Position numbers and translations under genes: made by a program | NCBI GenBank assembly: GCA_015227615.1 | Contig: JAALGZ010000036.1 | Span: 248,001-312,000 of the forward strand | DNA from: Labyrinthula sp. Ha | Lineage: Eukaryota > Sar > Bigyra > Labyrinthulida > Labyrinthulaceae | Direction: 5' to 3' | DNA: 64,000 nt | The notes under the pieces: generated by a model | What the model was told of the DNA's origin: nothing | What the model saw: only the letters and a program-made list of their open reading frames with translations | The model's database searches: none | Part shown: positions 1 through 64,000 of the stretch, piece after piece | Position numbering within the stretch: position 1 is the first letter of the stretch | Layout of the letters: each line of letters begins with the position of its first letter

Positions 1-1189
1 ATCTTGTCATCACGTGCATAGTTATTTAACCATCTGACTGAGTTCTAGCAAAGATATTGGATATGTTTTTATTAGCACTAAGCGATGGTAGATCGACTGA
101 TTTACACTGCCAAACAACCAGCAGACTACATGATAAACCCCAAATACATGTGCATTCTCCCTTGGAGCTATAGCAGGTTTTTAATCCTGGTAATTTAAAT
201 ACCGGAAGAGTGTTCCTAGTTTAAATAATGTAACAGCTATTAAAAACTGGCTCTTGGTTGATAATTTTCTGTTTTTATTAATTATGATATGCTCTAAAAG
301 AGATTAGTCACTTCAAAATTATAAAATCTACCGGCGCATTTCATTTGTAGAGGTTTTTGTGCTGTTACTTAGTGTGTATTTCTTGGGTGGAAATCTTGTC
401 TGAACAGACCTTCACCTAAATATGATCATATTTCCAAATGAAACTATATTTAACGAATTGACCGAAGCAATGAAAGAGAACATCGATAGTAAAAAAGCGT
501 TGTCATTGTAAGAGACCCTGGGCGGTGAATCATTTTATCCTTTAATATGAGAGCCTTGAAGCTTTGCTTCTGTATTTTCCATAAGAATGAATATTAAGAT
601 GTTTGTTAATTAATACTCGGAGTCAGGTGTTAATTTTGAGCTCATATTGTTCTGACTCAGATCTGAAAGGAAAGATACATTCACTTATGTCATTTTGTAG
701 CAGGTCGATGGAAAGATATATTGGCTTAACAATACATGAAGAAGCGCGGTATGATTATTCCTACTGAAGTTACTAGACCGTATATAACAATCATCGGTGC
801 ACTCATTAGTACCCATTATGGGTGCGACTCTAACTACCCCCTTGTGCGCAGAGGTGTTAAATTCACATAGTTTTTTGTAGTTTAACTTAAACAAAACATA
901 ATTTCTTTTATTACAGATTTCAACAATAATTTTTTATTAAATAATTTGTTTAGGTATTCTTCCCATGACCAAAAACAGTTATTTTCTTACTATCAAATAA
1001 TTTCAGTGTTGAAAATGAAAAATAATGTATACGGGTGCAAGATAACGATAATCTGACTTATAAAACGTAAAGATAGTCATTTCTATGCAAATATTAGCTT
1101 CAACTTACTTCAAAATAAACATTCTACAGACTACCTAAAAAGTTTAACGAGTTGTTTCTTCAACTGAGCAGCGGTGTTAGTATGTATAG

Positions 1190-1640
1190 TTAGGGTTGGA
1201 TTCTATTTATTTTTAATTTTTCAATAAGAAGTTTCCCTACATTTTTCTTATTGATTCATGTTGATAATTCTCAAACCATTTCAATTGATTATCAATTGCT
1301 TATCAATAATGAATTGAGCCACACGGCGCTGGGCCAAGTAGTCAATAGTCTATAGTTCATTTTTTTCACCGTATGTAACTCTTCGAAATACTGGGCATAT
1401 GGCCCTACTACATCCAATAACAGGATTATTCTCGGGCGATGTGGACTCTTATATGGATTGTCATATGGTGCACAAATACAATTTATGTTCCTCGGCGGTT
1501 TACCACAGTGTGGTGTGGGCCAGTCTTGCATTGATAATCAAATGCTAATCAGAATAAGAACAAAATTAGTTGATAAAATCAAAATCCCAATTCTTTTATT
1601 GACAATCAGAATCAAAACAATTATCAAAGAATTACTGATA
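1190..1640 (+). repeat. Dispersed repeat, copy 1
   Basis: This copy matches the reverse complement of about 27130-27600 over some 400 bp. It starts with a GGTTGGATT-type edge, continues through TCAATTGATTATCAATTGCTTATCAA (only its first part is identical in both copies) and reaches the blocks CACCGTATG, TTTATGTTC and CGGCGGTTTA. A short version lies near 32340-32500. Short frames are similar in both copies but are interrupted, and more than one frame is conserved, so this is DNA-level homology rather than proof of a protein. The class is not certain; a non-autonomous DNA element or a solo terminal repeat are the options. Confidence 0.6.
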
Positions 1641-1931
1641 ATTTTTTTAAAATCCGAGATTTACTTACAGGCCATGACTCTCTTAGACACTTCCATAGAA
1701 GTTAATTAATTATGTCGTGGAATTAGAAAATCAAGAGTAACCTCTGTACACTTAATTCATATGATAAACGGTTCTTTTGCCTGTTTCTGCTTAATGTGCT
1801 TACAGCACCGAGAAATTGGAAGTTTGGTACGTTACCCCAGCTCTTATGATGAAGTTCGCATACAATTTACCACGGATTAAGGTGTCTCCAGTTGAATTAT
1901 TCTGTGACCAGTTACTGCCTGAAGTGGGTTC

Positions 1932-1962
1932 GGATTTTTTGACTCCGGAGTCAGATACTCCT
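1932..1962 (+). repeat. 31-bp inverted repeat, left arm
   Basis: This arm is a perfect reverse complement of 2783-2813. The core GACTCCGGAGTC is itself a 12-bp palindrome preceded by a run of T. Weaker similarity continues inward (TCATTGG). The pair brackets about 820 bp with no transposase that I can see, which suggests a non-autonomous DNA transposon or its remnant. Confidence 0.75.
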
Positions 1963-2166
1963 CGTGATCTCATTGGTCAGATCGATTTCCCAAAAACTTT
2001 TTTCATCATACTTCGTTTGAATAATCGATGCGCAGAATAATAATTTCCAATACTTAGAGAAAAAAGAGAGGGGGCTGGGAATAAAGTGAAGTGTACTAGA
2101 AGATACCAAATAAATATTAATAGTTAAGAAACAATAAAATGTGAAGTTGCCTGACCATAGCGTAGC

Positions 2167-2187
2167 GGGGAGCCTTTCACGCTCCCC
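2167..2187. other. GC-rich hairpin inside the inverted-repeat segment
   Basis: GGGGAGC at 2167-2173 pairs with GCTCCCC at 2181-2187 across a 7-nt loop. It is followed by a short direct repeat of ACTCGGCCCTC. The patch stands out in AT-rich DNA and lies between the two 31-bp arms, so it is probably internal sequence of the same mobile element. Confidence 0.4.
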
Positions 2188-2782
2188 ACGTCTTTAAAAA
2201 TGGCCCCCATGACTCGGCCCTCCCTCCCCACTCGGCCCTCGATGAAGATGTGGATGGATTTAAATCTTTTTCCATAGCTTGAATACAGAAATTTGAAAAT
2301 ATGTGTAGATGTTCATAAGTAAATATATGAAGTGACATAAATAGAAGTTTAAGACAAATAATTTTGAAAACTGAAATTCGGAAGATTTATATTTTTGTTA
2401 AAATTAAAATTTAAAAATTAAGTGGATTCGTCATCTAATCTAGGTGCAAGTTTTTTTGTCCAAAATAGCTTTCTTTTTTTTCTTGAAATATGCATCCTTG
2501 AGCCTCATCCCTTTCTTTCCAATTATCCTGAACCTTGACTTTTACCTTAGTGTGTTGAAAATAGAGGACTTGTCCGAACAGCACTAAATCTTGTAACATC
2601 TTGTTCAATCTTGTATATTCTTGCCAAATCTTGTAAGTTATTGTGTTTTCGAGGTACTAGCTTTGTCCTGTTCTGTCTTTTATCATGCAAATGTCATGAT
2701 TTCAAATTTTATATTTTGATTTTGTTGGTATGTTTTTTTCAAAAAAAAATTTTGGCAATTAAAAATTCGGCCAATGAAATTT

Positions 2783-2813
2783 AGGAGTATCTGACTCCGG
2801 AGTCAAAAAATCC
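2783..2813 (-). repeat. 31-bp inverted repeat, right arm
   Basis: This is the reverse complement of 1932-1962. Read on the minus strand, the sequence outside it begins TAGAGATGGACTTCAGGCC at about 2837. That resembles hAT-type transposon ends, whose termini start YARNG. I could not find a matching left terminus or an 8-bp target duplication, so the hAT assignment is a suggestion. Confidence 0.6.
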
Positions 2814-4624
2814 TATTCGGCCTGAAGTCCATCTCTACTTACAGAATCAGTTAACTTCTTAATCTGCTTCTATCTTACATTAGTTCCTCCCGGAATACAC
2901 TCCTCCTTTTACTAGAAAACCTTCAGCATATCTCCCCTAGAAGCAAGACTGTACAGGGGCTGTGCGAAACCCCATGTATTCTCATTCCCTTAATTTCAAG
3001 GAGAGGCTTAGAGTGTACCTAAAATAATATTTTTTTTGAAGGCGAGTATAAAACAATGATAAACTCGATTGGAATAAGTAGAACCCCTAAAGTACGCCTT
3101 TGTTGGAAGCTAAACTATGCTGCTAATCTACCTTCTTCTTTGTTTTAAAGTTGTCTTGTTTGTACACCCACAAGTTAAACTTGCGAATATTTATGTCTTT
3201 CCTTTCCTTTAGTGATGAGTGCAGTAAAAAATGGCACACAAAGACGAATGTGTTTTGAACTCCACGATCATTTCCAATAGCTCTCTCTCTCTTGAATGTT
3301 AGTTAAAACAATCTATTTGCACTCTCTTACTTTTCTTCGAAGCCAACAGAAGCTGTTTGTCATAGAATGTAAGGGTCTTCTGCCTTTAGTATTACTCAAT
3401 ATTCCCATCCTATTTCTTATATGTAATTTAATTATGTGCCCAACAGAAGAATGCGTTTTCCCAGCATCGGCCCGAGATAACTCTTATCGGACAAAATGAA
3501 AAAAGGTGGCCGTTTTGTATTGAGCTCACGAGAGCTTCGGGAGCAATTCAATATCGAGATTCAAGATCTCTATTCTTAGTATGATATTGAAATAATTGAA
3601 GTACACACTAACTAGAACTTCCTTAATAGTCGTCTTGATATCATTTCTATAGCAGAGTCATGTGTCTTTGGGTCAATTTTAGGGATTTTAAGCTTCAACT
3701 CTCTACAATAATATGCAACCTTGTGTTGGATAAATGGTAGCGAAGAAACCCGTGGGGAGTTAAGAATTATACTTCACTACAGGCTGTATGCCCTGGAGTA
3801 TGAGCCCATATCATCTTTTGTTTACAGAGCAATTAGTATCCTGGTTATATCTATACCCTGTATCAGGCACCTACATCTAGGGTCAGATAGGTTGTTATTG
3901 TTGAATACCGAGTTGGAGTTTGGAAGGTTAAGATACTTTGAAGAGCTATTGAAGTTCTTCAAATGGGCCTATATGAACGAGTTGACTTTCACGAAGTTAT
4001 TGTTACTACCCAAAAAGTTTCGTAAAGAGCTTTGAATTTATTTTAATATCGTCAAGCTATCAATGAGAATATTTTCTTTTTCTGCGGTCAACGTCCTTTG
4101 TGAGACTAAATAGAAACTCTGTCTCTCATCCAGTTTCCATCACAGAATGTTTATGCTCAACAGACTTCTGTTTATCGGTACCAATACAATATACATATCG
4201 AATTAAACAAATCAATATCAATACTATCCCGTATTTTCTCGAAGTTTCAAATTCCGGTAATTATTCATCGGAGTTGTATCTGTGCTAATATACCCATCCA
4301 ACCTGAATTAAGCTGGAATTCCACGAACTAATTAAGAAACTTCCCAGCAATAGAAGTAGAATGCCGTTCATGCACCTTAAACAATGTGCAACCTTTTTCT
4401 TTTGCACATAATTTTTGTTCATATAATATCTCTTGTTCTAAGATGATAGGCCTAAGAGATTGAAGAGGTAAGAGTTCATGCACAAAGTATGTTGTGCGTA
4501 CATATGGAATAACGCAAACAATATTAATGACCACAGGTTCTTGTCCGAGCAATAACAGTACAGCAAAGTGAAACTGCTCGAAATAAAACGCAGAAAAAAA
4601 AATAAAACAATTTCCGGTGAAATA

Positions 4625-5185
4625 ATGCTTCCACTTGTAGTTCGTAAGGTTGAAATCTTGTTCATAAACATCAACCTTCTAAACAATGCACTATGCCTAA
4701 GCTTGAACTGGTTAACTTATTGGAAACTAACAACTCTAGTTGAAGTCGATCGATTCGGCCTTACAGAAGAGATAAGAAAACTTAGAGATATTATTGCACT
4801 TCTTGGGGTTTTGCAAATAGGTTTCCTGTTTCTCTCGCTACGTGACAAAAGCTTCCGCGTCGAGTTATTGATGGTAGATTTTTCTAAACTGTTTTTCATG
4901 TGCTTGTGTATTCTTCAACTTCTCGAGATATACCGAGGGACAACCTTCTGGATGATTAACAACGAATTTGGTGATTTAACTCAGTATAATAGTGGGACGC
5001 TTACTTTTACCTTTCAAATTCAAAAAACTCTTGTTTATGAGTCGGTTATTATATCAGTAGTAACACTACTTCATACCATTCTACAACTTGTTCATGGAAG
5101 TGTTTTAGAGTATTATAGATTAAGGAGAAAATGTTACCCAGAGACAACTATAGAAGTAGAAAACCAAAAGCTTACACTGGTTTAG
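4625..5185 (+). CDS. Family A multi-span membrane protein, copy 1 (A1)
   Basis: The product is 186 aa from the ATG at 4625; the open frame extends a little further upstream but without an ATG. It has three or four hydrophobic segments and a short polar tail. It is clearly homologous to A2 (12705-13265), which has exactly the same length. Shared blocks include YWKLT, a KLRD motif, the stretch around ELL.VDF.KL, LQLL, MIN.E.GD and LLHTILQ.V. I do not recognise the family. It lies about 600 bp upstream of B1 on the same strand, and the A-B arrangement is repeated at 12.7-24.1 kb, so the two genes were duplicated together and may act together. Position in a membrane follows from hydrophobicity; any function would be a guess. 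Confidence 0.8.
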   Translation: MLPLVVRKVEILFININLLNNALCLSLNWLTYWKLTTLVEVDRFGLTEEIRKLRDIIALLGVLQIGFLFLSLRDKSFRVELLMVDFSKLFFMCLCILQLLEIYRGTTFWMINNEFGDLTQYNSGTLTFTFQIQKTLVYESVIISVVTLLHTILQLVHGSVLEYYRLRRKCYPETTIEVENQKLTLV

Positions 5186-5704
5186 CCTTCTATATAGAAC
5201 AGAGTTTTATGGAAAAGCTGTGTCTAAGATATATTGTACAGGTTGTTCAAGGGAACGTGTCTATGAAACAATGGGCTAAAGGGAATTATAGATAAATGGT
5301 TTTAATGGTAAGTACTCGAATTAGGAACTCACATGTCTGTACGTAGAAATCTCTCATCTTCAACTATGTATTCTATACTCGTACAAAGGGTTTTATCCTT
5401 CAAGAAATGATATTTTAATGCATAATATGCAATTTTAGCGGTTTGAGTAATATATTTTGCTCACTATACAAAGATAACACTTTGTTATGTTTCTCTTTTT
5501 TTCTTGCTCAAAGTCACTTGGAAAAGATAACTATCCGCTTTGATTCCTGGTTCTTATCGACACACTTGGATAACCGTCCCACTATATAGAGTAACTTACC
5601 TATATCAACATCTAATATTGGAACAATAGTGCAGCAATGATCAAAGATCTACTGCGAAGCATCAAGTTACACTAACGTTAAGTTGATTACCATCTAGCTC
5701 TCAA

Positions 5705-5760
5705 CGTTCTGATTCTGAACTTCACTGAACACAAAATAAACATTCAACGGACAGACAAGA
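5705..5760 (+). promoter_or_regulatory. Conserved leader upstream of B1
   Basis: This block is nearly the same as 23600-23660 upstream of B2. Both contain CTTCACTGAACACAAAATA followed by TTCAACGGACAGA and end about 20-30 nt before the ATG. The surrounding intergenic DNA of the two copies is much less alike. The conservation points to a promoter, initiator or 5'-UTR element. Confidence 0.6.
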
Positions 5761-5786
5761 ACTGAAAGTTTATTTAGTCGTTAAGA

Positions 5787-6185
5787 ATGAAAATAATGGA
5801 AAAACTTAGTTTAACTTTATTAGAAAAAAGTTCAAACAGAGAGAAGGAGTTTGGGTTCTGTTCTTACGTTGGAGCGTTCAACGACACTAGGAACACAGAA
5901 GAGGCTCAAAGAATATCTGTGTACAATTTGTCAACAAGTTTACCTCCTGTCTCAATACAATATGAGTATCAGAACTCTCCACAAAAAAGAAAGGACACAC
6001 TTGAAATGAAATTATTCAAGAACTCTAGTAGATTGGAAAGTTTGGAGTCAAGGCACATAATCGATATATCATCCGAAAACGTAGAACCAAAGAAGAGGAA
6101 GGATCCGCTTTCGTACCCTGAGCCTGAGAGGAAGAGGCGGCGGCTGGTGAGGAGAAACGCTGCACCTGAAGATAAATCCATTTAA
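5787..6185 (+). CDS. Family B small basic protein, copy 1 (B1)
   Basis: The product is 132 aa from the ATG at 5787. It has no membrane segment or signal peptide. The second half is very basic, with PQKRKD, EPKKRKD and ERKRRRLVRRNAA clusters that look like nuclear-localisation or nucleic-acid-binding signals. B2 (23681-24079) has the same length, the same MKIM.KL start, the same MKLFKNS/KKLFKNS block and the same RRLVRRNAA tail. The downstream region (TTGACACT and CAATATAGAAT) is also conserved between copies. No known domain is visible. A nuclear role is inferred from the basic clusters only. Confidence 0.75.
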   Translation: MKIMEKLSLTLLEKSSNREKEFGFCSYVGAFNDTRNTEEAQRISVYNLSTSLPPVSIQYEYQNSPQKRKDTLEMKLFKNSSRLESLESRHIIDISSENVEPKKRKDPLSYPEPERKRRRLVRRNAAPEDKSI

Positions 6186-6289
6186 GCAAGTATAGAGTTT
6201 GACACTCTACTCAATATAGAATTAATCTTATTAGCAGAGAGTTAGTCTTGTATTACGTAGTATATGAAGAAAGTCTTGCCTTCATGATT

Positions 6290-9200
6290 CATACATTGAA
6301 AATGAGTTTGAAACGAGTTTCAATCTTACTGATTTAAAAATACTTTTCTACTGGCGGTATCTTTATATAGTTTCAATGGAACATGTTTGAACTTCAATTC
6401 AATGATACTGTTCTTTTGTTTTTTTTATTTTGACCAATAAAGGTAAAGCATAAGCAGTCTTAACGGACATATTGCTCACAACTAAATAGTTGCAATAAAG
6501 AATACTTCGTATTGTTTTGCTCCGGAAACATAGATCTTTTTTGAATGCGGAAATTCATATGATTGATGTTTTTTAAGTATAAACATCTGGGAAAAGAACT
6601 AAATAAATAGAAGTGCAGTAGGAATCTAGAAGATCTGGTCCTGCTCTGAAATCTGAGCTGGTTCAAAAAGTAGTTCGCTGGCAAATAGGTAGAATTACTT
6701 TAAAAGTTTTTCAGAATTATATTAAGGTGTTGTATCTATAGTTGCATAATGTTTGGAAGTTTGCGTTTCCCTAGAGTTTACTAAAATAATGCAGACTAAG
6801 CCATTTTCTGTGACGAGAGTACATCCAGATGTTTGGGTATGTTGCAATGCTCCAAATTCAGGTATAATTCTACCTCAATTTCAGCAACATCAAGTCATGA
6901 TGCATCACGCTTGAATAAGTTCAGAAATACCAGAACACCAAAAAAAACACAGATACCAAAGATTCTCTTTCTATAAAAGTTTGTCTAAGAGTGTGTGTTG
7001 AAAGAAATTTTTATGTAGATCCGTGTGTTTTAAATAATTAAAAATAAGTATTGAAGAATATCCTAATTTTCTATTGGCAGCATTATATTTAAGAGAGAAT
7101 TGGGAGTTTTGGAGGGAACTTGTAATTTGTTTGGCTAAAATATGTATACCAAAGGAATTTTTGTAGGGAGGGTTCTTGACACACGCCAATGTAAGAATCC
7201 GTTTTGAGGGCTTCATGTACTCTATCTACTATCTACTAAAGGCATTGCAAGCAAGTTTTTTGTTAAATTTCTTTGGTACTATGTAAATCGTGTTCATCTT
7301 TCTTACAGTATATACCCTCCTTCCGTCTTTTGAACTCTTATTTCATGCTAGGTTGCCATAAGAGTAACAGCTTAGTTTATCCAAAAACAATACATCAATA
7401 AAATTACCAAGGAGCATCTAAGAAGTATTCAAGAATCTGTCACGTACCCTCTTGAGAGACCACTCAGTATCTTTCATGCTAGGGAATTACAACCATGATG
7501 CAGGGTATGTGGGCCATTTACTATCAGTATCGAAGAAGAAGGTTTTAAGAGACTGGTTTTCTTGAAAAGAATGTTTGCAGTATTAGATTCTTTGTGCTGA
7601 AAACATTTCCAAGGGGCTTTCCAAAATAATCTAATTTTAGTTAAGCGGCCTAGGTTCAGCTCGGTCCAGGAGTATAAAATCTTAGCGAGAGCTAATCGAA
7701 CTACAATGAAGGGATAGTTACTCGATAGACTCAGTGATCATTTATAGTTAAATACGTGATCTGTCGAGAGATTGAGCTCTTTGGTCTACTTGGTTGTCTT
7801 ACTCTGTTTTGTGGTTCTTTTATATTCTCCAGAATTCTTCATATGTGTATTGGAAGTAGCTGTTTTCTTGAGAAATCTTGTGAGTAATGTCCTACATACT
7901 GCTTCTGATATTTTTTAATATTTCAAGAAGGAAACGATGTTGATTTCAGTGAAACATAATCATGTCTTCTGAAATATTTTGAGTTTAATCAAGATGGAGT
8001 CCTGAATCACATTATTCGTCAATAAATTCAGTAAATATAAAATACAGAGGTTGAAAATTAGAGAATGTTGGAAAATATAAAAAACTGTAATAGGTGTGCT
8101 CTTAAAATGATTTAATTAGTATAGAATTGGCTATATTTTCTGCGCCCTCATTTACCCCCTTGATGACCATTAAGAGTTATGAGTACTTTATTTGTTCCAA
8201 TTAGTGTTAGTAATCTGCGTCATAATTAATGTATAGGCGAAAGAGTGAATTATTCAAAATAATCTTTTGAGTTTTTCTTTATGCGGCATGATTTTGAAAT
8301 AAATTCAAATTCATTAAAATATATTTCAACCTGAAACATTTATCCTCATGTCTAGTTCTGATACCAAAGGAAAGCGTTGCAATAAGTAGAGTTTTTCTGA
8401 ACTTAAATCATTGAGCCTAATACACAACTCTAAAAGCAGTTCTTACTAGGTGTTAAATTTAAGCTATACATGTATAATACAAGATCAAGGGCTAAACCAA
8501 ATCTCAAGGTGGCTCTTTACGTTTTTGAAATCTTTAACTTCAACACGAGTAACACTTGCGTAAACACTACCCTCTTACATACATGTGGGATTATGGATTT
8601 TCTTTTTTTGCATTAATATCTGCTTACCATACTAGGTTACCAAGGATTTAAAAATGTCGATTTTTTTCTTAAGAAACTCAAGTAGACACTAAGTCGTAGG
8701 CATTGACGGTTATCATATTCTCATTTGCCCTTGATACAAATAAAAAATGCATCTCTGAAAAATTGTGAAATTAAAGTAGGTTATCTTAATGAAATATTGA
8801 AGGGATTTGGGTTGACCTCTATATGACACCTTGTTTTAACACTTATCTATTTTTAAGATTCTTTATTCGGGTAAGAACTTTTTCTCCATCATGATGAAGA
8901 TTCATATGCTTCAGTGATATAAGCGTGTAGTACTGAAGACAGGGTTTTACCATAGTGATCACCTCTGTCAATTCCAAGTTACACTGAAATAATTACTCAA
9001 AACCCTTAAATTTGTAATAGCTATCACTTCTTAGAATAAGTAGACACAATTTAAGGTATTTCCTAATAGATACATGTGTGAGCAATCTGACTTTGGACAT
9101 CTCAAGGTTTAATGAATAACAACATTTCAAAATATTGTACTTATCTTATATTTATTGTTTAACTATGGTCCTAGGTTCAATTTATTCTTCTTATTATGAT

Positions 9201-12200
9201 GGTGATTTAATATTCTTTTTTACTTTCGTCAAATGATTCACCTTTAAAACCTTCCTATACTGTCTTAGAAGTATTGATCATCCTGGGTGCACTGATGATG
9301 TAACTCGTTCTACACAAAATTTCTAAATATCTCAGAGGATGTTTGTCTACCTCATTTCCTTTTTATTGTAATATGCCTTGGTAAGTTTTATAAACTATTT
9401 CTCTAGATAGAACTTATATGTGCACTATTGGAAATGTGGTGAATCACGGATAAGAATGAGTAAACAATACGTGTGTACATTATTGGGGTAAGTTTTTATT
9501 GTACGGTTAGTGGGCAGTTTATAATATATCTAGAATATGTCTTTAGTTTCAGTATTTAAATCTGTAAGTACCAAGTAAGATTCTCACGATCATAATGTAT
9601 GATTGTACGAAGTTGAGAAAGAGCAAAGCATCTGGTATTGAAAACCAAGTATAAGAAATATCTATAGCTTAATAACAGATGGTTTTAATATATTCCTAAT
9701 AGTTGTTAATCACTGTTCCTTAAAGTTTTTTATAAAAATATCCAGAATTTCTATTTTGTCCTGAAACATTCAAAGATTATTTCCCTATTCGTTTGTATAA
9801 TTTGTAGTAAACAATATGCAAATTAGTTAAGCAAAGGTATCCATAACTATTAATTAAAGGACTTATGAGAAAAGTACAAAAGGTACTTATGCAGACCATA
9901 GATTCTTGATTCGCCTTCTTTTTGCACTCATTCCTGTACTTTAACAATACTCTATCATAATTATCAAGCCGCTTATTTTGTTCTCTGGTAAACAGCATGT
10001 TGCAATCTCTGCTTGTACACACATGTTTGAAGAATAAAGCAAAAAATTGAACAACTCAAATTTACTCTTTGATCATTATATGCCCTTGAATTCCACTGGT
10101 AATTAATCTGATGTTAAACTAAAAATTTAATTACTTTAATTATTTTTTGTCGCTAATTTAAACGCGGTAGTCAGCTTGAAAAAAAACCGGGTTATTTGTT
10201 TAAAGCGGTAATAATATTTCTTTATTGAACAGCTCCTTTATCTCTGGCAAGGCTTTAATCCCTGTAGTGATTCTAAGTTTAAGATCAAGAACACACAATA
10301 CCTCTTAGACTAAAACTAAGAATGTTCAATAAAGTCTAAATATGAGGTTTCATTTTAGAACAGCAGGTACACCGCGTCGACTCTGAACAAGCTCACAAGA
10401 TAAAACATTTTCAGAATACAACTATTGGTTTGGAATACTTGTGTTAAATCGGTTTATTTTTTTGTTTTGCCTAATTTTTCGATAAGACTTGATCTTTTGA
10501 AGTGCTCTTGCCTGGTTGTAGGTTAATCACAATGTACACTTATGATAATATCGCAGATATGGCGAACCGTAGAACTGAAAACTTATATCCGTTGTTTGAA
10601 CACTTTGAGTTTTAATAATTATACACATGTGTACCTTGTGTTCTCTCAGCTTTGTCAATGTAAGGTTTTTCTTAGAAAAATTATTTGTTTGTAATGAATA
10701 CATGGCAGTATAACAGCAGTCAAAGAAAAGTTTAATACTATTCTATTTCTTTTTCTATTTGCTAGTATTATGGCAGTTGAAAGCTTACATGAGTTTTATG
10801 AAGATAAAAATAGGACTCTTTTTAGACCCAGATATCCGAAAAGGGTACCTGTGGCTGTGTAAGAGCGCAGTAAAAGATTTAGTATCTTCTTACTGTGCAA
10901 ATTTTCAGGTAACGTAATAGTTATTGTGAGATGCTTCGTTTTAAAAAAATTCCGGGCTTGGTTTACGTAAGACTCCAAAATGTCGGTATGGTCAGGAAGT
11001 AAGTTGCCTTGATGTATAAGTAGCTATTATGAGTTTGTACAATCGCGAAGAGAAAGTTGCCATTTGCCACTTCATTAAATTTTGCAAGAATATCCAATGC
11101 TAGAATACAAATATTTGTGTTCTGGGTGCTATACCAGAACACCGAGGTTGTTTGCGATGAGGAATAGCAAAAAACATGGCAGTTTTGCTATCAAGAATAC
11201 AACCAAATTTGGAAGGTGAATATCTTTGTTTTTTTATTTCCTAGTTTAATATAGCTCTATTCAGTTAAGGTACTAGAGTTACAAGACATAGGAAATAAGT
11301 GGCACGTATATTTCCAAAATATCCAGCAAGCAGCAAAGTTTGAACAATGAATTTTCTGAATCATTGTAGGTTATCCACTATACTACAATGGCGTATGCTC
11401 AAGCAATATAAAGGAGAAATCTGGGATGTCCTCCAAGGAGCTGTAGAACCGGGTAGTGAGCTTCGGATTTTTTTTTGTAGAATTCAATATATCAACTTTC
11501 AACAGTTTCTCATATGTAGGATATGAGCCACGTTTCTACCTTACTCTTGCTTTCATTCAAATACCTTTGATATGCTTGATTTCTTAAATTTCCACAAAAT
11601 CTTGCAGTTTGAAGAAGGAACAAATTGGGTTTTATATCGACGTTTAGCTCATCCAGTTTTTCTTTTCGATCTGTCTCCAGGAAATAACCCAATACTGACT
11701 TAGATTCGTTGCAGAACAAAAAATGTGAACCGTAGATCCGCTATTTATGAGTAATTCTACTGATTTTCCATATGTTTTTTCTATACCTAGAATATTTGCT
11801 CTTCAAAGGTGATTCTCTAAATCTTACCATTTGAGTAACTTTTGGTTTACATATCTCCACCCTGTAGATTCGAGGTATACATGAGCACCCTTACAGAATT
11901 AGTTGATGTTTACCTCGTAGAATGCATGTAAGATTCATTTTTTTAGCTAGCAAACTTTTTATCGGTCCTTGCCATTTTTGTGTAAGAAAATGATACGTGG
12001 ATAAGAGCAAAACTAACAACTCTTTTCTTCTCCAGAGTAGAGCAATCACTGCTAACAAGCCTTAATAAAAGTTTTATTTCATAAGTACGCTATCCAAGTA
12101 CACAACGCTTATTTTACATCTTATCAGCCAACACAAAGGAAGCATATATGTTCTCCACTCGGAGTATAACTAGATAAATATAACTACAGAAAACTTTCAA

Positions 12201-12298
12201 CTTATCTCACGAGATTTTTGTTATCTCGATTGACCCGTCTGGATACGATTAGCCAGTATATTTTCCAAAGATATTTAAATACCGAGACCATATATGTT
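6290..12298. other. 6-kb stretch with no recognisable gene
   Basis: AT-rich sequence with only short open frames (up to about 80 codons) on both strands. I found no tRNA, no protein motif and no clear repeat. It separates the two copies of the A-B gene pair. Confidence 0.6.
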
Positions 12299-12598
12299 TC
12301 AACTCTCGTAAATATATTGACGTCTCGTTGTTCCTATCCGACATTCAGGCATAGGCACATCTAGCAAAAACTGCATTTTACCGAGAAGAAACATGTAGCG
12401 AGAAAATGGCCCGACAAAGATTAGTAGATGCTGTTCCTGAGAATCTATATAGCGTGCAACTGCATGTTCATGATCGTAATATATTGTGCACTTAATCTTG
12501 TTTCCTGTAGGAGCTCTGTTGTTAAGTTCCGTACGATAGTAAATATGTGCGTTAAAGTATACAAATATGATCAGATAAACGAGTAGAACTGCACACAT
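12299..12598 (-). CDS. Possible small membrane or secreted protein
   Basis: A 99-aa frame with an ATG and a strongly hydrophobic start (MCAVLLVYLIIFVYF), as in a signal anchor. It is divergent from A2, whose ATG lies 107 bp away. Nothing in the rest is recognisable. Upstream of A1 a similar hydrophobic frame can be traced on the minus strand but without an ATG. The length is within reach of chance in this DNA. Confidence 0.25.
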   Translation of the reverse strand: MCAVLLVYLIIFVYFNAHIYYRTELNNRAPTGNKIKCTIYYDHEHAVARYIDSQEQHLLIFVGPFSRYMFLLGKMQFLLDVPMPECRIGTTRRQYIYES

Positions 12599-12704
12599 AA
12601 TGAGTTTTACCGTTAGACTTCTACCCGCTCAACAACAAAATACGAAACAAGAAGTGCCCAACGACGAGTAAAACAGTAACAAAACCAAACCTACCAAAAA
12701 AATT

Positions 12705-13265
12705 ATGAACTTAAACAAAACGTGGGAAACTAGAGCAGGTATCGTAAATATGAAGGTGCTAAATATTCTTGTCTCTGTAAACCTGGGTTATATTATCTAC
12801 TGGAAACTCACAAATTTACTTGAGGTTGAAAAGTTTGGCGACACAACAGATCTAACAAAACTGCGTGATGTGACATCAATATTTTCAGTTTTAGAAGCAT
12901 GTTTTATGCTTCTCTCTTTTCAGTATAATGGTTTCTACTCTGAGTTACTGCTGGTGGACTTCTGTAAACTACTTATATTGTGTCTGTCTGTTCTTCAACT
13001 CTTAGACCTTTACCATAAATTAAACTTTCAGATGATTAACCACGAGTTGGGTGACTCTATTCAACACAATACTATAGAGGTGCTCTTGGTTTTCCAAGTT
13101 CAAAAGATTCTTGTAGTTCAAACTCTTTGGATATCCATACTATCTCTACTTCATACAATTCTCCAAATGGTTCAAACCTCTCTTTCTAAGTATAACCAAA
13201 AAAATATTAATTTGGCACAAAAAAGTGCTTCTGAAATGCCAAACCAAAAATATATGGTTGTCTAG
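12705..13265 (+). CDS. Family A multi-span membrane protein, copy 2 (A2)
   Basis: The product is 186 aa from the ATG at 12705 and is the paralogue of A1. By eye it shares somewhat under half of its residues with A1, including YWKLTNLLEV, the KLRDV block, ELLLVDF.KL, LQLLDLY, MINHELGD and SLLHTILQMV. It has several hydrophobic segments and no recognised domain. The downstream DNA begins like that of A1 (AGCCTTTTATATA). The partner gene B2 now lies 10.4 kb away because an LTR retroelement sits between them. If that element (13675-23473 plus its target duplication) is subtracted, the A-B spacing is about 610 bp, as in copy 1. Confidence 0.8.
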   Translation: MNLNKTWETRAGIVNMKVLNILVSVNLGYIIYWKLTNLLEVEKFGDTTDLTKLRDVTSIFSVLEACFMLLSFQYNGFYSELLLVDFCKLLILCLSVLQLLDLYHKLNFQMINHELGDSIQHNTIEVLLVFQVQKILVVQTLWISILSLLHTILQMVQTSLSKYNQKNINLAQKSASEMPNQKYMVV

Positions 13266-13674
13266 CCTTTTATATAAAGTTGAGTTTTCTAGAAAAAAAC
13301 GAGTGTAGAGTAAATTGAAAGGGGAGATATAAGAGAAAATATGACAGCAACAATAAAAATCTGTGTATTTGCAGATAAGCTACATGGTTGCTTTATTTGA
13401 AGTTATGATTATAAAGTTACCAGATAGGGTGGCTTCCTTCTCATTGATGTTGTCTTTAAGGTTTAGTGTAGCATTTCTTCAAAGTTTAGCATTAATATTC
13501 TCGAAAGAAAGGAAACCCTTGTGCAGGGGAAAAGTTGGAACCATAAAGGTTAAGTATGTTGTATTTGTGGAAAGACACTGTCTCGCTTTGTTTTTCTTTA
13601 TTTCTTTACAAAGTCACTTCAAAAACTTTTGTAACTACAAGTTCTCAGCGACAAACTTAAAAAATAGTTCCATC

Positions 13675-14166
13675 TTTGTACACTCGGTAAACCCTCGAGC
13701 GTTCAGACGTATGAGAACGTGCTACCACAGTAGAACGACTGCGTTCTACGTCTCTCTGTATCCAAAGTAACTATTGGATACAACTAGATCGCTCTTATTG
13801 CTAAGGGATCTATCCACAGACTTTGTAAGGGCTCTCTTCAAGCCACAAACTCCGATACTATGCTAAGTATCAATGCAATAAACTCACAAGGCGTTGTTAA
13901 CACTCAGGGGTTTCTGCACTTATCGAAAACTGTGTCTTAGACGAAAATCTATGAAGTTTTCAAAATGTTGTTATTATCTATTAACTCTATTTCTGATCGC
14001 CCAAAATACATATGTGATATTTATTCTACTTACAATTATTCTATAGGTCTTCAATTAACTTACACAAGTAACCATACTGTTGACAATAACTCAAATACTG
14101 TATATGTTATACGAAGTTAGTTAAATAACCCAAGTTATCTGAAACGTTACTAATTAAACATACACA
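13675..14166 (-). repeat. 3' LTR of the retroelement
   Basis: On the plus strand it runs from TTTGTACACTCGG to AACATACACA; on the element strand it starts TGTGTATG and ends TGTACA(AA), the usual TG...CA form. It matches 22982-23473 with a single difference seen by direct reading. Confidence 0.93.
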
Positions 14167-14180
14167 TCCCCCTTCTCATC
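14167..14180 (-). other. Polypurine tract
   Basis: On the element strand GATGAGAAGGGGGA lies immediately before the 3' LTR (TGTGTATG). This is where plus-strand priming occurs in LTR retroelements. Confidence 0.7.
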
Positions 14181-15980
14181 TTAAAAGAGGTGTACCTCTT
14201 TTCCATTCGTCGACATACCACAACCAAAGGCAACCCCACTTGATCGAGGATCGACTTCGAATCCCAATTGAACCCAGTCTTTTCGCAAGTTGCAGCACCT
14301 TGCGAAAAGCTCAACCTTAAGGGTGTTCCTTCCAAATACTGACTCAAAATATTCATAAGCCTTCAAAGGCTTCGTACCATTTTCTAACCGATCAGCCCAC
14401 AATAACTCTGTTTCTCTCAGCTTATGAGTCTCATCAAGAACCTTCTCTTTCTTAGTTCTAGACACAAACACTAGCAGCATTTCTGCCGAGTGTTGAAAGT
14501 AATAACCCAAAGATGTACGCAAGACCCCTGACTTGGTACATTTAATCCAGTCAACTATGTTAACTAAGTCATACTGGTGCTTGTCAAAATGTTGTAAGGT
14601 TCTGCCTAAATTCCTTTTGATAACCCAGATAGCAATGAATGCCGGCTTCATGTTCTCAAAAGGTATATCGAGGACCTCAGAATCTTTGCATTTAGGATAT
14701 CGAGTTCGGATCCCTCTCACAGGATTAAAGGTTCCAGTGGCCCATGGTGGATCGACGAGGAGAAGATCTATCTCATCACCTGGCCATGAAGCAACGGTAT
14801 CTCCTTCATAAATATCAGCAAAATACCAAGTTCTCTCTCTAGGGAATATGCAGACCTTTACCGAAAAAGGCCACGACTCACCCGACAGGTCAAATATATT
14901 GCCATACAGTTTGGTCAAAGTGAAGTTACCTATATTATCTACTTGCATAAATATCCTTAAGTCAGAGCTAGTCTCTATACTCTCACTACTTATTTGAACG
15001 TTTTCTACCGTTTCAACCAAAGTTACGGTTCTACGGTCATCCAAAATATATCCTTCAGGGTTACTTGCAAACGATAACCCCTCGAATACATACTTTGAGA
15101 TTTCCAGCCATAAACCTTTTACTTCAGTCAATTCTTGCAAGCAGTCTCTCACCTTAGACACATCCTGTCTCGCTTTTGATTGCATTCTTTCTACTTGTCT
15201 GCAGAACGCTTTTCCTGCACCCTCTGGTATCACGAAGCTCATCAATGATTTCGCCGTCTCAAAAGAATCATACTTCCACGAACACAGAATATTCTCCACT
15301 GGAAAATTATATTCCTGCTTTCGGTCTTCCGAGGCTATATCAATTTTTCTACCATTGAATCCGGCCAAGCTCATGATTCCCATAGTTCTCTGAATATATG
15401 AGTACATCATTGCCTTCGATTTATGTGGCATGAACTTCGTAAACGACTCAAAGTCGCCCATACCGAAGCATTTTACGAGACATCTCATAACAAATTTATC
15501 CAACTCAGACCAATTCTTTACGTAGAAAGGAACATCCTCTCGTTCCTCCCACCAGTTACCTTCAACTAGGAGATGCGATCTCAGATTAGGCCTCATTTTA
15601 CCAACCCATCTAACATTGATATCGCCTAGGATATGTCTCTCGATCCAGGCCATAGCCCTCTTCGAGTTTCTTTTATCCCTTACAGGCTTCCTCTGATTCT
15701 CTAAGTATTTTATGACAAGTGATTTGACATCTCTATACATAGACCTGAGAGGTTCCCAAGTATCATCTCGAGATTCGAACCCTTTCCAATGGACATGTAA
15801 CCACCATTCTCCATTAGAGTATCGCAATCCATGGAACCTCCCCACTTCAAGCTCACCCCAATTATTGATAAAGATTTTTCTCAATGCGTCATCCGGCACG
15901 TACCCTGAGGGCTCGTAAAAATACAACCTTGAAGCATGAGCCGTTAAGGTCATACCGTTCAAGAGTCGCACCCGATACAC
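14181..15980 (-). CDS. Retroelement ORF3: chromodomain, SANT/Myb-like, MT-A70 methyltransferase
   Basis: An open frame of about 599 codons downstream of pol. Residues 45-95 look like a chromodomain (RYSNGEWWLHVHWKGF, then DDTWEPL), which chromoviruses carry at the integrase tail. Residues 155-215 resemble a SANT/Myb-type domain (NWSELDKFV, CFGMGDFESFTKFMPHKS, YIQRTMG). Residues 385-577 are an MT-A70 domain: LLLVDPPW at about 406-413 carries the catalytic DPPW of METTL3-type N6-adenine methyltransferases, followed by the IWVIKR, DWIKCTKSG and HSAEMLLVF blocks and a KPLKAYEYF...VELFARCCN..DWVQLG tail that matches the end of METTL3/MTA proteins. The family methylates N6 of adenine in RNA or DNA. 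That the element uses it to mark its own nucleic acid or its target chromatin is inference. Confidence 0.9.
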   Translation of the reverse strand: MYRVRLLNGMTLTAHASRLYFYEPSGYVPDDALRKIFINNWGELEVGRFHGLRYSNGEWWLHVHWKGFESRDDTWEPLRSMYRDVKSLVIKYLENQRKPVRDKRNSKRAMAWIERHILGDINVRWVGKMRPNLRSHLLVEGNWWEEREDVPFYVKNWSELDKFVMRCLVKCFGMGDFESFTKFMPHKSKAMMYSYIQRTMGIMSLAGFNGRKIDIASEDRKQEYNFPVENILCSWKYDSFETAKSLMSFVIPEGAGKAFCRQVERMQSKARQDVSKVRDCLQELTEVKGLWLEISKYVFEGLSFASNPEGYILDDRRTVTLVETVENVQISSESIETSSDLRIFMQVDNIGNFTLTKLYGNIFDLSGESWPFSVKVCIFPRERTWYFADIYEGDTVASWPGDEIDLLLVDPPWATGTFNPVRGIRTRYPKCKDSEVLDIPFENMKPAFIAIWVIKRNLGRTLQHFDKHQYDLVNIVDWIKCTKSGVLRTSLGYYFQHSAEMLLVFVSRTKKEKVLDETHKLRETELLWADRLENGTKPLKAYEYFESVFGRNTLKVELFARCCNLRKDWVQLGFEVDPRSSGVAFGCGMSTNGKEVHLF

Positions 15981-16094
15981 ATTATTGCTAAGTACCTCCT
16001 GTATTAGTACAGGGCCAGACCACTCAAGCTTAATCTTGTTGGTCTCCCTCGGTGTCTTAGCAGTGCTAATGAGACACCACTCGCCTACCTGTTA

Positions 16095-19000
16095 TTAGAG
16101 CAAAGCCTTATCAAAGCGCTTTCTCCTCTTATTCCAGTAGGCATTTCTTTTAGACTTCATCAGGGACACATAGTCAGCAACCCGACCATGATACTCCTCG
16201 AGTTGATCTCGAAATTTCTTCGACAACTTAAACAAGGTGTCCCCTTCAGTATCTATTACCTTCACTTCCCCACCTACCTTTCTCGAGATCAACCTCGGAA
16301 AAGCAGCAGCCTCAATATAATCCTTTTCGGGATTTATGAACAGGAAAAGTTGGTTCGCACAAGGCGCCTTACTCTCCCCTGGAAGCTTCCTAGACATGAT
16401 AGGTAGATCGTTCATTGCCGCCTGTATAGTGCCCAGTACTAAAGGCCATTCATCCCATTGATATCTTCTCTCCGATACAAGGGCCTTCAAAAAGTCAAGT
16501 ACTTTTTTGTGTACCACCTCAATTTCGCCATTCGTCCAACTTGCGTAACTTACCGCAAAGTTATGGGTGAAACCAAGGGCCTTACTCAATTTTTCCACCA
16601 CTTGGTTAGCGAAGTGAGATCCTCGATCTGTCACCAGGGTGAAGTTCGATTCTAACTTCCAATTACTGTTGAAATCTTCTAAGGCAGATACCACTGTCTC
16701 GGCGTCAGCCTTAGGTGCGTATTTTAAATAGGTGAACCTCGAGAAAGCATCTGTCAATACGAGTATGTACCCCTTCGGATTAACATACAAGTAGTCGGAC
16801 ACTAGCACTTCTCTTGGTGCCCTAGCCTCAGTGACTATGCTTAATGCAGTCTTCAATAACGAAGGTCCCTTTCGACAGTGAGCGCAATTTACTTTAAGAT
16901 CTTGAAAGATGCTCTGTAAAGTTGCCCCTTCACCATATGTCTTAGGGATGATCCATGCATATCTTGAAGCTTCCGCCACACAGGCACTCACCGGTCCATG
17001 ATGACCCGCAAGGTGAATATGAACCATCTGTCTCTCAAAAAGAGTTTCAGGTATCACAACCTTGTCGCCGGCTCTTGCCAGTTTGATGCCGTCGCCAAGT
17101 CCTTCAGCTTTCTGACCATCAAGCAGTTCGGCCTCAGAGATGCGCTTCCACGAACCTTCATAATATGGGTTGAACGCTGAGACTCGATCCTTATCGAAGG
17201 CTCTCATCTGTTCATACGTTCTTTTCTCCCTTTGTTTATTCGGGTTCAGTCTGACAGCGTTCACCGTGACCCTGAGTATCTCGTCATCTTCGGTTGCAGT
17301 ACCAAGATCTTCGATCGTTGGACCCGAAGACTCCTCGTACTCGGCTTGTTCTGTTACCCAATCAAGGATATCATCGAAGGTCACCGCTGACTCATCGACA
17401 TCCTTGAGAAGAAACTCCTCTCGAACCTTTTCTCTAGGCTTCCTTGCGAATGTCAGGCCCCCATCCTGACGAGTTTCATACTTGACGTCATCGTCGAGAT
17501 ACCAAGTGTCGAAGCTATCCTGGTCAAGCATCGACCTAACCTTGATATCCTCGGGTGCTCCAGGGACCATCTCCCTTAGCTGCTCAAGCTCTTGGTCGGT
17601 CGGTGATACGAACATCCTTCTGTAGAAGTTACGTTCCCCTGTATCCAAGGATTCCGGAGGTGGATCCCTAACCAAAGCCCTAGCGGCTCTAATCTCTCGG
17701 TCTTTTTCTTTGACCCGGGCTGCCCACCTTGACAGCATATCGGCGAAGATGTTACTTTCACCATCTACGTGGTAAAGTTCAACCTGAGCCTGCTGCAAAG
17801 TCAGCACCCACCTTTGTAGCCTATTAAGGTGTTCATGGTTAATCCTGGATCCACCCTTAATTATGGCTCTGAGGTTCATATGATCCGTGTACACCTGTAT
17901 TGGCGTTGGATGATATAGTAATAAATACGAAAGACGACTGAACGTCTTCACAATCGGGTAAAGTTCCTTATGAACGATACCCCACCTCTGTTGATCCTCG
18001 GCAAACTTACCAGAGAAAAACATCATAGGAAACACTGTCTTCTTCAACAATGACTTACTCCTCTCAGATGACCCAGCTTGAAATACTATAGCGCTATGGT
18101 ATTCCTTGCTGGCATCTGTCACCAGTAACAAATCCTGGTTACGGTCATAAGTCTGCAGCTTCTGTTTCGCCGCTATAGACAAGATCCTTTTGAACTCCTT
18201 GAAGTTGTCAGACAATTCGTCCGACCACTCGACACGTTCGTTCTTGCGTTTCAGGTCAGACTTTTCCCCCTTCATTTGTGGGTACTTAGCCATAACCTTA
18301 CCCCTAAGCTCCCCGAGCTTCGGTATGGCCAGTGATAGCCATTGCGCAAGGTGAAGTATCGCCGCGAGTTGATATACAAACTCCGGCCTCGGAACTTCGA
18401 GTATTTTCTCATAATACTCCTTGTTAAAGTTCCATTTTCCCCCTTCTACCTCTCTTCCGCAATAACTAATCCTAGTCGAGAATATGGTAGATTTCTGAGG
18501 ACTGATCCTTACTTTAACCCTCCGAAGGTTTTCAAAGAATCCCTTCAATACTTTGATGAAATTATCAAAGTTGTCTGCGTAAATCAGACTGTCATCAATC
18601 CATTGGATGATGCCATGACCATGTCTACCCTCGACTTTTCTGCCCACCACATGCTTCACCATCTGCTGATGAAAGAACACGGGGGTCGAGTGGTATCCCA
18701 TGGGTGCGAAGTTCAACTGATAGGTCCCATGTTCGGACACTATATTGAAATACTTCTTCGCTTCTTCGGTGATGCCAAGCTGGTCAAACCCGGACACCAC
18801 ATCGAACGAAGCATAAAACTTGCTCTGAGCGAGATTTTCGAAACTCTTTTCCAAAAAGGGTAGCTGATTAACATCGCGACGCAAAATTTTATTCACGTCG
18901 ATTAAATCAACTACCATCCTAAGTTTGTTTCCTTTCTTAGGAACGGCAAAGACCACGGAACCAAATTCCGCAGCCGGCACTAGTTTCAAGAGCTTCCTTT

Positions 19001-19940
19001 TCTCCATACTCATAATTTTTTCCTTTATGAATCTGCTCTTTTCAGCAGATGTCGGCCTAGCTCTGGGGTACTTGAACTCGTAATTCTCCAACGGGAACAC
19101 GGGCATAGGCTCCAGCTTACTTATGCGGGTCTGCGAATGGTCCGTTGCGAACACATCCCAGTACTCCAAGCATAAAGCTTTTAGCTTCTTCTTCATCTCC
19201 ATCGAGGCATCCGTTGCCTTAGAGATCATAGATGATATAGCCTCCCCTATCTCTATCTCCTCAGAGACTGGGTCAACTTCTTCATCCACGTCAGGTAATA
19301 AAATATCACCCAAGTCATCGTCAGCGATGTCTTCTACATGCCTTTTCAGTCGGATGACCTCTCCAAAGTCGATACCGGAGGTATCACTAGTGTTTATTCT
19401 CTCAACTAAGTCAACACTAGTCTCGGTGTTGCGTACCCACAACATCCCGGGGACTTCCACCTTCGTCAGCCCCACTCTCTGGGCTTCCACTGCCTGCCTG
19501 ACCTCAGCAAGGTAGTGTGCGAAGGAGTCCCCTACCACCACATGCTCGTGGTAGGACGATAGCCACCTGCTATCACCCGCCAAGGCGTCCCTTTGCAGGT
19601 TGTTGATAAGACTATGTTGTTCGTCAGTGATCAGCTGACCCACCACAACCATGGTCTTTTGCTCTCTACGAAAAAGTTGTCCATCCTCTCGAACCTTGAT
19701 CTTGGGAAATACGTTGACACTTCCGCCCTGCAGAAGCGAAAGCATCTGTATCACCCGATCAAGTTCCTCAGGTAGACCACCTTTCACAAGCAGCACATTT
19801 TTCTGCTTTTGTCTAACGACCTTATTCTGGTCAATATTCTTACCAAAAAGGTAATATCTACGGATCTTTAAGGACGATCCACCCCTGCCCCAACGTAAAA
19901 CGCGGATGTACTCCAATAACTCGTATTGGTGAAAACTCAT
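16095..19940 (-). CDS. Retroelement pol: RT, RNase H, integrase
   Basis: A frame of 1281 codons from an ATG. The first 250 residues are not recognised. RT spans about 290-500, with YPRARPTS, the FDVVSGFDQLGI block and WIDDSLIYAD as the catalytic motif (WIDD at 447-450, in place of the usual YxDD). RNase H follows, with LLLVTDASKEYHS, HKELYPIV, VYTDHMNL and YHVDGESNIFADMLSR. Near 985-1250 is integrase, with a zinc-binding HIHLAGHH...CAHC region and a catalytic core with D at LVSDYL, D at LVTDRGSHF and E at NGEIEVVHK. The order RT-RNase H-integrase defines Ty3/gypsy. No aspartic protease is present here; it is in the gag ORF. Confidence 0.92.
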   Translation of the reverse strand: MSFHQYELLEYIRVLRWGRGGSSLKIRRYYLFGKNIDQNKVVRQKQKNVLLVKGGLPEELDRVIQMLSLLQGGSVNVFPKIKVREDGQLFRREQKTMVVVGQLITDEQHSLINNLQRDALAGDSRWLSSYHEHVVVGDSFAHYLAEVRQAVEAQRVGLTKVEVPGMLWVRNTETSVDLVERINTSDTSGIDFGEVIRLKRHVEDIADDDLGDILLPDVDEEVDPVSEEIEIGEAISSMISKATDASMEMKKKLKALCLEYWDVFATDHSQTRISKLEPMPVFPLENYEFKYPRARPTSAEKSRFIKEKIMSMEKRKLLKLVPAAEFGSVVFAVPKKGNKLRMVVDLIDVNKILRRDVNQLPFLEKSFENLAQSKFYASFDVVSGFDQLGITEEAKKYFNIVSEHGTYQLNFAPMGYHSTPVFFHQQMVKHVVGRKVEGRHGHGIIQWIDDSLIYADNFDNFIKVLKGFFENLRRVKVRISPQKSTIFSTRISYCGREVEGGKWNFNKEYYEKILEVPRPEFVYQLAAILHLAQWLSLAIPKLGELRGKVMAKYPQMKGEKSDLKRKNERVEWSDELSDNFKEFKRILSIAAKQKLQTYDRNQDLLLVTDASKEYHSAIVFQAGSSERSKSLLKKTVFPMMFFSGKFAEDQQRWGIVHKELYPIVKTFSRLSYLLLYHPTPIQVYTDHMNLRAIIKGGSRINHEHLNRLQRWVLTLQQAQVELYHVDGESNIFADMLSRWAARVKEKDREIRAARALVRDPPPESLDTGERNFYRRMFVSPTDQELEQLREMVPGAPEDIKVRSMLDQDSFDTWYLDDDVKYETRQDGGLTFARKPREKVREEFLLKDVDESAVTFDDILDWVTEQAEYEESSGPTIEDLGTATEDDEILRVTVNAVRLNPNKQREKRTYEQMRAFDKDRVSAFNPYYEGSWKRISEAELLDGQKAEGLGDGIKLARAGDKVVIPETLFERQMVHIHLAGHHGPVSACVAEASRYAWIIPKTYGEGATLQSIFQDLKVNCAHCRKGPSLLKTALSIVTEARAPREVLVSDYLYVNPKGYILVLTDAFSRFTYLKYAPKADAETVVSALEDFNSNWKLESNFTLVTDRGSHFANQVVEKLSKALGFTHNFAVSYASWTNGEIEVVHKKVLDFLKALVSERRYQWDEWPLVLGTIQAAMNDLPIMSRKLPGESKAPCANQLFLFINPEKDYIEAAAFPRLISRKVGGEVKVIDTEGDTLFKLSKKFRDQLEEYHGRVADYVSLMKSKRNAYWNKRRKRFDKALL

Positions 19941-19994
19941 ATATTAAAATACACTGTTAACTTTAATTATATCCACAATTAACATAACTACGTT

Positions 19995-20088
19995 GGGCCA
20001 AACCGAAGACCCTAGTTTTCTACTTAACCAATTTACATTATTTATATATTTATAACATAGAAAACTAGATCCCGAATTTACTTGGCCC
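19995..20088 (-). other. Stem-loop in the gag-pol spacer
   Basis: The 177-bp spacer between gag and pol contains two nested inverted repeats: GGGCCAA (19995-20001) with TTGGCCC (20082-20088), and CTAGTTTTCTA (20012-20022) with TAGAAAACTAG (20058-20068). All base pairs are perfect. The structure could help translation or RNA processing of pol, but no mechanism is shown by the sequence. Confidence 0.6.
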
Positions 20089-20117
20089 ACCAGGTGGCTA
20101 ACCTGGCTGCCGCTTTC

Positions 20118-22961
20118 CTACCCGAGCTCCATATTTTGCTCGGGTAACAAGTGCATCATTCTTAGTGCGGGCTTTCCGATTAGGAAATAATCCCAATCCC
20201 CGGCCACTAATAGCACACGTTGCCCATGCACCTTCCGCCTCAGTTTACCATTTTTAAAGACGTTGAGGTCGATACGTCCAGCCTTGACAACAGGACTGAT
20301 CCTCCCGTTGGCAGAGGTCACCTGTCCCTCGGCATCCTTCACATCTTTGCAAAACCTCACGTGTTTGCCATAAGATGCTACTACGGCATCCGCCCCTGAG
20401 TCCATCATCGCGTCCTTGATTTCCTTGAACTCATGGTTGAACACCTGCATGCCTTCACAGGGTCTAGGACTCACCGACTTAGCAATGAAAGTCCTAACCA
20501 GAGGCGGTTTCTTGGTGGCGATGTATTGCACCTCACTCGAGTCGTCACTGAGGACTTCCCGTTTCGCCCTGGGTTTTTGGTTTAGCAAACTTGCTCTCTT
20601 GCGAGGAACATCAGCCAACCTAGGACAGTTCCGGGAATAATGGCCATACTCTTTACAGCGATAGCACTGGATCGTTGCCATATAGTTAGCATTCCCCTGT
20701 CCCTGCATTAGCTGCGCCTGCCTTTGCATAGCAAGTGCTTTCCTTTTCTTGCGCCTCTGCGATTTAGTTTCAGGGGGTCCGCTCCCCACAGCCAACGCGT
20801 TCGCACTTGTCGGCAAATAATCAGGCCCATATTGTGCCTTCTCGCCCCTATCAATGGCCGCTTGTCGCTGAGCTTCAAGGGCTCTCTGGAGAGCATGTAG
20901 CGTAGACAAAGGATTCACATTCGCCGAAATCTTATTAGCTATGATTTCCCTAGTCATCTGCATCTCCTTAGGGCATTTCTTCACGATCATCTCAAAGAGA
21001 TTAGCCTTTTCATGGTTATCAATACGCATAACGTATTGCTCTTTGATGACCTTTCGAATACTCCGGAAAAACTTTGTGAAGTTTTGTAACGAAGTGCCAC
21101 TGTTAGGCCACTTCAACTTCTCCAGAGCACTCATCGGTATATCCGTAGTTTCAGCAAGTAGCCTATCTCTACGCTCCCTTAATACCATTAGGATCTGAGT
21201 AAACTCTCCAGTTGGACACAGGTCATCCAAAAGGTTCCTATCCACGTAAAGTTCAGGCTTAAACATAGGATCCATCTTTTCAGCCGCTTCCGAAACATGA
21301 AGGAACTGGTTGATGGTCTCTATGGACATAGTCTCCGCCGTCAACAGTTGGGGTTTAGGATACCTTGGCCTACTATTAGACGTATTGCCTGAAGAGCTTG
21401 AAGACAATTTCATAACTAATGTCCTCAAGGTTTTATTCTCCGCAAACAACACATCCGTCGTTCTAGCCAAGTCCTTAAACTTCTCATTCAACTTGTACAT
21501 GGAGTTACTCATTATCGCCATGAACTCCGCACTATCCTGCGAATTAACATAATTCATTTTGATAATAGGATAGGCTCTATCCATTGCGTCACTCATGACC
21601 GGCCAATTGTCGAAGATGGACATATCCATTCCATCAAGTATACCTCGATGTTGTGGGTCATCTGTAGACAAGCAGATCTTAGGAACCGGATCCAATGTAT
21701 AAGGTTCCCTTCCACCTGTTTTCTGCTTTAAGAGAGCATGTCTAGCCAGCCTTTCATTCCGAGAAGCTCTAGCATTTATGGCGACTTCGGCGGCGTATTC
21801 TATCGCTTGCTGCTCAGGATTGAGCGACAACCAATTTTCCGTCATATCCTCGAAGTGCCTTCTCTCACGAATACTAAGAGGCTGTCTCTCCATGCTCTTA
21901 TGGTTCGTACTGATATTCGCACGGTCAATTGCGTTGACAACAGCGTCATACCATCTATCAGAACCATTATCTCTGGCCAGAGTGGTCAGGTTCATTGAGG
22001 CTCGTGCGCTTCGACGTGACGCGCCTCTACCTGTACGTATTCCTTCATTCACCTCCGGAATACGATTCCCATCCCTGTCAGGACCAACAGAACCTTCAAC
22101 CACGGATTCCTCGAAATCTACGACCTCTAAAGATCTAACAGATTCAGTCTCCATTGGTTGATACGCTTCAGCATCCCTCTCTCCATACCCAACGTTTGTC
22201 TCGACCTGAGTTTCCGCCACAAGGGCTTGCGTGTCCGGAGGATTCATCAATTGAGCAGAAGGTGCATTCATAGAATACGGAGGGGTAGAAGTAACAGATA
22301 CCGGCACTTGGGAGGATCCCAGAGGTACTCCAGTATCACGTCCCCTTGCTGCAGTAGCCCCAGAGACGTTACTCTGAGTTGAAGCCGCAACCCGCTCAAC
22401 AGGTCTAGAACTTCTGCCATCAGTTGTAGGAACAGTACTTGCCGCGGGGCGGGCAGGAATGGCCGCTGACGTAGCATCGCTGCTCGTCACCCCAGACACA
22501 CCATGACGAGTCACAGTGGTATTGCCCCCAGCTCTAGCTTGTGAGCCAGCAGGCAGCGGAGTAGTCTGTACTTCTTGTACTGCTGATCCAGTATTATCAG
22601 CCGCTGGAACGGTTTCTATATTTGTTTCAGCTGATTCCGCAGCTCTTACTCCTACAGGAGCGTTATGTGCTGACACAGATGTCGCTTGAGTGGCTTGATG
22701 CATACTCACTGGGACTGAACCAGCTCCTTGAGATGCGGCACTGGGCTCAGCTCCGGCAGTTATCCGAGATTGCGTTTGCGCACCCGTTACCGGATCTACG
22801 ATCGTGACCTCACGGTCCGATACACCCGAGGTAACCCGTTCTTGAGAACCCGTAACGTTACCTCCAACGACCTCCCTCACGGGAGTCTGTGCGGCGGCAG
22901 CTTGCCTCGCTGATCTGCGAGGTGGCTTTGCTGCGCCCTTATCACTTTTCTTTCCCGCCAT
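20118..22961 (-). CDS. Retroelement gag with zinc knuckle and aspartic protease
   Basis: A frame of 947 codons from the ATG at 22961, just inside the 5' LTR. The first third is low-complexity, rich in Ser, Thr, Ala and Val. The middle (about 380-720) is a likely capsid region. A CCHC zinc knuckle (CYRCKEYGHYSRNC) follows a KSQRRKKRKAL basic stretch. Near the C-terminus MMDSGADAVVAS is the active-site motif of a retropepsin-type protease. Having the protease in the gag frame rather than in pol is a known but less common layout. The protein is long for a Ty3/gypsy gag because of the N-terminal low-complexity region. Confidence 0.88.
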   Translation of the reverse strand: MAGKKSDKGAAKPPRRSARQAAAAQTPVREVVGGNVTGSQERVTSGVSDREVTIVDPVTGAQTQSRITAGAEPSAASQGAGSVPVSMHQATQATSVSAHNAPVGVRAAESAETNIETVPAADNTGSAVQEVQTTPLPAGSQARAGGNTTVTRHGVSGVTSSDATSAAIPARPAASTVPTTDGRSSRPVERVAASTQSNVSGATAARGRDTGVPLGSSQVPVSVTSTPPYSMNAPSAQLMNPPDTQALVAETQVETNVGYGERDAEAYQPMETESVRSLEVVDFEESVVEGSVGPDRDGNRIPEVNEGIRTGRGASRRSARASMNLTTLARDNGSDRWYDAVVNAIDRANISTNHKSMERQPLSIRERRHFEDMTENWLSLNPEQQAIEYAAEVAINARASRNERLARHALLKQKTGGREPYTLDPVPKICLSTDDPQHRGILDGMDMSIFDNWPVMSDAMDRAYPIIKMNYVNSQDSAEFMAIMSNSMYKLNEKFKDLARTTDVLFAENKTLRTLVMKLSSSSSGNTSNSRPRYPKPQLLTAETMSIETINQFLHVSEAAEKMDPMFKPELYVDRNLLDDLCPTGEFTQILMVLRERRDRLLAETTDIPMSALEKLKWPNSGTSLQNFTKFFRSIRKVIKEQYVMRIDNHEKANLFEMIVKKCPKEMQMTREIIANKISANVNPLSTLHALQRALEAQRQAAIDRGEKAQYGPDYLPTSANALAVGSGPPETKSQRRKKRKALAMQRQAQLMQGQGNANYMATIQCYRCKEYGHYSRNCPRLADVPRKRASLLNQKPRAKREVLSDDSSEVQYIATKKPPLVRTFIAKSVSPRPCEGMQVFNHEFKEIKDAMMDSGADAVVASYGKHVRFCKDVKDAEGQVTSANGRISPVVKAGRIDLNVFKNGKLRRKVHGQRVLLVAGDWDYFLIGKPALRMMHLLPEQNMELG

Positions 22962-22981
22962 CTGAGGAATTGTTATAACAA

Positions 22982-23473
22982 TTTGTACACTCGGTAAACC
23001 CTCGAGCGTTCAGACGTATGAGAACGTGCTACCACAGTAGAACGACTGCGTTCTACGTCTCTCTGTATCCAAAGTAACTATTGGATACAACTAGATCGCT
23101 CTTATTGCTAAGGGATCTATCCACAGACTTTGTAAGGGCTCTCTTCAAGCCACAAACTCCGATACTATGCTAAGTATCAATGCAATAAACTCACAAGGCG
23201 TTGTTAACACTCAGGGGTTTCTGCACTTATCGAAAACTGTGTCTTAGACGAAAATCTATGAAGTTTTCAAAATGTTGTTATTATCTATTAACTCTATTTC
23301 TAATCGCCCAAAATACATATGTGATATTTATTCTACTTACAATTATTCTATAGGTCTTCAATTAACTTACACAAGTAACCATACTGTTGACAATAACTCA
23401 AATACTGTATATGTTATACGAAGTTAGTTAAATAACCCAAGTTATCTGAAACGTTACTAATTAAACATACACA
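22982..23473 (-). repeat. 5' LTR of the retroelement
   Basis: This copy matches 13675-14166 except for one base. Inside it on the element strand is the palindrome TTGTTATAACAA and then the gag ATG. I do not see an obvious tRNA-complementary primer site in that short leader. Confidence 0.93.
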
Positions 23474-23599
23474 CATCCAAGAAATGATTTGCTTAAATCA
23501 ACAAAAGATACTGGAAATATTATTATTTACTTTAGTCAAATTTTGGAAAACCTGGTAATGGAAATTAATGTTACTTTAAGTGTATATCTTAAACATGCG

Positions 23600-23660
23600 C
23601 GTTCTGTTTCTAAACTTCACTGAACACAAAATATATCTTCAACGGACAGAAAATACAGAA
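23600..23660 (+). promoter_or_regulatory. Conserved leader upstream of B2
   Basis: Counterpart of 5705-5760. It has the same CTTCACTGAACACAAAATA and TTCAACGGACAGA blocks at the same distance from the ATG. It lies just outside the retroelement, so the insertion left B2's own leader in place. Confidence 0.6.
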
Positions 23661-23680
23661 GAAAAAGTTAAACGTTGAGA

Positions 23681-24079
23681 ATGAAAATAATGGATAAACT
23701 AAATTTAAAATTATTAGAGAAAGATTTAGTCAAGAAGAAAGAGTGTATATTTGACTCTAATGTTGGACTTCTCAATGTAAAGAACTTGACAATAAAAGAT
23801 CAAGGATATTTTGTCCAAAATGAATTAACGGAATTGCGTATTAGCTTACAACAGAGCGATCCGCAGATATCTCCACACAAGAGAGAGAAAACATTTAAAA
23901 AGAAATTGTTCAAGAACTCCAGGTGGCTAGAAATGGTAGAAGCAAAAAACAGAAAAGATATGTCTCTAGAAAACTTTGAACCAAAGAAAAGGAAGGATCA
24001 GTTTCCTCAATCTGAACCTCAAAGAAAAAAGCGGCGACTGGTAAGAAGAAATGCTGCATGTCAAGATGAAGCCAATTGA
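23681..24079 (+). CDS. Family B small basic protein, copy 2 (B2)
   Basis: The product is 132 aa from the ATG at 23681. This start was chosen because it aligns with the MKIM start of B1 and gives the same length. Basic clusters (HKREK, EPKKRKD, QRKKRRLVRRNAA) match those of B1 in position. There is no recognised domain. The 3' region after the stop is also similar to that after B1. The retroelement's LTR ends about 200 bp upstream, beyond the conserved leader, so expression could be altered by the LTR but the gene is not interrupted. Confidence 0.75.
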   Translation: MKIMDKLNLKLLEKDLVKKKECIFDSNVGLLNVKNLTIKDQGYFVQNELTELRISLQQSDPQISPHKREKTFKKKLFKNSRWLEMVEAKNRKDMSLENFEPKKRKDQFPQSEPQRKKRRLVRRNAACQDEAN

Positions 24080-24212
24080 TCAATAACAAAATTTAAGCAC
24101 GTGTAAAACTTGACACTTTGCACAATATAGAATGTACCTTGTTTGTAAAGAGTTTGTTATTTATTACGTGACTTGTGAGAACTGTTCTTTCATCTAAGGT
24201 GATCATTTCATT

Positions 24213-25304
24213 TCAGGTTTCAAAGATCTTTGGATCTCTTTTTGCTTGCTCTAGCTCTATATCTTCAGATAAGTTTCTGATTTCCATTTCAGTCTGGTCT
24301 TCAATAACTTCGTTCTCTACAACCTCAAATGTATCTCCCATCTCTTGCTCGTTAGAAGAACTCTGCATCTTTCTTAGATATATAATTCCAAACACAGAAG
24401 CAGCTGCCAAGAAACTAATTGAATACAACCCCTCCCTTCTGTTAGAACTCTTCGTGTCAAGAAAAGAAAGTTGTTCGTTCGACTCTGCGAGAACAGAAGA
24501 AACCCATTGTTCTACTTTTTGAACATTAGTAAAAACAGATGGTGCATATGGATGTGCACAGCCATGTGGACCAAAGGATACAATACCAACTTGAGCATCA
24601 TTTTCTGGAGACTCACTGTCATCTACAACAAGAAGTGGACCCCCTGAATCTCCATAGCAAGGACCAGAATCAACCTGAAACCCACACCATACTCTTGAAT
24701 CCTTCAAAACATTTTCAATTAAAAAAACTTGTTGTTCCTGATCTTCGAAATCAAGGTCTAATTCCTCACTACCAAAATATTCACTCCAAAACATCTTACA
24801 TTCATCAAGTTCTACTTTCTTTAAATCAGCTTCCATAAGTACAGGTGATGGCATTGGCCATAGACGCGAGAAGACACGTTTTCCAAACCCAATAATCCTT
24901 AAGTCAGTTGACTGAACACCTTGCTCCTCACGTATAAACTTCACAACTTGAGGGACAAAGTTTCCTTTTCTTGAAAACGGTTTTTTATTCAACCTTATAA
25001 TGGCTATATCAAATATGTTCAATTCTTCATCATAATCAGGATGAATAAATACATCCATTGCCAAATATGCAGCATGTGGTTGGTTTAAATCTGTCCTATC
25101 AGTGATACCAATCTTAACATATAGTGGGAGAGTTCCTTTAGTATCTTTGCCTTGATAAAAGCAGTGTGCTGCAGATATTACAAAAGTAGGTGAGATTAAG
25201 GTACCACCACAGTTTCCATTGTGAAGTTGTATGAACACAAAGTAGGGGTAGCGGGATTTCTTTGCTGTTCTTCCTCCGATGATGTATGTGTCAAATCTAG
25301 ACAT
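24213..25304 (-). CDS. Trypsin-like serine protease with C-terminal membrane anchor
   Basis: The product is 363 aa with an S1 (chymotrypsin-fold) domain at about 8-275. The catalytic triad is visible: His in VISAAHC, Asp in DIAIIRL and Ser in CYGDSGGPLL, and the mature-type N-terminus IIGGR is present. A hydrophobic segment at about 293-312 (ISFLAAASVFGIIYL) is followed by an acidic 45-residue tail, so the protein looks anchored by its C-terminus. Oddly, only seven residues (MSRFDTY) precede IIGG: there is no signal peptide or propeptide, and no Arg or Lys directly before IIGG. An upstream exon is possible; a 31-nt stretch GTATATATC...CCCCAG lies just before the ATG and has intron-like ends, but no upstream ATG is evident. 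Substrates are unknown. Confidence 0.85.
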   Translation of the reverse strand: MSRFDTYIIGGRTAKKSRYPYFVFIQLHNGNCGGTLISPTFVISAAHCFYQGKDTKGTLPLYVKIGITDRTDLNQPHAAYLAMDVFIHPDYDEELNIFDIAIIRLNKKPFSRKGNFVPQVVKFIREEQGVQSTDLRIIGFGKRVFSRLWPMPSPVLMEADLKKVELDECKMFWSEYFGSEELDLDFEDQEQQVFLIENVLKDSRVWCGFQVDSGPCYGDSGGPLLVVDDSESPENDAQVGIVSFGPHGCAHPYAPSVFTNVQKVEQWVSSVLAESNEQLSFLDTKSSNRREGLYSISFLAAASVFGIIYLRKMQSSSNEQEMGDTFEVVENEVIEDQTEMEIRNLSEDIELEQAKRDPKIFET

Positions 25305-25309
25305 TATTT

Positions 25310-28300
25310 GAACTGGGGAAAGGTAGGAAAGAAAGATATATACATATTTTGTTTGGAAATGGTATTGTATTCTGTATTGTATATGTTAATTAGATGGTTT
25401 TTAGCACCAAAACTAAGAAATAGTGCAACAATTGAGGACAATAGTTTTAATACCATCGTTTTTGATATTTTAGTTTTAGTTACAATTTAATGTTCTTTTT
25501 ACACAGTTTTGCGTAGTTTTTATACCTTTATTGTTAAATACCCCATACAGGAAGTTTATGCAAATATCAAATTGGCTGTCTACAATAATACTAAACTGGG
25601 AACCTATTACTTCATTTTTCCGTGCCCTTCTTGTAAGCAAGAAGATATATTGGTTTGAACGCGTTTTCCTTTAGCTGTTTGTCTAAGGGAAAGCAGGTGT
25701 TTGCTGTGGTATTAAATCACAAAGATGACTTACACTGTGCTCTTACACAGGTAAATACTTGTCCTTCATTAAGTATCGTTTGAGCTGAGATATTAAGAGC
25801 ACTGTGCTCACTTGAGATTTGTATTATATAAAACCAAGCTAAAGTTCCAATTCACAAAGACATTATGTGGCTTCTATTCGTAGTAAAGTAATGATCCGTT
25901 TAACTCCACAAACGTGTTAACTTACCAGGCGGTGATCCCTCGAATTGTACCGAAATGATGAACAGGAACAAATGTTTCCATTCATGGTGAAGATACTTGA
26001 AACATTAAGATCAAGTTTTCTGCTTGCAGCATCTCTATGTGCTATGAATCAACTCTCACACACGAATGACGTCACAAATTCTTATGGACACTCAACTGAT
26101 TCTTATGGAGTTTCCAAGAAGTATGAGTTTAGTGGAAATGTCTCCCAGGTACATTGACTCGTAGCTGAGAAGTCCTGACCACTTCTCCAAGAAAGTGGTT
26201 ATAGAACTTAATTTATTATTTTTTTTCAAAAGTCCTCATTAGGATTATATATCCGTACAAATAGAATGACACCACGTACACCATGCTTAGTATTGAGTTT
26301 TCATGACCATATCGCTTTTGGTAAATATTTAGTATCTCAGAATGAGAATTCTTACAGGAAATTAGGCGTATAACCCCTTCCCTGAAATGTTCAAGGCAAG
26401 TCTAAGACTTTCTTGTGAGGCACTTTTAAGAATTCTTCATGGTCTCCTAAAGTGTGTAAGATATCTCAAGACAATTTGTTTAAGTCACCTTCCGTTTCAA
26501 AATATATTTTTTGCAGACCAAATTCTAATACAATCCCACTCGGATTTGCTCAAATTTCTTGGAAAATTTGTTGGTGACCTGTCGCCACGTTGTCACTTAA
26601 AAGGGAAACTTGTGCATGGGTTATTAAGAAGTGAAAGGAAACATAAACTGCTCTATCCTTCTACACCTAAATTTTGTCTCTTGCAATTTCATATAAAAAT
26701 GTGACACATTAATTAGAAGGTAGAACTCAATTAGATTTGATGATCGAACCATTTTCACCCCAATTGCACCATAGGATCTTGAATGTTTTTGGAAAATGGT
26801 AAGCTCTATAATTTCTGCAACAGCTACCATATGACATAGTCTTGGGAGTTTCCACTCTACTCTGTTGTTCAGCTTAAAGGAGTCATTGTTAAAATATTTT
26901 CATCATAATATAAAGCAGCTTGTAGCATTTCAGGTGAGACATTGTACAATGAATCTTAGTCATTGCGCTTAACAAGAGAGCAAAGATTTGTTCTCAAGTG
27001 CTACCTTTGACATTTTAACTCCGATATTTGGTTTTCTTAGTTTGCAGTGGGTTTGCCATTTAGCTAACTTTTCAGCCTATAGAGGGTATTTAACTTGAAG
27101 ATAGACATTGAGCTTCACAAAATTTATCTTTAATCGGTTCATAAATTTTTTGTTTCTGATTATCAATAGGAGAGTTGAGATCTTGATTTGTATCAAATGA
27201 TTCTGAGTGTATTCTGATTATCATTTTATCATCTATGTAAGACTGACCCTCAGCACACTGGACTAAACCGCCGAAGAACATAAATTTTATTTATGCATCA
27301 CATAACAGTCCATTAAAAAGGCCACATTGTCTGGGAATAACCCGGTAATTGCATGCAGTAGGATCATATGCACTGTATTTTGAAGAGTTTCATACGGTGG
27401 CAAAATGAAATATAAATTTTTGGCCGCTGGGCTCAATGCCGCGAGGTTCAATTAATTATTGATAAGCAATTGATTATGAATAATCAATCTGCATGGTTAG
27501 GGAATCGTCAGAATCAACTAATGAGAAAAATATGGGCGAAACTTAGGTTGATTAACTATCAATAAATCAAATCCAATCCTTAACTATAAGAAACTAAGGT
27601 CTTGAAAATGTCTTATAGCAGCAATTTCTCATTGACGGAAAATTGCCATTGTGTCACTAGAGATCCATTAAGAAATGATATCTGGGATGAAGTCACCAGA
27701 ACAATTCACCTATTGCAAATTAAGTCAATCTTAAGTTATTCGTTAGTTTTAAGAGGGCAATGGTCTGGGCATTTTTATCTAGTTATATATCAATATTTGA
27801 CCGAGAAACTCCCCTTGCAATATATCTGAAGTTAAAAGCTCCTTTTTGCTTAAAATGATAGTTATAATGGATATGACCCACACGGGTTCTAATTACTAAT
27901 CTATTCTATAGCCTAATGAGAAATTAGATAGAACCTCTCAAGTACTGCATCATTATATTTGCTTTAAATCTCTTAAGAAACTAATAAAGTACCCTTATGT
28001 AGGTATATTGACGTTCTCCTCTTTCAGTGATAAGTAACTTCGGGTTGCACTCACCTTCAACCTCTTGCAGATTTAAACCTACAGCACCTAGTGTGATAAT
28101 CGATATTAAATTATTTTCAACAACATATGCAAAGGAAAAATATTCTGTGATAAACTCATATTCAGGTGAATGAACCGATCTTTTTCCCGTAAGCACTTGC
28201 AGTAAGGCTTAACTATACCTTATGTTTACAGATGTGAAATAAGAAAATATAGCAAGTATTGTGCATAAACGTAACTACAATACCATATTCTAGTTATCAT

Positions 28301-29290
28301 CCTGCTCTTTATCATCTTCATGATTTTGTATGATCATTTTCACCATCTCTTATCTAAAGATATGTCTATGAGTGCTTATAGCCCATGTATAGCTAGATAC
28401 GCTACCAAAGACGTTGTGAACAATGACACTCTTTTCCATAAATGTTAGTACATAGACTTATAACCAATTTTAGTTAATACTTATAAAAACTAATATTCTT
28501 TAATATTTTTATTAACGCAGATTTGTGATCCTACTCTTGCTGGAATTTTATACTATTGAGAGAGGTTGAGCAGTACTAATAGATTTTGCAATCAGTTATA
28601 AATTAGGCCCATGCCAGAGCGAATGTCATAAGATTTTAGCAATTGTGTAAGGTTCATTACAAAAAAACAGTAAATTTTAAGACTGTGTGTGTATTTGACT
28701 GTGATTTTTAGCAATATAGTGACCATTTGAAATTTAATCTGATTCAAATTGTATATTGTTTGCTGAGCCCATATAAACGAGTCGTACCTGACAAATGATA
28801 TCCCCACTTGAAACATATACAATGTTTTATTGCCCCGGTATTAAGTATATTATTTATTCTTATGAATACACATTTAATCGATCTCTGGTGTGAACAAACT
28901 AGTGACAAGCTTACTGCATTGTTCAACTGAGTTCTAGCCACTAGTAGCAAGCCATTTTCTACTCGAGTAGTTGTATCGCTAGCTTCCAAGTAAGATTTGA
29001 TTTGAGTTAAAAAACAATTCATATTTATTTTAATAAGCGCCATTGTGAATCTTATTCTGATTTTTACTGTTTCGGGGGTATTATTAATCCTGAACAAATA
29101 GAGTTCTTACCACACCTTTCTTCCTCCGAAGTGTTTTTCCAGATATTTTATCCAATTATATACAATAAATATGATATAATAATTAGATATATCTATTTGA
29201 TATGATATTTATTTCCTTATTCAGTTTCCATACAGGAATCTAACACCTCAAACGTTTACTCTTACAGATTTTGCCTAATCTATTGCTTAT
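25310..29290. other. Gene-poor stretch
   Basis: About 4 kb with no secure gene. It holds dispersed-repeat copy 2 (about 27130-27600). Short frames near 25972-26157, 26387-26704 and 28744-29097 were looked at and not accepted. Confidence 0.55.
27130..27600 (-). repeat. Dispersed repeat, copy 2 (inverted)
   Basis: The reverse complement aligns with about 1190-1640. Shared blocks include GGATT at the edge, CAATTGCTTATCAATAAT, CACCGTATG, TTTATGTTC with CGGCGGTTTA, and GATAAT or GATAAA with ATCAGAAT. Several differences show that the copies are old. Confidence 0.6.
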
Positions 29291-29291
29291 A

Positions 29292-29310
29292 ACAATATTG
29301 TGTTACCCTA
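29292..29310 (+). promoter_or_regulatory. Possible promoter element of the TBC gene
   Basis: ACAATATTGTGTTAC, about 65 bp before the ATG at 29373, matches 11 of 15 positions of the shared motif found upstream of three other genes (sense form ACAGTGTTGCATTAC). It is the weakest member of the set. Confidence 0.3.
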
Positions 29311-29372
29311 GATTAATCCATTTTTCGATTAATTTGTCAGCGGCGAAAAACACATCTGGGAGAAGTAAGGAA

Positions 29373-30470
29373 ATGAAGGTGGAGTATCAGCAAGAAAAGA
29401 AAATGTTAACATCCCCAGCAATTCTTTCGTACAGTGAGCAAAAACGAGAGCTCAGTTTTGAATTCTTTTTTTCAACAACTTCCTTGGACATAAAGAAACT
29501 TGCTAAGCATTCTTGGACGGGAATTCCCTCTCATTTTCGTGCAGAGACATGGAGACTTCTTTGTAACTATTATACAAAGAATGAGCTCTCTCCTGATAAC
29601 AGAAAACAAACGATGAAGCGTAAGAGAGATGAATATACTAGAAACGTTAAGTTATTCTATGAAGACATTGGAATCTCAGCTGATTCGGTTCCAAAGAAAA
29701 ACAGTAAGAATGACATTACAAACTTCAAGGACTTTAGACAGATATTGCTTGATCTCCCAAGAACACATCCTGGAATTCCACTGTTCAGTCATCCAAAAGT
29801 TTTGAAATCCTTCGAAAGAATCTTATACCTTTGGGCGCTGAAGCATCCAACCTGTGGCTACGTCCAAGGAATGAATGACGTTCTTTCTCCTTTTTATCTC
29901 GTCTTCCTTGCTGAAAAAGTATCAGCTGGTGAAGTTAATGATATTCTTTCCTTTGATATCTCAAACCTTCCCGAAAATTTACTAAAAGAGGTTGAAGCTG
30001 ACTCTTTTATTTGTTTAAACTATCTCTTAGAGAAGATAGAAGACCATTATACAGTTGAACAACCTGGTTTGATAGCAATGAATATTACATTAGAAGAAAC
30101 AATTAAACGAATTGATCATGATTTGTACATTCACTTTCAACGGCTAGAAGTTGATTTTTTGCAGTTTTCTTTTCGTTGGTTTAATTGCCTACTAATAAGA
30201 GAGTTAAAACTCACTGAGATAATTAGGCTTTGGGATACTTGTTTGAGTGAGGAAGATGGTTTTAAAGGGTTTTATGTGCACATAGCCGCTGCCTTGTTAG
30301 TAACGTTTTCGCCTAGGTTGCAGTCTATGGATTTTCAGGACCTGATGGTATTCTTACAGGATTTACCGACGAGTTCATGGACGGAAAAAGAGATTGAGGA
30401 GTTGCTAGGGCAGGCTTTTATTCTACATGAATTGTTTAAAGATTCTCCTGGACATTTAAAGAATAGATGA
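29373..30470 (+). CDS. TBC-domain Rab GTPase-activating protein (TBC1D22/Gyp1 type)
   Basis: The product is 365 aa from the first ATG of the frame at 29373. The TBC domain fills about residues 50-350. Both catalytic fingers are visible: Arg in ILLDLPRTHP and Gln in GYVQGMNDV. The blocks FERILYLWALKHP, EADSFICLNYLLEKIEDHYT, QPGL, FQRLEVDFLQFSFRWFNCLLIREL, IRLWDTCLSE and the end LLGQAFILHELFKDSPGH follow human TBC1D22 and yeast Gyp1 closely. These proteins switch off Rab1/Ypt1-type GTPases at the Golgi; the exact Rab here is inferred. The TGA ends at 30470 and the stop of the convergent polyprenyl synthase gene starts at 30471, so the two transcripts must overlap at their 3' ends. Confidence 0.92.
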   Translation: MKVEYQQEKKMLTSPAILSYSEQKRELSFEFFFSTTSLDIKKLAKHSWTGIPSHFRAETWRLLCNYYTKNELSPDNRKQTMKRKRDEYTRNVKLFYEDIGISADSVPKKNSKNDITNFKDFRQILLDLPRTHPGIPLFSHPKVLKSFERILYLWALKHPTCGYVQGMNDVLSPFYLVFLAEKVSAGEVNDILSFDISNLPENLLKEVEADSFICLNYLLEKIEDHYTVEQPGLIAMNITLEETIKRIDHDLYIHFQRLEVDFLQFSFRWFNCLLIRELKLTEIIRLWDTCLSEEDGFKGFYVHIAAALLVTFSPRLQSMDFQDLMVFLQDLPTSSWTEKEIEELLGQAFILHELFKDSPGHLKNR

Positions 30471-31658
30471 TTATTTCTGCCTATCTAATATCATAAATGC
30501 TAAGCTAATTAACCCATCCCTGTTTTCACTGGACTCAAACTTCTCTATCGCTTGAATTGCTTTATTCACATATTGAGTAGCTAGCTTTTTCGTATTTTCG
30601 ATTCCGTTACCTGAATGAACTACATCTAACACTCTATCTACCTCTCTTACATTTAAGTTTAAACTAGGATCAAACTTGTCGCTTAGAAGAACAGGACCAG
30701 TAATCAATCCTAATTTTATGTCATTCAAAACAGGCTTTCCTATTAATTTTTCACTTCCTTCATAATCCAAACAATCGTCAATCAACTGAAAAGCTTGTCC
30801 AAAACATTCACCAAACTCAAATGCAATCTTCTGTGTATCTTCATCAGCCCCTGCAAGCATGCAAGTACCCAGAATAGAGTTTGCCATTAAAGATCCTGTT
30901 TTCAAATAATTTTTTTCTAAATAATACCTTATAAAGTCTTCCTTCGACTTTCCTCTTTCATCATGCATTTGCAAAATTTCACCTTTTACTAAGTGTTCTA
31001 AAACAGTAGCTAAAGTTTCTACCACTTGGATATCGCCAAGTCGTGCAAGATGAGTGGAAGAACGAGCCAATAGAAAGTCACCTGCTAAAACAGCTAGTTT
31101 GTTTCCAAACTCCTGATTAACAGATTTAACTCCTCGTCGAGTACCAGCAAGGTCGATGACATCATCGTGGAGCAGAGAAGCAGTGTGCATCATTTCAGTA
31201 ATCTCTGCCAATCGAAGATGTTTTGGCTTAATACTAGAGTAATTCTCTGAGGTTGAAAAAAATTTTGAAAAAAGCAGAACTAAAGTAGGTCGAATCTTCT
31301 TTCCTTTGGCTAACAGGTTCTTATCTTCGAAGAAATAGTTTGCAACAGTTGTTAAAACTGGATGGTTGTTCGAAAGAAGAGAGCGAATATTTGAGTTAAT
31401 TTCTGATATATCATTGGAGACAATTTGAAAAGGGTTTAGGTTTGGGTTTTTGTTAGAAAGGTTTTCTACGTGTTTTGAAGGTGACAAGAATGTTGGGTGG
31501 TAAGTGTTTCCCAAACTCGTCTCAGAATCATGGGCAGAAAGTTCGGATATGGCTGATGCAACAGATTTTTCAATGATTTTGTCTTTGATTGATTCATAAA
31601 ACCCTTTCTTTGACAGCACAGAGAAGCTTCGTCGCGTGGATAGTATTGCACTTATCAT
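30471..31658 (-). CDS. Long-chain polyprenyl diphosphate synthase (COQ1 type)
   Basis: The product is 395 aa. It adds isopentenyl units to allylic diphosphates to make the ubiquinone side chain. Both Asp-rich motifs are intact: LLHDDVIDLAGTRRG (first) and LIDDCLDYEG (second), with GKKIRPTLVLL before and FGNKLAVLAGDFLLAR between. This is the trans-prenyltransferase fold of solanesyl and decaprenyl synthases. The N-terminus (MISAILSTRRSFSVLSKKGF) is rich in Ser and basic residues and lacks acidic ones, as in a mitochondrial transit peptide. The chain length cannot be read from sequence alone. A 15-bp motif shared with two other genes lies 26 bp upstream of the ATG. The 3' end abuts the TBC gene. 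Confidence 0.93.
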   Translation of the reverse strand: MISAILSTRRSFSVLSKKGFYESIKDKIIEKSVASAISELSAHDSETSLGNTYHPTFLSPSKHVENLSNKNPNLNPFQIVSNDISEINSNIRSLLSNNHPVLTTVANYFFEDKNLLAKGKKIRPTLVLLFSKFFSTSENYSSIKPKHLRLAEITEMMHTASLLHDDVIDLAGTRRGVKSVNQEFGNKLAVLAGDFLLARSSTHLARLGDIQVVETLATVLEHLVKGEILQMHDERGKSKEDFIRYYLEKNYLKTGSLMANSILGTCMLAGADEDTQKIAFEFGECFGQAFQLIDDCLDYEGSEKLIGKPVLNDIKLGLITGPVLLSDKFDPSLNLNVREVDRVLDVVHSGNGIENTKKLATQYVNKAIQAIEKFESSENRDGLISLAFMILDRQK

Positions 31659-31683
31659 TATGTTTGATTAACAGTTTGCTGTA

Positions 31684-31698
31684 GTAATGCAACACTGT
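31684..31698 (-). promoter_or_regulatory. Shared promoter motif of the polyprenyl synthase gene
   Basis: The plus strand reads GTAATGCAACACTGT (sense ACAGTGTTGCATTAC). The identical 15-mer is at 35902-35916, and a 13-of-15 match is at 40706-40720, each just upstream of a minus-strand ATG. Position and orientation fit a core promoter or initiator. Confidence 0.6.
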
Positions 31699-31719
31699 AT
31701 GAATTGTTAATTCAATGGA

Positions 31720-34200
31720 AAAACCAAACTAAGAAAGGGCCCAAGCGAGACTTTGTCAGGGAAAACTAGAAGAAAGATATAAAAATATGTCAATGCGATA
31801 TTCTTGCTAACATAGAAAGGCAATGGTTTTTTTTGGTTGGACTCTATAGATAAAGGACTTTGCCTATAGGTATTGGATACGTTCCCAAGAAGTTTCTAAT
31901 CTCAAACCTCAGTGGTCTCTTGGGTGTATTGATGTTTTTCGTCCTTGTGTGTTCTCTTAAGTAGGATGGTGCGCTTGGTAAACAACGTAGATATTTATAA
32001 TAAGTAGGTAGCCAACAAAGAAAATAATATAATAAACTTGAGACGTCAATTAATCGAGATCTGATTATAAGAAGATAAGCTTTCTTTTATTCCAAGTTAA
32101 TAATTAGCCACTAACGGATATGTAGTTTGCATCTTTTCCGAATCTTCACTAACAGCACAACAGCACGTAACGGTATATATAACAAATAAAGTACAAACAA
32201 GGGTTCTCAAAATACCCTTTTTCTTCATAACAATTCTCCAAACAACTTCTTGGCACTTAAGCCATATTCTTATCACACTGGCAACTTAAAACCACCATTA
32301 GCAAGTTATCACCCACATTTTTACTGAGCAGGTACTCTCCTGATAATAGGAGTCGGACTTGATTTATTGATAGTTCATCAAATAAAGCAAATATTATTGC
32401 TATTGCTTGATTCTGATAACTTTCTTACCATTTTCAGTGATTATTGATAGTCAATTAATAATCACACTAAAACCAGAATCATTTGACAAGAACCAAAATA
32501 TGTGTTTTTTTATTGTTAATTAGAACAAAACAACTCCCAAATGATTATTGAAAAGTTTTATAAAATTGGAAAATTATCTCGAAAAAAGTGTGAAATACAG
32601 GCAGGCTTAAGGTATTTCCATTTACTCTTTTCTTAGCATCTAAGAACTAATATCAAGTACCAGGGTCGAACGAACTATATACCAATGGCCTCAGAGAACA
32701 GTTATGTTTTACCTACTCTTGTCGACTGAATGAAGTTTAAATGCTGTCAAGAAAATTTTCTTTACAATTCCGACTAAACCCAGCTTAACACTTAAGTTAA
32801 AAAGACTGTTTACTCACAGAATAAATTTTACCCCAAGAGTAAGCTTTATGTCAATCAATGGTACACTGCACCTAGTTACATTAGTGCTTAAGGCTTATGT
32901 TTCCTTTTGGGTATTATATCTAACTTATTGTTCTTTCCTTGTAATACTGAGATTCTAAGACTTACTAGGTTGCTACCTAAAAGAATCTATGAAGTTTGAG
33001 CAGCTAAGATGTAGGGTCTTTTATTGTTTCATATGATATTATTGTCTTAACTAATTACCAATAGTTATCATGGTTGACTTAACCATCAATTTGTCTATTA
33101 TGATCTTATTAGTTACACCAATCTAGTTTCTTGCAGAGCAAGTAACCTTTTCTCCATTCTTTCTCCATGCCAGCCTAGAATTCAAGTATTTCCATGATCA
33201 GTAACATTCTAACAGAGTGCAACAGGTTAGAAATAGATTGCTCACTGATTTCAATGGTATGTCACAGGGATGCATAGCAGGGGAAAACAATCTAACGGCC
33301 GAAAAGAACATGAAGCTAAAGATGTTTGCAACCAGGTTGTCAGCCAAAGTTTTAGTATGGCTAAGCTTAGTACGCGAAAAGGGAGAAAGTGACCTCAACA
33401 ATGTTTCTTCATAGAAAACAAAGAACCCAATTAAAATATATCCAAAAAATATCAAATGAAGGTCTCTTCTTATACTCTTGCTATTATAATATCCCTCTTT
33501 CTAACAATACTGCTTTCCATCAGATTATATTTTCACTGTCATTAAATTCATTTTACAGGATAGTATATCATAACTGAAAACTTCATAGAATTTTGCTTTT
33601 CCTTTCTCATATGAGAAATAACTGCCGCTAAGGTGGTGTTTTTCAAGCTAAATTTTTAAGATGTCCTGATGATTTTTTTTAGGAAACAGAACACAGGTTT
33701 TAACGTTCGAAAGTCTTTTTCAGTAAAATGCTGAAAGATCTCCACGTGTAGTTCTCTAATTACTGGCTGCGATGAAAACCACCGCACACTTGGTGGTAGG
33801 AGTTTTGTATGCAGTGTGTTCGTCTGGTTACTAACATGATTCAGGCCTCACGGGGATTGTCCCTAAAAAAATCACTAACACTGCAAACTCAATTCTCTAC
33901 CTTGAAAAACTATGAGTGTGTTTATTGCTAGTTTCTATAAATTGGTAGTGAAAATGCAAATTCTTTTAGAACTGCTCTATGCAAAGCTTGTGGTAAGGCT
34001 AGTGAACCAAACCATATCATTCTAGTAAATTTGATGGGCAACCTTATTTAAAGGAACTTTCTTGCTACAAGAAACATAGTGTCATTCTACTATCTCCCTA
34101 GAAAGAAAGTATTTTGGGTAGAAAAAACATGAAATAAATGCAAACCTCAATTTCGCTGAAAAGAGTCCAAATGAAGAATTATCGCTATAATAACAAAAAG
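31720..34200. other. Gene-poor stretch
   Basis: About 2.5 kb of AT-rich DNA. A short, rearranged copy of the dispersed repeat lies near 32340-32500. A 65-codon frame at 33217-33414 looks faintly protein-like but begins with GTG and has no recognisable motif. Confidence 0.5.
32340..32500 (+). repeat. Dispersed repeat, short copy 3
   Basis: It has the same outer parts as the other copies (GGACTTGATTTATTGATAGTT at one side, CAGAATCATTTGA at the other, and a TTGATTCTGA block) but lacks the roughly 200-bp central region. This pattern suggests an internally deleted non-autonomous copy. Confidence 0.45.
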
Positions 34201-34228
34201 TTATGTAATTTAGCAGTTTATTGTGGAA

Positions 34229-34697
34229 ATGAGAGTTAAGGGGTTTTGGACACAAGAAGAGGATAAGTTGCTTCGAGATGCTGTTAATGAGATTCAGCGA
34301 GATACGTGTGGGCGCATATACAAGAATATTTCTTGGGTAAAAGTGTCTAGAATAGTCTCTTCTCGAGATGCTTCACAATGTAGGCAACGCTGGGTTAGCT
34401 TTCTTTCTCCTAATGTAAAGAAAACGCCATGGACAGGAAAAGAAGATGATGCTATTCTTAAACTGTTCATGGAACTTGGGCCCAAGTACATTTATCCACA
34501 CTATTTAACTTAGATGGTCCCAGTTTTCTCAGCACGAACAGCTATTAGGCAGAACTGATTTTTCTATTCGCACACGGTTTCGGGCATTGCTAAAAGAAAT
34601 ATTTCCGTTAGACAAAAGCCAGACTAAGGAAAAAAAGTCTTACACATCAAAAGAAAAACTGGTAGCGGATACTTTGTTGCTGCTACAAGGTTCATGA
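34229..34697 (+). CDS. Two-repeat Myb/SANT protein, two exons
   Basis: Exons 34229-34485 and 34514-34697 give about 146 aa; the start is the first ATG of the frame. Repeat 1 (residues 4-55) reads KGFWTQEEDKLL...SWVKVSRIV...ASQCRQRW; repeat 2 reads TPWTGKEDDAIL...LGPKWSQFS...LGRTDFSIRTRF. The spliced frame restores the invariant Trp of repeat 2 (GPKW), which is strong evidence for the 28-nt intron. The NVKKTPW linker is like that of R2R3 Myb proteins. Such proteins bind DNA as transcription factors or as parts of the snRNA-gene factor SNAPc; which one is not clear. The protein is very short, almost only the two repeats. It is convergent with the coiled-coil gene, 6 bp away. Confidence 0.88.
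34486..34513 (+). other. 28-nt intron in the Myb gene
   Basis: It begins GTACATTTATCC and ends TTAACTTAG, in phase 2. Removing it joins GPK to WSQFS and the second half of the Myb repeat. Confidence 0.85.
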
Positions 34698-34703
34698 CTG
34701 CAT

Positions 34704-35861
34704 CTATTCTGGCGCGAGTTCTTTCAGAGTCTTAAGGAAATCGCCTGTAAAATTTTCATTTGAACCCCTTTCAGATCGCAAATAACCACTAAGGACATCG
34801 GCAATAGCATGAGATAAGTTCTCTTTATGTTCATCGCGAATTCTCTTCTTCAACCATAAAATCATTTTGGATACAGCTTTTGTCTCAATTTCTGTTTCCA
34901 TTGTATCATATTCAAATTTTCCGTATTCAAAAAGTAAGACTCCAATGCCGAAAAGAAACTCAATACCATAAAAGTCAATTCTTTTTACTTGTCCACATGT
35001 ACCTTTTCTTCCAATTGCGTAAACTTTTTCAAATACTTCTGCCTCAAATTCGCTTTTTTTTGCAAGTTCAAGTACTCTAGAAAAATCTGTTGCCTCAACC
35101 TCTTTTCCAAAACCAACTTCAAAAAATAGTCTTCGATGCACAATAGTGTTATCAACTTTATATGTAATATATAGGCGTCTTAAGTTCACATCATATTTTT
35201 CATCCCATTTCTCAACATCATCTAAACGGATTGGTTGATTCGATTTCTGAGTCAAAGATGGCAATTTAACAGATTTAAAAAAACTATCCCGAAAATTCGA
35301 TCCCGAGGAGGAAAACGTTGTGTCTATTATTAACTCGTCTTTTGAACGTAGAAAAAAAGGTTTGGAGGAAGATTGTTCCTGCGAGGTAAGTATTCTATAT
35401 GTTGTCATAATTTGGGAAATAGTCTTATGAAGGCTCCTATACGATTCTAGTGAGGAATTCAAAGAGGCATAACCGTGACTTAGAATTTGAGTCGATCGCT
35501 TTAATCCTTGTTGTGTTTTTTCTAAGTCGATTTGAAGAGTACGAAGCTTGTTGGAGATTGATTCTTCCTTGCGAGATATATTTGTTAAGTGAAAAAGACG
35601 CTCCTTTATATTTGGATTATTGGGATTAAGCGTCATACACACGTTCACAAGTTGTCGCAAGGCATAAGCAGCCTTTTGAAGTTCCAAGGAAACTTCTTGG
35701 TAAGCCCAGGTTTGGCTAGATGGATCAGGATGCAATTTATTCTTAAGGGTTTCTATTTCCTCGGATATGTTTTTGGTTTCAGAATTGACATTTGTTATGT
35801 TTGCAAGATATATTGCTTCTAAAGTTTCTGTTTCGATCGTCTCTTTTCCTTCCTCATTCAT
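34704..35861 (-). CDS. Unknown protein with N-terminal coiled coil
   Basis: The product is 385 aa from an ATG. Residues 25-165 are mostly helical and heptad-like (for example around KLRTLQIDLEKTQQGLK). The middle (about 170-215) is Ser-rich. Residues 225-375 appear to be a globular domain with VNLRRLYITYKV, RRLFFEVGFG and DFYGIEFLFGIGVLLFEYGKF. There is no signal peptide, and the hydrophobic patch near 305 is too short for a clear membrane span. The helical part recalls tethering or SNARE-like proteins such as Sec20, but the C-terminal anchor expected of those is missing, so I make no assignment. The exact shared promoter 15-mer lies 41 bp upstream of the ATG. Confidence 0.8.
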   Translation of the reverse strand: MNEEGKETIETETLEAIYLANITNVNSETKNISEEIETLKNKLHPDPSSQTWAYQEVSLELQKAAYALRQLVNVCMTLNPNNPNIKERLFHLTNISRKEESISNKLRTLQIDLEKTQQGLKRSTQILSHGYASLNSSLESYRSLHKTISQIMTTYRILTSQEQSSSKPFFLRSKDELIIDTTFSSSGSNFRDSFFKSVKLPSLTQKSNQPIRLDDVEKWDEKYDVNLRRLYITYKVDNTIVHRRLFFEVGFGKEVEATDFSRVLELAKKSEFEAEVFEKVYAIGRKGTCGQVKRIDFYGIEFLFGIGVLLFEYGKFEYDTMETEIETKAVSKMILWLKKRIRDEHKENLSHAIADVLSGYLRSERGSNENFTGDFLKTLKELAPE

Positions 35862-35901
35862 TTGATTTGGATTTTTGAAGAATATTTGTTTGCTAACTAC
35901 A

Positions 35902-35916
35902 GTAATGCAACACTGT
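35902..35916 (-). promoter_or_regulatory. Shared promoter motif of the coiled-coil gene
   Basis: GTAATGCAACACTGT on the plus strand, identical to 31684-31698 and in the same orientation to its gene. Confidence 0.6.
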
Positions 35917-35919
35917 CAT

Positions 35920-38600
35920 TTAATCTGCAGCGGACATGAATCTTAACCAATCATCTATAGGCTGAATTACACTAGTTTTGTTTCTCGCCTGTCTCGATAA
36001 TAAGAGTTATCAAATATTGTTTTCTGAACTTTAGCTAACCCTTATATATATATATTCTAGATAAATTTACCTTAGTTTGGAGTTAACTAAACAGAAATTC
36101 CCTACCCTCTGGACTAGGGGTCATCTAAATACATAACATTTAAACAATTACAAAGCTTTGCCAGACATTTTCGTTAGTTGAGGATAGATATGGAAGAAAA
36201 GAGACCATATTTTTCATTTTAATTTTAATTTCAATACTTTAACTTTCAATTTGAGTACTTGGAATCTGTCGAATGATAGCTTCCAACTTGAAATCTGAAA
36301 GCCTTAATTTTGGGATTTTTCCAGAACCTAGTACCCATACTTAGCTGACACTCAATTGAGATATATTATATTACTGTAAGAGAGCAGATAATCAGAAATA
36401 TTATACAGATTAAGTCAGATCTGTGGCTCACACTGTAGCAGGCGCGATGACGCTACCTTGATTGCCTCACTTAGAGAAAGGTATAAAGAGCTGGAAAATT
36501 GTATAGAAGTATATCTTGGTTGATAATTGAGCCTTGGTTTTAGTTTTTCTCCAATTTGAACTCGGAGACACAGGGTTCAATAATTTGTGGGTTTGAATAT
36601 TGATCTACTAATATTTTTCTGGACTTTATTATACTGAGAGCTGTGCCTAAGGGTTCTAGGAACTATATGAATGCTTTGATCTGTGAGAGCGCTGACTGCC
36701 TCTTAGTTAAGACAATTTAATCAACCCAAATGGCAGTGAAGAGAATTTTTACCCTAAAATCTGAGTTATTATTTTTTTGCTTTCTACAGTTTCTTTCTAG
36801 TCGATAAAAACATCGTATTGACTTTAAATGCATATTCTTCGAGGATTAGTAAAACTAAACCTGTTTATGCTAATTATTATATTTCTGTTTTGATTTGATT
36901 AAGTCAATAGCTTATAGCTTTTATCTTTAGTTAGTTTAATGAATGAAATTACCGAAATAAGTTTAAGATTCATTTTTTTGTAACCCTGTTATATTTTAGC
37001 TGCCTTAAAGTATTGGTTTCCATTTTTCTTTTATTCTGGCTCTACTGATATTTATATTTTACCTATTAGAAACTCCGATTATACTCTTACTGACTTCATG
37101 AAACTGTAGTTTTTTCCTTCTACCTTTTAGACAAGCAAATTACCAAGACATTACAGGCCTAGATACTATGCCTTGCGCCATACCGCTTATAGTTTATTAG
37201 GTAGGACATCAGACGCTATCTTGAGGTACACTTCGACTGTTGCTTTTATACAACCTCAACTTATTCTTAGACCCTTTTTAATTCTTTCTTCATCACAAGG
37301 TCCATTGTTAAGTCGCTTTGAACTAAGAAAAGGTGCTAACAGATAAGAATTGCCTTCAGTTGACAGAGCAGGGGTATCATTTTAGGAAATGATATCCAAA
37401 CTTAAATGTATATGTGGAAATATTGAGTTTTTTTTTAAGTTTGATATTCCTTGACTGATGTTTTGTTCTTCATAATATTTCAAAAGGCAGCAACTAATAA
37501 CCACTCACATGGCTCATTGCAGAAAGCCTCGATGTATTTTTTGTTTGGTTCTTCTCTTGCTCTAAGAAAACCTTCTTTAAATGAACAAACTGGTTCATTT
37601 GCATTTCGGGTAGAGGCGGGATTACAGCTAAGTTTCGCCGGAAAGGGCCTCATCTTGATGGTTTTTACTGGGCTTAAATATTGATAAGGAAAAACTGTCA
37701 AAATGTTAAACGTACGGTCATTGTTTAATGTGATTATACTAATGTTGAAAGTTCCCGTAATTCAAGGGGGAAATGGCTCATGGAAGAGACCAGATACATA
37801 AATTCTATCCCTAATGACTGGAATAAAGCTACAGTATCACCATAGAAAAGTTAAACAAAGGGAAAAGCTAACAATTATAAAAGCTAAAAGTACTAAGATA
37901 TCGGGAAAAAAACGGGACCAAAGTACCAAAACCGCAAATTACACTCATGATATTCCTAATACTCACTCGAAGTGGTTCAGGAAAACATAAATATCACTTG
38001 AAGTGCATTACAGAACACCGAAATTACTTTAATATACCATATTAAGACCAGAAGGAACCCTGGACATAAATATTGTTTTGCCTTCAGCCTCTAACCTTGC
38101 CTATTTCTACGAGTAAGCTTTATCGACAGAGGTATTTTCTTTGATCCATCAAAAAATGTTCCCTGTAGTTTAATTTTTTTTGAAGTCTGTCATCAAGGGC
38201 TTAACTCATTTTACTAAATCTGCAAGCCCTGAGTCAGACTCCACGGGTAATAATTTAGCTAGACACAGGCATAGTCTTCTTCCAGAGCTGAATTGTCTTA
38301 GCCTTCATTTCTCACCCATGAATCTTGTCTTCTTAGGTTTGTAGCACGGTGCTTCAAGTCACGCCATTTTTTCGTTCGCTCCTAAAATAGAAAGCTGAAT
38401 GTTACACAAGAGTTAAGAATTCACACGCGAATTTTCATTCAATCTGCAAGAACAAGACTCAAATTTTCTGTACTCTTGTCTTTTTGTTTTGGCTCCCCAA
38501 CAGAGCATTCATTATCGGAATTTGCTTGATGCAGATTCATTAACGCGAAGCCATGAAACAAAAGCTAATTATGGTTTTTATATGCACTTTTTTTGAAGCT
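35920..38600. other. Gene-poor stretch
   Basis: AT-rich sequence with no secure gene or repeat. Small coding-like patches near 36430-36530 and 37450-37690 are too short or ambiguous to annotate. Confidence 0.5.
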
Positions 38601-38605
38601 AGAAT

Positions 38606-38925
38606 ATGGATCTCACCGAACTCAATCACACTATCCCCATAGAAGCGGCTCGGTTTCTGTGTTCACAACCTTATCTCACTTCTGACAACCTCGAAGAAAC
38701 AGATGATGATATTGGTGAGCTGCAATCCCATCGGAGCAGATTTAGTTTTTAGATGCGGCATTGAATGAGTACAAAACAGGTTTGAAGTAGCTGCTCAATC
38801 GCTTTGTTGCTTCTAATGCACATGTTGATGAAATCACAGAAGTTTTACACCAAAAACATTTCGTGGGACAACTAGTTTAATCTGTAATCTCAAGGAAGGG
38901 AATTTTGACTTGATTCTAGATCGTT
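38606..38925 (+). pseudogene. Likely remnant of a host gene
   Basis: From the ATG at 38606 a frame reads MDLTELNHTIPIEAARF and continues for 48 codons. After a short gap a second coding-like frame gives LNRFVASNAHVDEITEVL and VGQLV, with stop codons in between (for example at 38750-38752, and TAG after TGLK). The composition looks like protein-coding DNA, unlike the flanks. The stops cannot all be removed with introns of the size seen in this genome, so a decayed gene fits best. The family is not recognised. Confidence 0.35.
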
Positions 38926-39617
38926 AAGGTTTAGTCTTTCGTAAAAAGAACAACCTGATGTTTTTCTCCATGCTGATTACCATCCCCAATGGCAAATCAC
39001 CCAAGGCATAATTGTTGTTTTATCCTAGAAAGGGTTTTGTGTATTTTGTTCTGCTTAAAGATTAGTTATAAAGAGCACTACATGCCAGTTCAGTAGCTTA
39101 CTCTAGCTACAACAATAATTGGGTGTGGAAACTAAGTAATTACTCAACATTTTCCCATTACAATTTCTTGAGCTAACCTGTAAAGACGGGATAATAGTTA
39201 ATGGCTGCCTCTTAAACATATTAAAATTTATTCTCGGGGACTGTCTTACATTTTGAAGGTTGCATTCATTAGAATAAAGCTGCATTTATCTTTACCAAAT
39301 AAGAACCTATCATGTCATAAACCACAGGTCAGTTTAGAATCCATCCCCTAGGTTCTCAGAACGATAACGTTTGGGTTTAAAGATAATTCCAGCAGATAAT
39401 TATGTCTCACTCATGATATAAAATACACACATAACCATAAATCAACTTCAAAGCGCTAAAGAAGAACATCTACTACAAAATCGAGACCTCTTAAGCCCAA
39501 CCGCTAGTAACCACAAATCTGTCACTAATATCAGGTCAAAATAAAGAAACAATTAGAGAAAATGGCTATGTGCTACTAACTTTTTTCATTCCTTTGTTTT
39601 CCATTTTCTGCAGGGAC

Positions 39618-40694
39618 TCAGATTTCCTCAAGCTTTTTAAAATAGGCAACAAACATAGCAGAGCTACACATATTTTCTGGTGTAAACATTGCACATTTAC
39701 TGTTCTTGAACGCCTTAGGAATACTCCTCCAACGTTTATTGCTAAAGATGTCAAGCAATAACAGTTTTTGATCTTGTTGCTCCATAATCCAGCTAACAAT
39801 ATCTTCGTTTTCTCTTTGATTAAAACTGCAAGTACTATAGACAAGCGTCCCTCCAATTCTTAAATTCCTTAATCCATTTAGTAGGAGATCCCTTTGTAAA
39901 TTTTCAAGTTCATTCTTATCAACTTCCCGCTTTCGTTTATAAGATGAAGAATGCGAAAATGATCCATCTGAAGAACATTCTGCATCAACCAAAACTTTGT
40001 CAAACTTCTCAGGAATTAAAGCATTAACATCTGTTTTTTCCATCTTCTTCTTAATTCTGTTTCTATTACTTTTATTTAACCGCTTCTTCCCTATACCAGT
40101 TATTTTACAGTATTCATTTAAGCAGTTTATATCTTTCAGCACTTTGGATGACAAACAAATAGATCCATTCGAAGTCTCAAACTTATTATAGTACTTTAGC
40201 TGATCCTTTTTCACTAAATTCCTGGAAAAAATTGTTCCATCTGCCGAAAAAACAGATAAATCAAAAGAAGAACCTTCTTCAATTTTCATGCCAATGTTAT
40301 ACTTCCGAAGAACAGAACTAGTTAAAGAGACTCTTCGCTCATTGTTGTCGACTCCGACTAGACAACCTTCACGTTGCATTAAATCAGCCAGGTAGGAGAG
40401 TTTTACCCCAGGGGCACAACACAAATCTAAAATCGATTCACCTGGCTTAGGGTTTAGAAGCTGGCAAACAAATGCAGAAGGTAAACTAATCCCTTGAATC
40501 AATGAAAGCTTGTATGCCGATAAATAGGAGAGTGGCGTTGACTCAGACAGAAAAAATATATTCGACAAAAAGGATTGTTCATGAGCTAAAAGTGTTTTTG
40601 TTAACAGTCCTTCAGTCTTGAAACATGGTCTAAAGCAACGACGTATTTGCTTCGTTATTTTTTTTTCTTTTCCTTCCACAGAGTTTTTCTCCAT
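39618..40694 (-). CDS. NSUN-family RNA cytosine-C5 methyltransferase
   Basis: The product is 358 aa from an ATG. It belongs to the NOL1/NOP2/Sun family, which methylates C5 of cytosine in tRNA or rRNA using S-adenosylmethionine. The SAM site is ILDLCCAPGVKLSYLADLM (about 88-106) with the acidic loop GVDNNERR. The nucleophile motif VYSTCSFNQRENE is intact. Motif IV reads LVDAECSSDGS instead of the usual DAPCSGTG: the Cys is kept but Pro is replaced by Glu. Between the two lies a basic insert (GKKRLNKSNRNRIKKKMEK) that may bind RNA. No PUA or RRM domain is seen. The shared promoter motif lies 12 bp upstream of the ATG. The exact substrate cannot be told. Confidence 0.88.
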   Translation of the reverse strand: MEKNSVEGKEKKITKQIRRCFRPCFKTEGLLTKTLLAHEQSFLSNIFFLSESTPLSYLSAYKLSLIQGISLPSAFVCQLLNPKPGESILDLCCAPGVKLSYLADLMQREGCLVGVDNNERRVSLTSSVLRKYNIGMKIEEGSSFDLSVFSADGTIFSRNLVKKDQLKYYNKFETSNGSICLSSKVLKDINCLNEYCKITGIGKKRLNKSNRNRIKKKMEKTDVNALIPEKFDKVLVDAECSSDGSFSHSSSYKRKREVDKNELENLQRDLLLNGLRNLRIGGTLVYSTCSFNQRENEDIVSWIMEQQDQKLLLLDIFSNKRWRSIPKAFKNSKCAMFTPENMCSSAMFVAYFKKLEEI

Positions 40695-40705
40695 TCAAGC
40701 TTACG

Positions 40706-40720
40706 GTAATGCCACATTGT
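40706..40720 (-). promoter_or_regulatory. Shared promoter motif of the NSUN gene
   Basis: GTAATGCCACATTGT on the plus strand, 13 of 15 identical to the motif upstream of two other genes. The short distance to the ATG (12 bp) implies a very short 5' UTR if transcription starts here. Confidence 0.55.
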
Positions 40721-40724
40721 GCTA

Positions 40725-43700
40725 TCTAGTTTCTGCCCATAAGTAAAGAGATAAAGTCTATATTCTAGGAAAATGGCCTCTCACGGGTCTGTTCAGAAAG
40801 AAAAAAACCAATAAAAAAGCCTTAAAAACATCAAATGGTGTATTTAGCTTAAATTATATACATATGTTATAGATAATGAACAATTCCTCGGAAGCTCTTG
40901 ACAATAGAATAAGTTGGTCATTCTGGACAGAACAACTATAGCTGATAGAAAACTATACCAAAAGATAAACTGTGAAAAAATAATGATAATATGTATATTA
41001 ATTGAGCTATTCTGGGTATTTTTACTTATGTTTGATCTGGGAAGTAAGTGACTTCACGGCAACCCAAGTTTAATTAATACTGATTTAGCTAAAAGGTTCG
41101 TAGGGACAAAAGCCCAGAACAAATAGTCCACACGAAGCTTGATGTAGACTTGAAATGCAAAACAGAAGTAGATATAATTATAGAAAATTTTGCTTCTGCT
41201 TATGATCTATAGGTATCAGAAATGCTGAAGCATAAAGTGCTGGATGCCATATTCATAAGTAATTAGAATATTTCAGAACTAAAAGTACAAACTAACCGTT
41301 TATCAATTAAGTAGAACGTCTATAGCAGTTAATAAGAAGAAAACTGTAATGCTAAAAACATGACCCCAAAGATACATTAAATGAAATGTTAGTTGAGTAA
41401 CCAAGTCAAACCCGTTGAAAACTATTTATTCCGGTTAAGCACAAGTATCAAAAAACTACAGAAAGTAATACATTTACAAAATTTAAAAGAAAGTGATCAA
41501 AATAAAAGAAAAATATATGAATATATTTTGAAATTCTGTAATATACTTGCAGGTTTGTGTAATCCATGCAAAGCAGAAGAAAAATAAAATAAAGAAATAG
41601 TTATCCACAATCATCACCATCCAATAAACATTAAGAATTCCAAAAATGCTACTTTTCCAAAATATTTGTATTGAAATTAATATACTACAGGCTAATATTA
41701 TCGTACTATTTATCTTTTTATGGGTCTCTCGGTGTATCATAAGAAAAGCACGGAACTTTGAGTATATTCAGAGCATCAAGAGTTGAGTAACACAAACTCA
41801 TTGTTAAACTAGAACTCGGTAATGGGTGTTTCTTGGAAGCTTCAAAAATTTTTCTGAGTTAGTTAAAAACGTGGGAAAAGTTCATACATTATACGTGTCG
41901 AGTATGTCCAGGGATGTTTATAAGATAGCGGTTCAGAAGAACAAAATTTAGGCTGCCGGTAAGCTCTTAAAAATGCAGGGTGCAAGAAAATGTAGTTTAT
42001 TCTTGTAAGAATCCTCAACCTTGGTATGTATAATTATATATCCCGAATCTGCAGAAACAAATTAAAGGTGAAGTAATTGTATTCCAGAAAAACATTCGAG
42101 CACAAATAAGATAGGATACATCTTGAGTTGAAACCGTTCATAGTTAAGATATCCAAACTCAGGCTGTATCTATTTGAATTCACTAAGACTTCCAGTCCGG
42201 AGAATGATAAGAAATCCTGAGCAGCCATCCTGACTAAAATTTTCAATCAATCTCTTAAACGTGTCTCGAAACAAGGAAAATAAGTTTCACCTCTGGACCC
42301 AACATACATAATCACTACGATGTATGACATAGGCATGAGAAAATGTATGTACTATGAGGAAAGAAGATAATTAATGACTAGGAAATTACAAGCAGATATT
42401 GAGAAACACGCTCTATACAGATACAAAAAGTGAAAAGATTTTTAGTCTGAAAGATTATGTAAATTTAATCAATCATCGATTATCATGTTATCAATTGATA
42501 GGGTAGAATTAGAGATATGTTTTTTAGAAATTAAAGAATAACCAATTTTGCGACATTATTTTACTTAAAACAACAACAAAAGGGGCCATGCTAACTCAAA
42601 GATAAAAAATAAGAGACAAGATTGACCGCAAGTATCAAAGGTTAGACTTAAAAAATCAAAGTATTCCGCGACTTTTACAAAGTGCTAAGGAACTTTTTCT
42701 TGGATCTTTATATAGCTTCAACTGAGTAAAATACTCTGGAAAACATGGTAAGCGCGTGATTGGCTATAGTATGAAAGTGTAATGCTTTGTGTTAGTAATG
42801 CTACCTCACTTTCGAGTATATAACCGTTCGATAGTTCGTTCCGACCAAATATCTACTGCAAACAGCTACACCATTGGTATAGCATCCATTCAAGAGTCCA
42901 AAAATGCACAAATGTACTAGACGACATTATTCAGAGGTTTCTTCCAACAAAATTGAGTACCCGCTGATGGAACAGGCGCTATTGCAAACTCCAATAGGGT
43001 CTCTATCCTATGTCCCAGATACATGTAGACCTGTTTGAGCCTTAGAATCAAGAGTTTATCAATGTTTAATGTACAACCTTAAACTGATCATGTTAGGTAT
43101 AACAGGAAATATGTAAAGTATTCTTCAACATGTAAATATAGTCTTACATTGTACAAGAGCTAGAAGACTATATTCCTGAAACTGGACAGTGATGTTACAT
43201 CGCAAGAATGTTTAATTTTCAGAAGCTCAGGGAGGGCAGTCTTGCACTCAGCATAAAATGAACTCATACCTCATGGAAGTTGAAGTGACAGAAAACAGAT
43301 AACAGTTCAACCAAAAAGGAAGAAAAACCTGATCAGCAAGAGGCTAAAGTATGAAACAATGGCCAATCAATCTTTACAACTTAATGGAAGTGAAGAAAAC
43401 AAAATCTGATCTGAAAATGAAAAACAAAGAAAATAATTTCTGCTAAAGCAGTATCATCAAATTCCGGACACTATAATGTAGCTAGTTTGATTTGTCAAAT
43501 ATCATTAAATATAACAAATAGAGGCTAAAATTTGTTTTTGACACTCCGAGTCCAGCAGATATTATATGAAACCCACACCTCAAAAAACGTTTATCAACCG
43601 TATAACAAAATGCTACATAAAATAGAAGATAAGTCCTGAGCAAAAATGAATGTGAATTTTAAAGCTCGCTTAAGTAAGTAATAGCGTTTCAATAATTTTG

Positions 43701-43840
43701 AGTAATATGAACACTTAGAAAGCAGCAATATAATACCAACAATAGAACCTACAGATCCTGACTTAACGTTTTATGATTGTTGAAGCTAATATACAAGGAG
43801 ATAGTAGGGCACAGTCCAAACTAATTAAATGTATTGAAAT
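40725..43840. other. Gene-poor stretch
   Basis: AT-rich sequence with many short open frames and no recognisable motif, RNA gene or repeat. Confidence 0.5.
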
Positions 43841-43851
43841 TATTTTTCTTT

Positions 43852-46521
43852 TCAATGTGATTTATACTTCAAAATATCTTTTACACAATTCATCCTAACC
43901 TCATTATCTAACTTATCAAAATCTGGTATGCTTTCTCTAAGCATGGAGTTCACGGTACCTAGATTCAAACTTTGAACTTCTTCAAAGGACATTTTTCGAA
44001 ACTCAAAAGTTGTGTACAAACAAATTAATTCCCATTCAACCTTAGAAATGTTCCCTCTTATATTCCAAACATTCATCCGTTCAGCTAGGAGACTCAACTT
44101 ATCCCTAACAATAAGCAAGCTGCAAAAGATACTTTGAATTGACATTATCCATAAAAAAGTTAGACAAATTCTGGCACTTGCACAGGAACAAACCATGAGA
44201 GAAACCTATTTTCACAAGCTCTAGGAGAGGCACCAGCCATTCCGGTGCATTTACAGCGTCCTGTTGCTCTTTGTCTTTCAGTTGAAAAGTATATTGCAGG
44301 CCAAAACTCTCCGCATACGCACCTGTGACATCGCTAAACATAACTAAAAACAATTTAAAAACTTTCTGGCTCGCTTTCTACTAAACAATCTTTTTAGTGT
44401 TTCTTTTTCAAACTCTACTTTACAAACTTCAGCAGAGTCAACTTCCTCATCTATCAATGAAAACACTCGGCTATCTGCTTCTGAATGAAGAAGGTTGTAC
44501 ACCATTTGTCTACTATCCACTGTTGTACCAAAAAAGCGTCCATCTGGTGACAACAATCTAGATACAAAAGAGAAAAAGTTTGTTGCCCGTTCTTTAGATT
44601 GAAACATGTAATGTAAAGCAAACTGCATGGAAATCAAATCGAACTCGTAACTGAGCTTCTCAAAGAGATTTGAAAGCATTTCCGAATCTTCGTCTTTTTC
44701 CTTTTGAAGTTCTCCAGCCTCAAAATTACCCACTAAGTCCACAGAGCCCAGATCTGCAGCTACTAGAGCAAATTGAAACCCAAGGTCTTTTCCATCAAAC
44801 CTTTTTTCAAAATCTACCAAGCTTTGTTTCGCGATGTCTATTCCCACATAAGTGTCGATTTTTGTTTTATTTTCTTTTATCGCATTTTGAAACTTTGGAA
44901 GATCAGCACCCTTTCCACACGCTAAGTCTAAGATCTTTAACTCTCTGTTTTCAATCTTGAGCACTTCTGCAACTGTTTTATTGATGAGAACACTCTTGCA
45001 AAAATTATTGCAGCACCGCATGTGATAGATTCGACTTTCAGATCGTGATGACTTTGATCGATCCAATGTGTTATAAAAGTTGGCAGCAAGGGCCTGGTTA
45101 CTTGGTTGGGATATATTATGCGATGTTTCGGTTCCATTTAATTTAATTTTCTGAAGAGCTTCAAAGCGTTTCCTGTCGGTATTTCTTGCATTTTTCCATA
45201 TTTCATCTTCTAAGCTTGGTAGAGGTGGAGTCAATTGTACACCATAAACAAAAGTGGCTACATCACTGAGAATTGTTAGAGTTAACTCTACGGCATTTAA
45301 CATGCTCTTTTCTCCCTTCTTAACTTCTCTCAAGTATTTGTTACTCAACAACGTTTCCATTTCTATTTCATACTTATTGGGCTCTATCCACACACTAGCT
45401 GGGTTTAAACTCTGTTGACTCCGCGTCATATCCAAGCGAACATGTTCCCTTAACACAAAACTACGCCTTCGCTTTTTCCTGAAGTAAATAATCTTGAAAT
45501 CAGTCGACACCTCATTTGAAAACGCAAATGGGGAGAGAACTGGTTCTAGCAGGTCAAACTTACAAGAGACAATATATTGACTGGATGCACATACCCAGGT
45601 CGATTTGTCACGAAGCTCTATTCTACCAGGTTCATTGGTCAGGTATACCATTGAGCCAGCTGGAAGAGATTTCGGATCAAAATTTCGAAGCACAGTGTCC
45701 AACTCCGACCCAAGAGATGGAGCTTTATTCGGAGTCAGAAGAGACCATTTTAACTGACGGACAAAATTTATACTAATATGTCCAAGGTGATCTTTCGCGT
45801 AGTTTATCAATGGATCGACAAACTCCAGTTTTCGCCGCCGCTTCATTGAAAAATTTCCAAAAAGTTTAAGATCAGTAGTTGTTGTTTGTGGCTTGAAGGT
45901 AACAAAAGAATTTCCAAACATCTTTTCACTGGACGAAACTGTGTACGCTCTTTGTATTGTACTCTTAGCATACTCTATCATTTGTGATATTTCGTTATTT
46001 TTTGGTGAAAGTTCTTCTTCCACGGCAGATGAGAATCTCAGATCAAAAACCTGCTTTCTTGGATGATTAAAAACCTGAAAGGTTTCATTCTCTCCTATCT
46101 TCATCTTCTTAATAACCTCAACAAGTTTAAACCTCTGGATCTGTGTAAGTTCTTTATTTGCGAAATATATCCGCAGCGTTACTCTAACATTGTTATCAAA
46201 CATGACATCCATGACATCACTTTCAATACATTTAACTCTTTTATTTGTTTCTGGCATGATCCAGCTTCCTTTCTCAACTTTATTCAGCAAGTATCCTTTC
46301 ATTTCTTCAAATATTTTTTGTTGAACACCTGGAATAAAACGGTTAACCTCTTCGAACAGCTTCCCAAAACGGAATTCGACTTCAACAGACGAGTTTTCTA
46401 ACTTTGGGTCAGAGAGCGACTGCACTAAATTATTCAGATGGGTCGTATAGGTTTGAAGTAGCTTGTGCGGGAGAGAAGAAGCCCATGGAGAATAGATATT
46501 GACGATATCTTTTGAGCCCAT
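43852..46521 (-). CDS. Fused mRNA-capping protein: RNA 5'-triphosphatase plus guanine-N7 methyltransferase
   Basis: Exons 46521-44382, 44343-44133 and 44104-43852 give 867 aa, from the first ATG of the frame. The N-terminal half fits the triphosphate-tunnel metalloenzyme (Cet1) family that removes the gamma phosphate from new mRNA: VEVEFRFGK at 46-54 and YEIEMET near 384-390 carry the paired metal-binding glutamates, with RVTLRIYF and FVLREHVRLDMT as other tunnel strands. The C-terminal half (about 480-867) is the cap guanine-N7 methyltransferase: LDLACGKGADLPKF binds SAM, DLISMQFALHYMF follows, and the exon 2-3 part (GLQYTFQL, APEWLVPL, SKVEWELICLYTTFEF) matches the end of human RNMT and yeast Abd1. 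No guanylyltransferase KxDG site is visible, so that step needs another protein. About 150 residues in the first half are unassigned. Confidence 0.88.
44105..44132 (-). other. 28-nt intron 2 in the capping gene
   Basis: GTATCTTTTGC...TTGTTAG, in phase 2. Its removal joins MDNVNSK to DKLSLLAERM, matching the corresponding part of cap methyltransferases. Confidence 0.8.
44344..44381 (-). other. 38-nt intron 1 in the capping gene
   Basis: GTAGAAAGCG...GTTTTTAG, in phase 1. It joins KRLF to MFSDVTGAYAESFGLQYTF in the conserved frame. The acceptor was chosen because it restores that frame; another AG 11 nt downstream does not. Confidence 0.7.
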
Positions 46522-46781
46522 TAGGATTTGATTGGCTGAGATGTTTTTTTGGACCAATGGAAACTTCAAATAATTTTGGGCAAATCAAACTGAATATTGC
46601 TTTCAAAAGGAAGACAAAACGTTCAAGAGCGATAAGGGGAGTAAAAGATATCAAATTTAAAAGAATAATGGAGAAAAGCCCTTAAGCACTGTGCTTGCGT
46701 GTATCCAACGTAGATTAATATACTAGTATGCTCTAGGTGTTCATAAAGAGCTGAGTCATGCTGCCGACGAGAGATGTTACT

Positions 46782-47483
46782 TCATTTCTTGCTAAAGGAG
46801 TAAAGTTCGTTTTCTTTTATGAAGTCCACAATTTCTTCTGTGCAATAAAGTTTCAAGTTTTCTTCTTTAACAGAGTTGCGGGCCTTTGTAGAGCTAACTC
46901 CGTTTTCGACGACAACTTTATTAAAGAAGATCTTGGATTTGAGGGCAGCTTTCTCCTCTTCTCTAAACTCTAATCCACTAAAGAGATTTTGAAAACAGTT
47001 ATCTACAATGTCATCTTTATCAAAATCTAATTCAGCGCGATTAACAACCTCAAAATTCTCAACAACTTCCAAAAGTTCCTGCGTTCCTTCTTTTCCACCC
47101 CATTTCAGATGACAAATATCCTGAAACGTGTCACCCCCAAGGATTAAACTATATTCTGCTTCTTCATTTTGTTTCATTTGTTGTATTATCTGTGCTGTTG
47201 AAAACGCTCTTCCTGGGTCATTGACACCTGTATAAAGTAACTTTTCAAACTCGCTAATTTCGCATTTTTTACAGGAAATATTCTGATCACAGAAAATTTG
47301 TAGCATATTTACTCTTGTTTCATAAGACAGCATTGATGATTTTGACGAATATTGGTGCGAGTAGACTGGCAAGATTAAGATTTTTTCATATTTTTCTGGA
47401 ATAAGCTTTTCAAAGTGTTGCAATACAAGTTTGTGAGCAATTGTTGGTGGGTTAAAGGAGCCACCATACACTAGGATCTTCAT
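46782..47483 (-). CDS. Nicotinate/nicotinamide mononucleotide adenylyltransferase-like protein
   Basis: The product is 233 aa from an ATG. It has the HxGH-type nucleotidyltransferase fold: the N-terminal YGGSFNPPTIAHKLVLQHF holds the phosphate-binding loop with the T..H form common in NMN adenylyltransferases, and VSSTKARNSV near the C-terminus matches the (I/V)SSTxxR motif. YSLILGGDTFQDICHLKWG is the substrate region. These enzymes transfer AMP from ATP to NMN or NaMN to make NAD or its deamido form. Length fits the family. It lies 260 bp upstream of the capping gene on the same strand, with no sign of co-transcription. Confidence 0.85.
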   Translation of the reverse strand: MKILVYGGSFNPPTIAHKLVLQHFEKLIPEKYEKILILPVYSHQYSSKSSMLSYETRVNMLQIFCDQNISCKKCEISEFEKLLYTGVNDPGRAFSTAQIIQQMKQNEEAEYSLILGGDTFQDICHLKWGGKEGTQELLEVVENFEVVNRAELDFDKDDIVDNCFQNLFSGLEFREEEKAALKSKIFFNKVVVENGVSSTKARNSVKEENLKLYCTEEIVDFIKENELYSFSKK

Positions 47484-47489
47484 ATCACT

Positions 47490-50400
47490 CTAGTTCTATT
47501 TCAATTTTATCAGGGGATTTGTCTTCGTTCCTTACTCTAAGTGTGTAACTGTTGCACTTTATTGAAAATTTATAGGTTATCTTAATTTGCATTCATTTTG
47601 GGCTGAGTTTCGGATTCCTGTTGCAGACTAATCAGATTGGTTCTCATAAGAAAACGCCATGGTAAGAGGAAGATGGAGCAATGAATCTTGTCTTTTTCAT
47701 GTCTTTGAAACTACCTTATTTTGTTTTTATAGTTTATACTTGACCTATTCTAGGTCCGATGCTGCATTTTAACAAATCTAGTCTAAGGAGTTGTATTGTT
47801 ACTGGTGTTGAACTTGGTGAAAAATTAACTTGCAATGACCCTAAATGAAGATCCGGTTCCTAAGTAATGAAATTATAGCAAAATGAGAGTTCTAAGTTAC
47901 ACCAAATATATTTTCGCATAGAAATATCATGGGAAATTAATGGACGAAGGTTTCTCGACCAAAAGCTACTGCAGGCTACTTAGACCAAATGGAGCCTACT
48001 AACAAAGACTGTTCCAGCTTCATGAAACTATGTGCCATTACTAATGCATATATGTACTTTCAAAAATTGTAACACATTTTGGTCGTTTTTTTCCAAAATT
48101 AAATGCTGAAACTAGGCGTGTTTATCGAAATAACAAAAGCTTCTCGCGATGGATTTTACCTAAATATTTGTTTTGCGAGATAACGAGAGAGCTCTTCTCG
48201 AGTAGCTCTCTTTAAGACTCTCTCGTTAAACACGCCTAACTCAAATCAATTAGAATAATGCTTAACAACTAGGCACATCATTCAAGACGAACTCTAGTAG
48301 CTCATAACAGCGTCCGGGTTCTTGTAGAGATGATAGTTTGCAAAAACTTAACAGTTAATTATACTGTAATCATACCTAAAACCGAGGAACAGCAAATCTA
48401 CAGGAGATACTTAGTAGACTGCTTTTATGGTTCCGTTTCTTTGTTGCTAAAACGTCGGTGTCACAAAAAGTTTCCAGGAGATTATTACAGACATTGATTC
48501 AAACCATACTGCATAACCTGAGCATACCAACCGTAAAGATATTTCTTACCACATCTTCTGCTTAGCAATAGTCAAATGGATTCAAAAACTAAAGGCAAGA
48601 AAGCTTGAGGCTCGTTTTGCACTGAATGTAAGCTAAAGCTGAGACTCTGCGTTGGAAAGTTTAAGCAGATTAATTAAATTAATAATTCCTAACTATTTTG
48701 TAGAATTGCTGCAGATTAGTATATCTGATAGGGTATACACTATTTTTCTTACTATCACCTTATATGTGTGTGCTCTAGACAAATTTGCAACCTACCTAAA
48801 TTGCCTTAATAAGCTCTATAAGGCATTTTGTAACTCTACGTTAAGGACAATGGTAAAATTTATTGCTTCATGATATTTCAGTTTTCCTATCAGTGAAAGC
48901 AATAAACACTCAACAACTTAATTAAACTCATACAAATAATTATCATATTGATTACTTTGATGGCGATTTATTTCCTACTAAGAAACGAGAGTGTATATTT
49001 ATTCCAAAATCAAACGACCACCCCATATCCATAGAAAGGTGTTTGAAGGAGATCTAAATGCTGTTCACGCTTGATTCTACTCATCTGAGTTTTTTCATAC
49101 CATTATATTGGAACAGCATCACTCAATCACTCAGTGTGAGCTAAATTCTGTGCTGTTGATTTGTAAAGCAAGCTGTAGAAATGTGATATTTAAAATGTAT
49201 ATATTGAATAGTTTGCTTAATAGCTAAGTCATCCAATAGTGTCTTGGACGACAACAAGTATGAACACTAGTTATTCTTTATCAATAATTTCAATATTAAA
49301 GGATTGAAAACTAAAGCTTTAAGTTCTCTATAGGAAAACACCAACCCGGTTGAGATTTAACTAAATATATGTGTGAAAGGTGCCTATTAAATAAAAAAAG
49401 ATATCGTTAAACAAATCGAAAACTTTAACATAAGATAACAGCGGCAAATAAACCGACTAACTGAATCCACACAGAGGTTGGTAATTTAAGACATACTTAA
49501 AAGCTAAGTAGTACATCCGGCTAATCTGATACATTCAAAAAGGTCTGAGAGCTTGAATACATCAACAAATTAACTCAAAACAAGGTAATCAAATTAATTT
49601 TTCTTTGTCAAGTAATTTAAATTAAATAAGTAACCTTAGCTACTATATATATATGGTGGTGTCTGAATAGGTTAAGCCTTAGGCTATAATATGAACTTCC
49701 TATTACCTATACTGTAGTTTCTGTTTTATCCAACTCGACTTTCAAAACGGAAAAAATTCATAGTAACTTAGCCATAATCTGCAAGACAATAGCAGATAAG
49801 AGCCTAGAAGGATAGTAATAGCCCAACTTAATACTTAGACTACAGTTTTGTGGTCTGGTTAGAGCATATTAAGGCATTTAGCCACCCGGCGAGCTTGTTG
49901 CTTTGCTTATGGCCAATGTAGTTTGTAGAAACTAATATGAAGAGTTTTCTGCTAAACAAGATCCTCATTTTGAGGGTTAACCTTTTGAAGTGGAATTTTA
50001 AAGATAGAACAAATTCGAAAACTGATCTAAAGCAACAAAATCTCCAAAATTTCGCAAAAACTATAAATATTTTCTTGCTCATGGTAATATTTTGAAGCAT
50101 TGGAAGAAAATATATCCTATTTAGTTTGCTGCGTAATGATTACGTGCGATTTCTTTTGACAAGTACTCTAGTATTTCAGCATATTTCTTTTTTAAAAGCT
50201 TTTTCGCCCAACATTTATACTCTGATCGATATTTTAGTTAGCTATACAAGATGATGAAACCATTTTTTATTTAAGTTACTCTGAATCTTTGTTAAACCTC
50301 CATTTTAATTTCGCCTTCCTAAACCCTTATTATCTTCCGGCATTGATAGACTAGTCCCCGCGATATTAGACTTTAAATTACTGAGCTTCCCCTAAGTTGA

Positions 50401-51525
50401 GGAGGGAAATCATGTCTTGTTTTTCGACTTATATCCAAAACTGGCATCTGAAAATAATCCTCACAAGTGACGGATGATAAGATCTACAAAACTTTGACAG
50501 GAACTCAAATTTAGGTGACTACTAAGGATTCTGGAATAAGCCCAGCTGCTGCCAAAGTATATAAAAATTTTCAAGCTTTAGAAATTAACTAGTCATCAAA
50601 AACAGTGGGAGAAGAATATTTACTCTATGCAAAAGTATATATCATCAGAAAATATGTAGATATTCAGTATTCTTACAGATTATTGAATACCAGAAGAGTA
50701 GGAACATCAACAATAATTCCTATTCAAAGAGTCTCAAAAGTGTGATTAGGTAACTATCAAGTAGTTTATAATTTTACCATAATTATTAGTCTAGCTTCTA
50801 ATTACAAGGTAAGCCTTTTCTATGGCAAAACAGTTTCTAGCAGTTGTAATATCCGTAGGAGCTCGCGATGTAGATTTAATCAGCAATGCCAGATATTGCT
50901 CACAAAAATTAATATATATTGAAATAAACGTGGAAGAAATTAAAATAGACAAAAACTTACAGCTTGTGCTGGGACTCTATTGAAGACACGTTTTTTATCT
51001 TACTTTGCCAAGACCTTTTCATTTATTCTCGCTCTACTACACCTTCAACCTCAGTGAAGCCACTTACACTGTTATGAATTTGTCTGGATTCTCTTAATGC
51101 TAAAAATTTAACTCGATACACTTTATTTTAACTATCTCTTTTTTTATTTTTCCTCCTTCATGTCTGTATTCTTATCTGACACTTCAGAAAGTACATCATT
51201 CCACGTCATCACTTTTCTCATAATGGTGCATTACCATACTTCAAAAAAATACTATTCTCCAAAACAAAAGAGTATAGATATAAAACTCACCGCTGATTTC
51301 TACCACACATTTTTCAAGTACAGCTAATATCACCTTTCTCCATACTTTAGGCAATTGTTTTTTATTAAGCTAACTACTTACTATCCCAGCAACTTCAGCT
51401 ACATCCAACAGATAATTTTTTGGTTGTGATTCTTGTGTTTGCAGTTTTTCCATTATTATTACAAACACTGTGTTTAAACTTGCTACAAAATCCTGACGTC
51501 TTAATAAATTATATTTACACACAGA
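47490..51525. other. Gene-poor stretch with one MITE
   Basis: About 4 kb of AT-rich DNA without a secure gene. It contains the small inverted-repeat element at 48113-48238. Confidence 0.5.
48113..48238. mobile_element. TA-flanked MITE
   Basis: A 126-bp segment starts TAGGCGTGTTTATCGA and ends TCGTTAAACACGCCTA, which are inverted copies with one mismatch. If the outer TA is the target duplication, the terminal repeat is GGCGTGTTTA(T/A)CGA, as in Tc1/mariner-type non-autonomous elements. The interior holds a second imperfect palindrome around CGAGAGAGCTC...GAGTAGCTCTC. There is no coding capacity. Confidence 0.65.
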
Positions 51526-51532
51526 GAATAAA

Positions 51533-53287
51533 CTATCTTGTTAAAATGTCTACAAAAATATCTCTATTTTGTTTGATAACAAACTCGGCTTGTGCTGAAA
51601 GGAGTGAAACTTCTGCCTTTTGCAAAGAAAAAGGAGCAAGATTTTGAAAAACAGTTTGATAGTACGGAAAATGCTCAAATATACCTTTTTCACCTTTTTC
51701 AAGTTCTTTTGCTGTATCTTGAGGTAATTCAGCTGTAAATTTATCAACTTTGCAATTATAAACAAAACAAATATCAACAAAATATCCACCTTCAATATTC
51801 CAAGTTTTATTCGGCAAAACTTCCAAGTTAACTCTAGCCACAGCACCTTTGCCACTCTTAGCATTATCAGTTAACTTCTTCATAACTACATTAAGATCAT
51901 TTTTTCTAAAACAAGTAATTGATGTATAATTTGAAGTAATATCAGCTAATTCAACAACTCCAAATAATCCAAGAAAATCCTCAGCAGCGCACTTATACAA
52001 AACTTCTGTACTTTCAGCAAGAAAATCGTATTCTATAAATCTATTCTCTTCAAAATTTAGGTCTAAAGGTGTGGAGCTATTAAAGAAACAGACGATTTTC
52101 TTTACTTTTCTCTGCAGTAGTGGTGGAACTCCAGAGTTATCTATCAACCCACCATCACCAATATTTATTCTTTTATGAGATTGAAAGCGTGAAAACTGAG
52201 GAATCTTCTCACAAAATATTGGAAAATAGCTGATCATAGGATTCAAATCGTCTAGCACTTTACTTATGTTGCTAAAAGCAGCTGCAAATGCTGCACTGCT
52301 TGCTCCCACGGCATCTTGAAGAAAGAAGTAATCACCTTCTACTGGATGAAGCTCCGTTTCTTTTGCCTCAAGTTCAAAATTGAAATATTGGTTTCTTTTT
52401 TTTATTGGACCTGGAGAATTCACTGCAAAAGTTTCTACAAATCCTCCTCCTATTGTAAGCGAAATTGCGTCATCTTTTGTTGTAAGTTTATTCGGAAGTA
52501 AGGCCTTGATTGCACTTACTGGAAAATAATCCATCCGTCGCGAATTATTATAAAAAGGAACTCCTGAATATAATGGTGTTACTTGAAAAGAGTTTCCATA
52601 ACCTGAGTTGTAATTATCTGGTCCTAGAAGTGTCACATTTACAATTGGAAAAGGTCGATCAGCTGCTATTGTTTGAAACTTGGTATCTTCCAAATGTGGG
52701 TTTCTGGATTTAATTTCTTTCACGTGAGAGTCATCGAGTGCAATCATAGTATCGTGAAGATCAAACTCCTCTAAAATACAATCTCTTATCATCTTAGTCC
52801 AAAGATCTCTGTACTCAGTGCCTCCAATGTAGTTCTTGAATGTTTGCGCCAAACCTAGAAACTTTTTAGTTGTCACGGTTGCTGCTAGTTTTCCTGGATT
52901 TCCTTCGCTAAGCTCTTTCAGTGTAAGTTTCTTTGGATCCGTACTTTTACCCAATAGTAACTCTTCGTCCAGTTTAGAAAAACAATAGATTGAACCTGCC
53001 CAAGATCCTCCTGAAACACACGAAAGGTAGTCAAAATCTTTAAGTCCTTCTTCCTCTCTTAACGATGCCAAACCTCTGAGATATCCAGAAGTTAATGTAT
53101 GAGAACGACTTCCTCCTCCAGAACAAGCTAGTCCAATTGGTTCTTCATGTCTCAACCGGTTCTCGAGTCTTTCTGGGAAGCTGTGATGAGAGCTTAACTG
53201 CATTGGGTACAACTTTGCTTTCATTTCTTTTCTTTGTGCTTCGTCTGCTCCAAATAAGCTATCAAACATAGAGAATAAGAATTCCAT
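51533..53287 (-). CDS. cPLA2/patatin-like phospholipase
   Basis: The product is 584 aa from the first ATG of the frame. The lipase core has the oxyanion loop GLACSGGGSRSHTLTSGYLRGL, the nucleophile region YLSCVSGGSWAGS (Ser of GGSW) and the partner Asp in IGDGGLIDNSGVP. The Ser-Asp dyad and the long region between its halves fit cytosolic phospholipase A2 or lysophospholipase-like enzymes, which release fatty acids from phospholipids. No signal peptide or C2 domain is present, so it is probably cytosolic or peripheral on membranes. About 155 bp upstream, CGCAACACATTATTG is a weak match to the shared promoter motif. Confidence 0.85.
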   Translation of the reverse strand: MEFLFSMFDSLFGADEAQRKEMKAKLYPMQLSSHHSFPERLENRLRHEEPIGLACSGGGSRSHTLTSGYLRGLASLREEEGLKDFDYLSCVSGGSWAGSIYCFSKLDEELLLGKSTDPKKLTLKELSEGNPGKLAATVTTKKFLGLAQTFKNYIGGTEYRDLWTKMIRDCILEEFDLHDTMIALDDSHVKEIKSRNPHLEDTKFQTIAADRPFPIVNVTLLGPDNYNSGYGNSFQVTPLYSGVPFYNNSRRMDYFPVSAIKALLPNKLTTKDDAISLTIGGGFVETFAVNSPGPIKKRNQYFNFELEAKETELHPVEGDYFFLQDAVGASSAAFAAAFSNISKVLDDLNPMISYFPIFCEKIPQFSRFQSHKRINIGDGGLIDNSGVPPLLQRKVKKIVCFFNSSTPLDLNFEENRFIEYDFLAESTEVLYKCAAEDFLGLFGVVELADITSNYTSITCFRKNDLNVVMKKLTDNAKSGKGAVARVNLEVLPNKTWNIEGGYFVDICFVYNCKVDKFTAELPQDTAKELEKGEKGIFEHFPYYQTVFQNLAPFSLQKAEVSLLSAQAEFVIKQNRDIFVDILTR

Positions 53288-53294
53288 GGTGTGT

Positions 53295-56200
53295 TTTTGT
53301 TTGTTCTTCAAGTACTTAGTTTTTCGTATGAGCTTAACTTCATGATGTGTCTATAATAGTCAGGATCAAATGTCCCGAATAAGTTGCAGTTGGAGTCTCA
53401 CGTTTTGCCGTAACATTTCTTATCGCAACACATTATTGTGGTACAGCCGTGATAGCATTTTCCAAAATATTTCCTGCCTTACGAAAACTAAGTGTAAGAA
53501 TTTAAAGCTTGTTACGGTAAGTAACGTGCCAACTGTTAAGAAATAAATGTTGACTGAAACCTGGTACATTTTTTCGTTCTTGTGTGTTCCAAAAAAATGT
53601 CAGGAAGTTATTGTGTAGATTTTACCACAAGATTGTACCGTATACACTAATGTGGGGGATTATCTGTGTAAGTTCCCACCTTTATTCCCTATGTTCATAA
53701 AACAAAATATAAAACTTGGAAATATTCCAGAAAAAACTTATCGCAACTTTCCTAACGTGAGGACTTAGCAACATATTTGGACTCTGACAGATATTAAAAC
53801 AAAAAAAATATATTCTTAAGACACAACAGCGAACTAAATTAAGTTAGTCTGATACCACTGTGCTAAACCAGAGTGATGCTAAGCAAAGTACTGGTTTTAC
53901 ACTGCAAATCTCTTCTCTTGACTATCCTAACAGCTCTTTCCACTGACTCAAGGTACTAATATGAACATGTCTATGGACATAGCCTTTCAGAAACTTGTAG
54001 TCAAAATATCTTTATGCGAAAAATAAAGCTTCACTGTGCATAGTAGGAAATTAACATACTTGCAGAGTTTGCCTTCACCAGTGTGAGATAATGTTCGACA
54101 CTTATTGACCACCTCTTACCACTTAGTTTCTTCTTAGTTCACAATTTTCCTAGTAACAACAACCGTTGCTTACTATGAAGGTACAGTGCAAGAAAAGGAA
54201 TGTGTTTATCTGAGGAAATTAAAACTCTCTAGAATGGCTAAGTTTCACAAGAGAAAAAACAAAAACTCTTTGATTTTTTTGAGGGAGTGATTGGTACTCT
54301 GCAAAAGAACACCGAATTACATTCTATTTTAGACTATACTGTCTACTAAAGACAGAAAAATGCTGCTGACGTATGAGACTTCTTCTAGTCCTTGATGAAG
54401 TGTCTCTTTTAGCAATGACCAACAGTCCCGCTAGAACTTGAACCCTCACAAGAGTATGCTTCTAAGAGTACATGCTAAGCTGTTTCAAATTATACAATTG
54501 AAAATCAAATACTCTCCTTGGAATTCAAAATCCTTTCCTTCAAGTCGTCTGTTTAAAACATTATGGGTTTAAAAAGAAGGTACTCTATCTGTCTTAGAGG
54601 TATTCATCTAAGATTGGTTCTTCCCTAAGAACATCCTAAATCATAAATAGGGGCGTTTTAACATCGTATACTTCCAATTTACGCAGCATCTTTGTCTAAA
54701 ACCTTCTAGCTATTAAAAGTTAAAATAAGTAGATTATTTAATTATTCAATTGAATCTTTAAGTTAATCGAGCTTTCCCTTTAACATTTTCATATTCAGGC
54801 CATCTATTAGGATTCTAAAGATAGAGTAAAAGGAATGATGGTTCGAAGTGACTAATTGCAGGATATAAGGAAACCGTAAGCCTATGGGTATTGTTGATTA
54901 GTATGCAAGAGTGTTGAATCTGCTGCTTTGCGTAGATCTGGGTATACTACAGACACAGGTTTCTATGATCTTCTAAAAACGGCGCATCGCCTATAATTTC
55001 TTAGCCAAGCTCATAGCTACATATTTCCTAAAAACAATTATGAGTTACCAACCAGATTATTTCTAACCTCATCTCATAACCTTTTTCATTGAACCCGCGG
55101 ACCACCTCAAACTCGAAACCTAAATTGATTATTAAATATGTTGCTCTTGATCGATGCTACTACCCATCTCCCGTTTGAAGCAGATCTGGTGCTAGAAACA
55201 TGCTAGTCCTGAAACAGGACTAAGTTACCCACAAGAGTATTGCTTAAGAGTGTTGAAATAGTGAAACTTCATTCTACGATTTCTATAGAGAACTGTTTTA
55301 CTTTCTTCATCAGACTTTTGATTTCTCTTCTATGCTTCAATGTCTCACATACTTTTTGTCTTATTCCATTGTTGAACTCATCACCTTCTTCTCTATACAC
55401 TTTCATATCTAATAGAGTCGTGGAGGAAGTGTTTAGTTGCTATGGACATGCTATCGTATTTCTAACTGAGCGGGTATCTATTGTGGATAGAGTAACATTC
55501 AACAAGCAAGAGATCCTTAGAAAAGCTTACAAAAACTGAAGCTCCAAATTATAGTGGTGTAACAGGCTCGTGCACTCTATACGGTTTCTAGCAATAGGCG
55601 CTGATTGTTCAAGCCAAACAAAGTGAGTGATGCTGATCTAAATGGTCCGTTGGGTCTATCATCAATATTGAGTTCATCAAACCTATTCAATGCTACACCA
55701 GAAGCCCTAAAGACACCTTTTGTAGATACTTGGTATAATTGTGATTGTGCAAGAATAGTGAAGCTAAGAAAATGAGTTTGCTCTCTGCAACATGAGCAAC
55801 CGGCACCTAGCCCTAGAACTGTCACAAGTAAGAGCATGAAGAGTGTACTATTTGGGATGTCATGGCTTCTGATGTATTTCGACACTTTTATTGTTCTTCT
55901 GAGAATAGTGACAATACAAAATACTTTAAACTGTAGAAAGAGTGGAAGCACGTATACTCGTTGGCACCAATGAATTCTCTGGACTCTAATTTAATCCATA
56001 TATTCCTTAAATCAAATTCTGATGTTTGAAAATGTTGAAATAGCTGTAAACTTAAAGCGAAGCATTATAAGAGGTTCAAGTGTGAATAATATGTTTCTAA
56101 ATGATGGACAATAAGAAAATTCCGACATTAGAATATGTTTCTATGTTAAGAGAAGCTTAAGATTACAAGAAGAATTTTGGTAGTGTACCTTAGGTTTTGT

Positions 56201-57440
56201 TCATCGGCTTTTCTTGGCTGACTTTTAAATAGTCCCTTCATTTAGTTAAAGCTTCAAACCAGCAAATATTACACAGTTTTATCCTATTTTGCTGTATGTT
56301 GCCCAGGCTAAAAATTATTGATATCTGAGCAAGTTGCAAACCAAAAAGATATTTTATATTTTCAAAAATATTATTCTGTTCTGGGGGTTTATTTGATAGC
56401 TGCCTCTGTTATTGTCTGTTTTAAATCATTCTGATTAGAATTTGAAGGCGCTCTGGAGAAACATATACTGCTAGATTAAGCATAATCAGTAGACAAAATT
56501 TTGGGCTTAATATTATGATTCTAAACTTAACCTTGTTGATAATCAGCATATCAGGAGGTAATCTCTGCGAAGACAAAGCAGTTCCATCGGAATAAGATAG
56601 AAAAACTTCCGAACAAGGACGAATTCTGCTCCTCTAACTTGTTAACATGGGTAGGGTGTTTGATAGTGGCGTTCATGTTACGAGTGGCTGAATTATCAGG
56701 GAAATGTGGAAAATATGAATGGTTTGAAATTTTTATCATTCATTAGTATTAAATCATCGTCGGTTAAGATTTATATATGTATCTTGGAACTAATGATGCT
56801 TAATTTCTGCTTTTGGTATATCTCCTTTTTTCATAAACAAGGTATAATATTTCATGACTGAACTGGCCCATTTGTCCTACTAGTAGTTTTCACCATGCTT
56901 ATATTAGAAGGGCAAGTGACATGTCTGGGTTTGAGCTGAGCAATATGAAACTGAAGTTAATTCATATTGGGGGCGGAACTCAACTTCTTAAGTTTAGTCC
57001 TGTAACTTCACCTAGATAATTAAGCTTAATTTAAAATCTTTGTAATCTGGTTTATAGGGCTTTCGATTACAAGACTTGGGAGAGGGGGGTAACAGACCAA
57101 AAGCTTAACATTAATTTAATTAGACATCGTTAAGCAGTAGCTCCAGTCTTATATAACTTGTGACATTTTTAATGACTGAAAATAAGAATTTTATCTGTTT
57201 TCGTATTTAGATATATGAATATTGTTATATTGCTGAGTGTCTCGTTGTTTTGTAGAGGTGTCACTGGTGTTCCCTAGCATGTTTTTTATAGTTAGAGAAT
57301 TTTGCCATAAAGGTAATCACAGGTAATCAAGTCGCAACGTTTTTTACATTTAGTTTATTCCAATCCTAATAATTGATGTTCTGTTTTTTACTATTTCACT
57401 GTAACAAGTGAACATACTTTGGGAATAATTCCAAAATCAT
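53295..57440. other. Gene-poor stretch
   Basis: About 4 kb. Two convergent frames at 55240-55539 and 55577-55837 have some protein-like character but no motif, and the first has no ATG at its start, so I left them out. Confidence 0.45.
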
Positions 57441-57444
57441 TACC

Positions 57445-57516
57445 TGGAGAGTGTGGGAATTGAACCCACGACCTCATGCGTGCAAGGCATGCGCTCTACC
57501 CCTGAGCTAACCCCCC
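57445..57516 (-). tRNA. tRNA-Ala (anticodon UGC)
   Basis: A 72-nt cloverleaf without intron. The acceptor stem has G3:U70, the identity element of tRNA-Ala, and discriminator A. The D arm is GCTC/GAGC, the anticodon stem CATGC/GCATG with loop CTTGCAC, and the T loop TTCAATT after GTGGG. CCA is not encoded. A TTTT run about 10 nt after the 3' end suits RNA polymerase III termination. It is divergent from the PTH2 gene, whose ATG is 67 bp away. Confidence 0.96.
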
Positions 57517-57583
57517 TTTCATTGGAAATTACTGGATGATTACTTTTTCATAGAGCCAGTTTCTTGGTAGAACACACAATCTA

Positions 57584-58191
57584 ATGGAGTTTCTAACAAA
57601 GTTCTATCAAAGTCTTGTCAAAGTCATACCAATGGAAAGTTTGCCTAACAGACAAAGTATACTCTTCGAATATTTAATAATTTTTTTTCTTGGTTACATA
57701 ACAAAATCCATACTTTTCTCCAACAAGAAACCAAAGTTACCTCGAAACTCAGCTCAACGAAATGAGTACATGTCTGATTCGGAAACTGAAGAAGAATCAT
57801 CTCTTCTTCCCAACCTGGAACCAAGAAAAATGGTTGTACCTTTTTTTTCAACAAAACTATCTAGATGGTTGTTAGAACAGATTTAAAAATGGGTAAAGGG
57901 AAAATAGCGGCACAGTGCTGCCATGCTTGCCTTGGAGCCTACAGGCGAGCTGATGAACGAGATTTGAGAATATGGGCCTTACTAGGTCAAACCAAATTAG
58001 TTTGTAAAGTTACTTCTCGAGACGCTCTTCTGGAAGTAGCAGAATCAGCAGCTAAGAATAAACTCCCGCACTATCTAGTAACAGACGCGGGTAGAACTCA
58101 GATTGCACCCGGAAGTGAAACAGTTTGCGCTATAGGTCCAGCTGCTTCTTCCTTAGTTGACAAGATTACAGGGGATTTAAAACTACTGTAA
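57584..58191 (+). CDS. PTRH2: Peptidyl-tRNA hydrolase 2, membrane-anchored, two exons
   Basis: Exons 57584-57835 and 57865-58191 give 192 aa. The enzyme cleaves peptidyl-tRNA released from stalled ribosomes. The C-terminal 115 residues are the PTH2 domain: KMVMVVRTDLKMGKGKIAAQ is formed exactly across the splice junction, followed by CCHACLGAYRRA, LPHYLVTDAGRTQIAPGSETV and AIGPA. The N-terminus has one hydrophobic segment (YLIIFFLGYITKSILF) and then an acidic linker, as in the human outer-mitochondrial-membrane form. Without splicing the PTH2 domain is out of frame with the start. It is divergent from tRNA-Ala and convergent with the PAK gene (85 bp). Confidence 0.92.
57836..57864 (+). other. 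29-nt intron in PTH2
   Basis: GTACC, a run of eight T, then CAACAAAACTATCTAG, in phase 0. Removal gives the conserved KMVMVVR sequence. Confidence 0.9.
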
Positions 58192-58275
58192 ATAAAAAAA
58201 CGAAATCTAACGAACGCAAAAAATCTTTCTAGCGTCTGCTATCTATAATAGTGTTTACTAGTAGTCAAGAAGAGC

Positions 58276-59565
58276 TTATAGACCCATTTCGTCATTAGCA
58301 TCAGCTTCGGCAATTTGCCGCCTAACCTCATTCAGAAAGAGTTGAAAATCGTTTGGATCCACAGCTTGTTGAATAAAAGGATGCATTAAAAGCTCAGAAG
58401 CCGCCGGTCTATTCTCAGGATCTTTTATGAGAGAAGATTTTATAAAGTGGTTTATTTCTGCATTCCATAATTTGGCAACTTCTAACTTTGGTGCTTTCTT
58501 TGTTGTTATTAGTAACAAAGCTTTTAAAGTAGGAAGATCAATATAAGGAGGTTCCGATTGTGCCATTTCGATAACTGTTATTCCAGTACTCCAAATGTCA
58601 ACCTTTTCTCCATAATCCAACCCACGGATCAGCTCTGGGGCCATCCAACTGAACAATAAGAAAAAAAAACTTGTGTACAAAGGTGTTCCTACAATACTCT
58701 TTCTCTTATCCTTTTCTTTAGTAAGATTCACTGCAAATCCAAAATCACCCAATTTTATCGTCCCAGTCAAACCAACAAGGATGTTATCACTTTTAATGTC
58801 CCGGTGCAATCTATGATGCGCATGCATGAAAGCTAGACCTTGAAGCACTTCTCTTGTGACAAAAGCTATTTCAGTTTCTGTCCACTTAACACTGAGAATG
58901 TATCCTGATATAAGTTGAGTTAATGATCCGCCTTCCATTAACTCAACCACCATAAATATTTCACTTTGGTACACATAAGTCTCCATTAAACCAACTATAT
59001 TTTTATGGTTTTGACTTAAAGCATGCATAGATATTTCATTCTTCATGTTCTTTAATTCTTCCGTTGAAGTTATCTTCAATGCAGCAATTTCTCCACTAAA
59101 TTTATTTTGGCATTTGAATACTTTCCCAGAAGCTCCTTCCCCTAACTTATCACCTAGTATTTCATATTTCTTGTACGGATCTGTTTTTTGTAAGGGCATG
59201 GTGTCTTGTATCATTTCTTCCAGCAGATCCAGCGTAGGTAGTTGCGGTGACCTGACTAGAGTGTAATCAGTAAATTTCTTTCGGCGAACACTCATCTCCC
59301 GCATAGTACCCTTAAAACTTGGGGACTTGGGTCCTTCCATGTGAAACTTCAAGACATCGTAAACTTCATCCGGATTTTCCATCACCTCTCCTTTAGTAAT
59401 TCCTGACGCTTGCAACAAAAGATTCATCTCTTCGTTCAAACCAGAGAAACCACTTGGACTATCGGAATCTATCACAACGTGCATACCCTGTGCAACGTTT
59501 TCAGGTCCTGATATCGCAAAGTCAGGGGTTCTACGTCTAAGCACTCCTTTTAGCTTGGTTAACAT
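58276..59565 (-). CDS. p21-activated (PAK/STE20) protein kinase, two exons
   Basis: Exons 59565-58679 and 58648-58276 give 419 aa. Residues about 18-80 are a CRIB/PBD domain (ISGPENVAQGMHVVID, GFSGLNEEM, SGITKGEV, VYDVLKFH) that binds active Rac/Cdc42 GTPases. The kinase domain (about 130-400) has the Gly loop LGEGASGKVF, the ATP Lys in AALKI, HRDIKSDN, GDFGFA and, after splicing, GTPFWMAPELIRG. Every catalytic residue is present. PAK kinases signal from small GTPases to the cytoskeleton and polarity machinery. The intron length is a multiple of three, so unspliced RNA stays in frame with ten extra residues in the activation segment. Confidence 0.93.
   Translation of the reverse strand: MLTKLKGVLRRRTPDFAISGPENVAQGMHVVIDSDSPSGFSGLNEEMNLLLQASGITKGEVMENPDEVYDVLKFHMEGPKSPSFKGTMREMSVRRKKFTDYTLVRSPQLPTLDLLEEMIQDTMPLQKTDPYKKYEILGDKLGEGASGKVFKCQNKFSGEIAALKITSTEELKNMKNEISMHALSQNHKNIVGLMETYVYQSEIFMVVELMEGGSLTQLISGYILSVKWTETEIAFVTREVLQGLAFMHAHHRLHRDIKSDNILVGLTGTIKLGDFGFAVNLTKEKDKRKSIVGTPLYTSFFFLLFSWMAPELIRGLDYGEKVDIWSTGITVIEMAQSEPPYIDLPTLKALLLITTKKAPKLEVAKLWNAEINHFIKSSLIKDPENRPAASELLMHPFIQQAVDPNDFQLFLNEVRRQIAEADANDEMGL
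58649..58678 (-). other. 30-nt intron in the PAK gene
   Basis: GTACACAAG, nine T, CTTATTGTTCAG, in phase 2. Splicing turns a run of hydrophobic residues into the invariant TPFWMAPE. It contains no in-frame stop, so it is easily mistaken for coding sequence. Confidence 0.9.
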
Positions 59566-59569
59566 TTTG

Positions 59570-62500
59570 CCTTTAAATTTTCCAAATGTTGTTCAAGCAG
59601 TGAGCCGTTTAGAGTGTATCGGATTTCTCGCCAATAAAGTAAACGGCTAGGCGAATTAAACTGGGAATAGACTGAATTTTCCTAGAATTCTATATGCTCG
59701 TGCCTGGACAGCAAGAAGACTCTAATAGTACATTACTGTTACAAAATTTTTGTGACATTAATCACTAAATGAAAAAGCATGAGTGCGTGTGATTCAACGA
59801 GAGATGATACACTTCTTGTCTTAGGAGCGCTAAGTCTAAATGAGCCAACAACCACTAAAGAAATAAAGCTCTTATATCAAAGTAGTAGTGGTACTATCAT
59901 TATCAAACTCAGTGAAATGATTTTGTTAGTATAAAACCTCATCTAGATATACTTTTATTAGAAGAGCTAAACTCAAACGTTCATAATCCGCTGAGGGAAG
60001 CTGTGAATCCTCCAAATGGAAGCTAGTTATTATCAAAATTTAAAGAAACCTCGGAGGGAGTAGCTAATTTTTTAAACAACCAAATTTAATCGACGTTACT
60101 GTTTACATTAACGAATAACTGCGGTATCCAGGAGCAGGTGTTTAAACTAGATAAGAAAGAAAAAGTGATAATCTCGAATATATACATACCCCAGTCAGGA
60201 CTTAGAAGTGGAATATACAAGGAGCTGTACAAATAATCAAAAAATAACCACAAGAAATACAAGAAGAGTCGCTTCAAAACTATCTGTGGCGACGTCAATA
60301 TTGAAATATCAAGAAAAGGTACAAACAAAACTTCTAGATCTGACTCCAAAGATCTACCACTCGAACATTTTCTTTAAGCCAATGGCCTCAAGATGATAAA
60401 CACCAATTTTAAAACATCGAAAATGGGTAGAAGAAACCCACCACCATCTATCTACAAAATGGCAGACACAAACAATGTGAACTAGAGCTCTTTCTGACGA
60501 ACAGATTGAATAAGATAAGAACATTCAAGATATCCAACATACCGTGAAAATTGTTAAGTGTGTAAGTTTAGACCTAGTCATTATTGTCTTAATTTTTAAC
60601 TAAGTTTAACCTGGGTAGAAATGAACTATTTATTTACTTTTTCTGTTTTTTATTTTGTTTTTGCTTTTTGTTTTAAATGCCCTCCTTTAATGTTCTTGAA
60701 CAGGTTACCAAGCGTCGCAAACAGCACCATCCTGTACCATCTTAACTTGATTAAAGCAACCAAAACGGAATATCTTCTCAGCCTCATAACTAACATGCTA
60801 CTAGCTACGAATAACCTTTTCAGCTTAAATACCTATACAACAAAAACTTCTCTTGAAAAAAGTTAAATTCAATAACACGATCATACACCTAAAAGTAAAG
60901 GTTAAAGATACAAATAAAACCAAAGAAAAAGCACTGAGTAAAAGACTTCACCAAACATCTAAAAATTCAATAAATTGAAAAAACATTTGAAGCAAAGCTA
61001 GTGGATGCAATAGGTCTAGAAAAAACACCACAACCTCTCATTTCAAGCTATACAACACTTTACACAATACTCTCAAAAAATGGATCAGGAAAATGTCGAA
61101 AGGAAGCTTGAGGTTATATACATAAGCAATAACCAGAAACTTGGTCAAGAGAAAAACAGAGTTCGGCGGTATAACAGGAGCAGAATAGGAAAAAGAACCG
61201 ACACAGAAAGTAAAGGTCCCAGAAGCCAAATATGGGAAAGATTGGGCCATAAAACTGGATAAGACATCCAAGTCAAGTTTGAAACCAACAAGCCAAGACC
61301 AGGATATCGTCTGCTGAGGATAGCCCTATCAAAGAACATAACTACACTAGTCTTGTAACTATCGGAGGGGAATATCCTGGGCATAAACATAAGCTTGAGA
61401 CTCTTCTAAAACAGAATTTCAAGATGCCAATGCCGTTGAACAAGCCAATAACTGTACTCTAAGGGGGCGTGATACTGTTTTACCCTCGACAACAAAGCAA
61501 AAACAAGAATATTAACTTACGATAAAATCCACCACAAACATACTTTCCCCCTCAGTCAAAGATCTACACTTCATAGTTAAGAAAATAAGGAAGTACAAGG
61601 TAACTCGGATGGTTTAAATACTCAATGAATTATACATAAATACTTCCAAAGTCAAAGATGAACTATCGAAAACATCGAAGAATTCATCATCAGAGAAAGG
61701 TTCACGAAAGAAGAGGAAACACAGATATATCAGGTAGAAGTCATACTTATTTACAAAGGAAAGGAAAAAAGCACAACTGCCTTATCATACAAGGCCGTCT
61801 AACTCTTTGGCACTATCCTCAAAGGAGTCACATACATCATATAAGACAACCGAAAACCCATAATAGAAACTACAAAGTTGTTGTACAAGTTTTAGAAAGG
61901 AACTTAGCAGGATGTGGAATGTCAAACTCTTGGTAAAAATAGTAAAAACTCTAATGTTACCGAAAATTTCCTCTGCCTCTTTTCACAATCCTCAAGCAAA
62001 CTTATGATCTTACAGAACAGAAGTTCTAAATCCTCTCCTTTTCAAAACACCGCCCTGACCCAAAACTTATGAAAATGAAACATTATAAATATAAAATTAC
62101 AAAAACACGCTTCAAGAAAAAATAAAGATGAACTGTGAAGTAGATATCTAGAATAAAGTGGCTTAATAGAACAGCTTCTCCCCAAATATAATTCTAATTG
62201 CCCTGCATAGCAATTTGAAAAGAATAATGCCTGGAACATTCGCTAAACCAAAATATTGTAAACAGCTAAGTAGTCATCATTAGCCACGGGGTGTTCAATT
62301 ATTTAGATCATCCAGTACTAGATAGTATGGAAGTATATGTGTGAGATCTTTCTGCAAATTATAGAATATCTCTACAAAATTTTTAAAGGGTTTCAAACGG
62401 GTCATGTGTGTCTAAGCACAATGTTGGTATCCTTATTTGTAGACACAACTACCTTTTAAATATATTAAGACTATATATAAAATGAGATAACCAGCTCTCA

Positions 62501-64000
62501 ATATAATTATAGGTAAAAGTCAACCAATTCCATTATTTCTGTAAGTATTTGCATGGGTTATGACCAAGGACAATTTAACCATATAAAGTCCACCGTAGCC
62601 AACAACCTTGATGCCTTCAGAACACTGGACGTTTAATAATTTTGGTGCGCAACAGCCAGAACCAGATAGCTCCAGGTTTGGCATTTATTTAAAAACCGAT
62701 AGATCTTAGCATAGATTAATAATTATGTCAATTTAGTTCAAGATATATTCTACATCCGAATAATTATCGGGATTACAATTTTTATGCAGTATACTATCTT
62801 CTTGCTTCTGAAGTAATTCGATATTGATTTAGACGAAAACCTCAAAATATTTCTTCTTAAAGATTTAAATGTTTTAAGCTTATAGTATTAGATTAAAGTG
62901 ATTTCTTCCATTAATGAAACAAAAATTAACCCTAAATTTGGCCCCACTCTTATAATTCAACCTAACACACCTAGTTATAATTTCTTGGTAGAGAATCAGA
63001 ACATGATATGATCAGCTTTTGTTGGAGTAAGAACCAAGTATAAATTAAGGGGGCTGAATGAATATCTCTCCTCAAAATAATCTGCATTTATTATCATCTC
63101 TATTTCTCATAATATATTCTGGTATGTTTCCCCACAAGGCTAGGATAAAAGGTTATTATAACCTATATTTTTATGGACAAAGAATAACAACTTATCTACT
63201 GAGGGCCTGTCTGCTCATAAAGAATACAGCAAAAACCTTAGTTAAGAACAGAACTGTGGTTTAAGGATATGTTGTAAATAAGTAGAAAGTAAAATCGGGT
63301 TTCTTGTTTGTATAAACTCTGCTGCATCATAATAACAATGGACTTAGTCGCGTTATGAGTACCTTTTGTATTCAATATTATGGTACCAACACCAAATGAT
63401 TTGAATAGCATGGGAAGTATGATTCTTGCTTAATTACATTTTCCTGAGTTAGATTTAAAGTCAGCAATTATATTAAAGAGTGCTGATTGGTAAATAAGTA
63501 TATCCATTAATGAGCATAACTAAGCGTTTTCTCATAGCCAAGTTTGATTGTTATAGCTTAAATTATTTTGTTTAGATTTAATTTATAGGGATAGCCTCAG
63601 TCGAGTCTACCATAAAACTGAATTTAATTCTCCTTCAACTTACGAATTGTCATTTATTTCTTATAACTCAGTAGTAAGTCAGCTCTACGATGAACAAGGA
63701 TAAGAAGTTTTCTAGTTACATGCATAGTCGCTGTTATTACAATCGTTTATTATTTCAAGAAAGAAAAGGTTTAATTGAGATGTTGCTTATATATATAGTA
63801 TATTTTTCTTGATATCTCATCAGTGAGCTAGCACTGGTAAAGACAACATGGGCAGAATAAATACTATGTAGAAATATTCCTAGCTAACGAGGCTATGTGA
63901 TTATTGCCAGAGCCAACGGAACTTTCTATGAACAGTTTTCACATCAAATTTGATCATCTTGCTATTCTGCTAACTAATTTCTTAACATACATTCTACATA
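59570..64000. other. Right flank with a decayed LINE-like element
   Basis: No intact gene. 60130-62000 carries fragments like those of a non-LTR retrotransposon; the rest is AT-rich sequence with nothing recognisable. Confidence 0.5.
60130..62000 (+). mobile_element. Remnant of a LINE-like non-LTR retrotransposon
   Basis: One plus-strand frame near 60140-60400 reads VIISNIYIPQSGLRSGIYKELYK and, after a stop codon, FKTICGDVNIEI, which resembles the APE-type endonuclease of LINEs (N-Y-P and GDFN blocks). Near 61730-61830 another reads VILIYKGKEKSTTALSYKAV, then LFGTILK, like the start of a reverse transcriptase palm (PI.K.GK, YR.ISL). Several stops and frame changes separate them, and no poly(A) or target duplication was found. 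It is an old copy; the clade is not clear. Confidence 0.4.

Follow-up and report, generated by a model that had tools for sequence, protein, structure and literature searches.

A Ty3/gypsy retrotransposon lineage of Labyrinthula with a predicted p1-AMT1-type adenine methyltransferase module at the integrase C-terminus

A lineage of Ty3/gypsy retrotransposons in Labyrinthula sp. Ha appears to have long carried a captured p1-AMT1 module at the C-terminus of its integrase, and we favour, with moderate confidence, the reading that this module writes 6mA on the element's own cDNA or fresh insertion and thereby helps it to escape silencing. Comparison of sequences shows a fusion in the order integrase, chromodomain, p1-like domain and MT-A70, which is present in many copies, is conserved and shares its history with pol; its likely role is to write 6mA on the DNA of the element itself, when this integrates or afterwards.

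The element in the window

The window is the whole 64,000-nucleotide stretch that was analysed (G000:C84:248001-312000), lying within a genome of 50.84 Mb in 153 contigs, and the features of the element that it contains are collected in Table 1. The original prediction described a Ty3/gypsy element bearing a genuine MT-A70 domain with DPPW, and this description has held. LTRs, a 4-bp target duplication (GATG) and the order of reverse transcriptase (RT), RNase H and integrase place the element in the Ty3/gypsy group, and the MT-A70 domain is matched by Pfam at 3e-18 (score 66.8 bits, cut-off 23.9), with the catalytic DPPW motif and the fold of the family. PF17917 is the profile that we take to be typical of the Ty3/gypsy group. 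A Pfam search of the window element gave no match to a tyrosine recombinase, rve being present instead, and in neither this element nor its fetched relatives did Pfam find a C5 cytosine methylase domain. The near identity of the two LTRs indicates that the insertion is recent.

The methyltransferase had been assigned to a third ORF, and this has to be revised: ORF3 is the C-terminus of pol, sharing one reading frame with it and parted from it in the window copy by two adjacent stop codons. Among 17 family copies compared (window copy included, the 5'-truncated L026 and L027 left out) these stops are absent from all 16 others, and likewise from L028 of a family at 45% identity, and in three of the 16 another stop stands a few codons downstream. 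From the window copy the enzyme is probably not made unless the stops are read through. Elsewhere in the window, the plus-strand ORFs at 4556-5185 (209 aa) and 12672-13265 (197 aa) resemble paralogous membrane proteins by eye.

Table 1. Features of the window element (positions in the window) and of the protease motif in four relatives (positions in pol)
Feature	Position	Strand	Remark
Ty3/gypsy element, LTR to LTR, 9,799 bp	13675..23473	-	flanked by GATG
5' LTR, 492 bp	22982..23473	-	491/492 identical to 3' LTR
3' LTR, 492 bp	13675..14166	-	preceded by purine-rich tract
gag ORF, 963 aa, stop to stop	20118..23009	-	5' end extends into LTR
CCHC zinc knuckle in gag	20622-20669	-	Pfam zf-CCHC 4.2e-05, above cut-off
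DSGA protease motif close to gag end	about 20391-20408	-	motif pattern only
pol ORF	16095..19943	-	RT, RNase H and integrase core inside
Reverse transcriptase (pol)	18453-18944	-	Pfam RVT_1 1.7e-16
RNase H (pol)	17790-18146	-	Pfam 1.8e-15
Integrase core (pol)	16545-16823	-	Pfam rve 2.7e-10
Two adjacent in-frame stop codons between pol and C-terminal region	16092..16097	-	
pol C-terminal region read as separate ORF (ORF3), 636 aa	14181..16091	-	
Chromodomain-like stretch, ORF3 residues 79-134	15690..15857	-	weak in window copy
p1-like (Myb-like) region, ORF3 residues 184-304	15180..15542	-	p1-region profile
MT-A70 domain, AMT1/MTA1 type, ORF3 residues 442-611	14259..14768	-	DPPW intact
LDSGA motif, L029	pol residue about 1420		
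LDSGA motif, L030	pol residue about 1952		
LDSGA motif, L032	pol residue about 2224		
LDSGA motif, P0019	pol residue about 2211		

Related elements in the same genome

Eight further regions were fetched, picked among the MT-A70 places for the length of their open frames and hence not a random sample. All eight are flanked by LTRs (identity 96.7-100%, two of the pairs being truncated where the stretch or contig ends), and all eight hold RT, RNase H, integrase core and MT-A70 within one pol ORF of 1,756-2,660 aa, which in five includes gag in the same open frame. Duplications of 4 bp are legible in L029, L030 and L033 and ambiguous in L035; none was seen in L034 and L036. The integrase core is matched at 2.1e-5 or better in every case and above the cut-off in three. 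Single open gag-pol frames are those of L030-L033 and L035; in L029, L034 and L036 a single stop separates in-frame gag and pol, as in read-through retroviruses.

The position of the protease varies among these elements. The motif stands before RT in L031, L033 and L035 and near the end of gag in L036 as in the window element; in L029, L030, L032 and the protein P0019 the sole protease motif found (LDSGA) sits between the p1-like domain and MT-A70, which suggests that the protease was relocated in this clade. Pfam protease matches in the relatives are weak.

The chromodomain of the original prediction, a chromovirus trait when it stands at the integrase C-terminus, is clear in the relatives and weak in the element for which it was proposed. 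Five of the eight fetched elements carry it above the Pfam cut-off and three more weakly, and an 11-sequence profile matches an HP1-type chain at 1.6e-9; the window copy by itself stays below the cut-off (Pfam E 0.011) and matches chromodomain chains of the PDB at E 0.0019-0.43.

Abundance and linkage to gypsy elements

The family of the window element comprises 19 copies at 91-100% protein identity, the window copy included, and further families stand at about 45% and 30% identity, many of them collinear across almost the entire region. A genome search with MT-A70 (PF05063) gave 354 candidates, of which 150 were scored and all of these match; when ORF3, METTL3 and METTL14 were added as queries, the distinct places came to at least 244, a count in which fragments of one broken copy may in a few cases be entered separately.

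These places are linked to gypsy pol genes. Of 379 candidate gypsy RNase H places, 150 were scored; 112 of these have MT-A70 downstream on the same strand, at a median distance of 3,052 nt, against controls of 2 with it upstream and 1 with it on the opposite strand, and with the longer MT-A70 list the count is 116 of 150. For integrase, where 150 of 549 candidates were scored and Ty1/copia is included, MT-A70 is downstream in 81 (controls 0 and 1), rising to 60 of 69 where a gypsy RNase H precedes. Conversely, at least 134 of the 207 MT-A70 places tested follow one of the scored gypsy RNase H or integrase places.

Five places first scored as being without MT-A70 were sampled. Three integrase places (L037-L039) are Ty1/copia by the reading of their proteins; L041, an RNase H place, does have an MT-A70 that was missed among the matches listed, so the linkage counts are lower bounds; and L040, a distant gypsy element, has no MT-A70 in its 1,120-aa ORF, which shows that a gypsy lineage without the module is also present. 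At L033, an element of one MT-A70 family directly adjoins one of the window's 45% sister family.

The MT-A70-bearing gypsy group is numerous and has been recently active. Two explanations are rejected: a chance match, by the Pfam cut-off, the fold and the copies, and a single fusion, by the many copies and families. The original prediction had named both a failure of MT-A70 similarity in profile searches and a lone chance fusion with a host gene as outcomes that would overturn it; the domain passes the profile search, and the copies with their linkage to gypsy RNase H speak against the fusion.

An enzyme of AMT1/MTA1 type

By its sequence the enzyme is closest to Tetrahymena MTA1/AMT1, a DNA 6mA enzyme, and not to METTL3. 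Searched against the PDB, the 11-sequence profile matches MTA1 at 2.6e-68, METTL3 at 1.1e-41, METTL14 at 3.3e-22 and a METTL4-like chain at 4.3e-18, and none of the 11 retroelement rows is more identical to METTL3 than to MTA1, although two are ties. A P-x-R-G stretch occurs in all 23 retroelement sequences compared, in MTA1 and in the host AMT1, and is absent from human METTL3 and METTL14, which split off together in the MT-A70 tree (93/88). The profile scores and this stretch rule out a METTL3-type RNA writer as first choice. The AMT1/MTA1 subfamily works with p1, p2 and AMT6/7 (MTA9) and has 6mA activity on ApT in DNA.

DPPW occurs in 15 of the 23 retroelement sequences, the others having DPPY (3), DPAW (4) and DFPY (1); R357 and N360 of the SAM site are kept in all 22 rows with letters there, and S332, a SAM contact of MTA1, is not conserved in the window lineage. 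In the Tetrahymena enzyme, D209A in MTA1 is reported nearly to abolish activity, and the motif of MTA9 is eroded (PMC9852454).

The host itself has a likely AMT1 gene (L008), 56% identical to Tetrahymena MTA1 and 41% to METTL3. A six-frame search of the genome, in which introns could conceal a gene, found no match to METTL3 or METTL14 that scored above AMT1 or the elements. C5-methylase (PF00145) has two places in the entire genome and the YTH domain one, so that the host may possess an m6A system for RNA.

This last place bears on the alternative of an RNA writer, by which m6A would be placed on the RNA of the element to tune its stability, export or packaging. Membership of METTL3 in the MT-A70 family and a Gypsy element of orchids whose m6A eraser works on RNA in vitro (PMC9289625) also lend it something, but the domain is of AMT1 type, it is coupled to a p1-like domain, and the host search just described gave no METTL3 or METTL14 match above AMT1 or the elements; we regard an RNA writer as improbable. 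Of the two substrates that had been proposed, RNA and DNA, the latter appears better supported, because the domain is of AMT1/MTA1 type, has the P-x-R-G stretch and, in the relatives, is preceded by a p1-related domain.

A p1-like domain before the methyltransferase

In the relatives, a Myb-like domain lies between the chromodomain and MT-A70. The stretch from L029 matches p1 in the PDB at 4.9e-17 over 143 residues, p1 providing the sole chains at E 0.01 or better; with a profile the match to p1 reaches 5.9e-21, the next being another Myb chain at 3.3e-7. The window region alone is too diverged to be called singly (E 0.042 to p1 in the PDB), and it matches the p1-region profile at 1.8e-35, a profile built from an alignment (A1) that includes the window sequence.

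When the genome was searched with Tetrahymena p1, the top two matches were stand-alone genes, C1:1284455 (6.9e-34) and C100:135979 (2.6e-31), and 148 more scored places followed (150 scored of 309 candidates). In 113 of the 150, MT-A70 follows on the same strand at a distance of 445-1,020 nt, the controls giving 1 and 0. The C-terminal part of the first stand-alone gene (L048) looks Tudor-like by eye. In the Tetrahymena complex, p1 and p2 are described as potential DNA-binding proteins (PMC9852454). The captured module, as judged by these matches, is p1-AMT1, which joins relatives of a DNA-binding subunit and of the catalytic subunit.

Descent and selection

In the p1 tree a branch (99/95) divides Tetrahymena p1 and both p1 genes of the host from 19 retroelement sequences, and in the tree of joined p1 and AMT1, host and Tetrahymena group together (100/98) against 19 retroelement rows, the cellular pair adjoining the clade of L029, L030 and L032 (90/91). 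A recent capture from the present host AMT1 is rejected, for host AMT1/p1 clusters with Tetrahymena, and with none of the elements, in the joined tree. The tree of MT-A70 only (30 rows) places the AMT1 rows amid retroelement lineages that it does not resolve, and a single retroelement clade is not rejected (AU p 0.351); a single capture is possible, though not proved.

The pol tree (18 rows) has as its clades L029, L030, L032 and P0019; L031, L033 and L035 with their kin; and L036 with L041. Its main clades recur, well supported, in the tree of p1 and AMT1, which indicates that the module has long travelled with pol.

Pooled dN/dS in the window family is 0.06 for integrase tail and chromodomain, 0.132 for the p1-like domain and 0.114 for MT-A70, as measured on 15 of the 19 copies (L018, L025, L026 and L027, partial matches, were left out); nine of the 15 have stops within the region and 14 retain DPPW. 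Stops in many copies, and those before the region in the window copy, are what a functionless passenger or chance fusion would lead one to expect, but the many places, the several deep families, the clades shared with pol, dN/dS of about 0.1 and uninterrupted polyproteins reaching 2,660 aa make this explanation very improbable, and we disfavour it. Purifying selection has likewise been reported for retrotransposons that bear Dnmt (PMC5890265).

A lineage with DPAW (L001-L007, on C2, C115, C117, C122, C85, C70 and C8) is under purifying selection: within two subfamilies, seven sequences in all, the pooled dN/dS of the MT-A70 domain is 0.163, and DPAW is kept in both. This lineage is possibly a non-catalytic partner like MTA9.

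The altered motifs also bear on a further alternative, a targeting module whose chromodomain, p1 and MT-A70 fold bind DNA or chromatin and steer integration, catalysis being secondary or lost in some lineages. It would suit the fusion to the integrase C-terminus, the absence of DPPW from eight of 23 sequences, the constraint on the DPAW lineage and the suggestion that AMT1 binds hemimethylated ApT (PMC12695648). Against it, DPPW is kept in the majority of the sequences compared and in nearly all window-family copies, and R357 and N360 in each of the 22 rows with letters there. We judge such a module unlikely, but less so than an RNA writer.

Outside this genome, two proteins from other sources resemble the elements, at 31-32% identity across some 40% of the query: P0006 (JGI), with integrase tail, Myb and MT-A70, and P0020 (ENA), with RT, RNase H, rve and MT-A70. 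Both are independent; the EukProt proteins P0001 and P0012 are 92-100% identical to the elements, which marks their source as the same or a near species. A scan of viral contigs gave no relatives of P0020. P0008 (ENA) has a pol near L034 (98/97), with no p1 or MT-A70 within its 864 aa.

Proposed role

According to the reading that we favour, 6mA writing by a p1-AMT1 module, the enzyme would be delivered together with the integrase, whether or not released by the protease; adenines of the cDNA or new insertion would be methylated, perhaps with host AMT6/7 and p2; and 6mA would make the new copy resemble an active gene, so that silencing would be escaped. In other protists, 6mA of the AMT1 type is reported near the starts of expressed genes and in transcriptionally permissive chromatin (PMC12695648), and self-methylation would on that account mark the new copy as active. 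In the species mapped in that source, transposable elements are not enriched in 6mA (PMC12695648). ApT content, compared without statistics in the eight fetched elements, the window and two copia elements, gave no clear signature of methylation.

Several points stand against this reading. The catalytic DPPW is missing in eight of the 23 sequences, S332 is not conserved in the window lineage, one gypsy lineage does without the module, and of the subunits MTA1, MTA9, p1 and p2, relatives of two (p1 and MTA1) are recognised in the elements. The weak p1 match of the window copy, the stops before the region in that copy and inside it in nine of 15 copies, the YTH place of the host and the ApT result count against it as well. 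A more specific proposal is that a retroelement with a 6mA writer in its integrase polyprotein self-licenses its new copies, some DPAW sisters acting as non-catalytic reader or partner; this we put forward tentatively, holding it to be slightly less probable than its denial.

Relation to known systems and significance

Captured methylation genes are already known in retrotransposons, namely cytosine methyltransferases, Dam-like domains and an m6A eraser (PMC5890265; PMC9289625). In KnitGypsy-Dnmt3 and SymbioLINE/SymbioDIRS-Dnmt, as here, retrotransposons (in one case a Gypsy element) have captured a DNA methyltransferase of the cell, but theirs are cytosine C5 enzymes, whereas the present ones are of the adenine type MT-A70 and come with a relative of p1 (PMC5890265). 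DIRS elements share an adenine methyltransferase within a retroelement, but theirs is a bacterial-type Dam domain beside a tyrosine recombinase, in contrast to a eukaryotic AMT1 type beside an rve integrase (PMC5890265). The orchid element is likewise Ty3/gypsy with a captured N6-methyladenine enzyme, an AlkB m6A demethylase; however, that enzyme is an RNA eraser, encoded in a separate ORF and recent, unlike an AMT1-type writer fused to integrase in deep families (PMC9289625). The MTA1 complex of Tetrahymena (MTA1-MTA9-p1-p2) has the same type of catalytic domain and the p1-like domain, but as separate cellular subunits, whereas p1 and AMT1 here lie on one polyprotein (PMC9852454). Among the matches listed in a literature search of open-licence PMC papers there was no retroelement with MT-A70 or with AMT1 and p1.

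MT-A70 families are described as relatively static once diversified (PMC12695648), and a genome with at least 244 MT-A70 places is an exception to that stasis. With most of the tested places (at least 134 of 207) behind a gypsy RNase H or integrase, it offers a direct test of the non-enrichment of transposable elements in 6mA reported there (PMC12695648). Young copies with the catalytic motif intact or altered, side by side in one genome, could reveal whether 6mA alone opens chromatin. If the proposed role is true, a retroelement would be giving its new copies the mark that the cell sets on active genes, a strategy opposite to silencing.
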